Assembly: GCA_002839185.1 (NCBI GenBank) | Contig: PGXO01000004.1 | Location: 62,001 to 126,000 of the forward strand | Reading direction: 5' to 3' | DNA length: 64,000 bases | DNA from: Synergistetes bacterium HGW-Synergistetes-1 | Lineage (GTDB): Bacteria > Synergistota > Synergistia > Synergistales > Synergistaceae | In this document: piece by piece, positions 1-64,000 of the stretch | Layout of the letters: every line of letters starts with the position of its first letter | How positions within the stretch are numbered: position 1 is the stretch's first letter | Position numbers and translations under genes: made by a program | Notes under the pieces: model-generated | The model's database searches: none | Told to the model about the DNA's origin: nothing | What the model saw: the letters and a program-made list of their open reading frames with translations, nothing else

Positions 1-684
1 GACGGAGATGTGGGGCTCAGGAACCTTGATGTGATAATGGGTCTTGAAAACAGGATAGTATATACATTGGTGGACGTTATCGAGGGTACCTGCCGGCTCA
101 ACCAGGCACTGATAAGAGACAAGAGGATAAACAATCTCTATATGATCCCAACGGCACAGTCAAGGACCAAGGATGCAGTTACATCAGAGCAGATGCTGGA
201 TATCTGCAGACAGCTCAGAAGTGAATTTGATTATGTCCTTATAGACAGCCCTGCAGGTATAGAGGCCGGGTTCAGAAATGCCTCGGCAGGCGCTGACGAA
301 GCTCTGGTAGTGACTACCCCTGAAGTTTCGGCAGTGAGGGATGCTGACAGGATAATAGGATTGCTCGAATCTATGGAAAAAGCTCCTATCAGCCTTATTA
401 TTAACAGGATCAAGCCTGAGATGGTAAAACGTGGCGATATGCTTGCCGTCCAGGATGTTTTAGATATCCTTGCTGTCGACCTGATAGGTACTATACCTGA
501 TGACGAAAGCGTTGTTACTTCATCCAACAAAGGGGAACCGCTGACATTTTCAAATGGATCAGCAGCCTCTCAGGCTTTTTTGAACATAGCAAAGAGGATC
601 TGCGGCAACGAAGTTCCTTTTATGGACCTCTCCGGAAATCAGAAGGGATTTTTCTCTTCCCTTCGTAGGTTTTTTGGAAAGTAG
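1..684 (+). CDS. minD: Septum site-determining ATPase MinD (5' truncated by window)
   Basis: This is the C-terminal part of MinD, the membrane-associated P-loop ATPase that works with MinC and MinE to keep division septa away from the poles. The reading frame is open from base 1, so the start codon and Walker A motif lie upstream of the window. Visible family hallmarks are GLRNLDVIMGLENRIVYTLVDV at the start of the fragment and the DYVLIDSPAGIE switch II region. The C-terminus ends in a phenylalanine- and basic-rich helix (FFSSLRRFFGK), which fits the membrane-targeting helix of MinD. minE follows directly, giving the usual minD-minE order. Confidence 0.95.
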   Translation, partial: DGDVGLRNLDVIMGLENRIVYTLVDVIEGTCRLNQALIRDKRINNLYMIPTAQSRTKDAVTSEQMLDICRQLRSEFDYVLIDSPAGIEAGFRNASAGADEALVVTTPEVSAVRDADRIIGLLESMEKAPISLIINRIKPEMVKRGDMLAVQDVLDILAVDLIGTIPDDESVVTSSNKGEPLTFSNGSAASQAFLNIAKRICGNEVPFMDLSGNQKGFFSSLRRFFGK

Positions 685-696
685 GTGGCAAATATA

Positions 697-978
697 ATGT
701 TTGAATTCCTGTCACGGTTCTTTTCAGGGGGCAAAAGCAAGGAAGTAGCAAAAGAGAGGCTGCAGCTCGTCCTTATCCATGACCGCAACGATATTGCTCC
801 AGAGAAACTGGAAGCGTTGAAGGTGGACATGGTGAAGCTGTTAAAAAAATATCTGGATATAGACGAAAATGGAATAAATATGAATCTGGAGAGGCGAAAC
901 CGGTCAGTTGCTTTGGTCGCAGACATACCGCTTAAGAGTTCACAAAGGCCGGTAAGAGGAAGGAAGAAGAATGGCTGA
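697..978 (+). CDS. minE: Cell division topological specificity factor MinE
   Basis: MinE stimulates the MinD ATPase and drives Min oscillation or positioning. The product is about 93 residues, normal for the family. It has a hydrophobic N-terminal helix (MFEFLSRFF), the anti-MinCD segment with RLQLVLIHDRN, and the C-terminal topological specificity domain around KYLDIDENGINMNLERR. I place the start at the ATG at 697 because AGGTGG sits 7 bases upstream; an upstream in-frame GTG at 685 would add four residues but has no good ribosome-binding site. The 3' end overlaps rodA by 8 bases, so the two are probably translationally coupled. Confidence 0.95.
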   Translation: MFEFLSRFFSGGKSKEVAKERLQLVLIHDRNDIAPEKLEALKVDMVKLLKKYLDIDENGINMNLERRNRSVALVADIPLKSSQRPVRGRKKNG

Positions 979-2083
979 AAAGAGCGGCAGCAGCTGGAGG
1001 GAGATCAGGTCGAACATTGATCTGCTAATGCTGTTTGCCACAATAGCTTTGTTTCTTTTTGGAATAGCTGCTATTTACAGTGCGAGCCCAAATAAGGCTG
1101 TCACACTCTCCTCGTTTGCTGTTCGCCAGCTGGTGTGGGGTGGAACAAGTGCGGTCGTCTACGCGATGGTGTTAAAGATAGGGTATCAAAGGTTCCTGGA
1201 TCTTGCAGGACCGCTTTTTGCCATTATGGTTCTGGTTCTGCTTCTGCTATTGGCAGTCGGGTATACTTCAAAGGGATCCCAAAGCTGGTTCAACCTTGGT
1301 TTTTTCAGGATACAGCCCTCTGAAATGGGCAAGGTCATACTGGCACTGGCGCTGGCAAAGATCTGTTTCAAACTGCCTCCGACAGATATGAAAGGCATAG
1401 CTGCTGCTGTAGGTCTGGGAGGAGTTATGATAGTGCTGATACTTCTTCAGCCCGACCTGGGAAGCTCTCTTGTCTACTCCGTGATGCTTTTTGCAGTACT
1501 GATAGCGGCCGGAGCGCCCGTGAAATTTCTGTCGGGTATAGTGATCTCCATCCTGGCGATGCTGCCTGCCGCATGGATATTTCTCAAGCCCTATCAGAAA
1601 ATGAGGCTCATGGTATTTCTCGATCCTACAATAGACCCCCAGGGTGCGGGGTATAATGTAATACAGTCAAGGATAGCTGTCGGATCAGGAGGTCTTTTCG
1701 GAAAAGGATTTCTTCACGGCACCCAGGGCAAACTTCATTTTTTACCGGAACCGCACACGGATTTTATCTTCAGCGTATTTTCTGAAGAGTTTGGCTTTAT
1801 AGGCTGTCTGGTCGTTTTGATTCTTTTTACGATGCTGCTTTTGAGGATGCTCAACGTTGCATATTATACAAGGGACACCAGGGGAAAACTGCTTACAGCA
1901 GGAATAGTTGCGTGGATATGGTTCCAGATAACTGAAAGCATCGGAATGAGCATGGGCCTGCTGCCTGTAACCGGTCTGCCCCTGCCTCTCTTCAGTTATG
2001 GCGGAAGTTCGCTTCTGGCGGTGGCAATAGCGCTGGCGCTGGTTCAGAGCGTTGTCATAGTATCGAGAGAGGGCAGGTTTTAA
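971..2083 (+). CDS. rodA: Rod shape-determining peptidoglycan polymerase RodA (SEDS family)
   Basis: This 370-residue multi-spanning membrane protein belongs to the SEDS glycosyltransferases (RodA/FtsW/SpoVE) that polymerise lipid II during wall growth. The sequence shows about ten hydrophobic segments, the QPSEMGK motif near residue 116, QPDLGSS near 161, the long loop with EPHTDFIFSVFSEEFGFIG, and the C-terminal GLPLPLFSYGGSS motif typical of the family. RodA rather than FtsW is inferred from its place after minDE and from the loop sequences; the distinction is not absolute. It overlaps minE by 8 bases and ends the min operon. Confidence 0.9.
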   Translation: MAEKSGSSWREIRSNIDLLMLFATIALFLFGIAAIYSASPNKAVTLSSFAVRQLVWGGTSAVVYAMVLKIGYQRFLDLAGPLFAIMVLVLLLLLAVGYTSKGSQSWFNLGFFRIQPSEMGKVILALALAKICFKLPPTDMKGIAAAVGLGGVMIVLILLQPDLGSSLVYSVMLFAVLIAAGAPVKFLSGIVISILAMLPAAWIFLKPYQKMRLMVFLDPTIDPQGAGYNVIQSRIAVGSGGLFGKGFLHGTQGKLHFLPEPHTDFIFSVFSEEFGFIGCLVVLILFTMLLLRMLNVAYYTRDTRGKLLTAGIVAWIWFQITESIGMSMGLLPVTGLPLPLFSYGGSSLLAVAIALALVQSVVIVSREGRF

Positions 2084-2188
2084 ATTGAAATTACACGGCC
2101 GGAATAAACAATAATTCCTGCCCGGTAAAATTTAGAGAGCGGGGATGCCCCGATCAGGAGCACTCCCTGCATCAGGAGGATCATCAAA

Positions 2189-3973
2189 ATGTTATCAGAA
2201 AGAGGGGCTGACCTTCGCAGATCCATCCTTGCATCGGTCAAAAGACCTTCAAGGTATACAGGAGGCGAGTGGGGGAGCGGCCCGGTAAAAAGCTCAGACT
2301 CAGATGTAGTCAGGGTTTGTTATGCTTTTCCCGACGTATACGAAGTGGGGATGAGCTATCTCGGATACCAGATACTTTACGGACTGACCAAGACCCTTCC
2401 ATTTGCGGATGCGGAAAGGGTCTATACTCCATGGCCTGATATGGAGGAGGCTCTGAGATCATCAGGCACAAAGCTCTGGGCCCTTGAAAGCAGGAGGCCT
2501 GTATCAGAATTTGATGTTGTCGGCTTTACTCTTCAGTATGAACTTTCTTATACCAACATTCTGACCGTGCTGGACCTTGCCGGGATCCCTTTTCGTTCTG
2601 AAAATCGGAAAGAAGGAGACCCTATTGTCATTGCGGGAGGCCCGGGAGCTCTTGCTCCGGAGCCGATGTCGCCCTTTATCGACGCATTCTGCGTAGGAGA
2701 CGGCGAGATACTGGTTCCTGATGTACTAAGGGCAATACATGAACTTAAGGGCAGAAGCAGGGAAGAAAAGATAAGGGCGCTGTCAAAGATCCAAGGGGTC
2801 TATGTCCCGATGATAAAACCGGATAAACCGGTGATGCGCAGGATAGTGGAAGATCTTGACTCGGCTTTTTACAACAGGGATATGATCGTACCCAACACTG
2901 GGATAGTACATGACAGGATAGCGGTACAGGTCTTCAAAGGCTGCACCAGGGGATGTCGTTTCTGCCAGGCTGGCATGATCGACAGGCCTGTCAGGGAGAG
3001 AAGTGCGGCGTCAGTTGCAGATCAGGTGGAAGAGCTCCTTCAGAATACAGGGTGGGAAGAAGTAGGCCTGCTGTCACTTGCAACATGCGACTGGGGCGGG
3101 ATGGGTGAGATACTTAAAAGATTTGGCCCCATGCTCAAAAACAACCAGATCAAACTAAGCCTGCCAAGCCTAAGGGTCGATGCTTTTTCTGTTAACTTGG
3201 CAGCTGAACTTGAATCGATCCGTAAGGGCGGACTCACATTCGCCCCCGAAGCAGGTACGCAGCGTCTGAGGAATGTCATAAACAAGGGCGTTTCTGACGA
3301 AGATATTGAATCTGCACTCAATGCTACTTTTTCCCATGGCTGGGACAGGGTCAAGCTCTATTTTATGATGGGTCTGCCTACTGAGAAGGACGAAGATATT
3401 GCAGCGATACACGAAATATGCAACAAGGCAGTATCGATAGCGAAAAGGCACAAACGACGGGGAGATGTAAGTGTTTCGCTTGCAGGTTTTGTCCCCAAAG
3501 CCCATACGCCCTTCCAATGGGAAGCACAGCTTGACCGCCTCACACTGAGGGAGCGGGGAAGATGGGTAAAGAACAATATAAGGAATCGCAAGGTGACCAT
3601 ATCCTACCATGAGCCCGAGCAGACCTATATAGAAGGTGTATTTGCCCGCGGTGATGCCAGGCTTGCAGACGCAGTTGAAGAAGCGTGGAACAGGGGAGAG
3701 CGGTTTGACGGATGGTCGGAATTCTTCAATTTTGAAAGATGGATGGAAGTCTTCACTGACCTGGGGATCGATCCTGACGGATACGCATGCAGGGAACGTG
3801 CCCTGGATGAACTCCTTCCGTGGGATCACATAGATTCCGGAGTTTCAAAGCAGTTCCTTCTCAGTGAGAGGGAGAGGGCTATGACCGGAGATGTGACACG
3901 CGACTGCAGGGAAGGGTGCAATGCATGCGGCTGGCAGGGAAGAACTGCCGTGAAAGGTTGCTCAGATGTCTAG
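2189..3973 (+). CDS. B12-binding-domain-like radical SAM protein (TIGR03960 type)
   Basis: A 594-residue radical SAM enzyme of unknown substrate. An N-terminal B12-binding-like region contains DVYEVGMSYLGYQILY and TLQYELSYTNIL. The cluster-binding motif GCTRGCRFCQAGM lies near residue 252-264, and a C-terminal cysteine group CREGCNACGW lies close to the stop. This organisation matches the family often fused to, or adjacent to, a DUF2344 protein; here the DUF2344 gene overlaps it by 8 bases as a separate frame. Placement beside an RNase G gene suggests a role in RNA or ribosome maturation, but that is inference. A SAM-dependent modification chemistry is expected; the substrate is unknown. Confidence 0.85.
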   Translation: MLSERGADLRRSILASVKRPSRYTGGEWGSGPVKSSDSDVVRVCYAFPDVYEVGMSYLGYQILYGLTKTLPFADAERVYTPWPDMEEALRSSGTKLWALESRRPVSEFDVVGFTLQYELSYTNILTVLDLAGIPFRSENRKEGDPIVIAGGPGALAPEPMSPFIDAFCVGDGEILVPDVLRAIHELKGRSREEKIRALSKIQGVYVPMIKPDKPVMRRIVEDLDSAFYNRDMIVPNTGIVHDRIAVQVFKGCTRGCRFCQAGMIDRPVRERSAASVADQVEELLQNTGWEEVGLLSLATCDWGGMGEILKRFGPMLKNNQIKLSLPSLRVDAFSVNLAAELESIRKGGLTFAPEAGTQRLRNVINKGVSDEDIESALNATFSHGWDRVKLYFMMGLPTEKDEDIAAIHEICNKAVSIAKRHKRRGDVSVSLAGFVPKAHTPFQWEAQLDRLTLRERGRWVKNNIRNRKVTISYHEPEQTYIEGVFARGDARLADAVEEAWNRGERFDGWSEFFNFERWMEVFTDLGIDPDGYACRERALDELLPWDHIDSGVSKQFLLSERERAMTGDVTRDCREGCNACGWQGRTAVKGCSDV

Positions 3974-4568
3974 GATAAGGATAATATTCGAAAAAAAAGG
4001 ATGGATAACCTTTTTGAATCACCTTGATCTGCCGGTCTTATTTTCAAGGGCTGCCAGAAGAGCAGGTCTTTCACAGGAATTTACCCAGGGCTTTTCACCT
4101 CACCCGCATATCAGCCTCGGACCTGCGCTTGCGGCAGGAGTTGAAGGTGTGCAGGAACCGGCTGACTTCTGGTTCAATGAGTGGGATTATTCCTGTTCAG
4201 AAAGATGGAACGGCAAGCTCCCCGAGGGCATACAGATACTAAAATACGCTGAAGTTGATGGGCCTCCCCTTTCAAAACTTGCGACAGCGGCGATATACAG
4301 GATAAGCGGCGTTGATTTAGAGTTTGAAAGCGATGCGCTGGATACGCTTCTAAAGGAGATCGAGAGGACAGGGATACTCTATGGAGCCTATGTCGACCAA
4401 GGTTCTGCAGTGCTTACTATCGGCGATCTCGAACACTGCGGGGCAGGAAATCTTGTAAGGAGCCTTAAAGAAGAGGGCATATGCGAGGGATGGAAAGATC
4501 TTTATCTTGTCCGAGAATGTGTGGGCACGTGGGATGCCGGGACCGGCACAATACTGCCTCTCATTTGA
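3966..4568 (+). CDS. DUF2344 (TIGR03936) protein, partner of the radical SAM enzyme
   Basis: A 200-residue soluble protein with the family's opening pattern RIRIIFEKKGWITFLNHLDLPVLFSRAARRAGL followed by QGFSPHPHISLGPAL. In many bacteria this domain is fused to the C-terminus of the TIGR03960 radical SAM protein; here it is a separate gene whose start overlaps the preceding stop by 8 bases. Its function is unknown; the fixed pairing implies that it serves the radical SAM protein, perhaps in substrate binding. Confidence 0.85.
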   Translation: MSRIRIIFEKKGWITFLNHLDLPVLFSRAARRAGLSQEFTQGFSPHPHISLGPALAAGVEGVQEPADFWFNEWDYSCSERWNGKLPEGIQILKYAEVDGPPLSKLATAAIYRISGVDLEFESDALDTLLKEIERTGILYGAYVDQGSAVLTIGDLEHCGAGNLVRSLKEEGICEGWKDLYLVRECVGTWDAGTGTILPLI

Positions 4569-4584
4569 TCATGGAGGAATGAAC

Positions 4585-6093
4585 ATGACATCATTCGAAC
4601 CGACAAAAAAAATAGTAGCAAATCTTATTGACCCTGAAGAGATCAGGATAGCGATCCTCGACGAGAGGGGCAAGCTCTATGATTTCTTCGTAGAAAGAAT
4701 GCTGGAGCATCAGAGAACAGGTGAGATATACAAGGCCAGGGTGGACAGTGTCCTTCCGGGCATGCATTCCGCATTTTTAAACCTTGGGGATGGAAGGAAC
4801 GGTTTCCTCTATCTTGATGATGTGCATGGAATAGACGTAAAACCGGGAATTGAAATGCTGGTACAGGTAGTAAAAAATGCGAGAAAAGGCAAAGGAGCCC
4901 GTGTATCTCCAAGAATATCGCTGGCAGGAAGGTACATGGTACTCATTCCGGATGGACATGAAACAGGTGTATCCAAAAGGATAGAGGACAATGACGAGAG
5001 AGCTCGCCTGAGATCGATATCGAAGGAGATACGTCCGGATGGATTCGGAATAATAATCAGAACAGTAGCAGAGAGCTGCGACAAAGAAAGCCTTGAAAAT
5101 GACGTACAGGATCTCCTCGCCCAGTGGGAGACCATAAAACACAATGCAGAAAAAAACGGGGCCCCATGCCTGATACACAAAGACCTTGGCCTGCTGGAGC
5201 GAGTCCTCAGGGATGATCTCACAGAGGATATAGACGAAATAGTTGTAGATACTGAAGAGGACAGGGATAATATCCAGTCTTTTGCAGAGCGCTTCTTTCC
5301 CGGCAAAAATATCGAAATAAACTTCTACAAAGGCAAAACGCCGATATTTGACGTATACAACATCGAAAACCAGCTGCTGGAGCTGCAGGACAGGAAAGTC
5401 TGGCTTTCTTCCGGAGCATACCTTGTCATCGACCAGACCGAGGCCCTAACAGTTATTGACGTTAATACCGGAAAATTTGTTGGTTCCAAAAACCTGAACG
5501 ACACGATCTTCAAGACAAATATGGAAGCTGCAGAGGAGATAGCCAGGCAGCTCAGGCTTCGCGCCATTGGTGGGATAATTGTCGTAGATTTTATCGACAT
5601 GGATACAGAAGAGTCGAACCACGAGCTCATCCACGAGCTGCAGGAGCTGTTCAGGAACGACAGATGCAAAGCAAGGGTCTATGGAGTCACCGGACTGGGA
5701 CTGGTAGAGATAACGAGAAAAAGGGCCAGGACCGATATAAGAGCCGCTCTTAGCCATGGCTGCCCTTTCTGCGGAGGACTTGGCTTGGTGCCGCGCGAAG
5801 AGAGCATCGCGATGCAGATAAAGAGATTTATCAGGAAAATAACGATGTCTTCAAGGTCTGAAGCTCTGCTCGTCGAGGCATATTCTTCCATAGCCGGGTA
5901 CATAGCCGAAACATTCCTGGCATCGTGGGAAGAGGAATTTGATAAAAAAATATTTATAAGGGGATGTCCTGAGTTTTCGTGGGGCAAATTCAGACTCGAC
6001 GCGCAGGGAAGCCTGGTTCAGATAGAACACAGGATAAACGCTCTTCAGAAAAGAGAGGGCTGGGCAGTTGTACATAAGTCGTCTTCAGCTTAA
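4585..6093 (+). CDS. rng: Ribonuclease G/E family endoribonuclease
   Basis: A 502-residue member of the RNase E/G family, single-strand-specific endoribonucleases that process rRNA and decay mRNA. The N-terminal S1 domain is visible as IYKARVDSVLPGMHSAFLNLG. Catalytic metal-ligand aspartates appear in the VIDVNTGKFVG and GGIIVVDFIDM segments, and the zinc-link cysteines in GCPFCGGLG. The length and lack of a long scaffold tail point to RNase G rather than RNase E. I chose the ATG at 4585 because GGAGG lies 7 bases upstream; an ATG at 4579 is too close to that site. The end overlaps smc by 26 bases. Confidence 0.92.
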   Translation: MTSFEPTKKIVANLIDPEEIRIAILDERGKLYDFFVERMLEHQRTGEIYKARVDSVLPGMHSAFLNLGDGRNGFLYLDDVHGIDVKPGIEMLVQVVKNARKGKGARVSPRISLAGRYMVLIPDGHETGVSKRIEDNDERARLRSISKEIRPDGFGIIIRTVAESCDKESLENDVQDLLAQWETIKHNAEKNGAPCLIHKDLGLLERVLRDDLTEDIDEIVVDTEEDRDNIQSFAERFFPGKNIEINFYKGKTPIFDVYNIENQLLELQDRKVWLSSGAYLVIDQTEALTVIDVNTGKFVGSKNLNDTIFKTNMEAAEEIARQLRLRAIGGIIVVDFIDMDTEESNHELIHELQELFRNDRCKARVYGVTGLGLVEITRKRARTDIRAALSHGCPFCGGLGLVPREESIAMQIKRFIRKITMSSRSEALLVEAYSSIAGYIAETFLASWEEEFDKKIFIRGCPEFSWGKFRLDAQGSLVQIEHRINALQKREGWAVVHKSSSA

Positions 6094-9000
6094 GGGATTT
6101 AAGAGTTTCGGCGGATCCCACGACCTTATACTCTCATCGGGATTCACTGCAATAGTAGGGCCAAACGGAAGCGGAAAGAGCAACATACTTGACGCGCTCA
6201 GATGGTCATTGGGTGACAGCCATGCTGGCCGGCTCCGCATATCGAGGCAGAGCGACCTCCTTTTTCAGGGATCTATAAGCCTTCCTGCAGCAAAAGAAGC
6301 TGAGGTGCTTCTGCAGCTAAGGGAAGATTCAAGGGCCTGCTCAGTAAAAAGAAGAGTTACCGCTCCTGACGGCAACACGATACTTTTTGTTGACAATGCC
6401 AGAAAAACACTGATCGAGCTGGATGAGACGAAAAGGGACTGGAAGCTTGAGGGAGACAGATTCGCCTTCATCGGCCAGGGAGAAGTTGCTGAGGTCATTC
6501 AGCAGAGACCTCTGGCAAGAAGGATGCGCCTTGAATCCCTGTTCGGTATAGATGTCTACAGGAAGAGGCGCATGGACGCTTCTGACAGGCTTGTTACAGT
6601 AAAAGAAGAATATGAGCAGCTGAGGAACGTTATGGCCGAACTCCAGGCACGCCGTGAAGAAATTGCCCCGGAGGTCCGGAGAGCGTCAGAGCTCAGGGAG
6701 ATACTTGATAAGATCGAAGAGGAGAGAAAACTTTTATACTGGCTCAGAAGGCACAGGTCTGAGCTTATGATCGCAGAGATAGATGAAAGCCTGGAAGAAT
6801 TTAAAAATGAACAGTCAGTGGTGTTGGGCTGGTCTGATCTATGGAAAAAAGCACTGGAACAGCTCGAAAAAGACCTTGTTTTGCTTTCCAGGGAAAAGCA
6901 GCAGCAGACCTGGGAGCTGGAACAGAGCAAAAAGAGTTACGACGGGCTGATAAAATCCGGATATGCCTCAGCATCAAACCTCAAGGCTTCAAAAGAGAGG
7001 CTTGACCAGGCAGCGGAGGAACGAAGAAAAGCAAAAGAGCACATGGAAGTTCTCATGGAAGAGCAGAAAAAGACACAGGAAGAGAATAAAAAAGCAAGAG
7101 AAGAACTTGAAGCAGGACAAAAGGCACTTGAGAAAATAGAGAAAAAATGGCAGGAATACAACCTCCGCCTCAAAGAGGAAAAAGAGCAGAGGGAAGCCTG
7201 GAACAATGAAAAGGGCCGTCTTGAGGCCGAACTGCAGCAGATAAAAGCGAAACTTTCATTCCTTGGCAAAGACCTGCTCGAGATCAGGAATAAAAAAGAA
7301 TGCGCACCCGACCCCGCCAAAAATATAGATGCAGAGATAAAGAAGCTGGGAAAAGAAAGAGACAGGCTGTTAAAAGAGCAGGATGAGATAGTCTCCCTTC
7401 ACGGTGATCTCTACGCCAAAGTCCAGACCCTTGCGGCTGAACTGCAGCGCGCCAGGAGGGAAGCCTCCAACTCGAGGTCAAAGCTCAACGAGGTGACGGA
7501 GGCTATGCAGGCTGATCTTTACCCCCGTCCTGTCCAATACCTTCTCTCAGCGGCCAGGCTGAACAGGCTTGACGCCTCGCCTCATGCCGTAGTTGATGTC
7601 TTCACCTGTGATCCGATCTATTCAACAGCACTTGAGGCCTATCTTGGAGGCCGGCAGTTCCAGCTTCTGGTTGAAGACCTCGAAGAAGCCGGCCGATGCA
7701 TAGACAAACTGAAAGTCAATGCAATAGGGAGAGCGACATTCCTTCCACTTGAAAGATGCCGCCCCAGGTATCCCGACAAGCAGTTCAGGCTGCCCAAAGC
7801 AGGAATCACCGGATGGGCAATAGATCTGCTTAAAGTAGATGACCACTGGCTTCCGGCGATCCAGCAGATAATGGGTGACCTTCTCATAGTTGAATCCTAC
7901 GCAGTCGGACAGGAACTCGTCAGGTCAGGCTTCAAGGGACCCGTTGCCACGCTTGAAGGCGATGTCTTCCAGCCGGGAGGAACTGTATCGGGAGGAAGAT
8001 CGCAAAAATCAGGGAAGACCATAGAGATGAAAGCCCAGATAGTGAAGCTCGAGCATGATGCTGCAAGCTTCACATCAACTGCGGAACATCTGGCGAAAGA
8101 GTTCAAGGATGCGGAAGCACAGGAGCTCAGAGTCTCCGAAGAGAAGGAAGAATACACCAGGAGAATAAGGGATTTTGACGGAAGGATCGCCATCCTGGAA
8201 GATGAAAAAGCCTCTTGCTCAAAAGAGCAGAAGAGGATAGAGAGCGAACGGGGAAGGATACTGGAAGCAATTGCAGAGGCAGGCAGACAGTGGAACTCCG
8301 TGCTTTCATCCCTGTCAGACCTTGAAAAAAAATGGGACAGCCCGTCAAAACTTGAAGATGATCATCTGATCATAGAGGAGAGAGAGAGGCTTCGCTCAGA
8401 AGCTGCCGTTATGGCAGAGAGGCTTAGCTCCAGGTTCGCACTGATGGAAAGAGTCAGCAATGAAATCAGGTCCGAAGAGCGCAAGATATGGAGCCTGGAT
8501 GAAGAGATGTCAGAGCTCGATCAGAGGTGTGTGCGCGAGAGGGCCTGCCTTGCAAGGGTAGGTAAAAGCTGTCTTGACATTTTTGAAAGACGGAAGGTGC
8601 TCACGGAAGAGATAGAAAAGCACGTAAGCGGTTTTTCAAAGCTGGAATCGAAACGTGACCTTATCAGAAAAAAAACGGTCACTGCCGACATGCGTTCAAG
8701 ATCTGCCCTCGAAAGAGTTTCCACTTTTGAAATCAAGAGGGGAGAAACGGAGAGGGAGCTTGAGGAGCTGGTAAACACCTGGGAAGATCAGTACCCCTAT
8801 CCGGGAGGATCGGCATTGCCTGAGGATGAGGATATTGAAGACCTCAGAAAGAACATACGCGACGGAGACAGGAAGATCAAAGCCTTCGGCGAAGTTGACA
8901 TGGGAGTTTTATCAGAGGACAGAAACCTCAGGGACAGGCTTGCCTTCATGGGCGAGCACCTTGATGACGTAAGGGCCAGCGCAGCGGAGCTTGAAAGACT

Positions 9001-9487
9001 CATTTCAGATGCGGACAGGCAGGCATATAAGGTATTCTCTGATGCTCTTCAGGAAGTGGACAACAGGTTCTGCTCCCTCTTCCAGAGGCTGTTCGGAGGT
9101 GGAGAGGCCCACCTTGAGATGATAGAGGGAGAGACGATATGGGATACCGGTGTCGATGTAGTTGCAAGGCCTCCCGGAAAACATCCCCAGAGCATAAACC
9201 AGCTCTCGGGAGGGGAACAGTCCCTTGCAGCCATATCGCTTCTTTTTGCATCGATGGAAGTCGCCGGCTGTCCTCTTGCAGTGCTGGATGAGGTAGATGC
9301 CGCGCTTGACGAGGTCAACCTCAGAAGGTTCTCCGAGCTTGCCAAAGAATATGCAAAGAACAGGCAGGTACTAGCCATGACACACAGGCGAGTGACCATG
9401 GAAAGGGCAGATGTCCTTTACGGAGTCACCCTCTCCGAACCGGGGCTTTCCCAGGTCATAGGAGTAAGGCTGGAGGACTGGGCCTGA
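6068..9487 (+). CDS. smc: Chromosome segregation SMC ATPase
   Basis: SMC is the long coiled-coil ATPase of the bacterial condensin complex with ScpA and ScpB. The 1139-residue product has the N-terminal FKSF and GPNGSGKSN Walker A motifs, long heptad-rich helices, a hinge near residues 490-640 with typical hinge glycines (LEAYLGGRQFQ), a second coiled coil, and the C-terminal signature LSGGEQSL followed by Walker B VLDEVDAALDE. The start is a TTG at 6068 inside the end of the RNase G gene; starting there restores the conserved N-terminal beta strand YISRLQLKGFKSF. It is slightly short for the family (usually near 1180), mainly in the coiled coils. Confidence 0.95.
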   Translation: MYISRLQLKGFKSFGGSHDLILSSGFTAIVGPNGSGKSNILDALRWSLGDSHAGRLRISRQSDLLFQGSISLPAAKEAEVLLQLREDSRACSVKRRVTAPDGNTILFVDNARKTLIELDETKRDWKLEGDRFAFIGQGEVAEVIQQRPLARRMRLESLFGIDVYRKRRMDASDRLVTVKEEYEQLRNVMAELQARREEIAPEVRRASELREILDKIEEERKLLYWLRRHRSELMIAEIDESLEEFKNEQSVVLGWSDLWKKALEQLEKDLVLLSREKQQQTWELEQSKKSYDGLIKSGYASASNLKASKERLDQAAEERRKAKEHMEVLMEEQKKTQEENKKAREELEAGQKALEKIEKKWQEYNLRLKEEKEQREAWNNEKGRLEAELQQIKAKLSFLGKDLLEIRNKKECAPDPAKNIDAEIKKLGKERDRLLKEQDEIVSLHGDLYAKVQTLAAELQRARREASNSRSKLNEVTEAMQADLYPRPVQYLLSAARLNRLDASPHAVVDVFTCDPIYSTALEAYLGGRQFQLLVEDLEEAGRCIDKLKVNAIGRATFLPLERCRPRYPDKQFRLPKAGITGWAIDLLKVDDHWLPAIQQIMGDLLIVESYAVGQELVRSGFKGPVATLEGDVFQPGGTVSGGRSQKSGKTIEMKAQIVKLEHDAASFTSTAEHLAKEFKDAEAQELRVSEEKEEYTRRIRDFDGRIAILEDEKASCSKEQKRIESERGRILEAIAEAGRQWNSVLSSLSDLEKKWDSPSKLEDDHLIIEERERLRSEAAVMAERLSSRFALMERVSNEIRSEERKIWSLDEEMSELDQRCVRERACLARVGKSCLDIFERRKVLTEEIEKHVSGFSKLESKRDLIRKKTVTADMRSRSALERVSTFEIKRGETERELEELVNTWEDQYPYPGGSALPEDEDIEDLRKNIRDGDRKIKAFGEVDMGVLSEDRNLRDRLAFMGEHLDDVRASAAELERLISDADRQAYKVFSDALQEVDNRFCSLFQRLFGGGEAHLEMIEGETIWDTGVDVVARPPGKHPQSINQLSGGEQSLAAISLLFASMEVAGCPLAVLDEVDAALDEVNLRRFSELAKEYAKNRQVLAMTHRRVTMERADVLYGVTLSEPGLSQVIGVRLEDWA

Positions 9488-10215
9488 TGAAAGAAGGCCG
9501 CGAAGATCTGCTCAGGGGCGAACTTAAGATAAAGCAGCCTCCCGAGAACGAGGGACCCAGGGTCAACCTTGACACGATACTTCTTGCTCATTTCACAAGG
9601 CCCAAAAAGGGTGAGAGGATACTTGAGATCGGTTGTGCACACGGAGCGATCTCCCTTATTCTTGCTAAACGCGGTCATACTGTTGAAGGCGTTGACATCC
9701 AGTCTCACCTTATAGAGATGGCAGCAGAAAATGCTGTGGAAAACGGCCTGGAAGATAAAGTAAAATTTTACACCGGAGATATAAGGGATCACAGGACGAT
9801 ATGGGAAGCACAGAGCTTTGACAGAGTGGCAGTAAACCCGCCTTACTTTGAGAAAAAAAGCGGCAGTGTAAGTCCTTCAACGGCTCTTGCCACAGCGCTG
9901 AACGGTTTGGATTGCACGCTTGAGGGACTTATACAGGCATGCCGTTATCTTTTGAAAAACAAGGGATACCTTGATATCGTAATACATGCGGGAAGAGCCG
10001 GCGAACTTATAGCTTTGCTGGACAAATACAACATAGCGCCCAAAAGGTTCAGGTCAGTTCATCCAAAACCCGGTGCAGAAGCATCGGTGGTCCTTATAGA
10101 AGCAGTGAGGGCCTCAAAGCATGGACTCAGGATCGAGACTCCCTTATTCGTCCTTGACGAAGAGGGGAAAGAGACCCCGCAGCTGCTGGAAGCCTACACA
10201 ACGGGAGGAGAGTAA
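9487..10215 (+). CDS. tRNA1(Val) (adenine-N6)-methyltransferase-like protein (TrmN6/YabB family)
   Basis: A 242-residue Rossmann-fold SAM-dependent methyltransferase. Motif I is seen as ILEIGCAHGAISLILAKRG and the N6-adenine type catalytic motif is VAVNPPYFEKKSG. This places it in the TrmN6/YabB group acting on adenine in RNA; the precise target is inferred from family. The gene order trmN6-like, rsmI, metG, tatD resembles that of Bacillus-type genomes (yabB-yabC-metS-yabD). It starts on the last base of the smc stop codon. Confidence 0.85.
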   Translation: MKEGREDLLRGELKIKQPPENEGPRVNLDTILLAHFTRPKKGERILEIGCAHGAISLILAKRGHTVEGVDIQSHLIEMAAENAVENGLEDKVKFYTGDIRDHRTIWEAQSFDRVAVNPPYFEKKSGSVSPSTALATALNGLDCTLEGLIQACRYLLKNKGYLDIVIHAGRAGELIALLDKYNIAPKRFRSVHPKPGAEASVVLIEAVRASKHGLRIETPLFVLDEEGKETPQLLEAYTTGGE

Positions 10216-10216
10216 A

Positions 10217-11053
10217 ATGCCCCTTATAGTTGTCCCGACACCGATAGGCAATCTGGAAGACATGACAATAAGAGGCCTCAGGGCACTTCGCGAGGCGGAC
10301 ATTATCGCATGCGAGGATACCAGGCACACACTGAAGCTGCTGAACCATTACGAGATAAAGAAACCCCTCATCTCATACCATAAGTTCAACGAGACGGAGA
10401 GGCTTGAGACCCTGCTTAAACGAATACGGGAGGGTGAGACCGTGGCACTGGTATCAGACGCCGGTACCCCTGGAATATCAGACCCTGGGATGATACTGAT
10501 ACAGGCCGTCATCGAAAAGGGGCTTCCAATGGATGTGCTGCCCGGTGCAAACGCGCTCCTTCCGGCGATACTGCTTTCAGGGATGGGGATGGACTCATTT
10601 ACCTTTATAGGCTTCCTGGACGGAAAGAAAGAAGATAAAAAATCCAGGCTTGAAGAGCTCAGGCACAACATGCAGACCCTCGTTTTCTACATGGCTCCGC
10701 ACAAACTCCTTAAAGAATTAGAATTGATGGGGAATATACTCGGAGACAGACCTGCGGTACTTGTCAAAGAGATAAGCAAGGTGCATCAGGAATCGATCCG
10801 CGGCACTCTTTTGACATTCAAAGATATCATCAGCGAGGACAAGATACGGGGAGAGTTTGTCTGCATAGTCGAGGGAGCAAAAGATACAGTTTCTGTTATT
10901 GATGATGGCGTCTGGATGGATGAGGTGCTCATAATGTGCAAAGCGGGCGAATCGACAAAAAATGTTGCAAACTTGCTCTCAATAAAGTATTGTATCCCAC
11001 GAAACAGAATAAAACGGTATATTTTTGAGAACTGTACCGGGGAGGTAGTATAA
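10217..11053 (+). CDS. rsmI: 16S rRNA (cytidine1402-2'-O)-methyltransferase RsmI
   Basis: RsmI methylates the ribose of C1402 in the 16S rRNA decoding centre. The 278-residue product has the tetrapyrrole-methylase fold signature VVPTPIGNLEDMTIRGLRALREADIIACEDTR at its N-terminus and the glycine-rich VSDAGTPGISDPG SAM-binding loop. The ATG at 10217 is chosen because GGGAGGAG lies 6 bases upstream and because it gives the usual MPLIVVPTPIGNL start. It begins right after the methyltransferase stop and is followed with no gap by metG. Confidence 0.95.
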   Translation: MPLIVVPTPIGNLEDMTIRGLRALREADIIACEDTRHTLKLLNHYEIKKPLISYHKFNETERLETLLKRIREGETVALVSDAGTPGISDPGMILIQAVIEKGLPMDVLPGANALLPAILLSGMGMDSFTFIGFLDGKKEDKKSRLEELRHNMQTLVFYMAPHKLLKELELMGNILGDRPAVLVKEISKVHQESIRGTLLTFKDIISEDKIRGEFVCIVEGAKDTVSVIDDGVWMDEVLIMCKAGESTKNVANLLSIKYCIPRNRIKRYIFENCTGEVV

Positions 11054-13012
11054 ATGTCCAAAGAAAATTTCTATATCACCACACCGATCTACTATGTCAA
11101 CGATGTTCCCCATATCGGGCACGCCTACACGACCATAGCGGCTGACGTCCTGGCCCGCTGGCACAAGTCCGGGGGAGAAAATACCTGGTTTCTTACCGGC
11201 ACCGATGAACATGGTCAGAAGATCCAGACAGTCGCTGAGAAAAGAGGCATCACGCCAAAAGAGCTTTGCGATGAGGTCGTGCTGAATTTCCAGAGGCTTT
11301 GGGGCGTTCTTAACATATCCAATGATGATTTTATCAGGACTACGGAACCCAGGCATGAAAAAGTGGTCCAGGAAATATTCAAGCGTCTCATGGCCAACGG
11401 TGATATATACAAGGGAGAGTACGAGGGATGGTACTGTGTCCCATGCGAAACATACGTCCCAGAAGCCCAGATGGGAGAAGGCAACACATGTCCCGACTGT
11501 CACCGGCCGCTTACAAAGATGACCGAAGAGACATATTTCTTTAAACTTTCGAAGTATGCGGAGCCACTGCTCAAATACTATGAAGAGAACCCCGAAGCAA
11601 TAATGCCCAGGTCAAGGTACAACGAGATAATCAGTTTTATTAAGAGCGGTCTTCGTGACCAGTCTGTCTCGCGTACGACCCTTGACTGGGGGATCCCGCT
11701 TCCGGGAGATGAAAAGCATGTAATTTATGTATGGTTCGATGCCCTCATCAACTATCTCTCGGCCCTCAACTTCCCTGAAGAGGGAGGTCTGTGGCAGACA
11801 TACTGGCCTGCGGTGCGCCACCTTGTCGGAAAAGACATAATAAGGTTCCACTGTGTCATATGGCCGGCCATGCTCCTTGCACTCGGTGTAAACCCGCCTG
11901 TCAGGGTCTTTGCGCACGGATGGTGGACTGTTGAAGGCGAAAAGATGTCAAAATCCGTCGGCAATGTTGTAGATCCCTTTGAAATGGCCGATCTTTACGG
12001 TGTGGACGCGTTCCGTTATTTCGTGCTTCGCGAAGTTCCTTTCGGAAACGACGGAGATTTCTCTGAAAATGCCATGGTACACAGGATAAATTCAGACCTG
12101 GCAAACGATCTTGGAAACCTTCTCAGCAGAAGCCTGCAGATGATAGAGAAATTTCGCGGAGGGGAACTCCCGAAAAACTTTAAGAGCGAGGATATCGATA
12201 AAGAGATAGAGTATCTTGCAAACAAAACAGTCAAGGACATGGAGACCTTCATGGATCGTTTTGCTTTCGACGAAGCCCTGAAAGCTCTCTGGGCATTTAT
12301 CAGCCGTTCCAACAAATACATTGATGAGACACAGCCATGGAAGCTTGGCAAAGATGGTGAGATCGAAAGGCTTGACGCCGTCCTCAGGACACTTTGGGAA
12401 TCACTGCGGCTTTCCGCAGTACTTGCAGCCCCCTTTATGCCTGAGACGTCCGCCCGTATCTGGGAACAGCTTGGCCTGACAGAAAGTCCGCTTGACAGAG
12501 GACGTGCTTCATGGTCATGGTGTGGCACAGAGAGTCCTGTGACCGTGAAGAAAGGATCCATACTCTTCCCGCGCATCGACATAGATAAATGGAAAATAGA
12601 AAAAGAGGCACGTGATCTTGAAAAGAGGGCGGCTGCTGACCCCACAGCATTTTATAATTTCGATGACCACGAAGCCGAGATCGGAATAGAAGATTTCAGC
12701 AAACTGGAGTTCAGGGTAGCGTTGGTCGAAAAGGTTGACGTAGTTCCCAAGGCTGACAAGCTTTACATCCTGAGCCTTGACCTTGGTTATGAAAAACGCA
12801 CGATAGTCTCAAGCATAAGGGAGTTCTTCAAGCCCGAAGAGCTTGAAGGCAAAAAGATAGTGGTGCTGTGCAACCTGAAACCGGCTAAATTCCGCGGAGT
12901 TCCCAGCAACGGGATGCTTCTCGCAGCAGAAAGCCCTGATACCAGAAAGGAATCTCTCACGCTTCTGACGGTCATGGATGATTCCATACCGATAGGGAGC
13001 AGAGTCCACTAA
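11054..13012 (+). CDS. metG: Methionyl-tRNA synthetase with C-terminal tRNA-binding domain
   Basis: A class I synthetase charging tRNA-Met. The 652-residue protein has the HIGH-type signature (HIGHAYTTIAADV), a zinc-binding knuckle with CVPCE and CPDC around residues 127-150, and EKMSKSVGN as the KMSKS motif. A C-terminal EMAP-II/OB-fold tRNA-binding domain starts near residue 550 (IEDFSKLEFRVALVEKV). The gene abuts rsmI. No T-box or other leader can sit before it because the intergenic distance is zero. About 194 bases separate it from tatD. Confidence 0.97.
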   Translation: MSKENFYITTPIYYVNDVPHIGHAYTTIAADVLARWHKSGGENTWFLTGTDEHGQKIQTVAEKRGITPKELCDEVVLNFQRLWGVLNISNDDFIRTTEPRHEKVVQEIFKRLMANGDIYKGEYEGWYCVPCETYVPEAQMGEGNTCPDCHRPLTKMTEETYFFKLSKYAEPLLKYYEENPEAIMPRSRYNEIISFIKSGLRDQSVSRTTLDWGIPLPGDEKHVIYVWFDALINYLSALNFPEEGGLWQTYWPAVRHLVGKDIIRFHCVIWPAMLLALGVNPPVRVFAHGWWTVEGEKMSKSVGNVVDPFEMADLYGVDAFRYFVLREVPFGNDGDFSENAMVHRINSDLANDLGNLLSRSLQMIEKFRGGELPKNFKSEDIDKEIEYLANKTVKDMETFMDRFAFDEALKALWAFISRSNKYIDETQPWKLGKDGEIERLDAVLRTLWESLRLSAVLAAPFMPETSARIWEQLGLTESPLDRGRASWSWCGTESPVTVKKGSILFPRIDIDKWKIEKEARDLEKRAAADPTAFYNFDDHEAEIGIEDFSKLEFRVALVEKVDVVPKADKLYILSLDLGYEKRTIVSSIREFFKPEELEGKKIVVLCNLKPAKFRGVPSNGMLLAAESPDTRKESLTLLTVMDDSIPIGSRVH

Positions 13013-13087
13013 AAAATATCGGGGACGGGCACAATGGTCCGGTCTCTAAAAGAACTGAAAATCGACAGCCTGATCAAAACGGACATA

Positions 13088-13119
13088 CTCCTCTCTTAGT
13101 AAACAAGAAGGGAGGAGCA
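13088..13119 (+). other. Hairpin between metG and tatD
   Basis: CTCCTCTC pairs with GGGAGGAG across a 14-base loop, giving an 8-bp stem. The 3' arm contains a consensus ribosome-binding site (GGGAGGAG) located 7-8 bases before an in-frame TTG at 13126. Folding would hide that site. There is no U-tract, so it is not a normal terminator. Whether it regulates tatD is unknown. Confidence 0.4.
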
Positions 13120-13206
13120 GTTCTTTTGAGCGGCATGATCTGCACTTATTTGGTACAGCAGGCGGATAAGCCTGAGCCCTCCTCTGTTTATGAAAGGGGC
13201 AGAAGT

Positions 13207-16121
<2,915 letters not shown>

Positions 16122-16125
<4 letters not shown>

Positions 16126-16150
16126 CGCGGTCCGGTTAGAATGCTATAAT
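16122..16150 (+). promoter_or_regulatory. Sigma-70-type promoter of tRNA-Pro
   Basis: TTGACG (16122-16127), a 17-base spacer and a perfect TATAAT (16145-16150) lie 13 bases upstream of the tRNA 5' end. The -35 overlaps the stop codon of the Sua5-type gene. A textbook housekeeping promoter. Confidence 0.9.
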
Positions 16151-16162
16151 TTGCGCTGCTTC

Positions 16163-16240
16163 CGGGGCGTAGCGCAGTCTGGTTAGCGCGCCTGGTTCGG
16201 GACCAGGAGGTCGGAAGTTCAAATCTTCTCGCCCCGACCA
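16163..16240 (+). tRNA. tRNA-Pro (anticodon CGG)
   Basis: The cloverleaf closes with acceptor arms CGGGGCG and CGCCCCG. The anticodon stem CCTGG/CCAGG carries the loop TTCGGGA, giving anticodon CGG for proline codon CCG. The T arm has GTTCAAATC and the 3' CCA is encoded. It has its own promoter and terminator and so is a single-gene unit. Confidence 0.95.
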
Positions 16241-16253
16241 TCTCGAAATAATG

Positions 16254-16283
16254 CCCCCGGCAAACGCCGGGGGTTTTGTTTTT
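16254..16283 (+). terminator. Intrinsic terminator after tRNA-Pro
   Basis: A perfect 8-bp GC-rich stem CCCCCGGC/GCCGGGGG with loop AAAC is followed by TTTTGTTTTT. It separates the tRNA from the smpB promoter. Confidence 0.92.
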
Positions 16284-16299
16284 CAGTAATTTTCCGTAT

Positions 16300-16328
16300 T
16301 TGACTATCGCTGTTCAATCTGTTATAGT
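16300..16328 (+). promoter_or_regulatory. Promoter of smpB
   Basis: TTGACT (16300-16305), 17-base spacer, TATAGT (16323-16328), about 20 bases before the smpB start. The match to the sigma-70 consensus is strong. Confidence 0.8.
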
Positions 16329-16348
16329 CTTCAAGTGAGGTGATTTCT

Positions 16349-16816
16349 GTGCCTGAGGATAAGACCGTCGCTCAAAACCGTAAAGCGCGGCATGAGTATT
16401 TCATAGTAGAATCTTTTGAAGCCGGACTGGTCCTTTCGGGAACAGAGATCAAATCAGTAAGGGAAGGCCAGATAAACCTCAAGGACGGATACGCCAGGGT
16501 AGAGAACGGAGAGTTATGGCTTTACAACGTTCATATATCACCCTACGAAAAGGGAAGCTACTACAACAAAGAACCTTTGAGACCGAGGAAACTTCTAGTT
16601 CATAAGTCTGAGATCAGGAAACTTCTGGCAAAAACAAGAGAAAAAGGTCTTACGCTCGTGCCCCTGAAAATATACATCAAGCAGGGAAGATGGGCGAAAT
16701 GCGAAATTGCCGTAGCAAAAGGCAAGCAGCTCCATGACAAAAGAGATACCGCAGCAGAGAAGGACGCCAACCGTGAAATGGAGCGGGCTATCCGCAACAG
16801 GTCGCGCGAAAGCTGA
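16349..16816 (+). CDS. smpB: SsrA-binding protein SmpB
   Basis: SmpB binds tmRNA and carries it into stalled ribosomes during trans-translation. The 155-residue protein has the OB-fold signature LVLSGTEIKSVREGQINLKDGY and the basic C-terminal tail with KGKQLHDKRDT, which folds in the decoding centre. The GTG at 16349 is favoured because GAGGTG lies 6 bases upstream; a GTG at 16340 overlaps that site. The tmRNA gene lies 50 bases downstream, the classic smpB-ssrA pair. Confidence 0.96.
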   Translation: MPEDKTVAQNRKARHEYFIVESFEAGLVLSGTEIKSVREGQINLKDGYARVENGELWLYNVHISPYEKGSYYNKEPLRPRKLLVHKSEIRKLLAKTREKGLTLVPLKIYIKQGRWAKCEIAVAKGKQLHDKRDTAAEKDANREMERAIRNRSRES

Positions 16817-16865
16817 TCATACTGCAGTATTGAAAGCGGGCTCGAATTACCAAGCTCGTACATAA

Positions 16866-17220
16866 GGGGACGTATGGTTTCGACAGCAGGTTGGAGGATC
16901 GGGAGGAGCGGGTCGAGGATGGGGAATCCTCGTTAATCCGGCTCCAAAACAATAATCGTCAATAACGATTACGCACTCGCTGCTTAAGTAAGCGGCGCGC
17001 TCTCTAAAGCTTCCGTCATCGGGCTTTAGAAGAGTGTCACAAAGATGACTGGAATCTCTTCAGCGCTTTCTGGGAGAGGTTCGAGACTCTAGGGAAGGCT
17101 TGGAAATGCGGATCCTGTCTTTGGGAGCCGCAGATCCGAAATTAAAACAGAGACTACACTCGTAGTGCCTCCCAGATTGGCCCCTGTTGGACCGGAGTTC
17201 GAATCTCCGCGTCTCCACCA
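16866..17220 (+). ncRNA. ssrA: tmRNA (SsrA)
   Basis: A one-piece tmRNA of about 355 bases. The 5' end GGGGACG pairs with CGTCTCC before an encoded ACCA end, and the 3' T arm GTTCGAATC is present, forming the alanyl-tRNA-like half. The tag frame ends ...NNDYALAA followed by TAA at about 16983, the usual degradation signal. Reading back in frame there is no obvious GCN resume codon close to the tag; a glycine codon GGC after TTAATCC is a candidate, giving a tag of about 15 residues. It follows smpB. Confidence 0.95.
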
Positions 17221-17228
17221 ACTATCCT

Positions 17229-17260
17229 AATAGACCCTGATATGGGGTCTATTTTTTTTG
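17229..17260 (+). terminator. Intrinsic terminator of tmRNA
   Basis: AATAGACCC pairs with GGGTCTATT, with an eight-T run starting inside the 3' arm. It lies 9 bases after the tmRNA CCA end. Confidence 0.9.
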
Positions 17261-17358
17261 TCTTTAAAGTGTGGTTGATTATGATATAAGCTTACCAAAT
17301 TCCGGTTTTTAAGGAAGTATTAATGTCAGCAGCAAAAGAAGTAAGAAATTGGAAATGT

Positions 17359-17892
17359 TCAGTCTTTAACACCGATAATGAGTTCTTTCACAGCAATTCC
17401 CAGCTTTCTCTCGTCAGTGGACATACCGATTTCTTTGGGCGAAGTCGGGTCACTTATGACAAATTTAATTTTTAGCAAACCATCTCCTGCGGCCGTATAT
17501 GGAATTTCAGCCTCATACCATGCTTCATCTGTGATCTTCCATGATGCTGTTTTAATCTCATTTACGTGTACGTCGACGGTCTGGCAAGGAAGGCCCCCAC
17601 CGAGGTAAGCGAAAGCTCTTATTTGAAGCAGCAGGTTTTTATCTCCGGCGTTTTGTACGTCAAAAAGCATAGATGCTTCGTTGCCGTCTGTCCAGGTATA
17701 TCCTTTTTCCTGTCTGCTCCAGCCTGCAAGCATATATTTGCGGGCATTGTCTTCTGTCTTATAATAACTGACACTATCTCCGAGTGTGTATACTGAAGCA
17801 GGTTTATCATATTTTCCGCTGTATATGAGGAATGAAAATACTGAAGCAACTATTGTAAGCATAATTACTAGCCAGGTCCATATTTTCGGCAT
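17359..17892 (-). CDS. Membrane-anchored protein of unknown function, beta-rich extracytoplasmic domain
   Basis: A 177-residue protein with a single N-terminal hydrophobic helix (about residues 7-25), then a predicted exported domain. I see a stretch like GWSRQEKGYTWTDGNEASMLFDV, which resembles the beta-sandwich tails found beside some glycosyltransferases and sugar-modifying membrane proteins; that similarity is from memory and weak. It lies 46 bases downstream of the acyltransferase gene on the same strand, so the two probably form an operon for cell-surface glycan modification. Codon use is AT-richer than the flanking housekeeping genes. Confidence 0.6.
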   Translation of the reverse strand: MPKIWTWLVIMLTIVASVFSFLIYSGKYDKPASVYTLGDSVSYYKTEDNARKYMLAGWSRQEKGYTWTDGNEASMLFDVQNAGDKNLLLQIRAFAYLGGGLPCQTVDVHVNEIKTASWKITDEAWYEAEIPYTAAGDGLLKIKFVISDPTSPKEIGMSTDERKLGIAVKELIIGVKD

Positions 17893-17938
17893 ACTATTAT
17901 CCCCTTAATTATTTTTAAATGAAACCTATCTGCTGTTT

Positions 17939-18958
17939 TTAATGTATGGGGCGTTTTATAAATATAATATTTAATATATTATTCATGAATTTATTGTAAA
18001 TGTTGGATATTGAATCTAAGGATAAAAATAATATTGTTATAAAGATCAAAAATGACCCTAATAGTAAAATATTAAATTCAGTTAGATTGTAAAACATATT
18101 GTGGAAATAATAAGCAATATAAAAATGTCCTATGTATACGACCATGGAGTTTCTGCCAATTGCAACAAGTTTTGTTGGTTTATCTGGCAAAATTTTAAAT
18201 AACGCAGCAGTCATCATTAAACCTACAAATAAAGTCATTGCCCTTGTTATTATTCCAACAACATCATTTAATCCCAACAGATGGTAAGAGTTGTAATAAA
18301 ATAAATACCTGAATAACGAATTTGACTGCAAGGATAACAACAAGGCCACACAACCAGTAATAAAGACTATGATCCAGGCATGCTTTTTTGATATAGAAAG
18401 TATTTCGGGAAGATAATTTTTATGTCTTGCATAGTAGCCGGCGAGAAAAAAAGGCAGATACACTATAACCCGTGACATACTGAGTACAGTGCCGAATTCA
18501 TTGACTGTTCCCACAAGCAATGATAATAAGATGCTTACCAAAAGTGTATATTTGATTCTCAGGATATCCTTCAAAAAATATCTCCAGATAAATAATGCCT
18601 GTAAATACCATAAACCATATGCCGGGTTTAGGATTGAAAAGCTTAAAAGTTTGGAAGAATATCCATGCAAAACTATGGAGAATATAGTGCAGTATGTTTT
18701 CCATAAAACGCTCATAACAATGTATGGAACCAACAGGTTCTCGAATGCATTGTCTCTGCTTTTTTCAGGGTCTTTAGTTAAATATCCTGAAATGAAAATA
18801 AAACACGGCATATGAAAAAGGTAAATAAATGTATAAATAAAGCGTATATTAAAATACTTGCTGGCCCATACATCAAAAAAATGTCCGATTACTACAAAAA
18901 CAATCAGTAATCCCTTTAAGTTATCAAGTAAATAGGAACGTTCATTAATATCTGACAT
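17939..18958 (-). CDS. Acyltransferase 3 family membrane protein (O-acetyltransferase-like)
   Basis: A 339-residue, roughly ten-helix membrane protein. The opening RSYLLDNLKGLLIVFVVIGHFFDVW carries the family's conserved D-x-L-K-G and GH motif, followed by YLFHMPCFIFISGYL, typical of the acyltransferase 3/fucose 4-O-acetylase-like group that O-acetylates surface polysaccharides. The start is supported by a GGAG site 7 bases upstream on the minus strand. The gene is clearly AT-rich, suggesting acquisition by transfer. The substrate cannot be told from sequence. Confidence 0.85.
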   Translation of the reverse strand: MSDINERSYLLDNLKGLLIVFVVIGHFFDVWASKYFNIRFIYTFIYLFHMPCFIFISGYLTKDPEKSRDNAFENLLVPYIVMSVLWKTYCTIFSIVLHGYSSKLLSFSILNPAYGLWYLQALFIWRYFLKDILRIKYTLLVSILLSLLVGTVNEFGTVLSMSRVIVYLPFFLAGYYARHKNYLPEILSISKKHAWIIVFITGCVALLLSLQSNSLFRYLFYYNSYHLLGLNDVVGIITRAMTLFVGLMMTAALFKILPDKPTKLVAIGRNSMVVYIGHFYIAYYFHNMFYNLTEFNILLLGSFLIFITILFLSLDSISNIYNKFMNNILNIIFIKRPIH

Positions 18959-19417
18959 ACAATTTCTCCATAAATTAACATAAGTTGATCTAATAGATTC
19001 CGGATCTGTAAAGACATATAAAAGTCATGTTCTCAGTTGTCTGCAATAAAAGGTGCAGATCAACGGCCACATTTCAGAACCACTGAAGTGTAGCATAAGT
19101 TTGCTCAGGGCAGTAATATTATTGTTTTCATTTCTGAACGCAAACAGAATGCTGATGAAAGATAAGTTTTAAGCTGAATATTGTCAGGTATCTTCCTGTA
19201 ACCTTTCTTAATGCCTGACTATTTTTTAGTTGATCTTCTCAAAGACTGGAGATAAGCTAGTTAAAGCTCATCTCCCAGTCTTTGTTGATGCAGCAAGTTC
19301 AACAGTTTTTTGCAGTCTTTTGCAAAAAGAGGATGAGCTGATGTATATTAGTAAATGAAAAAATGCAGCAAAGTATGATCATCAAATCTAATTTTAGTTG
19401 AAAGCAGGATGCCCGAA
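18959..19417. other. AT-rich intergenic region with a long hairpin
   Basis: About 460 bases between the divergent acyltransferase and diguanylate cyclase genes. I see no convincing open frame. The one clear structure is an imperfect inverted repeat at 19240-19284: CAAAGACTGG with CCAGTCTTTG as outer arms, continuing inward for a total near 17 bp with one bulge and one mismatch. No U-tract follows on the plus strand. The rest may be promoter region or decayed sequence. Confidence 0.5.
19240..19284. repeat. Long imperfect inverted repeat
   Basis: Outer arms CAAAGACTGG and CCAGTCTTTG, inner arms AGAT/ATCT and AGC/GCT, 8-base loop. It could be a bidirectional transcription stop, a decayed mobile-element end or a regulatory RNA hairpin; the sequence alone does not decide. 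Confidence 0.6.
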
Positions 19418-21013
19418 ATGCCTAAAACATTCAAAACGGATAATTACCTATATTCCCTGCTGATTATATTTATTTTGATCATGACTTCTCTTTTGCTTGC
19501 ATTTGCTGTTTATAAGCAGAAGGACATTATTAACGATAAAAATTTTTTAGAACAAAGCCAGGCTGCTCTTGTTAAAATTGGCAGAGATCTAACTATAAAC
19601 GAATTAGAACAAATAGTCGCTGATATAAAATACTTGAACACCAGTCCTTTGTTTTTGGAATATGTAAATAATGGTATGGATAAAAATAGTGTTGAAGATG
19701 AGTGGATGGTGTTTTCTGACAGCAAAATGAAATACGACCAGCTGCGCTATCTGGATGATCAGGGAAATGAATTACTGAGGATAAATTACAATAAAGGACA
19801 ACCTGAAATAGTTCCGGAAGACCTGCTGCAGAACAAAAAAGACAGATATTATTTTACTGAGACTATCAAGCTTGGTCCAGGTGAAATATATATGTCAAAA
19901 TTTGATTTAAATATTGAAGGGAATTCAATAGAACAGCCGGAAAAACCTATGATACGTTTTGGTATTCCGGTCTTTGACAAAAACAATGTCAAAACAGGGG
20001 TATTTGTTGCAAACTATTTAGGTGAAAATATAAAACAAAAATTATTTGATTTGACCGACGGTACTGTCGGGAGCATTCAGCTTATAAACAAGGACAGCTA
20101 TTGGCTTATTGGCCCTGATAAAGCTAAAGAATGGGGTTTTATATATCCCGGGAGAGAAAACTACACCTTCAAAAATATATTTCCATCAGAATGGGAGCGT
20201 ATAACTAAAGAGAAGAAGGGACATTTTTTCACAAAAAATGGATCGTTTTCATTCGATACGATAAATCCCAAGGAAGAGCTCCAGAAGAGATTTAAAAAAG
20301 AAGATGATACATTATCAGGTATCAATACGTCCGAAATTCAGTGGATCGTAGTGTGCCATACATCTGACAAGATGTTTTACTTTGCAAATGACGAAAACAC
20401 TTTTGTTTTAAGCATCACGAATACACTGCGGTCCCCAACGATACTTATCAGCCTCATTCTGGCATCACTGGTTTTTTCCATCATATCAGCACTTTATATG
20501 TCGGGAAATAAAAAAATCAAAATAATGGCCACCTATGATTCAATGACCGGCTGTCTGAACAGAGCGACAGGCATGCAGATGCTTGAAAACCTTATACAGC
20601 AAAAGAAAGATATTATTATTTGTTTTATAGACATAAACGGGTTAAAGGAAATTAATGACATGCTTGGTCATGAGCAGGGAGACGACCTGATCTTAAACTC
20701 TGTAAAAATAATAAAGGAAAATATCAGGGAAAACGATTTATTAATAAGGTTGGGCGGAGATGAATTTTTAATATGTTTTGTCAATATAGACATTGATCGG
20801 GTTGAAACAACATGGCTCAGGATATTGGATAAAATTGAACTCGTAAATGAAGAAGATAAGCCATACATAATAAGTCTGAGTCACGGTATTGCGGAAATTA
20901 AAAAATCTGACCGTACCATGCTTGATGAAGTGATCAAAAATGCCGACATTAAGATGTACGAAGAAAAAAGATCGATCAAATCAGTAGGTTTTAGCGTGAT
21001 CAAGAAAAAATAA
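19418..21013 (+). CDS. Membrane diguanylate cyclase with periplasmic sensor (Cache-like) domain
   Basis: This protein makes cyclic di-GMP from GTP in response to an external signal. The roughly 531 residues comprise a TM helix near the N-terminus, a large extracytoplasmic domain (about 35-335) with a Cache-like look, a second TM helix (ILISLILASLVFSIISALY) and a C-terminal GGDEF domain with YDSMTGCLNR and an intact GGDEF active site. A primary inhibitory I-site RxxD (REND) sits five residues before GGDEF, so product inhibition is expected. The ATG at 19418 is preferred over 19409, as AGGA lies 8 bases upstream. No EAL domain is present. Confidence 0.9.
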   Translation: MPKTFKTDNYLYSLLIIFILIMTSLLLAFAVYKQKDIINDKNFLEQSQAALVKIGRDLTINELEQIVADIKYLNTSPLFLEYVNNGMDKNSVEDEWMVFSDSKMKYDQLRYLDDQGNELLRINYNKGQPEIVPEDLLQNKKDRYYFTETIKLGPGEIYMSKFDLNIEGNSIEQPEKPMIRFGIPVFDKNNVKTGVFVANYLGENIKQKLFDLTDGTVGSIQLINKDSYWLIGPDKAKEWGFIYPGRENYTFKNIFPSEWERITKEKKGHFFTKNGSFSFDTINPKEELQKRFKKEDDTLSGINTSEIQWIVVCHTSDKMFYFANDENTFVLSITNTLRSPTILISLILASLVFSIISALYMSGNKKIKIMATYDSMTGCLNRATGMQMLENLIQQKKDIIICFIDINGLKEINDMLGHEQGDDLILNSVKIIKENIRENDLLIRLGGDEFLICFVNIDIDRVETTWLRILDKIELVNEEDKPYIISLSHGIAEIKKSDRTMLDEVIKNADIKMYEEKRSIKSVGFSVIKKK

Positions 21014-21051
21014 ATTTAAAACCATCCTGAATTACGATAACAAAAGTTTAA

Positions 21052-21085
21052 TATGTACGTTATAGTGTTCTAGATGATGTACATA
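21052..21085 (+). promoter_or_regulatory. Candidate operator/promoter of the toxin-antitoxin pair
   Basis: TATGTAC (21052-21058) and its complement GTACATA (21079-21085) flank a TATAGT that could be a -10 element. Such an inverted repeat just upstream of an antitoxin start fits autoregulation by a YefM/Phd-type repressor. Inference from position and symmetry only. Confidence 0.5.
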
Positions 21086-21101
21086 TCAGGATGTGTTTTA
21101 C

Positions 21102-21341
21102 ATGATAATAAACGCTACTACTGCGAGAGATAACCTGTTTGGATTGGTAGACGAGGTGCTCACTTCACAGGAACCAGTCTACATAACAACCAAGAGGGAG
21201 AATGTCGTTGTGCTTTCTGAAGAGGATTATAGATCCATATCTGAAACGCTCTATATATTTTCTCTTCCTGGAATGAGGGAGAAGATTTTAGCGGGTGGGG
21301 CAATACCGTTGGGTGAATGTGTAGAGCTTGACGATGACTGA
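21102..21341 (+). CDS. Antitoxin, Phd/YefM family
   Basis: A 79-residue antitoxin. The N-terminus IINATTARDNLFGLVDEVLTSQEPVYITTKRENVVVLSEEDY is the dimerising, DNA-binding part of the YefM/Phd family; the acidic C-terminus (ECVELDDD) would bind and neutralise the toxin. The start at 21102 is preferred to an upstream GTG at 21093. The 3' end overlaps the toxin start by 8 bases, the usual arrangement that couples synthesis. Confidence 0.9.
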   Translation: MIINATTARDNLFGLVDEVLTSQEPVYITTKRENVVVLSEEDYRSISETLYIFSLPGMREKILAGGAIPLGECVELDDD

Positions 21342-21600
21342 TTGGAAGGTAGTATATACCAGGCAGGCGGTCAATGACAGAGAAAAAGCATATCTTGCTG
21401 GAGACAGAGAGAAAATCGTTTCTATCCTCTTTGTTTTAAAAGGAAATCCTTTTGCTCCTTATCCGCCTTATGAAAAGTTTTGCGGAGACCTTGAAGGATT
21501 TTATTCCAGACGAATAAATCGTCAGCACAGAGTTGTATATCAGGTATATGAAAAAGAAGAGACAATAAAAATTGTCAGCATGTGGCTCCATTACGATTAG
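21334..21600 (+). CDS. Toxin, YoeB/Txe family mRNA interferase
   Basis: An 88-residue RelE-fold ribosome-dependent endoribonuclease. Family hallmarks are DWKVVYTRQAVNDREKA at the N-terminus, NPFAPYPPYEKFCGDLEGFYSRRINRQHRVVYQV in the middle and the C-terminal SMWLHYD, which matches the YoeB end (xxHY). Catalytic-type E, R and H/Y residues appear intact, so it is probably active. It overlaps the antitoxin. The pair lies at the end of the AT-rich patch after ssrA. Confidence 0.9.
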   Translation: MTDWKVVYTRQAVNDREKAYLAGDREKIVSILFVLKGNPFAPYPPYEKFCGDLEGFYSRRINRQHRVVYQVYEKEETIKIVSMWLHYD

Positions 21601-21644
21601 CAGATAGGAATAAAAAAATAAAAAAGACGCAGAACATAGGCTTA

Positions 21645-21673
21645 TTGACATTTATGTCAAGAGTAATTAAAAT
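21645..21673 (+). promoter_or_regulatory. metA promoter with palindromic operator over the -35
   Basis: A consensus TTGACA (21645-21650), 17-base spacer and TAAAAT (21668-21673) precede the metA leader. The -35 is the left half of an inverted repeat TTGACATTTATGTCAA (21645-21660), 7-bp arms around TT. This is the shape of a repressor-binding site; it does not resemble the MetJ box. Transcription would start near 21680, leaving only about 24 bases before the leader ATG. Confidence 0.7.
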
Positions 21674-21703
21674 TTCCGGAAACTGGACAAAGGAGGAAGC
21701 GCC

Positions 21704-21796
21704 ATGTCGATGAACAGTTATACGATGATGCTAATGTGCTGCATGATGATGCGCGGGAGTGCCTTTGGAGTTTATAACGGCAGTTCGCGGCCCTGA
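21704..21796 (+). CDS. Methionine-rich leader peptide of metA (30 residues)
   Basis: A 30-codon frame starting MSMNSYTMMLMCCMMMRG, with 8 methionines, six of them in codons 8-16, and two cysteines. It has a consensus AGGAGG 7 bases before the ATG, a strong promoter just upstream, and ends at a TGA about 32 bases before the stem of an intrinsic terminator. This is the architecture of ribosome-mediated attenuation, as in the his and trp leaders: with Met-tRNA scarce the ribosome would stall in the Met run and terminator folding would be prevented. It precedes metA, the first step committed to methionine, so the codon content matches the pathway. Assignment is inference; the peptide itself matches no family I know. 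Confidence 0.75.
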   Translation: MSMNSYTMMLMCCMMMRGSAFGVYNGSSRP

Positions 21797-21831
21797 TGCG
21801 TCGCGAGATCCGAAAAAAAACTACCAAGGCA
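21760..21831 (+). promoter_or_regulatory. Candidate antiterminator pairing in the metA leader
   Basis: UGCCUUUGG (21760-21768), just downstream of the Met codon run, can pair with CCAAGGCA (21824-21831), 8 bp with one bulged U. The right arm overlaps the base of the terminator stem by 3 bases. A separate 6-8 bp hairpin at 21784-21807 surrounds the leader stop codon. These pairings are by eye; the overlap with the terminator is short, so the exact switch is uncertain. Confidence 0.4.
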
Positions 21832-21860
21832 GTCCATTTTTCGAAATGGGCTGCTTTTTT
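21829..21860 (+). terminator. Attenuator terminator in front of metA
   Basis: A perfectly paired 11-bp stem GCAGTCCATTT/AAATGGGCTGC (one G-U pair) closed by a TTCG tetraloop and followed at once by six T. It lies between the leader peptide stop and the metA start (21894), so it would stop transcripts before metA unless prevented from forming. Confidence 0.9.
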
Positions 21861-21893
21861 ATTTGTATAAATATAAAGAGAGGGGGCATATAG

Positions 21894-22841
21894 ATGCCTA
21901 TTAAGATACCGGACAGTCTTCCGGCAACACAGACACTTTTGAATGAGAATATTTTCGTTATGCATGAAGTGCGCGCAGCAAAGCAGGATATACGACCGCT
22001 CCGGGTCGCACTGCTGAACCTTATGCCGACAAAGATCGAAACTGAGACGCAGTTCGCGCGCCTGCTGAGCAATTCGCCTCTTCAGGTCGAACTTACACTT
22101 CTTCAGACCGCGACATACGAGGCGAAGAACACGAGCCGTGAACATCTGCTGGCCTTTTATGAAACATTTGAAGATGTGAAAGAGAGAAAGTTTGACGGAC
22201 TTCTTATTACAGGCGCGCCTGTTGAACTGATGGAATTTGAGGATGTGGAATATTGGGATGAACTGTGCAGGATAATGGAGTGGAGCAAGACGCATGTCTA
22301 CAGCACCCTCCACATTTGCTGGGGAGCTCAGGCGGCGCTCTACTATCATTACGGGATAAAAAAGTATCCCATGGCCGAAAAGCTTTTTGGGGTATTCCCT
22401 CATGAGGTCGAATACAAAAACTCGATGCTTTTCAGGGGGTTCGATGATGTATTCATGGCACCCCATTCCCGCCACACAACGATACACAGGGAGGATGTCG
22501 AAGCGGTGCCTGAGCTGCAGATACTGGCTTCTTCGGAAGAAGCCGGAGTATACGTGATAAAGACAGAACAGGGCAAACAGATATTCATAACCGGACACTC
22601 CGAGTACGACGCGCTCACCCTTGAAAAAGAATATCTAAGGGACAAGAATGCGGGTCTGCCGATCGAGGTCCCGAAGAACTACTACCCTGATGACAACGAC
22701 ACAAGGAAGCCTCTGGTGACGTGGAGGAGCAGTGCCAATCTTCTTTTTTTCAACTGGCTGAATTATTTTGTCTATCAAACAACGCCATTTGAGCTTGATG
22801 CCATCGGTACCAGCAGGGAGAATGACTGGCTGGATCAGTAG
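21894..22841 (+). CDS. metA: Homoserine O-acyltransferase MetA (predicted acetyl-CoA using)
   Basis: MetA activates homoserine by O-acylation, the first dedicated step of methionine synthesis. The 315-residue product has the typical [11 protein letters not shown] start, [18 protein letters not shown], the catalytic cysteine Cys142 in [10 protein letters not shown], and the GHSEYDA histidine/glutamate segment. Residue 111 is Glu (TGAPVE), the residue tied by published work on the family to acetyl-CoA rather than succinyl-CoA use; E. coli has Gly. So homoserine O-acetyltransferase is predicted. The ribosome-binding site AGAGGGGG lies 8-9 bases upstream. Expression appears to be set by the operator, leader peptide and terminator upstream. 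Confidence 0.95.
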
Positions 22842-22871
22842 TCTCCGGTATGAAAGAAGCGTAAAATGGCT

Positions 22872-22915
22872 CGTCCCCCTGATCGAACAGTGACATCTTC
22901 ACGATCAGGGGGACG
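22872..22915. terminator. Large hairpin after metA
   Basis: Perfect 14-bp arms CGTCCCCCTGATCG and CGATCAGGGGGACG around a 16-base loop, 31 bases after the metA stop and before the convergent CDGSH gene. There is no strong T-run on the plus strand, so termination is likely but not proven. Confidence 0.6.
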
Positions 22916-22955
22916 GGCTTAAATAATTATAAATCATTGTGTTTTGTTTGTTGTT

Positions 22956-23660
22956 TCAGCTTTTAATACTGCCCTTATCCTTGAAATTTGCATCTACGTG
23001 GGCCCCGTCGCAAAAGGGTTTGTTCTTTGATTTTCCGCATCTGCATAATACGATCCGATTTCTGATCTCATATTCAGATCCGTCAGCAGAAACGAGGGGG
23101 ATGCCTCCTTTGACATATATCCCGCCGCTTACGTCATTTTCAGGATCCTGTGTTATTTCTATTTCCTGGTCGAGTTCGGGTTCTATGCAGGTGCCATCCT
23201 TTGCTACGGCTGTGAGCCTGCCTGCCGGGCATTCCGAAGCTGATTTGACTGCTTCGGATAAGGTTTTTTTTGAGTTGTCTTCACATGTGGCGAGGTCCCA
23301 CGCGTCTCCCGTTTTCCTGTAGCAGAACCTTGCGCCGGCACACCTTCCGTCATCGAGCAGGTCAATATTATTGCCCTTTATGAGCTCTGCACGATCCCTG
23401 TAAAGTTTCCTGCAAGCCGTTTCTGTCCCGTCAAAGTTGATATCCTCGTGGCTTCCGTCGCAGAACGGATGGTTTTTGGATGCTCCGCAGCGGCAGAGCG
23501 CATAGGTTTTATCGTGATTGATACTGCCCGCATCGCCCCACACATACTTGGCATCATTTGCATTGTCTTTCTCAGGCAGGATGATCTTTTCTGAAAGGTC
23601 AAGGTCTCCGGATACAAGGTATGGTCCGTCTTTTAATATTTTAATCTTTTTTTCAGTCAT
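22956..23660 (-). CDS. Double CDGSH iron-sulfur protein with central divergent 4Fe-4S-type domain
   Basis: A 234-residue soluble protein. It has two CDGSH zinc-finger-like motifs that bind 2Fe-2S clusters: CRCGASKNHPFCDGSH (about residues 57-72) and CRCGKSKNKPFCDGAH (about 203-218). Between them is a divergent mono-cluster ferredoxin-like domain with cysteines in CAGARFC, TCED and ECPAGRL. This architecture is found in scattered bacteria and archaea; an electron-transfer or cluster-handling role is likely but no substrate is known. It is convergent with metA. Confidence 0.88.
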   Translation of the reverse strand: MTEKKIKILKDGPYLVSGDLDLSEKIILPEKDNANDAKYVWGDAGSINHDKTYALCRCGASKNHPFCDGSHEDINFDGTETACRKLYRDRAELIKGNNIDLLDDGRCAGARFCYRKTGDAWDLATCEDNSKKTLSEAVKSASECPAGRLTAVAKDGTCIEPELDQEIEITQDPENDVSGGIYVKGGIPLVSADGSEYEIRNRIVLCRCGKSKNKPFCDGAHVDANFKDKGSIKS

Positions 23661-23683
23661 ATCAGATCTCCTATAATGAGATG

Positions 23684-24157
23684 TCAGTTGATCCTGCCGA
23701 CCAGGACTTCCGCAGCCGCAGTCATCTCTTCCTCAGTGGCGATTAGTGATTCCAGTGTGAGAGTCCCCTTTTTGCCTACTTTGACAGAAAGGCTGTAACC
23801 GGTAACAGGATGATGTTCGATTATTGCTTTCTCCCCTTTGACAGAAAGAGTCTTGTATGAAGCTCCTGTTCCCAGCGGCCCGTCATCCGCCGAGATCTCA
23901 TTTACCGGAGGCGTCCAGCCTTTGTCTCCCGAGCCTTCCATCCATACTGCATGGAAGGGTACACCTGCGTTGTTCCTGTAATCTCTTTCGAGCCAGAAGC
24001 CTCTTTTGCCTGAGACAGTGTCAAATTCTGTCTTTCTCAGTTCGCCGTTGATCCATCCTGTGATCTCAGGCAGGGCGTCCGTCATTTGTGCCGAAGAGAG
24101 GGAAATATTTAAAAAAAGCACTAGTAGTGCAAGAGAGAAGATAATAGTTTTTTTCAT
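23684..24157 (-). CDS. Secreted protein of unknown function
   Basis: A 157-residue protein with a clear N-terminal signal peptide (KKTIIFSLALLVLFLNISLSSAQ, cleavage probably after SSA). The mature part is beta-rich with several Trp and Gly and shows no motif I recognise. Its start lies upstream of, and its direction is the same as, the CDGSH gene 23 bases downstream, so the two may be co-transcribed. I assign no function. Confidence 0.6.
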   Translation of the reverse strand: MKKTIIFSLALLVLFLNISLSSAQMTDALPEITGWINGELRKTEFDTVSGKRGFWLERDYRNNAGVPFHAVWMEGSGDKGWTPPVNEISADDGPLGTGASYKTLSVKGEKAIIEHHPVTGYSLSVKVGKKGTLTLESLIATEEEMTAAAEVLVGRIN

Positions 24158-24263
24158 CAGCGCACCTCCGATACCGATATATTATACAACGCAAAGTGGA
24201 AAGTTTCTTCGTCAGGGCATATAATGCCTAGGGAAAACAAAGAGGGATAAAGGAGATAAAAGT

Positions 24264-25577
24264 TTGAAAAGCTTTGCAATAAAAGTATTTGGTTGTCAGA
24301 TGAACTCATACGACGGAGACAGGATAAGGACGTCGATGATCCACATGGGTTGGAAAGAGGTCCCGGAAGAGAACGCAGATGTAATTATCATGGTCACCTG
24401 CAGCATAAGGGAAAAGGCGGAGCAGAAGGTAGCCAGTGAAATAGGGCGCTACGATCTCCGATACAGGAAGACGGGATCGCCTGCGGTGGTTTTGGTAGGA
24501 TGTATGGCACAGAGGATAGGCCTGTCGATATCAAAAAAATTTCCCTGTGTGAGGCTTGTCTCCGGACCCAGGCATCTTGGTCTGGTGCCGCAGGGAATAG
24601 AGGACTCATTTTCGGACGGCGCGCAGAGATTTTTTATGGACGATGACCCGAGAGCCCTTGAAGACCTTGAAGTGGTGCCTACAGAACGCACGAATCCATT
24701 TAAAGCGTATGTAACGATAACTTATGGCTGTGACAGATTCTGCACTTACTGCATAGTTCCTTACGTAAGGGGAAGACTCCAGTCAAGAGGTCACGCCGAA
24801 ATAATAAAAGAGGCAGAAGCGCTTGCGGCATCAGGTGTTTCAGAAATAACACTGCTTGGCCAGAACGTTGATGCATACGGTAAAGATAAAAAGGGAGAAT
24901 ATGGTTTTGCCTCCCTCCTAAGGGACGTCTCAAAGATCGAAGGGATCCGGCGCCTCCGTTTTGCGACCTCCCATCCCAAGGATTTTGATGAGGATATTCT
25001 TGAAGTAATGGCCGGTACCCCGTCAATATGCCGGGCGATAAACCTTCCTGTGCAGTCGGGAAGCGACAGGATACTGAAAGAGATGAACAGGGGTTATACA
25101 AGGAACCAGTACATTGAACTGGTAAAAAGGATACGCTCCGTCCTTCCCGATGTCAGCCTGACCACAGACCTGATAGTCGGATTTCCTCAGGAGACGGAAG
25201 AGGACTTTAAGGATTCTTATGACCTGCTTAAAGAACTCAGGTTCGATATAATACACACAGCTGCCTACTCACCCAGAGAAGGCACGAAGGCTGCCATTAT
25301 GGAGGGGCATATAGACAACAAAGTAAAGGCAGCCAGGCTCAACGAGATAAACGCACTTCAGTCGCAGCTGGCTCGTGAGCTCAACGAAGAATATGTCGGC
25401 AGAAAATTTGAGATACTTGTTGACGGACCTGCGCCCAGGGGAGAGGGTTCGCTCCAGGGCAGGACAAAAACGGACAAGGTCGTTATTGTCAAAGGCGGAC
25501 CAGAGTACATGGGCAGATATATAGATGTGAAGATAATCAGGGCCAGCCACTGGTCGCTTGAAGGAGAAATAATTTAG
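24264..25577 (+). CDS. miaB: tRNA-2-methylthio-N6-dimethylallyladenosine synthase MiaB
   Basis: MiaB is a radical SAM methylthiotransferase modifying A37 of tRNAs. The 437-residue product has the N-terminal UPF0004 domain with cluster cysteines in FGCQMN, TCSIREKAEQK and VGCMAQR, the radical SAM motif CDRFCTYCIVPYVRG, and a C-terminal TRAM domain (VGRKFEILVDG). The start is a TTG at 24264 with AAAGGAGAT six bases before it. It is followed 15 bases later by comEA. Confidence 0.95.
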   Translation: MKSFAIKVFGCQMNSYDGDRIRTSMIHMGWKEVPEENADVIIMVTCSIREKAEQKVASEIGRYDLRYRKTGSPAVVLVGCMAQRIGLSISKKFPCVRLVSGPRHLGLVPQGIEDSFSDGAQRFFMDDDPRALEDLEVVPTERTNPFKAYVTITYGCDRFCTYCIVPYVRGRLQSRGHAEIIKEAEALAASGVSEITLLGQNVDAYGKDKKGEYGFASLLRDVSKIEGIRRLRFATSHPKDFDEDILEVMAGTPSICRAINLPVQSGSDRILKEMNRGYTRNQYIELVKRIRSVLPDVSLTTDLIVGFPQETEEDFKDSYDLLKELRFDIIHTAAYSPREGTKAAIMEGHIDNKVKAARLNEINALQSQLARELNEEYVGRKFEILVDGPAPRGEGSLQGRTKTDKVVIVKGGPEYMGRYIDVKIIRASHWSLEGEII

Positions 25578-25592
25578 AAAAGGGGTCTTCTG

Positions 25593-26297
25593 ATGTTTGG
25601 AGAGGGCGGAAACCGGCGTAACTATTTATTGTTGATCCTGGGATTAATATGCTTTTTTTCTGCAGCTATACTCCTCCATTCTTTCAAAGGCCGCTTTGGA
25701 GAGGACACAGCAGGAAAAAAGACAGTAGATATGATGCCGGTAATGGAAGATACGATCGATGTTTCGACATCAGCCACATCTTCCTCTCAGGCAGTTTCTG
25801 TAGTTCCCGTTCAGCCTGAGACTGTAAAAGAGGAGTGGGTCGTTTACATAACCGGTTCCGTCAAAAAGCCGGGCGTTTACAGGATACCCACAGGATCAAG
25901 GATCTACAATGCCCTTGAGGCAGCAGGCGGTTTTGCTGCTGAAGCGGATCAGGAAGCAGTTAATCTGGCTGCAATGCTTCAGGATGGCGCGCACATTAAA
26001 TTTCCTGCAAAGAAAGAAACTGTGCCCTTGCAGCAGGTACCTGCCGGACCTGCCCAGCCGACTTCCAGTGTCGGCAGTATCGGTCCAAAGGCATCCGCAG
26101 GTCTCATAAATATCAATACAGCAATGCGGGAAGATTTAGAAAAACTTCCAGGAGTGGGCCCAAAAACCGCCCAGTTAATAATCGATCACAGAGAGAAAAA
26201 CGGTGCATATAAAAGGGCAGAAGACCTCCTTCTTATCAAAGGCATAGGACCTGCCAAATATGACGCAGTAAAGAATTTAGTGACAGTTGCGCAATAG
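25593..26297 (+). CDS. comEA: ComEA-like DNA-binding competence protein
   Basis: ComEA binds double-stranded DNA at the membrane during natural transformation. The 234-residue product has an N-terminal TM helix (about residues 10-27), a spacer, an SLBB domain (VYITGSVKKPGVYRIPTGSRI) and a C-terminal helix-hairpin-helix pair starting ININTAMREDLEKLPGVGPKTAQLI. Gene order comEA-comEC supports the call. Its end overlaps the comEC start. Confidence 0.93.
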   Translation: MFGEGGNRRNYLLLILGLICFFSAAILLHSFKGRFGEDTAGKKTVDMMPVMEDTIDVSTSATSSSQAVSVVPVQPETVKEEWVVYITGSVKKPGVYRIPTGSRIYNALEAAGGFAAEADQEAVNLAAMLQDGAHIKFPAKKETVPLQQVPAGPAQPTSSVGSIGPKASAGLININTAMREDLEKLPGVGPKTAQLIIDHREKNGAYKRAEDLLLIKGIGPAKYDAVKNLVTVAQ

Positions 26298-27717
26298 GAG
26301 GAACGGCCCGCTCTCATACGCTCCGGCCTTTGTTACTCTCCTCGGTATCTGCTTTTCACTCTATGCCTCTTATCTCGGATATTCTCCGCTTATATCAGCA
26401 GTTATTTCAGTTCTTGCAGCATCCTCATGGGTTTTGACCGGGACTCTCTGTCCTGTCAGCGGGTGGAACTTATCTTTCGCACTTGTCATCCTTCTGACAT
26501 TCGCCGCATCCCTCTGGCTTAATTACAGGGTCGGTTTTGAGCCTCAGGTCCCTTCAACGATACGATCTGAAGGCAGGGTATTGCAAAACAGGCAATGGGG
26601 CCGTCGAAGAGCACTTCTGATATCCACGGATCATGGAAAGATGGTTGCCTACTCCCATCCTTCCGCTGCTCCTGACGAGGGTTCCGGAGTCAGTTTAAGG
26701 GGCGCCGTTTTTGATTTCAAAAGGGCGGACAAAAAAGATGAATTTGATGAATACCTTTACTGGAGGTCAAAGGGCGCAGTTAAAAAGATCATACTTCTTG
26801 ATCTTGAAGTTACATCACCTCCTTCGGGGATCTACCGATGGAGGAATTTTCTGGAGAGAAAAATAGACGAAGACCTTCCCGAACTTATGTCAGGCTATAT
26901 GCTTGCCCTTACTCTTGGTATAAGGGACAAAAAACTTACAGAGAGTCACAGGGAGGCAGGTACAGTCCATCTTCTGGCAGTTTCAGGCTTCCATGTGGGC
27001 ATACTGGCCGCATTTGCAGGACTTCTCCTGAAAAGAGGGAAGCTTAAGATCGTTCTCATATCATTGCTTGTATGGTCCTATATCGCACTGGCCGGATTTC
27101 CTCCCGGCGGCGTCAGAACGGGGATAATGCTGCAGGTGTACCTTTTGGGTCTTTTTCTTGGAAAGCCTTCCAGCCCTTTTAACAGTGTCAGCGCGGCAGG
27201 CATAGTAATGCTGCTTTGGGAACCCCGGACATTCCATGACATCGGATGGAGACTTTCGATGCTGGCCGCTCTTACCATTTGTGCTGTTGCTGGTATCATC
27301 AAGGAAAATAAGTCCGGGGTTTTGATAGGATCAGCAGCAGTTTGGTTCGTGACCGCTCCTGTGATAGCCTCGGCATTTGGAAAAGTACCTGTGGCTGGGC
27401 TCGTTATAAATATTGCAGCGATACCGCTTTTTGCAATTATTTTCCCTATAGTCTTATTATGTTCGCTTCCAGCCTTCTTTGGCCTGCCGTTCAGCCGGGA
27501 GATAGCCGATATGTGCGAGTATCTGCTTGAGAGCTGGGACATACTCTCTGAAAAGCTTGTTGAACTGATGCCATGGAACGTTGTCCAGGCATTTCCCCTT
27601 ACGGTCTTTGCTGTGATCCTTTTCTTTGCAGCAGCAGCTTATGCTTCAGGGATATCTTTAAAAAGAATACCCGGCGCAGCTCTTATGTTTCCCCTTCTGG
27701 TCCTCTTATTTGCCTGA
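26287..27717 (+). CDS. comEC: ComEC-type DNA channel protein lacking the C-terminal hydrolase domain
   Basis: ComEC forms the inner-membrane channel for incoming single-stranded DNA. This 476-residue frame has many TM helices and the ComEC competence core MSGYMLALTLGIRDKKLTESHREAGTVHLLAVSGFHVG followed by FPPGGVRTGIML. Most ComEC proteins are about 750 residues with a C-terminal metallo-beta-lactamase domain; here the frame ends after the last TM helices and coaX begins 60 bases on, so that domain is absent. The TTG start at 26287 overlaps comEA; no better in-frame start is near. Confidence 0.88.
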   Translation: MRNRRNGPLSYAPAFVTLLGICFSLYASYLGYSPLISAVISVLAASSWVLTGTLCPVSGWNLSFALVILLTFAASLWLNYRVGFEPQVPSTIRSEGRVLQNRQWGRRRALLISTDHGKMVAYSHPSAAPDEGSGVSLRGAVFDFKRADKKDEFDEYLYWRSKGAVKKIILLDLEVTSPPSGIYRWRNFLERKIDEDLPELMSGYMLALTLGIRDKKLTESHREAGTVHLLAVSGFHVGILAAFAGLLLKRGKLKIVLISLLVWSYIALAGFPPGGVRTGIMLQVYLLGLFLGKPSSPFNSVSAAGIVMLLWEPRTFHDIGWRLSMLAALTICAVAGIIKENKSGVLIGSAAVWFVTAPVIASAFGKVPVAGLVINIAAIPLFAIIFPIVLLCSLPAFFGLPFSREIADMCEYLLESWDILSEKLVELMPWNVVQAFPLTVFAVILFFAAAAYASGISLKRIPGAALMFPLLVLLFA

Positions 27718-27777
27718 TTGTTGTAAAATAGGGGGACTCTTTGCTTAAAAACAATTTCTCTGGCGGAGGAATGATAT

Positions 27778-28545
27778 ATGCTTCTCGTGCTCGATGTTGG
27801 AAATACAAATACTGTTATGGGGATCTTCGAAGGCAAAAAGCTGATAGATCACTGGAGGCTGACCTCAAGGAAACAGACGGCGGATGAGGTAGGCTTCATG
27901 ATCCTGGGGCTCCTCAGTGCCTCCGGGATCTCGAAAGAGATGATCTGTGCTTCGGTATATGCAAGCGTCGTACCCTCGCTTGATGAGATGTTCATGGAAG
28001 GGATAAAGAATTACGTTGGAGTGCCCTGTCTTAAAGTGAGCCAGGACCTTGACACAGGTGTGAAAGTCAGGATGAAAAACCCTGCCGGACTTGGAGCGGA
28101 CAGACTGCTGAACGCAGTCGCCGGTGTTGAAAAGTACGGAGCCCCTCTTGTAATCGTAGACCTTGGCACAGCAATAACGCTTGATGTGATCTCTGCCGAT
28201 GGGGCATATGTCGGAGGTACTATAGCGCCGGGAATGGAGCTTGGCATGGAATCCCTCTTCTCCCGCACAGCCAAGCTTCCCCAGATATCACTTGAGGCTC
28301 CCGGACACTACATAGGGGGAGACACAACAGAGGCCATACAGTCAGGAATAGTTTACGGAACAGTCGGACTGGTCGAGGCTCTTCTCTGCGGAGTTTTCAA
28401 AGAGCTGGGAGGCCCCTGCCGCGTGGTGGCTACAGGAGGGCACGCATCCATACTTGCCCGGCACTCCGATATAGTAAAAGAGGTCGATCCGTGGCTGACG
28501 ATAGAGGGACTCAGGATAATTTATGAAAGAAACAGATTTGAATAA
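27778..28545 (+). CDS. coaX: Type III pantothenate kinase CoaX
   Basis: CoaX phosphorylates pantothenate, the first step of coenzyme A synthesis. The 255-residue product has the ASKHA-fold phosphate loop LVLDVGNTNTVMGIFEG at the N-terminus, GADRLLNAVAG in the middle and IVDLGTAITLDVI and GGTIAPG. GGAGG lies 8-9 bases before the ATG. The end overlaps the dus gene by 23 bases. Confidence 0.95.
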   Translation: MLLVLDVGNTNTVMGIFEGKKLIDHWRLTSRKQTADEVGFMILGLLSASGISKEMICASVYASVVPSLDEMFMEGIKNYVGVPCLKVSQDLDTGVKVRMKNPAGLGADRLLNAVAGVEKYGAPLVIVDLGTAITLDVISADGAYVGGTIAPGMELGMESLFSRTAKLPQISLEAPGHYIGGDTTEAIQSGIVYGTVGLVEALLCGVFKELGGPCRVVATGGHASILARHSDIVKEVDPWLTIEGLRIIYERNRFE

Positions 28546-29605
28546 GGGAGAAACGTTTTCTCCTCTTGTTCCGGGGCACCCTTTAAAGATAGGCGGAGTA
28601 GAAACAGAGAACCCGATCTGGCTTGCACCGCTTGCAGGCATAACTTTTGCTTCGGTCAGGAAGTTTTACCGGAGTCTGGGTGCAGGGCTGGTACACACAG
28701 AAATGGTCAGTGCTCTCGGGCTTTGCCATAAGGGGCGCAAAACAAAGGAGCTGCTCTATGGTTCAGAAGAGGAGCGTCCTGTCGTCCTGCAGATATTTGG
28801 TTCAAACGCCGAAGATATTGCAAGAGGAACAGAGGCAGCTTTGAAAATCAGAAATTTTGAAGCTTTACAGATAAACATGGCCTGTCCCATGCCAAAGGTC
28901 ACAAAAAAGGGCAGCGGTTCAAAGCTGATGGAGCATCCCGAAATCTCAGCAGAAATAATAAAAGCAATGAAAAAAACTGGGCTCCCGACCTGGGCAAAGA
29001 TAAGGATCATGCCTCCCGGAAGCCGTATGACGACGTCAGATTATTGTGATCTGCTCTTTGATTCCGGTGCGGATTTTATTTTTGTTCACGGAAGGACTCC
29101 TGCACAAAGATACGAAGGCAAAGCATCGCGCGAGGCTGTTGAAGATGTGGCACGCCATTTCACGGGAATGATAGGCGGAAGCGGAGACTGCTATGAGCCG
29201 GGCGATCTCTGTGATTATTTAAGAAGGGGCTGTGCCGCGGTCCTTGCCGGAAGGGGTATACTAAAAGACGTTTTTATCATACCCAAAACGCTGAGGGCGC
29301 TGGGAGCCGACGTTCCTCAAAAATATTGTGATCCGGCTCCGGATTTCCAGTCTGAGCTTCTTCTCGAACTCGGCCGCAGCATTTATAATACCGAGGGGCA
29401 ATCCTTGGCCATGATGATCTCAAGAAGGATGCTCTCCGCGCTCTTCAAAGGTTTTTCCGGAGCGGCGCAGCTCAGAAGGAGAGGGGCCTTAGCCAGGACA
29501 TGGCAGGAGATGGAAGATCTCCTGATAAGGTGGCAGGAAGTCAGGAGCATGCCGGAGATCGAGATAACAGCGGAAAATTTTCCAAGGGGAATTATTGGCG
29601 GATAG
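28523..29605 (+). CDS. tRNA-dihydrouridine synthase (DusB-like)
   Basis: A flavin-dependent reductase forming dihydrouridine in tRNA. The 360-residue product has the TIM-barrel Dus signature: LAPLAGITFASVRKFYRSLGAGLVHTEMVSA at the start, INMACPMPKVTKKGSGSKLM with the catalytic cysteine, VHGRTPAQRYEGKA and the phosphate-binding IGGSGD. It overlaps coaX by 23 bases. DusB-like is the best general class; the exact tRNA position is not evident. Confidence 0.9.
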   Translation: MKETDLNKGETFSPLVPGHPLKIGGVETENPIWLAPLAGITFASVRKFYRSLGAGLVHTEMVSALGLCHKGRKTKELLYGSEEERPVVLQIFGSNAEDIARGTEAALKIRNFEALQINMACPMPKVTKKGSGSKLMEHPEISAEIIKAMKKTGLPTWAKIRIMPPGSRMTTSDYCDLLFDSGADFIFVHGRTPAQRYEGKASREAVEDVARHFTGMIGGSGDCYEPGDLCDYLRRGCAAVLAGRGILKDVFIIPKTLRALGADVPQKYCDPAPDFQSELLLELGRSIYNTEGQSLAMMISRRMLSALFKGFSGAAQLRRRGALARTWQEMEDLLIRWQEVRSMPEIEITAENFPRGIIGG

Positions 29606-29676
29606 CAACTTATCCCGAATATTCCCGTGGAATGATTTTATAAAGGAAAGACAATACGACAGAGGAAGTGATCCAA

Positions 29677-33227
<3,551 letters not shown>

Positions 33228-33260
33228 CAGAGTGCTCCCCGCAGTTTGGAGGGATCAGGG

Positions 33261-33590
33261 ATGATAAAGAAGATGGAAATGGACGAGGAAAGGCTGAGAG
33301 AGGTCCTGGGCTTTTCCTGCATAGGCCTTCCCGAAGAAGAGTACGCAGAGGTCCTTGACAGGGTCAACGCGGTCCTCAGGATGTGCGATGACATGCAGGA
33401 ACTTGACAGCTCAAACGTCAGCCCCTTCGAGTGGGATGTCATGAAAGCTCCTGCGAGAAGACAGGACAGCGCAGTTGTCTGGGAGGGAAGGGATCAATTC
33501 CTTGATCAGGCTCCTGTCAGAGAGGGAGACTTCTTCCACGTTCCCAGGATCATAGCCAGAGATGATCTGGAAATGGAAGAGGAGGAATAG
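33261..33590 (+). CDS. gatC: Aspartyl/glutamyl-tRNA amidotransferase subunit C
   Basis: GatC is the small subunit that stabilises the GatCAB amidotransferase. The 109-residue product has the family's N-terminal helix pair (VLGFSCIGLPEEEYAEVLDRVNAVLRMCDDMQELD) and the C-terminal R-E-G-D-F-F-H-V-P segment matching the usual LREDxxxP region. The ATG at 33261 has GGAGGG 7 bases upstream. It is slightly longer than average because of an acidic tail. gatA follows after 2 bases. Confidence 0.9.
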   Translation: MIKKMEMDEERLREVLGFSCIGLPEEEYAEVLDRVNAVLRMCDDMQELDSSNVSPFEWDVMKAPARRQDSAVVWEGRDQFLDQAPVREGDFFHVPRIIARDDLEMEEEE

Positions 33591-33592
33591 AG

Positions 33593-35074
33593 ATGGAATT
33601 CCATAAACTATCCGCCCTCGAGATCGCAGAAGGCGTAAAAAAAGGAAACTGGACAGCGTCCGAGGTATTATCGTCACACCTGGAGCGCATAAAAAAATTT
33701 GACGGGCGGATCAACGCAGTAGTGACCCTTTCAGAGGAAAGCGCTCATAGAGATGCAAAAGAAATAGACAAATCAGTTGCGGAAGGAAAAGATCCGGGTC
33801 CGCTGGCAGGAGTACCCTTTCTGGTTAAGGACAATTTCTGCACTGATGGCATCAGGACCACATGCTGCAGCAAAATGCTTTCCGACTGGATACCTGATTA
33901 TGACGCGACAGCTGTCAAAAGGATGAAAGATGCGGGAGCTGTCCTTATGGGAAAGACCAACATGGATGAGTTCGCAATGGGCAGTACTACAGAGAGCTCT
34001 ATCTTCGGCCCCACACTGAATCCAAGGGATTTCAACAGGGTCCCGGGGGGCAGCTCGGGTGGGAGCGCGGCTGCGGTCGCCGCCGGATTTTGTCCTATAG
34101 CGCTGGGCAGCGACACCGGAGGCTCTGTCCGGCAGCCTTCAGCTTTCTGCGGCGTGCAGGGAATGAAACCCTCTTATGGTCAGATCAGCAGATATGGCAT
34201 TGTAGCATATGCTTCATCTCTGGATCAGGTAGGTTCCATAACAAGAAATATCAGTGACATGGCTGTAGCTATGGAAGTTCTTGCCGGTCCGGATCCAAAC
34301 GATACTACATGTGATGCATACGAAAGGCCCTCTTTCTCTGAAGCGGCTTCAGCGGGGATAAAAGGAAAGAAGATCGCCGTCCTGACCGGCTATGATACAG
34401 AAAGCATGGACAGGCCCCTTATAGAAGCCATAGAAAAAGCCGTTGAATATTGCAGGTCCGCAGGAGCGGAAATAGTTGAGGCTGAACTCCCGATAACGAT
34501 GAAACACGCTGTCGCCTGCTACTACATGGTGGCACTGGGCGATGCCAGTTCCAAACTGGCCTGTTTTGACGGCATGCGTTACGGACACCATGCAGACGGA
34601 AGAAGCCTGGTTGAAATGTACAAAAGAAGCAGGAACCAGGGTTTTGGAAAAGAAGTCCGCAAAAGGATACTGATAGGTACATGCATCCTTACGAGGGGTT
34701 ACTATGAAAATTACTACGTTCCTGCCACAAAGGTGAGGCAGATGATAGCTGACGAATACGCCGAACTTTTCAAGGGCGTTGATGCGCTGATCTGTCCCAT
34801 ATCCCCTGCGCTGCCATATAAAAAGGGGCTTGTAGAGGAAGATGCTGTACGCATATATCTGGGAGACGCCTTTTCTTCGATAGCCAACCTCGCAGGATTG
34901 CCCAGCATAAGCCTTAACGTCGGCTTTACAGAAGAAGGTCTTCCTACGAACGTTCAGCTTATGGGGCCGCGATTCGGAGACGCCGGATTGCTGTCGCTTG
35001 CGCGCGCGATAGAAAATAAAGCCGGTTCTCCTCCGATCGCTGATATTGAAAAGAAAGGAGGCTGCAGGGAATGA
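33593..35074 (+). CDS. gatA: Glutamyl-tRNA(Gln) amidotransferase subunit A
   Basis: GatA is the amidase that releases ammonia from glutamine for transamidation. The 493-residue product has the amidase signature with the Lys-cisSer-Ser triad: VKDNF (Lys), GGSSGGSAAAVAAGFCPIALGSDTGGSVRQPSAFCG. The presence of gatCAB indicates that Gln-tRNA and/or Asn-tRNA is formed by the indirect route. It overlaps gatB by 4 bases (ATGA). Confidence 0.97.
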   Translation: MEFHKLSALEIAEGVKKGNWTASEVLSSHLERIKKFDGRINAVVTLSEESAHRDAKEIDKSVAEGKDPGPLAGVPFLVKDNFCTDGIRTTCCSKMLSDWIPDYDATAVKRMKDAGAVLMGKTNMDEFAMGSTTESSIFGPTLNPRDFNRVPGGSSGGSAAAVAAGFCPIALGSDTGGSVRQPSAFCGVQGMKPSYGQISRYGIVAYASSLDQVGSITRNISDMAVAMEVLAGPDPNDTTCDAYERPSFSEAASAGIKGKKIAVLTGYDTESMDRPLIEAIEKAVEYCRSAGAEIVEAELPITMKHAVACYYMVALGDASSKLACFDGMRYGHHADGRSLVEMYKRSRNQGFGKEVRKRILIGTCILTRGYYENYYVPATKVRQMIADEYAELFKGVDALICPISPALPYKKGLVEEDAVRIYLGDAFSSIANLAGLPSISLNVGFTEEGLPTNVQLMGPRFGDAGLLSLARAIENKAGSPPIADIEKKGGCRE

Positions 35075-36528
35075 AGAGAGAGTCTGTTATCGGTCTTGAG
35101 ATACACCTTCAGCTGAAGACGAAGACCAAACTTTTCTGCAGCTGTTCCAGCGACTACATCGGAGCCACTCCAAACACCAATGTATGTCCTGTATGCCTTG
35201 CAGTTCCGGGAACACTCCCGATACTCAATGACCATGCTGTGGAGCTTGGTGTGAAGATAGGACTTGGACTTCATTGCTCGATATGCGACAACACCAGGTT
35301 CCACAGGAAGCATTATTTCTATGCGGACCTGCCCAAAGCGTACCAGATCACACAGTACGAACATCCTATAGCCGTGGGGGGCTATGTCGACATTTTTGCA
35401 GACGGCAAAGAAAAGAGGATAAGGGTCCACCATCTGCACCTTGAAGAAGATGCGGGCAAGCTTGTACATCCCACCTCAGACGGACGCCTTACAGGAGCCT
35501 CTTATTCACTCGTTGACTATAACCGCGGAGGAATGCCGCTTTCCGAGATCGTTTCGGAACCCGACATGAATTCATCAGAAGAGGCAATAGCGTACATAAC
35601 ACGGATAAGACAGCTGGCAAGGTATCTGGATGTATCAGACGGAGAGATGGAGTCAGGTTCACTAAGGGTCGACGTAAATGTCTCGCTCAGCAAACCGGAC
35701 GGCAGCCTTGGTACAAGAGTGGAAATTAAAAACGTAAACTCACTCAGATCCATAGAGCGGGCACTGGAATATGAGATAGCACGCCAGAACAAAGTCCTTG
35801 ACGAAGGCGGACGTCTTGTGCAGGAGACGCGGCTCTGGGACGATGTCGCTGGTGTGACAAGGTCGATGAGGAGCAAGGAGGGGGAGAGGGACTACAGGTA
35901 CTATGTGGAGATGGACCTGGCCCCGATATCAGCAGATCCTGAATATGTGCAGAAGATAAGGGAGAGCCTTCCTGAGATGCCATGGGAGAAACTTGACAGG
36001 TTCATAAGGGAATATTCCGTATCTCTGGAAGAAAGCCTGCAGCTGACAGAACAGAAGGAGACCGCGGACTACTTCGAGGCATGTGTATCGGAGGGAGCCC
36101 CGCCTTCAAAATGTGCCAACTGGATGCGCATGGAGGTTCAGAGGATATTGCATGACCTTAGCATAGGGATAAACGATTTTCCCGTCCCTGCTTCGGAACT
36201 TGGAAAGCTTATAATCAAGGTGGAGAAGAGAGAACTTTCCAACACTCAGGCAAAAGACGTTCTTGCGGTGATGGTTGAAAAAAAGATGTCTCTAAAAGAG
36301 GCTATCAGACTTTGCGGAGTCTCAGACGGCAGAATCACAGGTCCTGCCCTTCGGGATGTCATCAGTAAAATCTTCGAAAGCGAACCGGAAGCAGTTGAGA
36401 CTATTAGGGCAGGAAACGACAAGAAGGGCGCAAAGGTGAAATTCCTCCAGGGGCTTGTAATGAGGGAGACAAGAGGATCTGCCGACCCTGCTGAGGTGGC
36501 GTCGCTTGTAAATTCAATGCTGAATTAA
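35071..36528 (+). CDS. gatB: Aspartyl/glutamyl-tRNA amidotransferase subunit B
   Basis: GatB phosphorylates and amidates the mischarged Glu or Asp on tRNA. The 485-residue product shows IGLEIHLQLKTKTKLFC with zinc-site cysteines, NVCPVCLAVPGTLP, RKHYFYADLPKAYQITQY, and a C-terminal YqeY-like tail domain ending LVNSMLN. The ATG follows an AAGGAGG site within gatA. A terminator follows the stop codon. Confidence 0.97.
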   Translation: MKRESVIGLEIHLQLKTKTKLFCSCSSDYIGATPNTNVCPVCLAVPGTLPILNDHAVELGVKIGLGLHCSICDNTRFHRKHYFYADLPKAYQITQYEHPIAVGGYVDIFADGKEKRIRVHHLHLEEDAGKLVHPTSDGRLTGASYSLVDYNRGGMPLSEIVSEPDMNSSEEAIAYITRIRQLARYLDVSDGEMESGSLRVDVNVSLSKPDGSLGTRVEIKNVNSLRSIERALEYEIARQNKVLDEGGRLVQETRLWDDVAGVTRSMRSKEGERDYRYYVEMDLAPISADPEYVQKIRESLPEMPWEKLDRFIREYSVSLEESLQLTEQKETADYFEACVSEGAPPSKCANWMRMEVQRILHDLSIGINDFPVPASELGKLIIKVEKRELSNTQAKDVLAVMVEKKMSLKEAIRLCGVSDGRITGPALRDVISKIFESEPEAVETIRAGNDKKGAKVKFLQGLVMRETRGSADPAEVASLVNSMLN

Positions 36529-36532
36529 AACT

Positions 36533-36568
36533 AAAAGGGTGAGGATGAGTCTGTCTTCACCCTTTTTT
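36533..36568 (+). terminator. Intrinsic terminator after gatB
   Basis: AAAAGGGTGA pairs with TCACCCTTTT (10 bp) and the 3' arm runs into six T. It closes the lysS-ligA-gatCAB run. Confidence 0.9.
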
Positions 36569-36581
36569 GTACAGTCGGAGA

Positions 36582-36610
36582 TTGACGTAAAGGTGTTTCA
36601 AAGGTTATCA
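36582..36610 (+). promoter_or_regulatory. Possible promoter of the EF-G paralogue
   Basis: TTGACG (36582-36587), 17-base spacer, TTATCA (36605-36610). The -35 is good, the -10 is poor, so the assignment is tentative. It lies between the gatB terminator and the EF-G-like gene. Confidence 0.4.
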
Positions 36611-36687
36611 TCAACGGGTTGTGAAGAAACGGGGCACCATGTAACCATGAGATAGTATATTCAGCTTCATCAGAAGGAGTGAAATAA

Positions 36688-38775
36688 ATGGGGACACGTA
36701 AACCTGAGGACATTCGCAGTATTGCTCTAATTTCACACGGAGGAGCAGGAAAGACATCACTTAACGAGGCATTGCTTTATGATGCCGGCCTTATTTCGAG
36801 GATGGGGAGGATCGAAGACAAGAACACTGTTTCAGACTTTGATTCTGAAGAACAGAAGCGCGGAATTTCAATAAGCACTTCTCTTGCTACCATCCCATAC
36901 AAGAATAAAACGATCTATGTGCTGGACACGCCGGGTTTTGCGGATTTTGTGGGCGAACAGCGCTGTGCCATGAGGGTATCCGACGGTGCCGTAGTTCTCG
37001 TGAACGCCACAGCAGGCGTCGAAGTACAGACCCAGAGCGTCTGGGCTTTTGCTGAGACATTTGAAACGCCGGCGATCTTCTTCGTAAGCAAACTTGACCG
37101 TGAAAATGCTAATTTTGAAACCGCAGTCAAGGATATTCAGGAAAATATATCGGACAGGGCGGTCCCGCTCTACCTGCCAATAGGCAAAGAGCTTGATTTC
37201 AAAGGAGTAGTAAACGTACTGACCGGAAAATCATACATGTACAAAGGCGACGGGAGCAAGGATGTCACAGAGGGAGAGATTCCTGCCGATATGGCTGATG
37301 CTGTTGCTGCAGCAAGAGAGACGCTTGTGGAAAGAGCAGTGGAAGCTGATGACGAGCTCATGATGCGTTACCTTGACGGAGAAGAGATCTCTCTTGACGA
37401 ACTCCAGGAAGTACTTCGCAAGGCTGTCTGTGCAAGATCAATATTTCCGATAATTCCGGGATCCTGCACAGGGAACATCGGCGTATATCAGTTCATGGAC
37501 ATGGTCGTGAACTATATGCCGTCACCAAAGGACATGCTTAATCGCGCTGCCCTTAAAGGTGATGAAGTAATAAAGATAGTTCCTGATGAGAAGGGCCCCT
37601 TCCTCGGTTTTGTTTTCAAGGTCATGGTCGACCCTTATGTCGGAAAGCTTTCCTTTGTAAAGGTCTTCTCCGGCACCCTTAAAAGCGATCAGACGGTATT
37701 CAACGTCACCGAAGGTGAAGAGGAGAGGATCAGCTCCTTCCGTTTCATGAAAGGCAAAGAGAGCGTTGAGGAAAAAGAGATCGTACTTGGTGACATAGTT
37801 GCGATCCCGAAGCTTGAAAGCACCACAGCCGGAGATACTTTGGGAACAAAGGGCGAAGTTCTCAAGTTCCGCCCGATACAGTTCCCTCAGCCTGTATACA
37901 GCGTAGCAGTACTGCCCAAGAGCCGTGCTGACGAAGATAAGCTCGGCACAGCAATAACAAAGACACTGAAAGAGGACAGGACACTTTCATTCGTAAAGAA
38001 CCCCGAAACTAACGATGCAGTTCTTTCTGGAATGGGTGACATGCACCTTGATATTATGCTTTCAAAGATCAAAGAACGCTATAAGGTCGACCTTGAGACA
38101 CGCACCCCAAAGGTCCCTTACAGGGAGACGATAAAGAAGACCGCCCGCGCACAGGGAAAACACAAGAAGCAGTCCGGCGGTCGAGGACAGTACGGTGACG
38201 TATGGTTTGAGCTTGCCCCGATCGAAAAGAATGCCGGTATCCAATTCATTGACCGCGTAGTCGGCGGAGTAGTTCCGAAGAACTATATCCCGGCAGCTGA
38301 AAAGGGCCTGAGGGAAGCTGCACAGAGAGGTTACCTTGCAGGTTATCCTACCACAGACTTCTCATGCGCGATATATGACGGATCCTACCACGATGTCGAC
38401 TCTTCTGAGATGGCATTTAAGATCGCAGCTTCGCTGGCCTTCAAAAAAGCAATGGCAGATGCTATGCCTATACTTATGGAGCCGGTTATGAATGTTGTGG
38501 TCATGGTGCCGGAAGAGTGTCTGGGAGACGTAATGGGAGACTTCAACAGCCGCCGCGGACGTATAATGGGTATAGACAGCGAGGGAAAACTTCAGGTAGT
38601 CAAGGCCCAGTGCCCGCTTTCAGAGATGTTCCGCTACGCGATCATCCTTCGTTCGATGACATCCGGAAGAGGTACCTTCACAATGGAATATTCACATTAT
38701 GAAGAGGTTCCGGGAGATATTTCAAAGAAAATAATAGAAGCAGCAGAGAAGGATCGCGTAGAAGAGGAAGAGTAG
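36688..38775 (+). CDS. Elongation factor G-like translational GTPase (EF-G paralogue)
   Basis: A 695-residue translational GTPase related to EF-G. G motifs are SHGGAGKTS (G1), DTPGFADF (G3) and SKLDREN in place of NKxD (G4); domain II, III, IV (GRGQYGDVWFELAP) and V (GRIMGIDSEGKLQVVKAQCPLSEMFRYA) follow in order. The compact G domain and the changed G4 asparagine match the EF-G2/FusA2-like group, whose exact role is unsettled, rather than canonical FusA. It stands alone, away from str-operon genes, which also points to a paralogue. Confidence 0.88.
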   Translation: MGTRKPEDIRSIALISHGGAGKTSLNEALLYDAGLISRMGRIEDKNTVSDFDSEEQKRGISISTSLATIPYKNKTIYVLDTPGFADFVGEQRCAMRVSDGAVVLVNATAGVEVQTQSVWAFAETFETPAIFFVSKLDRENANFETAVKDIQENISDRAVPLYLPIGKELDFKGVVNVLTGKSYMYKGDGSKDVTEGEIPADMADAVAAARETLVERAVEADDELMMRYLDGEEISLDELQEVLRKAVCARSIFPIIPGSCTGNIGVYQFMDMVVNYMPSPKDMLNRAALKGDEVIKIVPDEKGPFLGFVFKVMVDPYVGKLSFVKVFSGTLKSDQTVFNVTEGEEERISSFRFMKGKESVEEKEIVLGDIVAIPKLESTTAGDTLGTKGEVLKFRPIQFPQPVYSVAVLPKSRADEDKLGTAITKTLKEDRTLSFVKNPETNDAVLSGMGDMHLDIMLSKIKERYKVDLETRTPKVPYRETIKKTARAQGKHKKQSGGRGQYGDVWFELAPIEKNAGIQFIDRVVGGVVPKNYIPAAEKGLREAAQRGYLAGYPTTDFSCAIYDGSYHDVDSSEMAFKIAASLAFKKAMADAMPILMEPVMNVVVMVPEECLGDVMGDFNSRRGRIMGIDSEGKLQVVKAQCPLSEMFRYAIILRSMTSGRGTFTMEYSHYEEVPGDISKKIIEAAEKDRVEEEE

Positions 38776-38812
38776 CCTGCCAGTCGGACTTAAGCTCATT
38801 AAGCAAGTTTCG

Positions 38813-38854
38813 CGCGGGATCCATGACGTTTCAAACGCGTCTCAGGATCTCGCG
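38813..38854. terminator. Hairpin after the EF-G-like gene
   Basis: Imperfect inverted repeat with CGCGGGATCC and GGATCTCGCG as outer arms and GACG/CGTC inside, loop of about 8 bases, followed by TTTCTT. It may stop transcription from the upstream gene; the T-run is weak. Confidence 0.5.
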
Positions 38855-38863
38855 TTTCTTATA

Positions 38864-38892
38864 TTGACTGCAATATTCTTCTCTTCTATTAT
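38864..38892 (+). promoter_or_regulatory. Promoter of the MFS transporter gene
   Basis: TTGACT (38864-38869), 17-base spacer, TATTAT (38887-38892), followed by a T-rich initial region, about 60 bases before the start codon at 38953. Confidence 0.7.
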
Positions 38893-38952
38893 TTTTTTAA
38901 AGCTTGGATCAAAGAAGACAGATCTTAAGGAACAACTGGAGATGTATCATTA

Positions 38953-40110
38953 ATGAAGGTCTCAAAACAAGTCCTGCTGGTATTTCTTGCCTATTACGGC
39001 ATCAACTGCCTTTCAAACGTCTATTTTGTTTTCGGTCCCTTTTACAGCGCATCGGGAGCATCTCCGAGGGCGGTAGGGCTGTTTCTCAGTATCTTCTACA
39101 TGGCTATGATAGTCTGCAGGCCGCTTGGCAGCTGGACTATGGAGAGACTTGGGATAAGAAGGGCACTTATAGGGAGTTCCATCATCTCTGCCGCTGCAGC
39201 CGCGGGGATAGCCCTGTCTCTTTCAGATCCGGCGATACTTCTTATTTTCAGGGCCATCTCCGGAATAAGCGCAAGTGTTTTTATAGTTGCAACTATTGCA
39301 TATCAGTCGATGATACTGGACGCGAGGTCGAGAGGTATTGGTTTTGCTCTTTTTACGACCGGTTCTATGCTTCCCATGGCGACGATAGTTCCTCTGTCGG
39401 AATTTCTTCTGAAAATGGGACATTCAAATTATTATCTCTGGCTGCCGGTACTCGTCGCTTTTATCTGCCTTGCAATAAGCCTTGGTGTAAGAGACATTTC
39501 GGCAGAGACTCAGGAGAAGCCTGTCTGGGGGACTTATAAAAACATGCTTTGCTGTCCCGGGGTGAAGACTCTTTATCTTACAGCTTTCCTCATGTCCCTG
39601 GCCGATGGTGCGACACTCTGCGCTGCGGCGCTGGCAGAGGACAGGGGAGTCCCGGTCTCATGGTTCATGATTTCAGTAGCAGTTGCCGCTGTGATCATCA
39701 GAACAGCCGGGTTCAGAACGATGGACAATGTTCCCAGGATCCTACTTGCTGCACCTGCAGCGGGACTTATGGGGGTTTCTCTGCTGTGTCTGTCTTTCAG
39801 CTCCAGCTGGATCTCTTTTGTTACTTTTGGTCTGGCCTTTGGTTTTGGGATAGGGGCAGGGTTTCCTACGGACCTATCAATAATCGGAGATTTGCTCTCC
39901 ATTGAATACCACCCTAAAGCGACAGGCTCACTGCTTCTAGCAATAGATCTGGGGTGGGTCATAACGCCTCTTATCTTTGGATTAATATCGCCCCTGCTCG
40001 GAGCAAGCGGAGCATTTCGTCTTATAGGTATCCTTGTATTGGTAGGTTCTTCAGCGATGCAGTACTTCTGCTGGATGCCTCTCCGCAGAAGTCTTAAGGA
40101 ACAGGCGTAA
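38953..40110 (+). CDS. Major facilitator superfamily transporter
   Basis: A 385-residue, twelve-helix MFS protein. The loop after TM2 (about residue 60) has RPLGSWTMERLGIRRALIGS, the MFS motif A region. No substrate can be assigned. The start ATG has CTGGAG about 9 bases upstream. The gene has its own promoter and a strong shared terminator with the convergent nfnAB operon, so it is a single-gene unit. Confidence 0.88.
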   Translation: MKVSKQVLLVFLAYYGINCLSNVYFVFGPFYSASGASPRAVGLFLSIFYMAMIVCRPLGSWTMERLGIRRALIGSSIISAAAAAGIALSLSDPAILLIFRAISGISASVFIVATIAYQSMILDARSRGIGFALFTTGSMLPMATIVPLSEFLLKMGHSNYYLWLPVLVAFICLAISLGVRDISAETQEKPVWGTYKNMLCCPGVKTLYLTAFLMSLADGATLCAAALAEDRGVPVSWFMISVAVAAVIIRTAGFRTMDNVPRILLAAPAAGLMGVSLLCLSFSSSWISFVTFGLAFGFGIGAGFPTDLSIIGDLLSIEYHPKATGSLLLAIDLGWVITPLIFGLISPLLGASGAFRLIGILVLVGSSAMQYFCWMPLRRSLKEQA

Positions 40111-40142
40111 AAAAGACCGGGCCCTCTCGGACCCGGTCTTTT
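40111..40142. terminator. Bidirectional terminator between the MFS gene and nfnB
   Basis: AAAAGACCGGG pairs perfectly with CCCGGTCTTTT over a 10-base loop, with A-run and T-run on both sides. It can stop transcription from either strand. Confidence 0.92.
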
Positions 40143-40163
40143 AGTTATGAGCTGATTCTTTAC

Positions 40164-41573
40164 TTACTTTGATTTATTTTCTGTAATGTACTTGTCGATC
40201 GCTTCAGCCGCATCTTTTCCGGCTCCCATAGCTAGGATGACCGTAGCCGCTCCTGTAACTATGTCGCCGCCTGCGTAGACTCCGGGGACTGAGGTTGCGC
40301 CTGTCTTGGGGTCTGCCTCGATGTATCCCCACTTGTTGAGCTTCATCTCGGGGAAGGTGGAGAGAAGGACTTTGTTTGAACCCTGACCTATGGCTTCGAT
40401 CGCGCAATCAGCTTCGATGAAGAATTCACTGCCCTCAACGGGAACGGGACGCCTGCGTCCGGAAGCATCCGGCTCTCCAAGCTCCATCCTTATGCATTTT
40501 ACTCCGCAGAGCTGGCCTTCTCCGTTGTTTACATACTCTGTGGGGTTGGTGAGCCAGTTGAAGACTATGCCTTCTTCTACGGCATGGTGATACTCTTCGA
40601 TACGGGCAGGGAGCTCTTTGAGAGAGCGCCTGTAAACGATGGTAACTTCATCCGCTCCAAGCCTCTTTGCAGAGCGGGCAGAGTCCATGGCTACGTTTCC
40701 TCCGCCAATGACGACGACCTTCTTTGACTTTTTAGTTGGCGTGTCGTATCCAGGGAACTCGTATCCGTGCATGAGGTTGATCCTTGTAAGGTATTCGCTT
40801 GCTGAGTAAACACCGTTCAGTGTTGTTCCCGGTACGCCCTGGAAATGGGGAGCTCCCGCACCGACAGCTATGTAACAGGCATCGAACTCTTCCATTATCT
40901 CCTGCATTGTTATGTTCTTGCCTACGACTGCGTTGCATTCGATCTTAACTCCCAGATCCTGCATAGCGTCGATCTCCATCTTAACTATGCTCTTCGGAAG
41001 ACGGAATTCGGGGATACCGTAAATGAGAACTCCACCGGCGGCATGAAGGGCTTCGAATATCGTTACTTCATAGCCTTTCTTCGCAAGGTCGCCTGCTACT
41101 GTCAGGCCTGAAGGTCCTGAGCCGACTACTGCTACTCTGCCCTTTGAAGCTGCCTGTGCTTTTTCCGATGCAGTCTTTTCCTGGGTATATTTCCAGTCCG
41201 CCACAAGCCGTTCCAGCTTGCCTATCGCAACGGGCTCGAAACCGGGCATCTTGCCTACGGTGCAGCGCTCCTCACACTGTGTTTCCTGAGGACATACACG
41301 GCCGCATACCGCTGGAAGGTTGGTGTATTTGTTCATTACCTCAGCTGCTCCGGCCATATCTCCTTCTCTGATGCATTTAATGAAACTCGGGATGTCTATT
41401 GCAACAGGGCATCCGGCTACACAGGGCTTTGTTTTGCACTGTAGGCAGCGTGCAGCTTCCTTCATTCCTTCTTCGATCGAGTAGCCAAGGCAGACCTCTT
41501 TGAAGTTGCTTCTGCGTACCTCGGGGTCCTGTTCTTTGATGGGGGTCTTCCATTTAGAAAATGTTACTGCCAT
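40164..41573 (-). CDS. nfnB: NfnB: large subunit of bifurcating NADH-dependent ferredoxin:NADP oxidoreductase (GltD-like)
   Basis: A 469-residue flavoprotein homologous to the glutamate synthase small subunit. N-terminal cysteines in CLQCKTKPCVAGCPV and CGRVCPQETQCEERC bind two 4Fe-4S clusters. Two dinucleotide-binding folds follow: VVGSGPSGLTVAGDLAKKGYEVTIFEA and VVIGGGNVAMDSARSAKRLG, and the C-terminal GVYAGGDIVTGAATVI FAD motif. Because the next gene upstream (overlapping by 10 bases) is the FNR-like small subunit, this is most likely NfnB, in the complex that couples NADH and ferredoxin oxidation to NADP reduction in anaerobes. A stand-alone glutamate synthase role is the main alternative; no gltB is nearby. 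Confidence 0.88.
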   Translation of the reverse strand: MAVTFSKWKTPIKEQDPEVRRSNFKEVCLGYSIEEGMKEAARCLQCKTKPCVAGCPVAIDIPSFIKCIREGDMAGAAEVMNKYTNLPAVCGRVCPQETQCEERCTVGKMPGFEPVAIGKLERLVADWKYTQEKTASEKAQAASKGRVAVVGSGPSGLTVAGDLAKKGYEVTIFEALHAAGGVLIYGIPEFRLPKSIVKMEIDAMQDLGVKIECNAVVGKNITMQEIMEEFDACYIAVGAGAPHFQGVPGTTLNGVYSASEYLTRINLMHGYEFPGYDTPTKKSKKVVVIGGGNVAMDSARSAKRLGADEVTIVYRRSLKELPARIEEYHHAVEEGIVFNWLTNPTEYVNNGEGQLCGVKCIRMELGEPDASGRRRPVPVEGSEFFIEADCAIEAIGQGSNKVLLSTFPEMKLNKWGYIEADPKTGATSVPGVYAGGDIVTGAATVILAMGAGKDAAEAIDKYITENKSK

Positions 41574-42409
41574 GACGGTTCACCTACTTCAGCTTCGAAT
41601 TTATCCATGGAGATCTTTTCTTCGTCCTTGTACTGGCGCAGGCGGCTCATGAACTCATCCCAGTTCACTTTATGCCCGTCAAACTCCGGTCCGTCAACAC
41701 ATGCGAAAAAGATCTTGTTGTCTACTGTAACACGGCAGCATCCGCACATTCCTGTTCCGTCGAGCATCAGCGGGTTGAGCGATACAGTTATAGGAAGGCC
41801 CAGCTGAGCCGCGGCTTTTGTGCCGAATTTCATCATTATTGAGGGGCCTATGCACCAGCAGCGGTCAATTTTTTCTCCGCGTTCAACGACCATCTTCATG
41901 GCCTCTGTAACAACGCCCTTCATACCCTCAGAACCGTCATCAGTGGTAATGATAAGCTCATCAGAGTATTTTGCGCATTCTTCTTTCATTATTACGAGAT
42001 CAGAAGTACGTCCGCCCAGTATAGTGATGACTTTGTTTCCTGCGAGCTTGAGTTCTTTGATGATGGGATAGAGAGCGGCAATACCGACTCCACCGCCGAC
42101 CATCAGGACGGTCCCGAATTTTTCAACTTCGCTCGGAGTGCCGAGGGGACCGGATATATCCTTGATAGAGTCTCCCACATTCAGACATGACATTGCAGCA
42201 GTGGTCTTGCCTACTACCTGGAAAATAAGGCGGATAAGCCCCTTCTCCTTGTCATAATCTGCGATAGTAAGGGGTATCCTTTCTCCCTGGTCATCAACGC
42301 GAAGAACGACAAACTGGCCTGCCTTCGCATGTTTGGCTATGCGCTCGGCTTCGACCCATATGTCAAATTCTTTGGGTGCAATTTTTTGCTTTGAAACGAT
42401 CTTGAACAT
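41564..42409 (-). CDS. nfnA: NfnA: small FNR-like subunit of the bifurcating transhydrogenase
   Basis: A 281-residue protein with an N-terminal ferredoxin-reductase FAD domain (IPLTIADYDKEKGLIRLIFQVVGKTT), an NAD-binding part (VLMVGGGVGIAALYPIIKELK) and a C-terminal 2Fe-2S site (DGTGMCGCCRVTVDNKIFFACVDGP). This is the layout of NfnA/SudB and of dihydroorotate dehydrogenase electron-transfer subunits; coupling to NfnB by a 10-base overlap decides for the former. It is the first gene of the operon; its start has a GGAGG site on the minus strand. Confidence 0.9.
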   Translation of the reverse strand: MFKIVSKQKIAPKEFDIWVEAERIAKHAKAGQFVVLRVDDQGERIPLTIADYDKEKGLIRLIFQVVGKTTAAMSCLNVGDSIKDISGPLGTPSEVEKFGTVLMVGGGVGIAALYPIIKELKLAGNKVITILGGRTSDLVIMKEECAKYSDELIITTDDGSEGMKGVVTEAMKMVVERGEKIDRCWCIGPSIMMKFGTKAAAQLGLPITVSLNPLMLDGTGMCGCCRVTVDNKIFFACVDGPEFDGHKVNWDEFMSRLRQYKDEEKISMDKFEAEVGEPSWQ

Positions 42410-42743
42410 AACGTACCTCCTCTAAAGATTCTTCATAAAACTCTTGTTTGTAAATTTTTAAACATGCGTTGTTAAATCTATCTCAATTTGTGAATAATTG
42501 CAACATATAAAAGGGCACAAAACCAAACCACCCAAAAAAGAAAAAAAGCGATAATGGTACAAGGCTGGATAAAAAGATGATACCGAATGAAAAAGACAGT
42601 AATAAACCTTTATTATTAATATTATCAGCAAAGTCATCAAAAGAGGAAAAGATATCTTTCGTCAAAAAATAAAACCTGAAATTGGCGTTATAATTAACAG
42701 CAGGGACGTTCCCGGCCCACACCAACAACAAGGAGTGATCGTG
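42410..42743. other. AT-rich divergent intergenic region between nfnA and the selenoprotein gene
   Basis: About 330 bases, very A/T-rich, with short homopolymer runs. It should hold the nfnAB promoter on the minus strand (no clear consensus seen) and the plus-strand promoter of the redoxin gene. A TATAAT at 42689-42694 is a good -10 for the latter, but I find no matching -35. No credible open frame is seen on either strand. Confidence 0.5.
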
Positions 42744-42989
42744 ATGGAAGTAAAAGTATATTCTACCAACACCTGACCGTGGTGCGATAAGGCGAAAGAG
42801 TATCTTTCGTCGCTGAATGTTGAGTATGAGGTCAAGACCGTTACAGGAGACAAGGCAGCGGCAATGGAGCTTGTTAAAAAAACAAGGCAGATGGGAGTCC
42901 CTGTCATCCAGATCGGTGAAAAATACATAGTAGGCTTCGACCAAACCAAGATCAATGAAACACTTAAAGAAGCAGGTCTGCTGAAATAA
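42744..42989 (+). CDS. Glutaredoxin/NrdH-like selenoprotein with in-frame UGA (UxxC active site)
   Basis: An 81-residue thioredoxin-fold redoxin read through a TGA at 42774-42776 as selenocysteine. The start is MEVKVYSTNT, then Sec11-Pro-Trp-Cys14, followed by DKAKEYLSSLNVEYEVK, the cis-proline segment MGVPVIQIG and IVGFDQTKINETL. The reading is continuous from a good AAGGAG site to a TAA, and the TGA falls exactly where family members have the first Cys of CPWC. A 9-bp hairpin starts 14 bases after the TGA, as expected for a bacterial SECIS. A thiol-disulfide or electron-donor role is likely. If the genome lacks selenocysteine machinery the gene would instead be broken. Confidence 0.85.
42791..42811 (+). 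promoter_or_regulatory. Candidate bacterial SECIS element
   Basis: GGCGAAAGA pairs with TCTTTCGTC (9 bp, one G-U) with apical loop GTA. The loop starts 23 bases after the UGA and opens with G, as in known bacterial SECIS hairpins bound by SelB. Confidence 0.75.
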
Positions 42990-43019
42990 TTCAAAATAGA
43001 CCCCAAGGGGAGTGTTTTC

Positions 43020-44378
43020 ATGGATAACCTGTCGATCTGTTTTCATTTTGGGGGAGCCTTAGGTAGGGAAGATATTTCTTTCTCTGATTTCAGAAAAGAG
43101 CACGCTGTCCCCTGTGCCGAAGCTGCTGACTGGCTTAGAGAGACCCCTGCAAATACAGATGGCCACGGATGGATGGATCTTCCTGAAATAGATACAGCTG
43201 AAATAAAACGAACGGCTGAATGGCTGAAGGGCTATGATTCAATAATACATGTCGGCATCGGAGGTTCGGCGCTGGGCAACCTGATGCTGAATCAGGCTTT
43301 GCTGAGCGAATTCCGTAACTCAGATGGAGTTAGCCCAAAATTTTATCTTGCAGACAACCCTGACCCCACAAAGACGCGTGCCATCTGGGAACAGGTAAAA
43401 GGGGGAAGCGTAGCCCTTGTAGGCGTAAGCAAATCCGGGGCCACAGCAGAGACCATGTCTCAGTTTCTCTGGTTCAGGAATGAAATGATAAAGCTCAGAG
43501 GCAAGGCAGAGGATAACATACTCGTCATAACCGACCCTGAAAAGGGGATATTCCGTTCGTTTGCCCGCAATTCAGGATGCAGGGTCATAGACCTGCCGGC
43601 TTCAGTTGGCGGAAGGTATTCTGTTCTGTCTGCTGCAGGACTGGTAAGCGCCTCTGCAGTAGGTATCGATATAGATGCACTTCTGCTGGGTGCAGGGAAG
43701 ATGAAAAAATATCTTCTTGAAAATGACTCAATAGAGACTAATCCAGCCTGGGTCGATTCATCTTTGCACTTTTACCACGAAAAACAGGGCAGGCCGATGA
43801 CTGTCATAATGCCATATTCGAGCAGGATGGCTTTTTTTGCTGAATGGTTTGCCCAGCTCTGGGGCGAGAGCCTTGGAAAAAAGGGGATGGGCACGACTCC
43901 GGTTAGAGCTGTAGGTGCGATAGACCAGCATTCTCAGGTCCAGCTATACACAGAGGGACCTGACGACAAGCTCTTCACGATCATAAATTTTAAGAAACAT
44001 GGTGAGAAGGTCAATGTGCCTCCGGTGGACTGCGAAGCGCTGAAGCCTCTTTCATACCTTGACGGTGCAGAAATCGGCAATATGCTCGGGCTTGAAGCCA
44101 TGAGCACTGCAGCTGCTGTAGCCAAGACAGGACACCCTCTGATATGGATAGAGACAGAGAAGATAGACTGCAAAACCTTAGGTGCCCTGATATTCTATTA
44201 TGAATATATGACAGCGATGACAGGCAGGATGATGGGGATAGATCCCTTTGATCAGCCGGGTGTGGAACAGGGTAAAAAATACACTTACGGCCTTATGGGA
44301 CGCAAGGGATTCGAAGAGGATGCGGCAGAAGCAAAAGACTGGTTCAAAAAAATATCGGACGTCTCTCTTGAAATCTAG
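43020..44378 (+). CDS. pgi: Glucose-6-phosphate isomerase
   Basis: Pgi interconverts glucose-6-phosphate and fructose-6-phosphate in glycolysis and gluconeogenesis. The 452-residue protein has the sugar-phosphate binding motifs VGIGGSALGNLML and GVSKSGATAETMSQF, the catalytic region around GEDSLGKKG-like WGESLGKKGMGTTPVRAVGAIDQHSQVQ, and the C-terminal GKKYTYGLMGRKG. The short length is that of Bacillus-type Pgi. It is 30 bases downstream of the selenoprotein gene and may be in the same transcript. Confidence 0.95.
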   Translation: MDNLSICFHFGGALGREDISFSDFRKEHAVPCAEAADWLRETPANTDGHGWMDLPEIDTAEIKRTAEWLKGYDSIIHVGIGGSALGNLMLNQALLSEFRNSDGVSPKFYLADNPDPTKTRAIWEQVKGGSVALVGVSKSGATAETMSQFLWFRNEMIKLRGKAEDNILVITDPEKGIFRSFARNSGCRVIDLPASVGGRYSVLSAAGLVSASAVGIDIDALLLGAGKMKKYLLENDSIETNPAWVDSSLHFYHEKQGRPMTVIMPYSSRMAFFAEWFAQLWGESLGKKGMGTTPVRAVGAIDQHSQVQLYTEGPDDKLFTIINFKKHGEKVNVPPVDCEALKPLSYLDGAEIGNMLGLEAMSTAAAVAKTGHPLIWIETEKIDCKTLGALIFYYEYMTAMTGRMMGIDPFDQPGVEQGKKYTYGLMGRKGFEEDAAEAKDWFKKISDVSLEI

Positions 44379-44435
44379 AATACAAATGAACATGGATGAT
44401 ACCGGACGTCCTTAAATCTTTAAAACAAGAAAAAA

Positions 44436-44456
44436 GCCCGGAAAATTTTTCCGGGC
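44436..44456. terminator. Terminator after pgi
   Basis: GCCCGGAAA pairs with TTTCCGGGC, flanked by an A-run and followed by GAATTTTATTT. It can serve pgi and the small convergent gene. Confidence 0.8.
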
Positions 44457-44521
44457 GAATTTTATTTGATTTAAGCCGATGACATTATTTACTTTAGCGG
44501 CAAAGAGAGTTGCAGCTGTCT

Positions 44522-44710
44522 TCAGTCGGAGAGCTTAAGCCTTATGAACTCTCCCTGAAGATTCCAGCTTTTTTCCTGTATGCTGCTTAATTCTCCCGGC
44601 TGTTTCCACGGCAGCATATTAGCAGTGCCAAATGCGTCAATTACTGCAATGAACCGTGAACCGCTGTCATCAATATAAAGATAGACGCCTTCTGGTTGCT
44701 GTTTTGCCAT
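44522..44710 (-). CDS. Small protein of unknown function (62 residues)
   Basis: A 62-residue acidic-to-neutral frame, MAKQQPEGVYLYIDDSGSRFIAVID..., with no motif I recognise. The minus-strand start has GGAGG about 9-10 bases upstream, and the gene fits between the pgi terminator and the divergent symporter unit, so it is probably real. No function is proposed. Confidence 0.5.
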   Translation of the reverse strand: MAKQQPEGVYLYIDDSGSRFIAVIDAFGTANMLPWKQPGELSSIQEKSWNLQGEFIRLKLSD

Positions 44711-44830
44711 ATTGCTGCGGCCTCCGTATAATTATCTTTTTTGTCCGCTGTATATGTTACTACATTAAGGCGGTTCAGACCAGTCAGATCTGCCCTTTGG
44801 TCTGTCGATCCTTTTTTGGGAGAGGATAAG

Positions 44831-44932
44831 ATGACTCTTATAGTTTTCAGCTGGATTCTCTTTGCTGTCCTTGTTATTTTGCCCGGCATCATAGCTTTCC
44901 GCATTGCCCGGGAGAAGAAAAACAGAGGATGA
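44831..44932 (+). CDS. Small single-helix membrane protein, symporter accessory type (33 residues)
   Basis: MTLIVFSWILFAVLVILPGI... is one hydrophobic helix followed by a basic tail (AFRIAREKKNRG). It has a GAGAGGA ribosome-binding site and ends 16 bases before the symporter start, so translation is probably coupled. Small accessory proteins of this kind are known next to some solute:sodium symporters; the role in assembly or stability is inference. Confidence 0.65.
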   Translation: MTLIVFSWILFAVLVILPGIIAFRIAREKKNRG

Positions 44933-44948
44933 GCGGGGTGTTTTACAG

Positions 44949-46400
44949 ATGTCTCCCCTGATATATTATCTGCTGGCTTTTGGCGCATACACTATCTCAA
45001 TAATTTTAATGACAGGGCAGTCTTTTGCCTGGAAAGAGACAAGGCTTTCTTTTTATCTCGGAGGGCGAAGATTTTCCGCCTTGCCGACGACTGCGACTTT
45101 TTGCGCTACATGGATGAGCCCTCTCTCTCTGGTAGGATACAGCATGTGGCTGTACAGCGACGGGTACGTCGCATTTCTTGCCTCTGTCAATGGATGGATT
45201 CTGGGGCTGCTTTTCTTTCCGTTTATCGTTAAAAGGCTGCGTATGAAACGGGTACTTTCCCTTCCTGAGTGGCTGGAGAAAACTTATGGCGACAAGAGGG
45301 TCCGGAAACTGGTCGCCCTGACGATGGTATTCCTCTACACACTCTATCTTGTAATACAGTTCAGGGCTTTCGGCATAATAGTCTCCTATATGCTGGACAT
45401 CCCCTCAGGCTTTGCATCGACCTCGCTCATATATCTTTTCGTGCTCTACACGACCTTTGGAGGCTACATCTCCGTGGTCAGGAGCGACATGCTCAACCTT
45501 TTGCTTATTGTGCTTGGCGTGACAGTGGCAGCAGCTTTTGCCCTTCCGTCAGGTTTTTCATTTGCAACTGCCGCAAATGTATTTTTGATGAAAGGCCAGC
45601 TTGAAACCGTAAAATCTTTAAGTAACGCTGAGATCTTTTCAGCCTTTGCAATAATGCTTTCGTGGGGTCTTGGAGTAGCCGGAAATCCCCAGTACGCGGT
45701 GAGGATACTTGCCAGCCGTACAGAAAAAGATGCATACAAAATGATAGCCGCTTCACCCTTTATCGTAGGATGGATCTATATTTGTGTGACTTTTTTTATT
45801 CTGGTCTGCAGATCCTATTATCCTGCTATAGTCAACATCGAGGAGACACTCTCGTTTGCAAGACTAGGTCAGTATCTTCCAGCCTTTGCCAGCACATTTC
45901 TGCTTATCGGCGTAATAGCTGCAGCTGTAAGCACAGCTAATTCTCAGCTTTTGCTTGCTGCGTGCTCGCTCTGTTATGATCTTTTCCCCATCAAAATGGA
46001 AGAGAATAAAAAAGAGAGCATTGTATATTATGAAGACCGGTTTCTTGTAATAAACAGGATAGCTATAACTGTAATAGCCTCTATTGCGCTCCTTTTGTCC
46101 CACGCAGGGCTACCGGGCTATCTGATGCTGGGACGCATAAGCTGGACTCTCGTAGCTATTTGCTTTTTCTTTCCGCTTTTCCTTCCCTCTTGGATAATCA
46201 ATGATAAATTATTCTTTGTTTTGAGTACTGCGCTTTCAGTTCAATGTTTTTTGGTTTTTGCAGCAGAGATCAGCCCGGAAAATGCAATGCTTGCTGTTCT
46301 GATGCTTGAGGCGCTCCTTTTTAAAATGTTCAAATATTCAACTTTTGACAATAGCAGAAAAACACAGAATGATCCCGCGGGAGAGGAAAAAGATGTATAG
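44949..46400 (+). CDS. Sodium:solute symporter family (SLC5-type) transporter
   Basis: A 483-residue protein with about 13 TM helices of the LeuT-fold SSS family: YLGGRRFSALPTTATFCATWMSPLSLVGYSMWLY is the typical TM1-TM2 region, and GVIAAAVSTANSQLLLAACSL is the conserved TM8-like segment with serines that bind sodium in this family. Substrate unknown; a carboxylate or amino-acid derivative is likely for the family. I chose ATG 44949 because GGGGTG lies 8 bases before. Its end overlaps the histidine kinase start by 8 bases, tying it to the downstream signalling genes. Confidence 0.88.
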   Translation: MSPLIYYLLAFGAYTISIILMTGQSFAWKETRLSFYLGGRRFSALPTTATFCATWMSPLSLVGYSMWLYSDGYVAFLASVNGWILGLLFFPFIVKRLRMKRVLSLPEWLEKTYGDKRVRKLVALTMVFLYTLYLVIQFRAFGIIVSYMLDIPSGFASTSLIYLFVLYTTFGGYISVVRSDMLNLLLIVLGVTVAAAFALPSGFSFATAANVFLMKGQLETVKSLSNAEIFSAFAIMLSWGLGVAGNPQYAVRILASRTEKDAYKMIAASPFIVGWIYICVTFFILVCRSYYPAIVNIEETLSFARLGQYLPAFASTFLLIGVIAAAVSTANSQLLLAACSLCYDLFPIKMEENKKESIVYYEDRFLVINRIAITVIASIALLLSHAGLPGYLMLGRISWTLVAICFFFPLFLPSWIINDKLFFVLSTALSVQCFLVFAAEISPENAMLAVLMLEALLFKMFKYSTFDNSRKTQNDPAGEEKDV

Positions 46401-47772
46401 CAAATACAGCCTTGAAACCCTTATGAAATGGATATTTATGTCCCTTGCCATCTCAATGGTTTCTTTGACACTGGGCGCGAGACTTCACCAGAGTTATGTC
46501 GCCAAAAAACACTCAGCGGAAGAATTCGGCAGGGAATTAATGGTTATATCAGAGGAAAGAAAATATTCTCTTCAGAAAGAGATAGTGATGGGACAGCTCG
46601 GACCTTTCTGGAGGGAGCCTCTGCCGGATGAAAAGCCGGAGCTCGTTATCAAAAACGGAGATCAGTCGTTAAGTTTCATTCTTGATCCTAAAAATATAAT
46701 TATTTCTCTCGTTGAAGATGAGCGCTACCTCATCCTTGTCGGCCTGCTCGGTCTTATCGCCGCTGTGGAACTTGCTGTTCTGATATCTTATGTGCTGACA
46801 AGGCCCTTAAGGCGTCTTGCCTGGGGATGCAAACAGATCGCGCAGGGAAGCCCTGTGACCATAAGACATAACGCACTAAGTCCTTACGAGTTCCACGAGC
46901 TGACAGACAGCTTTAATGATATGGCCAAACAGCTGGAAAGATGGAAAGAGGTACAGAGACAGGTAAGCAGGATGGACAGGCTGGCGGCTCTGGGAGAGAT
47001 GCTCTCCGGATTATCTCACGAGATAAGGAATCCCCTTGCAAGCATCAGGATCCAGCTGGACCTTTTGAGGATGGAATTGGAATCGATCCCAGATGATACA
47101 GGATCTTCAATCGGCATCGGCCTTTCAGATGCTAAAGAATATATTGCGATACTTGATCATGAAATAGACAGGCTTAACAGGATAGTGACCCAGCTTCTCT
47201 CCTTTGTAAGGCCCAAGCAGCCTATGATGGCAAAGGTGCGACTGGACGATATCCTTCCATGGTGCGTATCGATGTTAAAGCCTCAGGCGGACAAGCAGGA
47301 CATAGAGCTTGTCACTCAAAAACAGGACAGCGGTGTGAACGTGCTGGCTGATAACGAGATGCTCCAGCATGTTATCATGAATCTTTCGCTCAACGCTATC
47401 CAGTCAATGTCCGCATCAGGGTCGGACAGAGAGAAGGTGCTTTCGATAGTGACCGGTTATTCTGGAACCGACCATGGGATAAAAACGATGGGGCTTATCA
47501 GGGTAAGTGACACAGGGCCTGGGATACCTGCCGAGATACAGCACAGGATTTTCGATCCGTTCTTTACTACCAGGCAGGACGGGACCGGGCTGGGACTCAG
47601 CATAGTGCAAAGGATAGTAGACGGACTGGGAGGCACTCTTTCAATGGATACTTCTTCAGGGGGCACGAATTTTAACATATTCATACCCCTTGCCCCCCTT
47701 GCCGAGGGTGACCGGTACGACGTTGATCTTGAACCAATGGAGGTGTCAGCAAATGAATATATGGATAGTTGA
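46393..47772 (+). CDS. Sensor histidine kinase (NtrB/AtoS-like)
   Basis: A 459-residue membrane kinase. TM1 at about residues 13-30, a short exported sensor domain (about 32-112), TM2 (about 113-135), a HAMP linker, then a HisKA domain with phospho-acceptor His209 in LSGLSHEIRNPLAS and an ATPase domain with NLSLNAIQSM (N box), VSDTGPGIP (G1) and GTGLGLSIVQRIVDGLGG (G2). It overlaps the symporter by 8 bases and the response regulator by 20. The fused gene order suggests that it senses the state or substrate of the symporter. Confidence 0.92.
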   Translation: MYSKYSLETLMKWIFMSLAISMVSLTLGARLHQSYVAKKHSAEEFGRELMVISEERKYSLQKEIVMGQLGPFWREPLPDEKPELVIKNGDQSLSFILDPKNIIISLVEDERYLILVGLLGLIAAVELAVLISYVLTRPLRRLAWGCKQIAQGSPVTIRHNALSPYEFHELTDSFNDMAKQLERWKEVQRQVSRMDRLAALGEMLSGLSHEIRNPLASIRIQLDLLRMELESIPDDTGSSIGIGLSDAKEYIAILDHEIDRLNRIVTQLLSFVRPKQPMMAKVRLDDILPWCVSMLKPQADKQDIELVTQKQDSGVNVLADNEMLQHVIMNLSLNAIQSMSASGSDREKVLSIVTGYSGTDHGIKTMGLIRVSDTGPGIPAEIQHRIFDPFFTTRQDGTGLGLSIVQRIVDGLGGTLSMDTSSGGTNFNIFIPLAPLAEGDRYDVDLEPMEVSANEYMDS

Positions 47773-49108
47773 CGATGAGGTCAACCTTGCAAACGGGCTG
47801 AAAAGAGCTTTTGAAAAGAGCGGCTACAGCGCTAAAACGGTAAAAACGATATCAGAACTCCATCAGCTTCTTGGAGCTGAAATACCTGCGCTCATATTTC
47901 TGGATCAGCGTCTGCCTGATGGAAACGGAATAGACGTCCTGCCTGCAATTCTTAAACAGTACCCCAGATGCAAGGTCATCCTCATGACGGCCTTTGGTGA
48001 TTCGAGACTGGTCGTGAGGGCCATACAGGAGGGGGCATACAACTACCTGGACAAGCCTTTCCCTCTTGACGCGGCGAAAAATATGGTAGAAAAGGCTATT
48101 GAATCGATAAGATTCAGGAATCAGGCAGAATTTCTCCTCTCAGAAGGTCCCAACCAGCTGCTTGGAACTTCAAATGAAATGCACAAGGTCAGAGATACGA
48201 TCATGAAGATCGCCCGGCATCAGAATATTACAGTTCTCCTGCAGGGTGAAAGCGGAACCGGCAAAGAGGTAGCGGCAAGAATGATCCATCATGCGTCGAA
48301 CTGCAAGGGTGATTTTGTTGCGCTGAACTGCTCTGCTATCCCTGAATCGTTGCTTGAATCGGAACTGTTCGGCTATCATAAAGGTGCATACACAGGCGCT
48401 GACACGGATAAGCAGGGCCTGATAGAAATTGCAGACAAGGGGACACTTTTCCTGGACGAGATCGGAGACATGCCTCTCAGTCTACAGAGCAAGCTTTTCA
48501 GGTTCCTTGATCAAAGATCCTTCCGGCCGCTGGGAAGCACCAAAGAAAAGAATGTCAGTCTTAATCTTATTTGCGCTACCTGTATAGACATTGAGAAACA
48601 TGTCAGGGAAGAGAAGTTCAGAAAAGACCTTTTCTTCAGGATCTCAGTCATACCGATAACGATACCTCCGCTCAGGGAGAGAGATAAGGATGTGCTTGAA
48701 CTTGCTTCTTTTTATCTTGCAGAATTTTCAAAAAGACTGGGAAAGGGGGCAAACGTCTTCACAGACGATGTAAAGGATGTGTTCCTGACCTATTGGTGGC
48801 CCGGCAACGTACGAGAACTGCGTAATTTGATCGAAAGGATACTGATCCTGAAGGATAACTCGGACAATATAGTTCGGCTTGCAGATCTCCCTGCAGAAAT
48901 GCTTGAAATACAGCAGCAAAGCATGATCGGAGTTTCTGCGGGTCACTTGAGCGGCGAATCACTTCCGCACACTATGGACAGGATCGAACGGGAAATGATA
49001 GTATCTGCACTTGCCAAATGTATGGGAAGCCGTACTCAGACGGCAACGGAACTCGGCATTTCAAGGTTTTCACTCTTGAGAAGGATGCAGAGACACGGAC
49101 TTGAATGA
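47753..49108 (+). CDS. Sigma-54-dependent response regulator (NtrC family)
   Basis: A 451-residue enhancer-binding protein. An N-terminal receiver domain has acidic DDE near residues 7-9 and phospho-acceptor Asp51 (FLDQRLPDG). The central AAA+ domain shows GESGTGKE (Walker A), ELFGYHKGAYTGA (the GAFTGA loop contacting sigma-54, with Tyr in place of Phe) and GTLFLDEIGDMPL. A Fis-type helix-turn-helix is at the C-terminus (RTQTATELGISRFSLLRRMQRHG). The start at 47753 has GGAGGTG upstream. It is followed with overlap by the sigma-54 gene itself. Confidence 0.94.
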   Translation: MNIWIVDDEVNLANGLKRAFEKSGYSAKTVKTISELHQLLGAEIPALIFLDQRLPDGNGIDVLPAILKQYPRCKVILMTAFGDSRLVVRAIQEGAYNYLDKPFPLDAAKNMVEKAIESIRFRNQAEFLLSEGPNQLLGTSNEMHKVRDTIMKIARHQNITVLLQGESGTGKEVAARMIHHASNCKGDFVALNCSAIPESLLESELFGYHKGAYTGADTDKQGLIEIADKGTLFLDEIGDMPLSLQSKLFRFLDQRSFRPLGSTKEKNVSLNLICATCIDIEKHVREEKFRKDLFFRISVIPITIPPLRERDKDVLELASFYLAEFSKRLGKGANVFTDDVKDVFLTYWWPGNVRELRNLIERILILKDNSDNIVRLADLPAEMLEIQQQSMIGVSAGHLSGESLPHTMDRIEREMIVSALAKCMGSRTQTATELGISRFSLLRRMQRHGLE

Positions 49109-50342
49109 TCATCAGCTGATCCAGCGACAAAAACTCAAAATTAAAAACAGGCTCGATCCAAAAGTCCTGCTGGGATCAAACCTCCTTTTTGTGCCGTTGG
49201 AAGAACTGACGGAAGAGTGCAGTAATATCCTAGGAGACAATCCTTTTTTTCATTTTGTACCACCCGGATGGCAGAGCAGCGCAGTTGACATAGATACTTT
49301 AGATTCTGATTCGATCCCTGCGCCCAAAAACATTGAGGAGCATCTGTCACTGCAAATAGCAACCTGTCCGAACGTTGATGATCTTCCACCTCCATATTCA
49401 TCAGCCGAATTCTGGTGCTCTTTCCTAAACGATAAAGGATATTTAAACACTTCTGCTGAAAGCATAGCCCAAAGGATAGGAGTGTGCTCAGATAAAGCGC
49501 TTGAATACATAAAAAGCCTGCAGGGATACGTCGATCCGCCCGGTCTTTTTGCTTCAGACCTAAGGGAATGCCTGCTCATACAGCTTGAAAGAGGGGGTCT
49601 TAAAGAGAGCCTTTCATGGTCAATACTGACGGACGGCTATGAACATCTGACGGAGGGTCGACTTTCTGACCTTTCAAGAAAAATGTGCTGCGACAAAAGA
49701 GCTATAGAAGAAGCGTTGGATATGATTCGAAAGCTTGACCCCTCTCCTGGATCAAATTTCTCAACTGTCTCTGCTGCCTGCCCCGAAATAGAATTTGTGA
49801 TAAGAAATGGGACCCCTGTTCCAAAATTACTGAGGGAGAACCTACCATCAATAAAGAGCAATCTGGGCGAGATGCCCATGACTCTTAATGAGCTTCTTGA
49901 AGAAAAATGGATATCTCCCTTATGGTCCAAAACAAAATTTACGCTTATAAGGCTGGGAATGAGGTACAGGACTCTGCTCAGAATAGCTATTCTGATATCT
50001 GAGATCCAGTCAGATTTTCTGAAAGGCGAAAAAGATACCGTCTCCCCCCTGACTTACGGATATGCTGCAAGAAGGCTGGAACTAAGCGCTTCAACTGTCT
50101 GCCGTTCGATCGGCAATACCTGGTGCCGCGCTTTTAACAGGACGATCAGGATGAAGACGTTTTTTTCCAGGGGACTATCATCGAGGCCGGATATCAGCGT
50201 GAAGGAACTAAGGTCAATGATCATAGACCTTAACAAAAAGGGAAAAAACGACCGTATGATAGGTGACATTATTTCTATGCCGACCAGAACAGTTGCCTGG
50301 CACAGAAAAAAAATGGGGCTGCCCCGGGCAGCAAATAGTTAA
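49101..50342 (+). CDS. rpoN: RNA polymerase sigma-54 factor, divergent RpoN
   Basis: A 413-residue sigma-54 factor. Region I is seen as QRQKLKIKNRLDPKVLLGSNLLFVPLEELTEECSNILGDNPFF, the core-binding part as YVDPPGLFASDLRECLLIQL and IRKLDPSPGSNFS, and the -12 contacting helices near LSASTVCRSIGN. The RpoN box is divergent: PTRTVAWHRKKMGLP instead of the canonical ARRTVAKYREMLGIP. It is short for the family, mainly in region II. It overlaps the NtrC-type gene by 8 bases, an unusual linkage. It may be the only RpoN or a specialised one; that cannot be seen here. Confidence 0.88.
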   Translation: MNDHQLIQRQKLKIKNRLDPKVLLGSNLLFVPLEELTEECSNILGDNPFFHFVPPGWQSSAVDIDTLDSDSIPAPKNIEEHLSLQIATCPNVDDLPPPYSSAEFWCSFLNDKGYLNTSAESIAQRIGVCSDKALEYIKSLQGYVDPPGLFASDLRECLLIQLERGGLKESLSWSILTDGYEHLTEGRLSDLSRKMCCDKRAIEEALDMIRKLDPSPGSNFSTVSAACPEIEFVIRNGTPVPKLLRENLPSIKSNLGEMPMTLNELLEEKWISPLWSKTKFTLIRLGMRYRTLLRIAILISEIQSDFLKGEKDTVSPLTYGYAARRLELSASTVCRSIGNTWCRAFNRTIRMKTFFSRGLSSRPDISVKELRSMIIDLNKKGKNDRMIGDIISMPTRTVAWHRKKMGLPRAANS

Positions 50343-50345
50343 AGA

Positions 50346-50398
50346 TGCACAATATTAAGAAATGTGCGAATTCTTTAATGATGTGCGAGAAACGCACA
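50346..50398 (+). promoter_or_regulatory. Candidate enhancer sites for the NtrC-type regulator
   Basis: TGTGCG AGAAA CGCACA (50382-50398) is a perfect inverted repeat with a 5-base spacer. A second pair, TGCACA (50346-50351) and TGTGCG (50363-50368), repeats the same half-sites. They lie about 160-210 bases upstream of the sigma-54 -24 element, a usual distance for an upstream activating sequence. Confidence 0.6.
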
Positions 50399-50554
50399 CT
50401 TAAAGATCTGTTTTAAGCAAAACACAAAAATTACCCCGTAAAACAACTTTCCTTTCAAAGTAAAATGAGATGACTTTCTTAAAAAAATGATCCGTTGTAA
50501 TGGATATTATGTTTATCTGACTTTTCTGCTCTTCAAATTTAGTTATTTGTCATT

Positions 50555-50571
50555 TTGGCAACTTTATTGCA
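50555..50571 (+). promoter_or_regulatory. Sigma-54 promoter of the 5-oxoproline operon
   Basis: TTGGCAACTTTATTGCA matches the -24/-12 consensus: GG at 50557-50558 and GC at 50569-50570 separated by exactly 10 bases. Transcription would begin near 50582, about 40 bases before the transporter ATG. The neighbouring rpoN and enhancer-binding regulator make this the likely target. Confidence 0.85.
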
Positions 50572-50620
50572 TGTAATAAAGCAGGCGTTATTGCTTAATT
50601 AATTTTGGAGGTGCTGAATT

Positions 50621-51826
50621 ATGGCAGAAAAGAAAAAGGATCCTGGATCAGCAGCAAGTGTTCTTATCGGTGCAGCATTTTTGATGGCAACTTCGGCTAT
50701 CGGACCGGGGTTCCTGACACAGACAGCTGTCTTTACAGATAAGCTGAAAGCGGCCTTTGCTTTTGCAATTTTAGTTTCAATCCTTATCGATATCGTAGTG
50801 CAAATGAATATCTGGCGCATTCTCGGTGTTTCAGGCAAGCGCGCGCAGGATGTTGCCAACGAGGTACTCCCCGGACTGGGCTATTTCCTCGCTTTTCTTG
50901 TTGCATTGGGCGGACTTGTCTTTAACATAGGCAACGTCGGTGGCGCAGCAATGGGACTCAACGTAATGCTCGGGGTGCCATTTGTACCGGGAGCGATAGT
51001 TAGCGCCGGGATCGCCATAGCCCTATTCCTAAACAAAGAGATGGGAAAGGCGATGGACAATTTTACAAAGATACTTGGAGTAACAATGATCGCAATGGTC
51101 CTTTTCATGGTTTTCAAGACACAGCCCCCGGTGGCATTGGCTCTTAAGGAGACAGTAATGCCTTCAAAGATCGACTGGATGACCATCCTTACTCTGGTAG
51201 GCGGTACAGTCGGTGGATATATTACATTTGCAGGTGCTCACCGCATAATTGACGCAGGTATAACTGGAATGGAAAATCTTCCCAAGATATCCTCCGGTTC
51301 TGTCAAGGCGATCACCATCACAGGCATTATGAGATACCTTCTCTTCCTGGCAATATTGGGTGTTGTTGCGACCGGAGCAGTTCTTGATCCTAAAAATCCT
51401 CCGGCATCAGCCTTCCTCATCGGAGCAGGACAGATCGGTTACCGTATATTCGGCCTGATACTCTGGTGTGCTGCCATCACTTCTGTGGTTGGCGCGTCCT
51501 ACACATCAATATCCTTCCTCAGAACACTTTTTGGAAAGATCGAGCAGTATGCGCGCTATTGGATAATCGGATTCATCTGTGTTTCAACGGCTATTTTCTC
51601 AACACTGGGGAGTCCGGTACCCCTTCTGATAGTGGCAGGATCGCTGAACGGGCTGATCCTCCCTGTCTCTCTTGGAGTCATGCTGCTTGCGGCTTTCAAT
51701 AAGAAGATCGTCGGAGCTGATTATCATCATCCGAAAGTCCTTGCGGTATTGGGATGGATCATGGTCGTATTTACGGCATGGATGGGCTTTAAATCATTGA
51801 CCGGAATTGCCAAACTTTTTTCATAG
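50621..51826 (+). CDS. NRAMP-fold transporter lacking the metal-binding motifs (YcsG-like)
   Basis: A 401-residue, roughly 11-helix protein of the NRAMP superfamily. Canonical metal transporters have DPGN in TM1 and MPHN in TM6. Here TM1 reads AIGPGF (residues 26-31) and TM6 reads FAGAHR (203-208), so the metal-ligand Asp, Asn and Met are missing. The gene stands first in the operon with pxpBCA and a DUF1445 gene, as ycsG does in Bacillus subtilis. I infer that it carries an organic substrate such as 5-oxoproline rather than manganese or iron. GGAGGTG precedes the ATG. Confidence 0.85.
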   Translation: MAEKKKDPGSAASVLIGAAFLMATSAIGPGFLTQTAVFTDKLKAAFAFAILVSILIDIVVQMNIWRILGVSGKRAQDVANEVLPGLGYFLAFLVALGGLVFNIGNVGGAAMGLNVMLGVPFVPGAIVSAGIAIALFLNKEMGKAMDNFTKILGVTMIAMVLFMVFKTQPPVALALKETVMPSKIDWMTILTLVGGTVGGYITFAGAHRIIDAGITGMENLPKISSGSVKAITITGIMRYLLFLAILGVVATGAVLDPKNPPASAFLIGAGQIGYRIFGLILWCAAITSVVGASYTSISFLRTLFGKIEQYARYWIIGFICVSTAIFSTLGSPVPLLIVAGSLNGLILPVSLGVMLLAAFNKKIVGADYHHPKVLAVLGWIMVVFTAWMGFKSLTGIAKLFS

Positions 51827-51832
51827 GGATGT

Positions 51833-51872
51833 ACAATTACATGGGAGAATTTAAATTCTCCCATGTAATTGT
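51833..51872. repeat. Perfect 40-bp palindrome between transporter and pxpB
   Basis: The 20-base arm ACAATTACATGGGAGAATTT is followed directly by its exact complement. It begins 6 bases after the transporter stop and ends 18 bases before pxpB. With no U-tract it is more likely an RNA stability/processing hairpin or a protein-binding site than a terminator, though partial termination is possible. Confidence 0.9.
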
Positions 51873-51890
51873 CAGCAAGGAGTGATATCA

Positions 51891-52628
51891 ATGTCGTTGT
51901 ACATCAAGGATCCAAAGTATCTTACAGCAGGGGAGTCCTGCGTTGTTGTCGAATTTGCCGATGAGATCGACCGCGGCGCCAATGATGCTGTGATGAATCT
52001 CAAAAAACATCTTCTTACACAGAAGGATATCCCTATAGTCGAGTGCCTGCCGACATACCGGTCATTGGCTGTCTATTTTGATCCGACAGTTGTCAGCGCA
52101 GATGAGGTAGTCAATGCGGCTAAGTCAGCTCCGGAATTTGACGGTGAAGATGGTCAGGCCTTATTTGCCGAGATATCTATTCCGGTCTGCTACGGGGGAG
52201 AATACGGGCCGGACATAGCTAACGTTGCAGAACATGCGGGGATAACGGAAGAAGAGGTAATAAAAAGACACAGCTCCAAGTCATGCCATTGCTACATGAT
52301 AGGCTTCATGCCGGGCTTCGCTTATCTTGGCGGCATGGACGAGAGCATAGCGACACCCAGGCTGACCAACCCGCGTACAGTGATAAATGGCGGAAGTGTC
52401 GGGATAGCAGGAAAACAGACAGGGATATACCCGATAGACAGCCCGGGAGGATGGCAGCTTATCGGCCGGACTCCGCTGCGGCTGTTCACGCCTGAAGCTT
52501 CCCGCCCCACGCTGATCGAAGCAGGTTATGAAGTGCGCTTTGTTCCTGTTACTGAAGAAGAATATAAGAAAATTGAGGCCGAAGTGGCTGCGGGGACTTA
52601 CCAACCCCTCATAACGGAGGCGAAATGA
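51891..52628 (+). CDS. pxpB: 5-oxoprolinase subunit PxpB (KipI family)
   Basis: PxpB with PxpC and PxpA forms the ATP-dependent 5-oxoprolinase converting 5-oxoproline to glutamate. The 245-residue product has the KipI/AHS1 core: CHCYMIGFMPGFAYLGGMDESIATPRL, SVGIAGKQTGIYPIDSPGGWQLIGRTPLRLF. The ATG at 51891 has AAGGAGTG 5-6 bases upstream. It ends overlapping pxpC. Confidence 0.93.
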   Translation: MSLYIKDPKYLTAGESCVVVEFADEIDRGANDAVMNLKKHLLTQKDIPIVECLPTYRSLAVYFDPTVVSADEVVNAAKSAPEFDGEDGQALFAEISIPVCYGGEYGPDIANVAEHAGITEEEVIKRHSSKSCHCYMIGFMPGFAYLGGMDESIATPRLTNPRTVINGGSVGIAGKQTGIYPIDSPGGWQLIGRTPLRLFTPEASRPTLIEAGYEVRFVPVTEEEYKKIEAEVAAGTYQPLITEAK

Positions 52629-53686
52629 CAATGGAACTGATCATTAAAAAAGCAGGAATGCTCACATCCGTGCAGGACCTGGGACGATGGGGATACCAGT
52701 CAAGCGGTGTCCCTGTGGCAGGGGCGATGGACCTTCCTGCCCTCAGGCTTGGAAATGCGATGCTTGGTAATCCGGAAGGCTCTGCCGCCCTTGAAGTGAC
52801 TCTCCTTGGACCTGAAATTGAGGTAAAGGGATCCGGTGCAGCGGTCTTTGCAGGAGCTGACTTAGGGTTCAGCGTAAACGGCAAGGCAGTCGGCTCATGG
52901 CGGGCTGTTGTACTGAACGATGGAGATGTGATAACTTTTAAGGGACCGAAAGGGAAGGGCTGCAGAGGAAACCTCTGTTTTGCCGGCGGTGTTTATATCC
53001 CGCCCGTCATGAACAGCTGTTCAACGTATATACGCGCAAAGATCGGCGGAGTTGAGGGACGCGCTCTTAAAATCGGAGACGTTATTAAGATCGGGGAACC
53101 GGCGGCACTATGGAAGAAACTTGAAGGATTTTGTCTGCCTGAAGATCTGGACCCGGCACAGGATGCAAATGCTCCGCTTGCAATAATAACAGGACTCCAG
53201 GAAGATGCCTTCACTGAAGAAGGAAAGAAACTCCTTTTCGAATCTGAGTACACGATCACAGCTGAATCAGACAGGATGGGCTGCCGTCTGGAAGGTGCAA
53301 AGATCGAACACACCGAAAAGGGAGCGGACATCGTATCCGATGCAATACCGCTGGGAGCTGTGCAGATCCCCGGTCACGGAATGCCGATAATAATGCTTGC
53401 AGACCGTCAGACTACAGGCGGCTACACAAAGATCGGAGTACTTACGCCCCTTTCGATGGAGGCGCTTGTTCAGAAGATGCCGGGATCCAAGGTGCGTTTT
53501 CGCAGGGCCGATGTCTCTGAGGGTGTTGCAGAACAGATGAGGATAAAGGAAGCAGTGAGAAGGGCAAAAGAGCTTCGTCTTTCACATGTTTCCCGTACGC
53601 ACAGTGAAGCTCCAAAACCTCTTTCCGACCACTTTGCACTGACTGTGGAAGGAAAGAGATACGAAATAACCTGTGAAGAGATTTAG
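52625..53686 (+). CDS. pxpC: 5-oxoprolinase subunit PxpC (KipA family)
   Basis: The biotin-carboxylase-like AHS2 domain subunit of 5-oxoprolinase. The 353-residue product shows the family start KKAGMLTSVQDLGRWGYQSSGVPVAGAMD, ALEVTLLGPEIEV, RGNLCFAGGVYIPPVM, and SDRMGCRLEG and the C-terminal DRQTTGGYTKIGVL. The first ATG (52625) is 4 bases and the next (52631) 10 bases after GGAGG; either could start the protein. It follows pxpB with an overlap. Confidence 0.93.
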   Translation: MTMELIIKKAGMLTSVQDLGRWGYQSSGVPVAGAMDLPALRLGNAMLGNPEGSAALEVTLLGPEIEVKGSGAAVFAGADLGFSVNGKAVGSWRAVVLNDGDVITFKGPKGKGCRGNLCFAGGVYIPPVMNSCSTYIRAKIGGVEGRALKIGDVIKIGEPAALWKKLEGFCLPEDLDPAQDANAPLAIITGLQEDAFTEEGKKLLFESEYTITAESDRMGCRLEGAKIEHTEKGADIVSDAIPLGAVQIPGHGMPIIMLADRQTTGGYTKIGVLTPLSMEALVQKMPGSKVRFRRADVSEGVAEQMRIKEAVRRAKELRLSHVSRTHSEAPKPLSDHFALTVEGKRYEITCEEI

Positions 53687-53705
53687 AGACAAGGAGTGAC
53701 CGGAT

Positions 53706-54479
53706 ATGTATAAAGTAGACCTGAACAGTGACATAGGAGAGAGTTTTGGCGCATATAAGATGGGTGATGATGCAGCCGTTATGGATGCCGTAACATCGGC
53801 AAACGTTGCGTGCGCATTCCATGCGGGCGATCCGCTCGTTATGAAAAAAACCATTAAAAATTGTGCCGAAAAGGGGGTGGCAGTTGGCGCTCATCCCGGA
53901 TATCCCGACCTGGTAGGCTTTGGGCGCAGGAACATGAAGTGTACTCCCGAAGAGGAATATGCGGACTGCCTCTATCAGATAGGAGCCCTCAGCGCTTTCT
54001 GCTGTGCAAACGGCTTATGTCTTCAGCACGTCAAACCCCACGGAGCAATGTACAATCAGGCGGCAAAAGATCCTGAGCTTGCAAGGTCGATAGCTCAGGC
54101 AGTAAAGGATTCAGGAAAAGACGTAATACTCATGGGGCTTGCTAACTCTGAATTTGAAAAAGCTGCTAAAGAAATGGGTGTCCCGTTTGCCGCGGAGGCA
54201 TTTGCAGACAGGGGATACATGGCCGATGGCTCCCTGGTGCCGCGTTCACAGCCCGGGGCGATCATACATGATGTTGAGGCCGCTGCAAAACGGGTCGTTA
54301 GAATGGTTACGGAAGGGACAGTTGAGGCTGTTGACGGAACTGTAATAAACTTCCGTCCGCATTCGATATGCATGCACGGAGACACGCCCGAGGCAGTTGA
54401 GATGGCAAAGGCTGTCCGTTCGGCGCTTCAGGCTGCCGGCGTAAAAGTTACAAATTTGAAGGAGGTCGTTCTGGGATGA
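53706..54479 (+). CDS. pxpA: 5-oxoprolinase subunit PxpA (LamB/YcsF family)
   Basis: PxpA is the TIM-barrel-like hydrolase subunit of 5-oxoprolinase. The 257-residue product has the characteristic start [60 protein letters not shown] and [18 protein letters not shown]. Full length. It completes the pxpBCA set and overlaps the DUF1445 gene by 4 bases. Confidence 0.95.
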
Positions 54480-55285
54480 CATTGCCGTTTGACATTTCTC
54501 CATTTCGCCACGCATCACCGAAAGAGATGAGGGAACTCATCAGAAAGGGAGAGTGGACACACCCGACATCGGGTCTGTGCCTTTCTCATGTACAGGCCAA
54601 CATGATAGTCCTTCCAAAGGACTGGGCATATGATTTTCTTGTTTTTGCGCAGCGCAACCCCAAGCCATGCCCCATACTTGACGTGACAGAGCCGGGAGAT
54701 GGCGAAGCAAAGCTTATAGCGCCTGGATCTGATGTCAGGACAGACATTCCCAGATACCGCGTTTGGGAAGACGGCGTACTCAAAGATGAACCTACCGATG
54801 TACTGAAGTACTGGAAAGATGATCTTGTAGCATTTCTCCTGGGATGTTCATTCTCATTCGAGGGCGCCCTCCTGGAGGCAGGCATCCCTATCCGCCACAT
54901 AGATTGCGGCTGTAATGTTCCGATGTATATAACAAACAGGCAGTGCAACCCTGCCGGACGTCTCAGCGGACCAATGGTAGTCAGCATGAGACCCATCAAG
55001 CATGCACAGGTGGTCAGGGCCTCCCTCTGCACGGGGCGTTTCCCTGCAGTACACGGGGCTCCCGTACATATCGGAGATCCGGCAGCTTTAGGTATCAAGG
55101 ATATAAACAGACCGGAATTTGGAGACCCAGTGGAAATAAGAGAAGGTGAAGTCCCTGTCTTCTGGGCATGCGGAGTAACTCCCCAGGCTGTGGTAATGAA
55201 CAGCAAACCGCCTTTTGCGATAACACATGCTCCGGGACACATGTTCATAGCAGACCCAAAGGATTCCGATTACTCAACATTCTAG
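54476..55285 (+). CDS. DUF1445 protein, D-glutamate cyclase-like
   Basis: A 269-residue soluble protein of the YcsI/DUF1445 family, often named putative hydro-lyase. The mammalian enzyme with this domain cyclises D-glutamate to 5-oxo-D-proline. Segments such as [49 protein letters not shown] and [32 protein letters not shown] match the family. Its 4-base overlap with pxpA supports a function in 5-oxoproline or D-glutamate metabolism; the reaction here is inferred from family and context. Confidence 0.88.
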
Positions 55286-55342
55286 TTCGTAAAAACATAC
55301 GAACGGACTGCCAGACCAATTTGTTTCAAAGGACTAAAAATC

Positions 55343-55368
55343 AGACGGCCGCTTATACGCAGCCGTCT
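55343..55368. terminator. Hairpin between convergent DUF1445 gene and the unknown gene
   Basis: AGACGGC pairs with GCCGTCT around a 12-base loop, followed on the plus strand by ATTTATTGTT and flanked on the other side by A-rich sequence. A weak bidirectional terminator is likely. Confidence 0.6.
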
Positions 55369-55370
55369 AT

Positions 55371-55928
55371 TTATTGTTCTGAACTTATGATGTGAGCGAG
55401 GTTTTTATCCCGGCATTCGTGGAATTTGTCCCGCCAGTCATAGGACCAGTGGAGGAGTCCCTGTTTTTGTCTGAGCCTTGGCTGCCAGGGGTTTTTGTGT
55501 ATCTGAGCGGAATGCCGCGTACAAAACTGCCGCCAGCGCTTTATCTGGATCTCGTCCTCACCGAGTCGTCTCCCAAGGTAATAGTTGCAGTACCACTGGA
55601 ACCAGCCAAGCTTGTCCGTCATGATCCACCCTTTTTTCTGCCATTCTGAAAGTGACATGCCCGATGAGACTTTGAAAAAATTCACAGAGACATCCGGCTT
55701 GTTGCCTTTGGGCAGCACTTTGTCGCCTGTAAACCAATCAAAGGGCAGAGTATCCCTGACACTGTTGAGATATGTTCCTCCAAAGACCCCCATATCAAGC
55801 ATCTCCTTTGGAGTGTATGCGGGATAAAACCGCGGATCCCATAGGGAGCCGTTTATAAGGAGCTTCTTAGTCTCATGGAATATTTCCCCCTTGGCTTCCT
55901 CATCACCTTTGATCATGCTGAGATCCAA
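55371..55928 (-). CDS. Conserved protein of unknown function coupled to ygeW
   Basis: A 185-residue soluble protein rich in Trp, Tyr, Phe and Lys/Arg. It begins MDLSMIKGDEEAKGEIFHE, contains YTPKEMLDMGVFGGTYLN and DWFTGDKVLP, and has a basic C-terminal segment EIQIKRWRQFCTRHSAQIHKNPWQPRLRQKQGLLHW. I recognise the general look of a widespread hypothetical family but know no function. Its start codon is 2 bases after the ygeW stop, so it is translated with ygeW and is the last gene of the ygeY-ygeW operon. The basic, Trp-rich tail could bind nucleic acid or nucleotides; that is speculation. Confidence 0.7.
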   Translation of the reverse strand: MDLSMIKGDEEAKGEIFHETKKLLINGSLWDPRFYPAYTPKEMLDMGVFGGTYLNSVRDTLPFDWFTGDKVLPKGNKPDVSVNFFKVSSGMSLSEWQKKGWIMTDKLGWFQWYCNYYLGRRLGEDEIQIKRWRQFCTRHSAQIHKNPWQPRLRQKQGLLHWSYDWRDKFHECRDKNLAHIISSEQ

Positions 55929-55930
55929 AA

Positions 55931-57121
55931 TCAGAGAGCCTTTCGTGGTGATGATTTCTCTTCGAGGGCTGACAGAACTTTCTGAGGGTCACTTACCTTA
56001 CTCAAAAATATCATTGAAGCGATTACGTACGGCTTGAAGCTTGCCTGTTTGAAGAGAGGCACGCGGTATCTGTCAAATACAGAAGCGGCCACCTCTCCTG
56101 CTTCGCAGCTGACACCCGAGATGTCTGCAGGCAGGCAGTGCAGGTAAAGGGCGTTTCCGTCCTTCGTCATTTTCATCATATCTTCGGTGCATTCCCAGTC
56201 CTTGTGGAGAGCGTTCTGAGCAAGGAGTTCCTTCTCAAGAGCCCTGATCCCGTCATGGTCGCCCGCTCCGTAAAGATCTGTTCTCTTCTGCATAGCCTTG
56301 AAAGGAGCCCAGCTTTTGGGGTAGACAAAATCTGCTCCCTCAAATGCCTCTTTCATGCTGTTGGTCTTTGTGAACTTGCCGCCTGATACCCTTGCGTTTT
56401 CCTTTGCGATATCCTCGACTTCAGACATGATCTCATAGCCTTTCGGGTGGGCAAGTGCAACTTCCATGCCCATCCTTGTCATCAGCCCCACTACGCCCTG
56501 GGGGACAGAGAGAGGTTTGCCGTAGGAGGGGGAGTATGCCCATGTCATCGCGACCTTTTTGCCTTTAAGCTTTTCAATGCCGCCTGACTCATGGATCATA
56601 TGGAGCATGTCAGCCATTGCCTGCGTGGGATGGTCTATATCGCACTGGAGGTTAACAAGAGTCGGTCTCTGTTCGAGTATGCCGTCCCTGTATCCCTCTT
56701 TGACAGCATCTACGACCTGGTGCATATATGTATTGCCTTTTCCTATGTACATGTCGTCCCTTATCCCGATCACATCGGCCATGAATGAGATCATGTTGGA
56801 AGTCTCCCGTATCGTCTCGCCGTGCGCTATCTGTGACTTGCCCTCATCAAGATCCTGGACTTCCAGTCCAAGCATGTTGCATGCTGAGGCGAAGCTGAAG
56901 CGGGTCCTTGTGGAGTTGTCGCGGAAAAGAGATATTCCAAGGCCGCTGTCAAAAACTTTAGGTGAGATGTTGTTTTCTCTGAGGCACCTGAGAGCGTCTG
57001 CCACTGTGAAAACAGCATCGAGTTCATCCCTGCTCTTCTCCCATGTAAGGAAGAAATCATTTTCATACATATCTGAAAAATTCAGTTCGTTCAGTTTTTT
57101 AACAAAGGGATCCATTCTCAT
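55931..57121 (-). CDS. ygeW: Knotted carbamoyltransferase YgeW
   Basis: A 396-residue member of the aspartate/ornithine carbamoyltransferase superfamily. The carbamoyl phosphate motif reads DNSTRTRFSFASACN (about residues 69-83) and the HCLP motif LYLHCLPADI is near the C-terminus. Family YgeW proteins are knotted like SOTCase and AOTCase; their natural substrate is still not settled, but the gene travels with ygeY, ygfK and xdhD in the anaerobic purine/urate degradation clusters of gut bacteria. No ygeX lies here between ygeY and ygeW, unlike E. coli. Confidence 0.88.
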   Translation of the reverse strand: MRMDPFVKKLNELNFSDMYENDFFLTWEKSRDELDAVFTVADALRCLRENNISPKVFDSGLGISLFRDNSTRTRFSFASACNMLGLEVQDLDEGKSQIAHGETIRETSNMISFMADVIGIRDDMYIGKGNTYMHQVVDAVKEGYRDGILEQRPTLVNLQCDIDHPTQAMADMLHMIHESGGIEKLKGKKVAMTWAYSPSYGKPLSVPQGVVGLMTRMGMEVALAHPKGYEIMSEVEDIAKENARVSGGKFTKTNSMKEAFEGADFVYPKSWAPFKAMQKRTDLYGAGDHDGIRALEKELLAQNALHKDWECTEDMMKMTKDGNALYLHCLPADISGVSCEAGEVAASVFDRYRVPLFKQASFKPYVIASMIFLSKVSDPQKVLSALEEKSSPRKAL

Positions 57122-57161
57122 GTTGTCGATTCCTCCATTGTCATCTTCTGATCACTATCGG

Positions 57162-58364
57162 TCACTTATTGTTATCGCAGTAGAGTGTCGGCAGTGCGGC
57201 ATAGACGGCGGCGCACTTTACGAGATCAGCCTTCCATGTGATCTCGTTGGGTGCATGGGCCTGTGCCTCTTTTCCGGGTCCGAATCCGATGCAGGGTATC
57301 CCAAAACGGCCCATGACAGAGACTCCGTTTGTTGAAAAGGTCCACTTGTCTACAACAGGCTCACCGTACATCCCCATATATGATCCGACCATTGCCTTCG
57401 TCGCAGGGTGGTCTTCCGGAATCACCCATGTGGGGAAATAGCACTCAGTGGGATATGTAAGCTCTGTCCAGCTAGGTCTCTCATATTTGTACATCGATAC
57501 TGCCGCATTGAATTTTTTTACTGTTGGAAGGGCACTAATCTCTTCCAGTGCCATCTCCCATGTCTCTCCGTTAGTCAGCCTGCGGTCGATAGATATCGCG
57601 GCCATGTCTGCAACAGCGCAGCGTGAGGGGGAGTTGTAGAATATTTCTGATACTGCAAGCGTCCCCTTGCCAAGGAACGGATCAAAGTGCAGCCTATCGT
57701 TCAGTGCCTGCACTTCCTTTATGATGTCAGCCATCTTGTAAATGGCGTTGTCGCCTCTCTCCGGTGCCGATCCGTGACAGGATACTCCCTTGACCTCGAC
57801 CCTTATCTCCATCCGTCCGCGCTGCCCGCGGTAGATGTTTCCGTCGGTGGGTTCTGTTATGACAACGAATTCAGGCCTGATGCCGTCCACGTTGAATATA
57901 TACTGCCAGCAGAGTCCGTCACAGTCTTCTTCCTGAACAGTGCCTGTAACGAGGACCCTGTATTTGTCGGAGAGCAGGCCAAGGTCCTTCATGATCTTAG
58001 CTCCATATACAGAAGATACTATCCCGCCAAGCTGGTCCGAAGCGCCCCTGCCGCCTATCTCTGTCTCGTTTTCATATCCCCTGTAAGGATCAAATTTCCA
58101 GTTTGAGAGTTCTCCGAGCCCGACGGTATCAATGTGAGCGTCGTATGCGATCAGGGTCTTCCCCGAGCCCATGTATCCGAGAATGTTTCCCATCCCGTCG
58201 ATAGTTACCTCATCAAACCCCAGATCATTCATCTCTTTTTCGATCCGTTTTATCACACACTCTTCCCCGCAGCTTTCACCCGGAATAGCGATAAGGTCGC
58301 GAAGAAACTTTGTCATATCTTTTTCATAGCCCTCTGCTGCTTTTTTAATGGCATCAAAATCCAT
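57162..58364 (-). CDS. ygeY: YgeY family M20 metallohydrolase
   Basis: A 400-residue zinc-dependent M20/ArgE-DapE family hydrolase. Metal-site residues occur in [11 protein letters not shown] (His-Asp), [11 protein letters not shown] (Glu-Glu) and [15 protein letters not shown] near the C-terminus. YgeY of this cluster is thought to act on a purine-breakdown or carbamoyl intermediate; the exact substrate is not known from sequence. It is the first gene of the minus-strand operon, 40 bases before ygeW, and diverges from ygfK. Confidence 0.88.
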
Positions 58365-58489
58365 GGATGTACCCCTCCGATGTGGTCATATAAGCTGCTC
58401 AAGGGTGAAAAATACCCTATTGTCACCAATTCAATATAACACAGCCGTATTCTTAGTCAACTGTCTTTACGACAGCGAAGCGATCGTAA

Positions 58490-58591
58490 AGCTGCCGGAA
58501 GACCGCCGGCGGGAATCAGTTGCAAATCAATGGGGAAGCTGCCAGGGAGGAACTTCTGGCGGGAATCATTAGGTAACCAATTGCAAATCGG
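58490..58591 (+). repeat. Two tandem imperfect copies of a 45-55 base repeat
   Basis: Copy 1 (58490-58535) and copy 2 (58536-58591) each contain GCTGCC, then GGCGGGAATCA, then TTGCAAATC. Spacing differs by about 10 bases, so the copies are degenerate. Confidence 0.6.
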
Positions 58592-58757
58592 TAGTTAATG
58601 TCTGAGAATAGTATCCACAGTCTCTTAGGCAAGGGTTTTAGCTCGTGCCGATTGTTTTGACTTTGTAAATGCAAAACTTAGAATTAAAACCTGTAGATCC
58701 AGGCTCATGCACATACCGGGACTACGGAGAGAGACCATGTTATCAGGGACTAAACAA

Positions 58758-58861
58758 CTGATTTGCAACAGACTCCCAACCGATTACCAATCGACTCCCG
58801 TTTTTCGTATCGCTTGCCAGTCTTTACCAACTGATTCGCAATCGACTCCCAATTGACTCCC
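58758..58861 (-). repeat. Cluster of inverted copies of the GGGAnTC...AATC motif
   Basis: CTGATTTGCAACAGACTCCC, CCGATTACCAATCGACTCCC and CTGATTCGCAATCGACTCCC lie at 58758, 58780 and 58831, with a shorter AATTGACTCCC at 58851. They are the reverse complement of the plus-strand copies about 200-250 bases upstream. Confidence 0.65.
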
Positions 58862-58897
58862 GCAGGACTTTAGTCCTGCTCATTCTCCATATATAAT
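58862..58897 (+). promoter_or_regulatory. ygfK promoter with palindromic operator
   Basis: TATAAT at 58892-58897 is a good -10. The region where the -35 should be is covered by GCAGGACTTTAGTCCTGC (58862-58879), a perfect 8-bp inverted repeat around TT. The -35 itself is poor, so an activator or repressor acting at the palindrome is likely. Confidence 0.55.
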
Positions 58898-58941
58898 ATT
58901 AGAACATTTCTGTTGTACAGAAAGTCGAAGGGGGTCATGAA

Positions 58942-61929
58942 ATGAGCGATCGAATGAGACCTATTTCCTTTGGAAAACTGATGGAGTGGATACTCTCTGA
59001 AAAAGAACGCACCGGGAGCATCTTCGGTGTCAGTTCTATTTACAGGCATAAAGGCGGAGCTTTTCACTTTCTTGGAGAAAAACTCGAAACTCCCTTCGGG
59101 CCTGCCGCCGGACCGCATACACAGCTGGCGCAGAATCTCATTTCCGCCTACGCTGCGGGGGCACGTTTCTTTGAACTAAAGACTGTCCAGACTCTGGACG
59201 GCGAGGACCTTCCAGTATCAAAGCCCTGTATAGACGCCAGAGACGAATGTTACAACGTCGAATGGTCTACAGAACTGACAGTAGGGAATGCTTATGACGA
59301 GTACGTAAAGGCCTGGTTCGCCATCAAGCTGATCTCTGAGGAGTTCCAACTGGGGGCTCCTGATGGCTTTGTCTTCAACATGAGCGTGGGCTATGACCTT
59401 CAGGGAATAAAATCTGAAAAGATAGACAGGTTCATAGAGGGACTGAAGGATGCCTCGGGGTTCCCGATATGGGATGAATGCAGGAAATGGGCTTTTGCAA
59501 ACATCCCTGATTTTTCAAATATCGATGTGGGATATATAGACAGGATATCTCCAAATATCTGCAGGTCTATAACATTATCGACACTGCACGGGTGCCCGCC
59601 CGAAGAGATAGAACGGATAGCGTCATACCTTATAAAAGAAAAACATCTTAATACCTATGTCAAGATCAATCCGACCATCCTCGTGTACAAGCTTGCAAGG
59701 GAGACCATGGACTCAATAGGGTTCGGATACGTTTCCTTCGGCGACCGCCATTTCAAAGAAGATCTTCAGCTCAAAGACGCAGTACCGATGATAAAACGCC
59801 TTCAGGCTGCGGCAGAGAATGCCGGGCTTTCATTTGGAGTAAAGCTGACAAACACTCTCCCGGTAGATAACCCGGGAGACATCATGTCCGGTGAAGAAAT
59901 GTACATGTCCGGCAGATCCCTTTTTCCTCTGACAGCCAGGACTGCCCGTCTTTTGACAAAGGAATTTGACGGGAAGCTGCGCATTTCCTGGTCCGGAGGG
60001 GCAGATAACACAAATATATCTGATCTTTTCAACGCCGGCATCTGGCCCATAACAATGGCTACGACACTTTTGAAACCCGGCGGTTACAACAGGCTCAGGC
60101 AGATAGCCGAAACTTTTGCCGGAATGGAAAAGACAGGAGACAAAGGCGTCGATCCTGATCTCCTTGACAGCCTTATCCAAAAGTCTGAAGCGGATGAATG
60201 GTACAGGAAGCCTATCAAACACCGGGACATTTTTGCCAAAGAAGATAAATTGCCCCTGACTGACTGCTTTGTCGCGCCATGTACAGAAGGATGTCCTATC
60301 CATCAGGACGTGCCGGAATACATCTCCCTTGTCGGTGAGAAAAAGTACGGCGAAGCACTGGAAGTGATACTGGACAAAAACCCGCTTCCATTCATTACAG
60401 GAATGATCTGCACGCACAGGTGCATGGCATCCTGCACGAGAAACCACTATGAAGAGTCAGTAGCTATCAGGGACGTTAAGCTCAAGGCAGCCGAAGAGGG
60501 TTTTAAAACGGTCATAGATAAAGTCGTACCGGCCAGGCAAATAACAGGAGCAAAGGCAGCGGTGGTAGGCGGAGGACCGGCAGGTCTTGCCGCAGCGTAT
60601 TTCCTTCAAAGATACGGTATCGGCACCACGATATTTGAACGGGAAAAAGAGCCGGGAGGAGTAGTACGGCATGTGATCCCCGACTTCAGGATAGACAAGA
60701 GCGCCATCGAACGGGACATTGAGATCGTAAAGAATACCGGTGCTGAATTTATCCTGGGGACAAAGGTCTCTTCTGTAGAGGAACTCAGGGAAAAGGGCTA
60801 CAAATACATTGTAATTGCCGCAGGAGCATGGAAGCATGGGGAGCTTGACATAAAAAGTTGCAAAAAGGTCAATGCACTTGATTTCCTTGCCTCGTATAAA
60901 AAAGATGAGAAAAAAATACATCTAGGCAGGAATGTGGCCGTTATCGGCGGAGGCAATACGGCAATGGACGCCGCCCGCGCAGCCAAGAGGCTCAAGGGCG
61001 TCAAAAAGGTAAGCATAGTATACCGGCGGACAGCCATGTTCATGCCGGCAGAAGAAGAGGAACTCAGACTGGCAATGGAAGACGGTGTGATCTTCAGGGA
61101 GCTGCTTCAGCCGATCTCGCACAAAGAGGGAAAACTCCTCTGTTCGGTGATGACCCTGGGTGAGCGAGACGCCTCCGGACGCAGGTCACCGGTGCCTACC
61201 CTGGAGACGGTTATGATCCCGGCTGATACTCTTATAGAGGCTGTGGGAGAAAACGTCGATTCGGATTTCTTTTGTGACAGTAATATATTTGTGGACCACA
61301 AGGGCCGGGCAGTAACGTGCAGAAAAAGTTATGAGACAAACATCAGGGGCGTTTACGTTGCAGGCGATGCAAGATGCGGCCCAAAAACAGTGGTCGAAGC
61401 CATAGCGGATGCCAGGCGTGTCGCAGATGATATCGCATTTAAGGAAGGGCTGTGCAAAAGGAATGATCCTGAAAAAAATAAGCGCGACACTGATCGTCTT
61501 CGCTTAAAAAAGGGTAAGCTTATCTTTTGTGGGTCTCCTGAAAAAGAATCTGAACGATGCCTTGAATGCGGAGTTCTCTGTGAGAACTGTGTAGACGTCT
61601 GTCCGAACAGAGCCAACATCTCTGTTCACGCAGAGGGGGCATCCTCACCTCAGATAATCCACATAGATGATCTTTGCAACGAGTGCGGCAACTGTTCCGC
61701 ATTCTGCCCGTGGACAGGATCGCCATACAAAGACAAGTTCACATACTTCTCAAGGGAAAAGGATCTGAACGAAAGCAAAAACAGCGGTTTTTTTGACATG
61801 GGAAAAGGCAGATTCAAGGTCAGGCTGGAAGGGAAAGTTTTTACTTCTTCTCTTGATCCTGCAGATAAAAAGCTGCCAAAAGAAATTGCAGAGATGATCA
61901 AAGCAGCTCGGAAAAGTATTCCGATCTGA
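58942..61929 (+). CDS. ygfK: YgfK: putative selenate reductase/purine-pathway oxidoreductase, Fe-S flavoprotein
   Basis: A 995-residue multidomain iron-sulfur flavoprotein. The N-terminal half (about 1-420) is a dihydroorotate dehydrogenase-like TIM barrel. A GltD-like module follows: cluster cysteines CTEGCPIHQ and CTHRCMASC, FAD fold VVGGGPAGLAAAYFLQRYG and NAD fold VIGGGNTAMDAARAAKRL, then GVYVAGDARCGPKT. The C-terminus has ferredoxin-type cysteines CLECGVLCENCVDVC and CNECGNCSAFCPW. YgfK accompanies selenium-dependent molybdenum hydroxylases and is needed for anaerobic urate breakdown in published clusters. Its end is 12 bases before xdhD, so they form an operon. Confidence 0.92.
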   Translation: MSDRMRPISFGKLMEWILSEKERTGSIFGVSSIYRHKGGAFHFLGEKLETPFGPAAGPHTQLAQNLISAYAAGARFFELKTVQTLDGEDLPVSKPCIDARDECYNVEWSTELTVGNAYDEYVKAWFAIKLISEEFQLGAPDGFVFNMSVGYDLQGIKSEKIDRFIEGLKDASGFPIWDECRKWAFANIPDFSNIDVGYIDRISPNICRSITLSTLHGCPPEEIERIASYLIKEKHLNTYVKINPTILVYKLARETMDSIGFGYVSFGDRHFKEDLQLKDAVPMIKRLQAAAENAGLSFGVKLTNTLPVDNPGDIMSGEEMYMSGRSLFPLTARTARLLTKEFDGKLRISWSGGADNTNISDLFNAGIWPITMATTLLKPGGYNRLRQIAETFAGMEKTGDKGVDPDLLDSLIQKSEADEWYRKPIKHRDIFAKEDKLPLTDCFVAPCTEGCPIHQDVPEYISLVGEKKYGEALEVILDKNPLPFITGMICTHRCMASCTRNHYEESVAIRDVKLKAAEEGFKTVIDKVVPARQITGAKAAVVGGGPAGLAAAYFLQRYGIGTTIFEREKEPGGVVRHVIPDFRIDKSAIERDIEIVKNTGAEFILGTKVSSVEELREKGYKYIVIAAGAWKHGELDIKSCKKVNALDFLASYKKDEKKIHLGRNVAVIGGGNTAMDAARAAKRLKGVKKVSIVYRRTAMFMPAEEEELRLAMEDGVIFRELLQPISHKEGKLLCSVMTLGERDASGRRSPVPTLETVMIPADTLIEAVGENVDSDFFCDSNIFVDHKGRAVTCRKSYETNIRGVYVAGDARCGPKTVVEAIADARRVADDIAFKEGLCKRNDPEKNKRDTDRLRLKKGKLIFCGSPEKESERCLECGVLCENCVDVCPNRANISVHAEGASSPQIIHIDDLCNECGNCSAFCPWTGSPYKDKFTYFSREKDLNESKNSGFFDMGKGRFKVRLEGKVFTSSLDPADKKLPKEIAEMIKAARKSIPI

Positions 61930-61941
61930 GGGGGATTGCCG

Positions 61942-64000
61942 ATGTATCAACTTAATGTTAACGGAAAGATCCAAATATCTGAAACAAACAAAAAACTTAT
62001 AGATTTTCTGAGGGAGGATCTTTGTCTGACATCTGTAAAGAACGGGTGTAAAGAGGGAGCCTGCGGAACATGCATGGTCCTGATCGACGGAAGGGCATGC
62101 AAAGCCTGTGTGCAGGAGCTGAAAAATATCAGCGGAAAAAATATTCTCACTGTTGAAGGGCTTAGTCAAAGGGAAAAAGACGTCTATTCATATTCATTCT
62201 CGGTCTCCGGAGCGGTGCAGTGCGGATTCTGCATCCCTGGAATGGTGATAAGCGCCAAGGCCCTTATCGACAAAGCCCCTGACCCGACTATCAAAGAGGT
62301 AAAAGAGGCTATAAAAAATAATATATGCCGGTGCACCGGATACAAGAAGATAGAAGGGGCGATCCTGCTCGCAGCCAAAATGTTCAGGGAGAATATCCCG
62401 GTGTCCGGAGAACACTACACGGGGGCAGTCGGAGAAAATATTCCGCGCACAGATGCAGTATCCAAAGTATTAGGAACTGCCCAATATGCTGCTGATATCA
62501 AAATTGACGGGATGATATACGGTTCAGCTGTCAGGACAGAATATCCGAGAGCGGTCATCAGATCGATAGATATCTCTGAAGCCCTAAAACTTAACGGAGT
62601 CGTTGGGATATTTACGGCAGAGGACGTTCCGGGCAAGAAAAAAATAGGGCATCTTGTGAAGGACTGGGATGTAATGATCCCGGTCGGAGGGTGCACCAGA
62701 TATGTTGGCGACGCTCTTGCGCTTGTTGCTGCGGAGACGCCTGAGATCATGGAGGAAGCAAAAAAACTGATAAGGGTCGAATATGAGGTCTTGAAGCCGG
62801 TAACGTCACCGGCCGAAGCACTTGCTGAGGGAACTCCCCTCATACATGAAAACGGAAACATCATGTCGCGCGTTGACCTTAAGAGGGGCAATGCGGACGA
62901 CGTCATCAAAAATTCAAAGCACGTCGTTACAAACCATTACTCCCTGCCATTTACAGAACATGCATTTCTTGAACCTGAGACTGCCGTGGCATTGATGGAA
63001 GATGACGGGGTAGTGAGGATATATTCCGCTGACCAGGGAGTCTACCAGACCATGAGGGAGTGCGCTGAAGCCCTGGGACTGCCGCATGAAAAGGTGAGAG
63101 TGACTGCGGCGATGATAGGCGGTGGTTTTGGCGGCAAGGAAGACATGAGTGTCCAGCATCACGCGGCGCTGTTGACGTATCTTACCAAACGTCCGGTAAA
63201 GGTTTCCCTTACAAGGGCTGAGAGCATCAAGGTCCATCCCAAAAGACATGCGATGGAGATAGAGATGACCACAGCCTGCGATGAGAATGGTCGGCTCACG
63301 GCTATGAAAGCCGGTATAGTCTCAGACACGGGGGCATACGCATCCCTTGGAGGGCCGGTCCTTCAGAGGGCCTGTACCCATGCAGCAGGGCCATACAACT
63401 ATCAGAACATAGATATAACAGGAACGGCCGTATATACGAACAACCCGCCTGCAGGGGCATTCAGGGGCTTCGGCGTTACTCAGAGCTGTTTTGCTACTGA
63501 GTGCAACATAAACCGGCTTGCTGAAAAAGTAGGACTCTCTCCCTGGGAGTTCCGCTTTAAAAATGCGATCAGGCCCGGCGACGAGCTTCCAAATGGACAG
63601 ATCGCAGATGATACGACAGCGCTTGAAGAGACGTTGCTGGCTGTGAAAGATGAATACGACAAAAATCCCGGTGCAGGGATATCATGTGCGATGAAAAATG
63701 CAGGACTTGGGGTAGGTGTTCCTGACTTTGGAAGATGCATGCTCAGGATAAGGGAGGGCAAGGTCCACATAGCCACCAGCGCCTCATGCATCGGGCAGGG
63801 GCTGGGCACGGTAGTCACCCAGATGGTCTGTGACGTTACGGGATTGCATCCCGAACTTGTCGTCCACGACCCCGCAGATACCTTCTTTACCCCGGATTCA
63901 GGAAATACCACGGCATCACGGCAGACTGTCATTACAGGTGAGGCCACAAGAAAAGCTGCCGAACAGCTGAAAAAAGATCTGGAAACGACCGCTTTTGCTG
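61942..64000 (+). CDS. xdhD: Selenium-dependent xanthine dehydrogenase-type molybdenum hydroxylase XdhD (3' cut by window)
   Basis: A fused 2Fe-2S plus molybdopterin protein of at least 686 residues, open to the window end. The N-terminal ferredoxin domain shows NGCKEGACGTCMV, and the second cluster site CGFCIPGMV with NNICRCTGYKKI. The molybdenum domain begins near residue 160 and has GGGFGGKED, GAFRGFGVTQ and GQGLGTVVTQ motifs of the xanthine oxidase family. There is no FAD domain between the two, as expected for the XdhD-type, Se-dependent proteins whose electrons pass to a partner such as YgfK. Sequence alone cannot prove selenium dependence; family and context do. Confidence 0.9.
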   Translation, partial: MYQLNVNGKIQISETNKKLIDFLREDLCLTSVKNGCKEGACGTCMVLIDGRACKACVQELKNISGKNILTVEGLSQREKDVYSYSFSVSGAVQCGFCIPGMVISAKALIDKAPDPTIKEVKEAIKNNICRCTGYKKIEGAILLAAKMFRENIPVSGEHYTGAVGENIPRTDAVSKVLGTAQYAADIKIDGMIYGSAVRTEYPRAVIRSIDISEALKLNGVVGIFTAEDVPGKKKIGHLVKDWDVMIPVGGCTRYVGDALALVAAETPEIMEEAKKLIRVEYEVLKPVTSPAEALAEGTPLIHENGNIMSRVDLKRGNADDVIKNSKHVVTNHYSLPFTEHAFLEPETAVALMEDDGVVRIYSADQGVYQTMRECAEALGLPHEKVRVTAAMIGGGFGGKEDMSVQHHAALLTYLTKRPVKVSLTRAESIKVHPKRHAMEIEMTTACDENGRLTAMKAGIVSDTGAYASLGGPVLQRACTHAAGPYNYQNIDITGTAVYTNNPPAGAFRGFGVTQSCFATECNINRLAEKVGLSPWEFRFKNAIRPGDELPNGQIADDTTALEETLLAVKDEYDKNPGAGISCAMKNAGLGVGVPDFGRCMLRIREGKVHIATSASCIGQGLGTVVTQMVCDVTGLHPELVVHDPADTFFTPDSGNTTASRQTVITGEATRKAAEQLKKDLETTAFA

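Follow-up and report, generated by a model that had tools for sequence, protein, structure and literature searches.

The leader of metA in the 64-kb stretch of DNA analysed here (the window) is very probably a transcription attenuator of the ribosome-mediated kind, with charged elongator Met-tRNA as its signal and metA as its target, and a member of a phylum-wide family that recurs at metA, metQ, metNIQ, metY and metX. At the level of sequence, we could establish its anatomy, the conservation of its reading frame, its recurrence at methionine genes and, in the family of transporter leaders, the covariation of both antiterminator and terminator.

We further think it probable that the Synergistota employ one leader scaffold, made of a codon run, a Gly-Ser(-Pro) antiterminator block and a terminator, as an interchangeable aminoacyl-tRNA sensor. 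Its methionine regulon would comprise metA, metQ/metNIQ, metY and metX; ten loci at which the leader stands in tandem with a SAM-I riboswitch would open only when SAM and Met-tRNA are both low; and methionine would have, in this family, its first well-supported case of leader-peptide attenuation, in which initiation with fMet-tRNA must go on as elongator Met-tRNA is exhausted.

Anatomy of the metA leader

The features of the region are collected in Table 1. The original prediction of a 30-codon frame with a ribosome-binding site and eight Met codons proved exact to the base, the Met codons being at positions 1, 3, 8, 9, 11, 14, 15 and 16 and Cys codons at 12 and 13. The predicted terminator between this ORF and metA, with its 11-bp stem, UUCG loop and six U, was recovered as well, and the hairpin was computed at -18.2 kcal/mol. 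The competing pairing, proposed to join 21760-21768 with 21824-21831, is real and longer than had been claimed, as RNA duplex prediction gave 13 bp between regions 2 and 3 (about -18.4 kcal/mol). In the predicted folds, CAAAGG of the Shine-Dalgarno (SD) segment (21688-21693) could also pair with CCUUUG (21762-21767), a pairing denoted 1:2.

Table 1. Features of the metA leader region, in window positions
Feature	Position	Strand	Description and basis
Sigma-70-type promoter	21645-21673	+	TTGACA-17-TAAAAT; consensus scan, 11/12 matches
Shine-Dalgarno of leader ORF	21689-21697	+	AAAGGAGGA, 6 nt 5' of ATG; read from sequence
Leader peptide ORF	21704-21796	+	MSMNSYTMMLMCCMMMRGSAFGVYNGSSRP*, 30 codons; sequence and ORF translation
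Putative Met-codon sensor run	21725-21751	+	codons 8-16, MMLMCCMMM
Region 2, antiterminator 5' arm	21756-21770	+	RNA duplex with 21821-21835
Hairpin spanning leader stop codon	21784-21791 / 21800-21807	+	predicted folds; inside antiterminator loop
Region 3, antiterminator 3' arm	21821-21835	+	overlaps terminator 5' arm
Intrinsic terminator (regions 3:4)	21826-21860	+	11-bp core stem 21829-21839/21844-21854, UUCG loop, U6 21855-21860
metA, homoserine O-acyltransferase	21894-22841	+	proposed regulated gene; Pfam HTS, E 2.7e-141

The promoter, which the original prediction did not mention, predicts a transcription start near 21680, and a similar arrangement, TTGACT...TTAGAAT, occupies the equivalent place at two related loci (L004 and L005). 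With at least four Met in ten codons, the metA leader is the sole SD-preceded short ORF of its kind in the window. None of 60 dinucleotide shuffles gave an ORF with at least five Met, or one with at least three Met followed by a terminator. By NCBIfam, the metA product is an acetyltransferase-type MetA, scoring above the cut-off of that model and below that of the succinyl model.

At gathering score, the Rfam matches in the window were tmRNA and tRNA alone, with no S-box, SAM-II or other riboswitch and no T-box at metA; the metA loci of the genus gave zero Rfam matches up to E 1. R1, a covariance model built from transporter leaders without any metA leader, gave the metA leader a weak score (24.5 bits; E 1.6e-5 for the window), and a terminator-only match followed closely at 23.9 bits. 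Two matches to the leader covariance model were set aside: that at 36468-36569 is the terminator after a gene, and that at 40107-40146 takes in no more of the model than its terminator.

Judged by eye, other leaders also have GC-rich inverted repeats surrounding the stop codon. Directly 5' of the leader promoter lie two overlapping small genes (21093-21341 and 21328-21600) that, again by eye, have the look of a YefM/YoeB-type toxin-antitoxin pair.

Methionine leaders and the shared scaffold in the Synergistota

The proposed check of metA upstream regions in relatives was carried out on Synergistaceae metagenome genomes, the closest named relatives compared. The Met-rich frame, Met run, SD and terminator are kept in four other species of the genus (G006, G007, G008 and G009; loci L002, L004, L005 and L006), with the peptides MSKNSYTMMLMCCMMMRGSAFGVYNGSSRP, MNKKSGNNTLMCCMMMRRSAFGVYYGSSRS (two genomes) or MKINKSGNNMLMCSMMMRRSAFGVYYGSSRS. 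This is the opposite of the outcome that would have spoken against the original prediction, a loss of the frame where relatives retain the terminator. All metA leaders of the genus retain MCCMMM or MCSMMM, and the other leaders retain MMC. The metA genes of more distant genera are without such a leader; at L007 and L008, the sequence 5' of metA resembles the coding sequence of another gene. At metA loci fetched from other phyla, the detector (SD, Met-rich ORF and terminator) found no Met leader with a terminator, and absence outside the Synergistota is only indicated.

In other families, a pattern search over 188 Synergistota genomes recovered leaders of MMMC type, followed by terminators, ahead of MetQ genes; matches inside long ORFs, of transporters among others, were rejected as coding sequence. 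We then considered as much as 4 kb of sequence 5' of each of 80 MetQ genes, a span that takes in operons with metQ as third gene, whose leaders were among those missed by 1.5-kb flanks. On this set the strict detector reported 44 leaders in the expected orientation and 0 on the other strand, and R1 placed a Met leader in 52 of the 80 regions. The window's own genome carries a MQHNTLFGIMCMMMCGMGGSSPEMVGA leader before metQ (contig C5) and a MLINNIGINNMMMCMYTRGSSPDLAGA leader before metN-metI-metQ, the Met ABC transporter operon (C15). In other genera, MMMC leaders precede metY, for O-acetylhomoserine sulfhydrylase (L350, L351, L352, L361 and L362), and metX, for a homoserine acyltransferase (L363). 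The identities of metA, metQ, metN, metY and metX rest on Pfam and NCBIfam, and the regulatory Met codons match these downstream functions.

The transporter leaders share the consensus ...MMMC(M)xx-GSSP/GSPP/GGPP-xxxG(A)-stop, followed after about 20 nt by a terminator. As for the original prediction's suggestion that Cys codons might add sensing of sulfur supply, 48 of 52 distinct leaders have a Cys codon after a Met pair of the run, and the metA leaders contain MC as well. The N-terminal part is not conserved and varies in length, with extra Met codons at varying in-frame positions. The metA leader is far from this consensus. It shares its SD context, AAAGGAGGAAGCGC, with L203, the metQ leader in the window's genome, and its MMMRG recurs in two metQ leaders (L299 and L300), which suggests that it descended from a metQ-type leader. 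The metY leader has decayed in the window's genus (L345/L366 and L378-L383): in the window's genome the Met run is out of frame, and the leader is near-intact in G012 and lost in other members of the genus.

Near their metNIQ leaders, two genomes from a single genus have cobalamin riboswitch matches (L243, 1933-1995, minus strand; L247, 2214-2322, plus strand), in both cases on the strand opposite to the leader.

The same scaffold also bears other codon runs, in cases read from about 20 inspected model matches rather than from a systematic count. A Thr run (TITTMTTCGTPPG) stands before hom, the homoserine dehydrogenase gene, and a Thr and Met run (AMTMTSGDPPG) before aspartate kinase. Val, Leu and Ile codons precede ilvN (VVVVRIISSGSPEMAGA; LVLVLVLLISSGSPEVADA in the window's genome), IIIIIINAAPPRRNGA precedes a 2-oxoacid:ferredoxin oxidoreductase gamma-type gene (POR), and a Phe and Tyr run (FFEYYYASEG) precedes a paaK-like gene. 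That the codon run follows the pathway is the strongest argument for the sensing of charged tRNA, as opposed to a peptide or a ligand.

Among individual cases in the window's genome, a leader MRIDSLIRDIFSLVLVLVLLISSGSPEVADA with a terminator lies directly 5' of ilvN (C2:119167-119242, minus strand; L367), a branched-chain attenuator on the same scaffold. Six consecutive Ile codons, in MSYKSMMDQNIIIIIINAAPPRRNGA, precede a POR gene (C12:44421-44528, minus strand; L368); this leader is attenuator-like, and the gene it precedes may serve fermentation rather than biosynthesis.

SAM-I (S-box) riboswitches, RF00162, are present in 113 of the 188 Synergistota genomes and were not found in the window's genome. 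At gathering score, they occur in 14 of the 80 MetQ upstream regions, in 5 of them together with a Met leader, and nine MetQ copies without a Met leader have a SAM riboswitch instead. By comparison of coordinates we identified ten tandem loci (G069, G070, G077, G081, G095 twice, G160, G161, G163 and G185), in which the SAM aptamer comes first and the Met leader directly 3' of it; at L083 and L084 a second terminator, GGTCTCTTCCTCGATTCCGGGGAAGAGACTTTTTTT, stands between the two. Such tandems would be natural two-input gates, separating the sensing of SAM from that of Met-tRNA.

Antiterminator pairing, mechanism and alternative readings

In nearly all transporter leaders, the pairing partner of the terminator 5' arm is the block of Gly-Ser(-Pro) codons. 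Because one helix is out of register between leader classes in the all-family alignment (A1), we assessed covariation by re-pairing permutations and within a single class. Across the transporter family, cognate region 2:3 duplexes had a mean energy of -21.2 kcal/mol, compared with -14.8 kcal/mol upon random re-pairing and -18.6 ± 0.4 kcal/mol upon re-pairing within groups of similar leaders; 0 of 10,000 permutations reached the cognate value under either scheme. In A3, an alignment of one leader class made without structural information, 86.7% of the antiterminator cells pair, against at most 61.6% in slid registers, and both the percentage paired and the covariation score lay above all 500 shuffles. 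The terminator of the transporter family covaries likewise.

Across classes, a change in the wobble base of the Gly codon goes with a change in the terminator arm (GGC with GGGCC or GAGCC, GGU with GGGACC, GGA with GGAUCC or GGGUCC, GGG with GGACCC). This covariation holds between classes and not inside the single class aligned (class B), where the base is unpaired in 10 of 16 rows, mostly as A-C. The leader SD can also pair with region 2 (a possible pairing 1:2; mean -17.7 kcal/mol), and the cognate combination beats within-group re-pairing in all but 4 of 10,000 permutations. The expectation of a covarying antiterminator was thus borne out in the transporter family; for metA the pairing itself was found, its four distinct leaders being too similar for covariation to show among them.

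From these features we infer ribosome stalling, a choice between termination and read-through, and tRNA charging as the signal. RNA polymerase would start near 21680 and a ribosome would begin the metA leader ORF. When Met-tRNA is scarce, the ribosome would stall in the Met run (codons 8-16), leaving region 2 free to pair with region 3, so that no terminator would form and metA would be transcribed. When Met-tRNA is plentiful, the ribosome would reach the stop codon (21794-21796) and mask or melt region 2, in which case regions 3 and 4 would form the terminator and transcription would end before metA. In a leader that remains untranslated, the SD could pair with region 2 (1:2), an arrangement also expected to favour termination.

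A stalled ribosome covers some nucleotides downstream of the codon at which it waits. In most transporter leaders region 2 starts about 11-14 nt past the last Met codon, just outside the footprint of a ribosome stalled in the Met run, and with about 31 nt of the ORF still to come. In the metA leader the distance is 4 nt: a stall at codon 16 would cover part of region 2, and stalls at codons 8-14 would leave it free. Methionine starvation also puts initiation at risk, through fMet-tRNA, and this could blunt the response. The weak R1 score of the metA leader and the decayed metY leader of the window's genome likewise count against the attenuator reading. The layout of ribosome-mediated attenuation, put forward for methionine in the original prediction, is supported by its conservation in the genus, its recurrence at Met genes and the covariation in the transporter family.

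The leader peptide might act in its own right, the MMMC...GSSP peptide itself stalling the ribosome on SAM or Met in the way of TnaC, SpeFL or CGS1, rather than through a shortage of Met-tRNA. We consider this unlikely. The residues around and after the Met run are strongly conserved, with a near-invariant Cys and a C-terminus rich in Gly, Ser and Pro, as such an arrest would have it; however, RNA pairing accounts for the C-terminal part, as the codons conserved there are also those of the antiterminator arm and have coevolved with the terminator. Moreover, the variable N-terminal part and the different codon runs on the same scaffold, each fitting its downstream pathway, do not fit an arrest peptide.

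It is very unlikely, too, that AUGAUGAUGUGC forms part of a riboswitch or some other translation-independent, ligand-binding RNA in which the ORF is incidental. Such an RNA would account for the nucleotide-level conservation of AUGAUGAUGUGC and region 2, and S-box RNAs do serve the same genes in the same phylum, but it would leave unexplained a well-placed SD, a frame that stays open through the Met run despite the length variation upstream, extra Met codons that change position and not frame, and a codon identity that changes with the regulated pathway. Rfam (E up to 1) gave no family on the leaders at the metA, f4 and f5 loci, separate upstream S-boxes in f4 being the sole matches. Finally, the two small genes that end at 21600, 5' of the element, could lend it the role of their plain terminator, with a fortuitous Met-rich ORF and a metA promoter further downstream. 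We give this hardly any credence, given the strong promoter between these genes and the leader, the retention of the ORF in relatives and its recurrence at Met genes elsewhere, and the failure of all 60 shuffles to reproduce the element.

Relation to known regulatory systems

An attenuator responding to charged Met-tRNA, the reading we favour, would resemble trpL, hisL, thrL, ilvL and pheL of E. coli in having a short SD-driven ORF with runs of regulatory codons, and would share with these classical systems the alternative 2:3 and 3:4 pairings and an intrinsic terminator ahead of a gene from the pathway in question. Unlike them, the Synergistota element uses Met as the regulatory amino acid, the transporter leaders place the 5' arm within a conserved Gly-Ser(-Pro) codon block, and the family would control transporters as well as enzymes. 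Like the Met leader, the S-box (SAM-I, RF00162) controls Met genes by transcription termination, in part the same genes in this phylum, but it senses SAM through an aptamer. The Met T-box, similarly, senses the charging of Met-tRNA, but without a leader peptide.

Several other amino acids have established leader-peptide attenuators, and Met is a notable gap in the series, perhaps because every leader starts with Met and starvation should hit both initiation and elongation. A coevolving family that spans a phylum suggests that evolution solved the problem of a Met attenuator, and raises the question of how initiation is kept up.

The original prediction named no established leader-peptide attenuator for Met, a statement to which one qualification applies. 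In the open-access literature, the sole proposal we found is 'metL' of Streptomyces lividans TK24, annotated before metNIQ as a leader peptide with Met (and Cys) codons (PMC8079986). Its leaderless peptide, MSTTSDRTPATEATTTPGARCMCRRMCAF, has two internal Met codons, and by the authors' own account there is no typical Rho-independent terminator (PMC8079986). Both metL and the Synergistota leaders are thus Met-codon leaders at a Met transporter operon; metL is without a terminator and, as far as the text of PMC8079986 on this leader goes, comes with no comparative support. The Cys leader peptides of Actinobacteria similarly carry a run of sulfur amino acid codons in a short ORF (Seliverstov et al. 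2005, PMC1262725); unlike the Synergistota Met leaders, they came without a terminator in that survey, which also reported no conserved RNA structures at Met operons.

For the Synergistota, the open-access literature yielded nothing on leader-peptide attenuators and one relevant paper on the regulation of amino-acid genes, concerning HisR (PMC9413887). The kind of attenuator is known; its Met specificity, its lineage and the tandem SAM and Met-tRNA design appear to be new, provisionally so because most subscription journals lay outside the scope of the search. For annotators of this little-studied phylum, the family offers a route to its Met, Thr, branched-chain and aromatic regulons.

Some further leaders were noted along the way. 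Attenuator-like elements stand before phenylacetate-CoA-ligase-like genes at L354 and L373, the L354 leader having FF and YYY codons. At L357 and L359, MMMR- or MIMR-type leaders with a DPPG scaffold precede a conserved gene of about 418 aa, whose product at L357 had no Pfam or NCBIfam match. An aspartate kinase gene (L358) lies near it on the same contig, and the gene is possibly an unrecognised member of the Asp family pathway.
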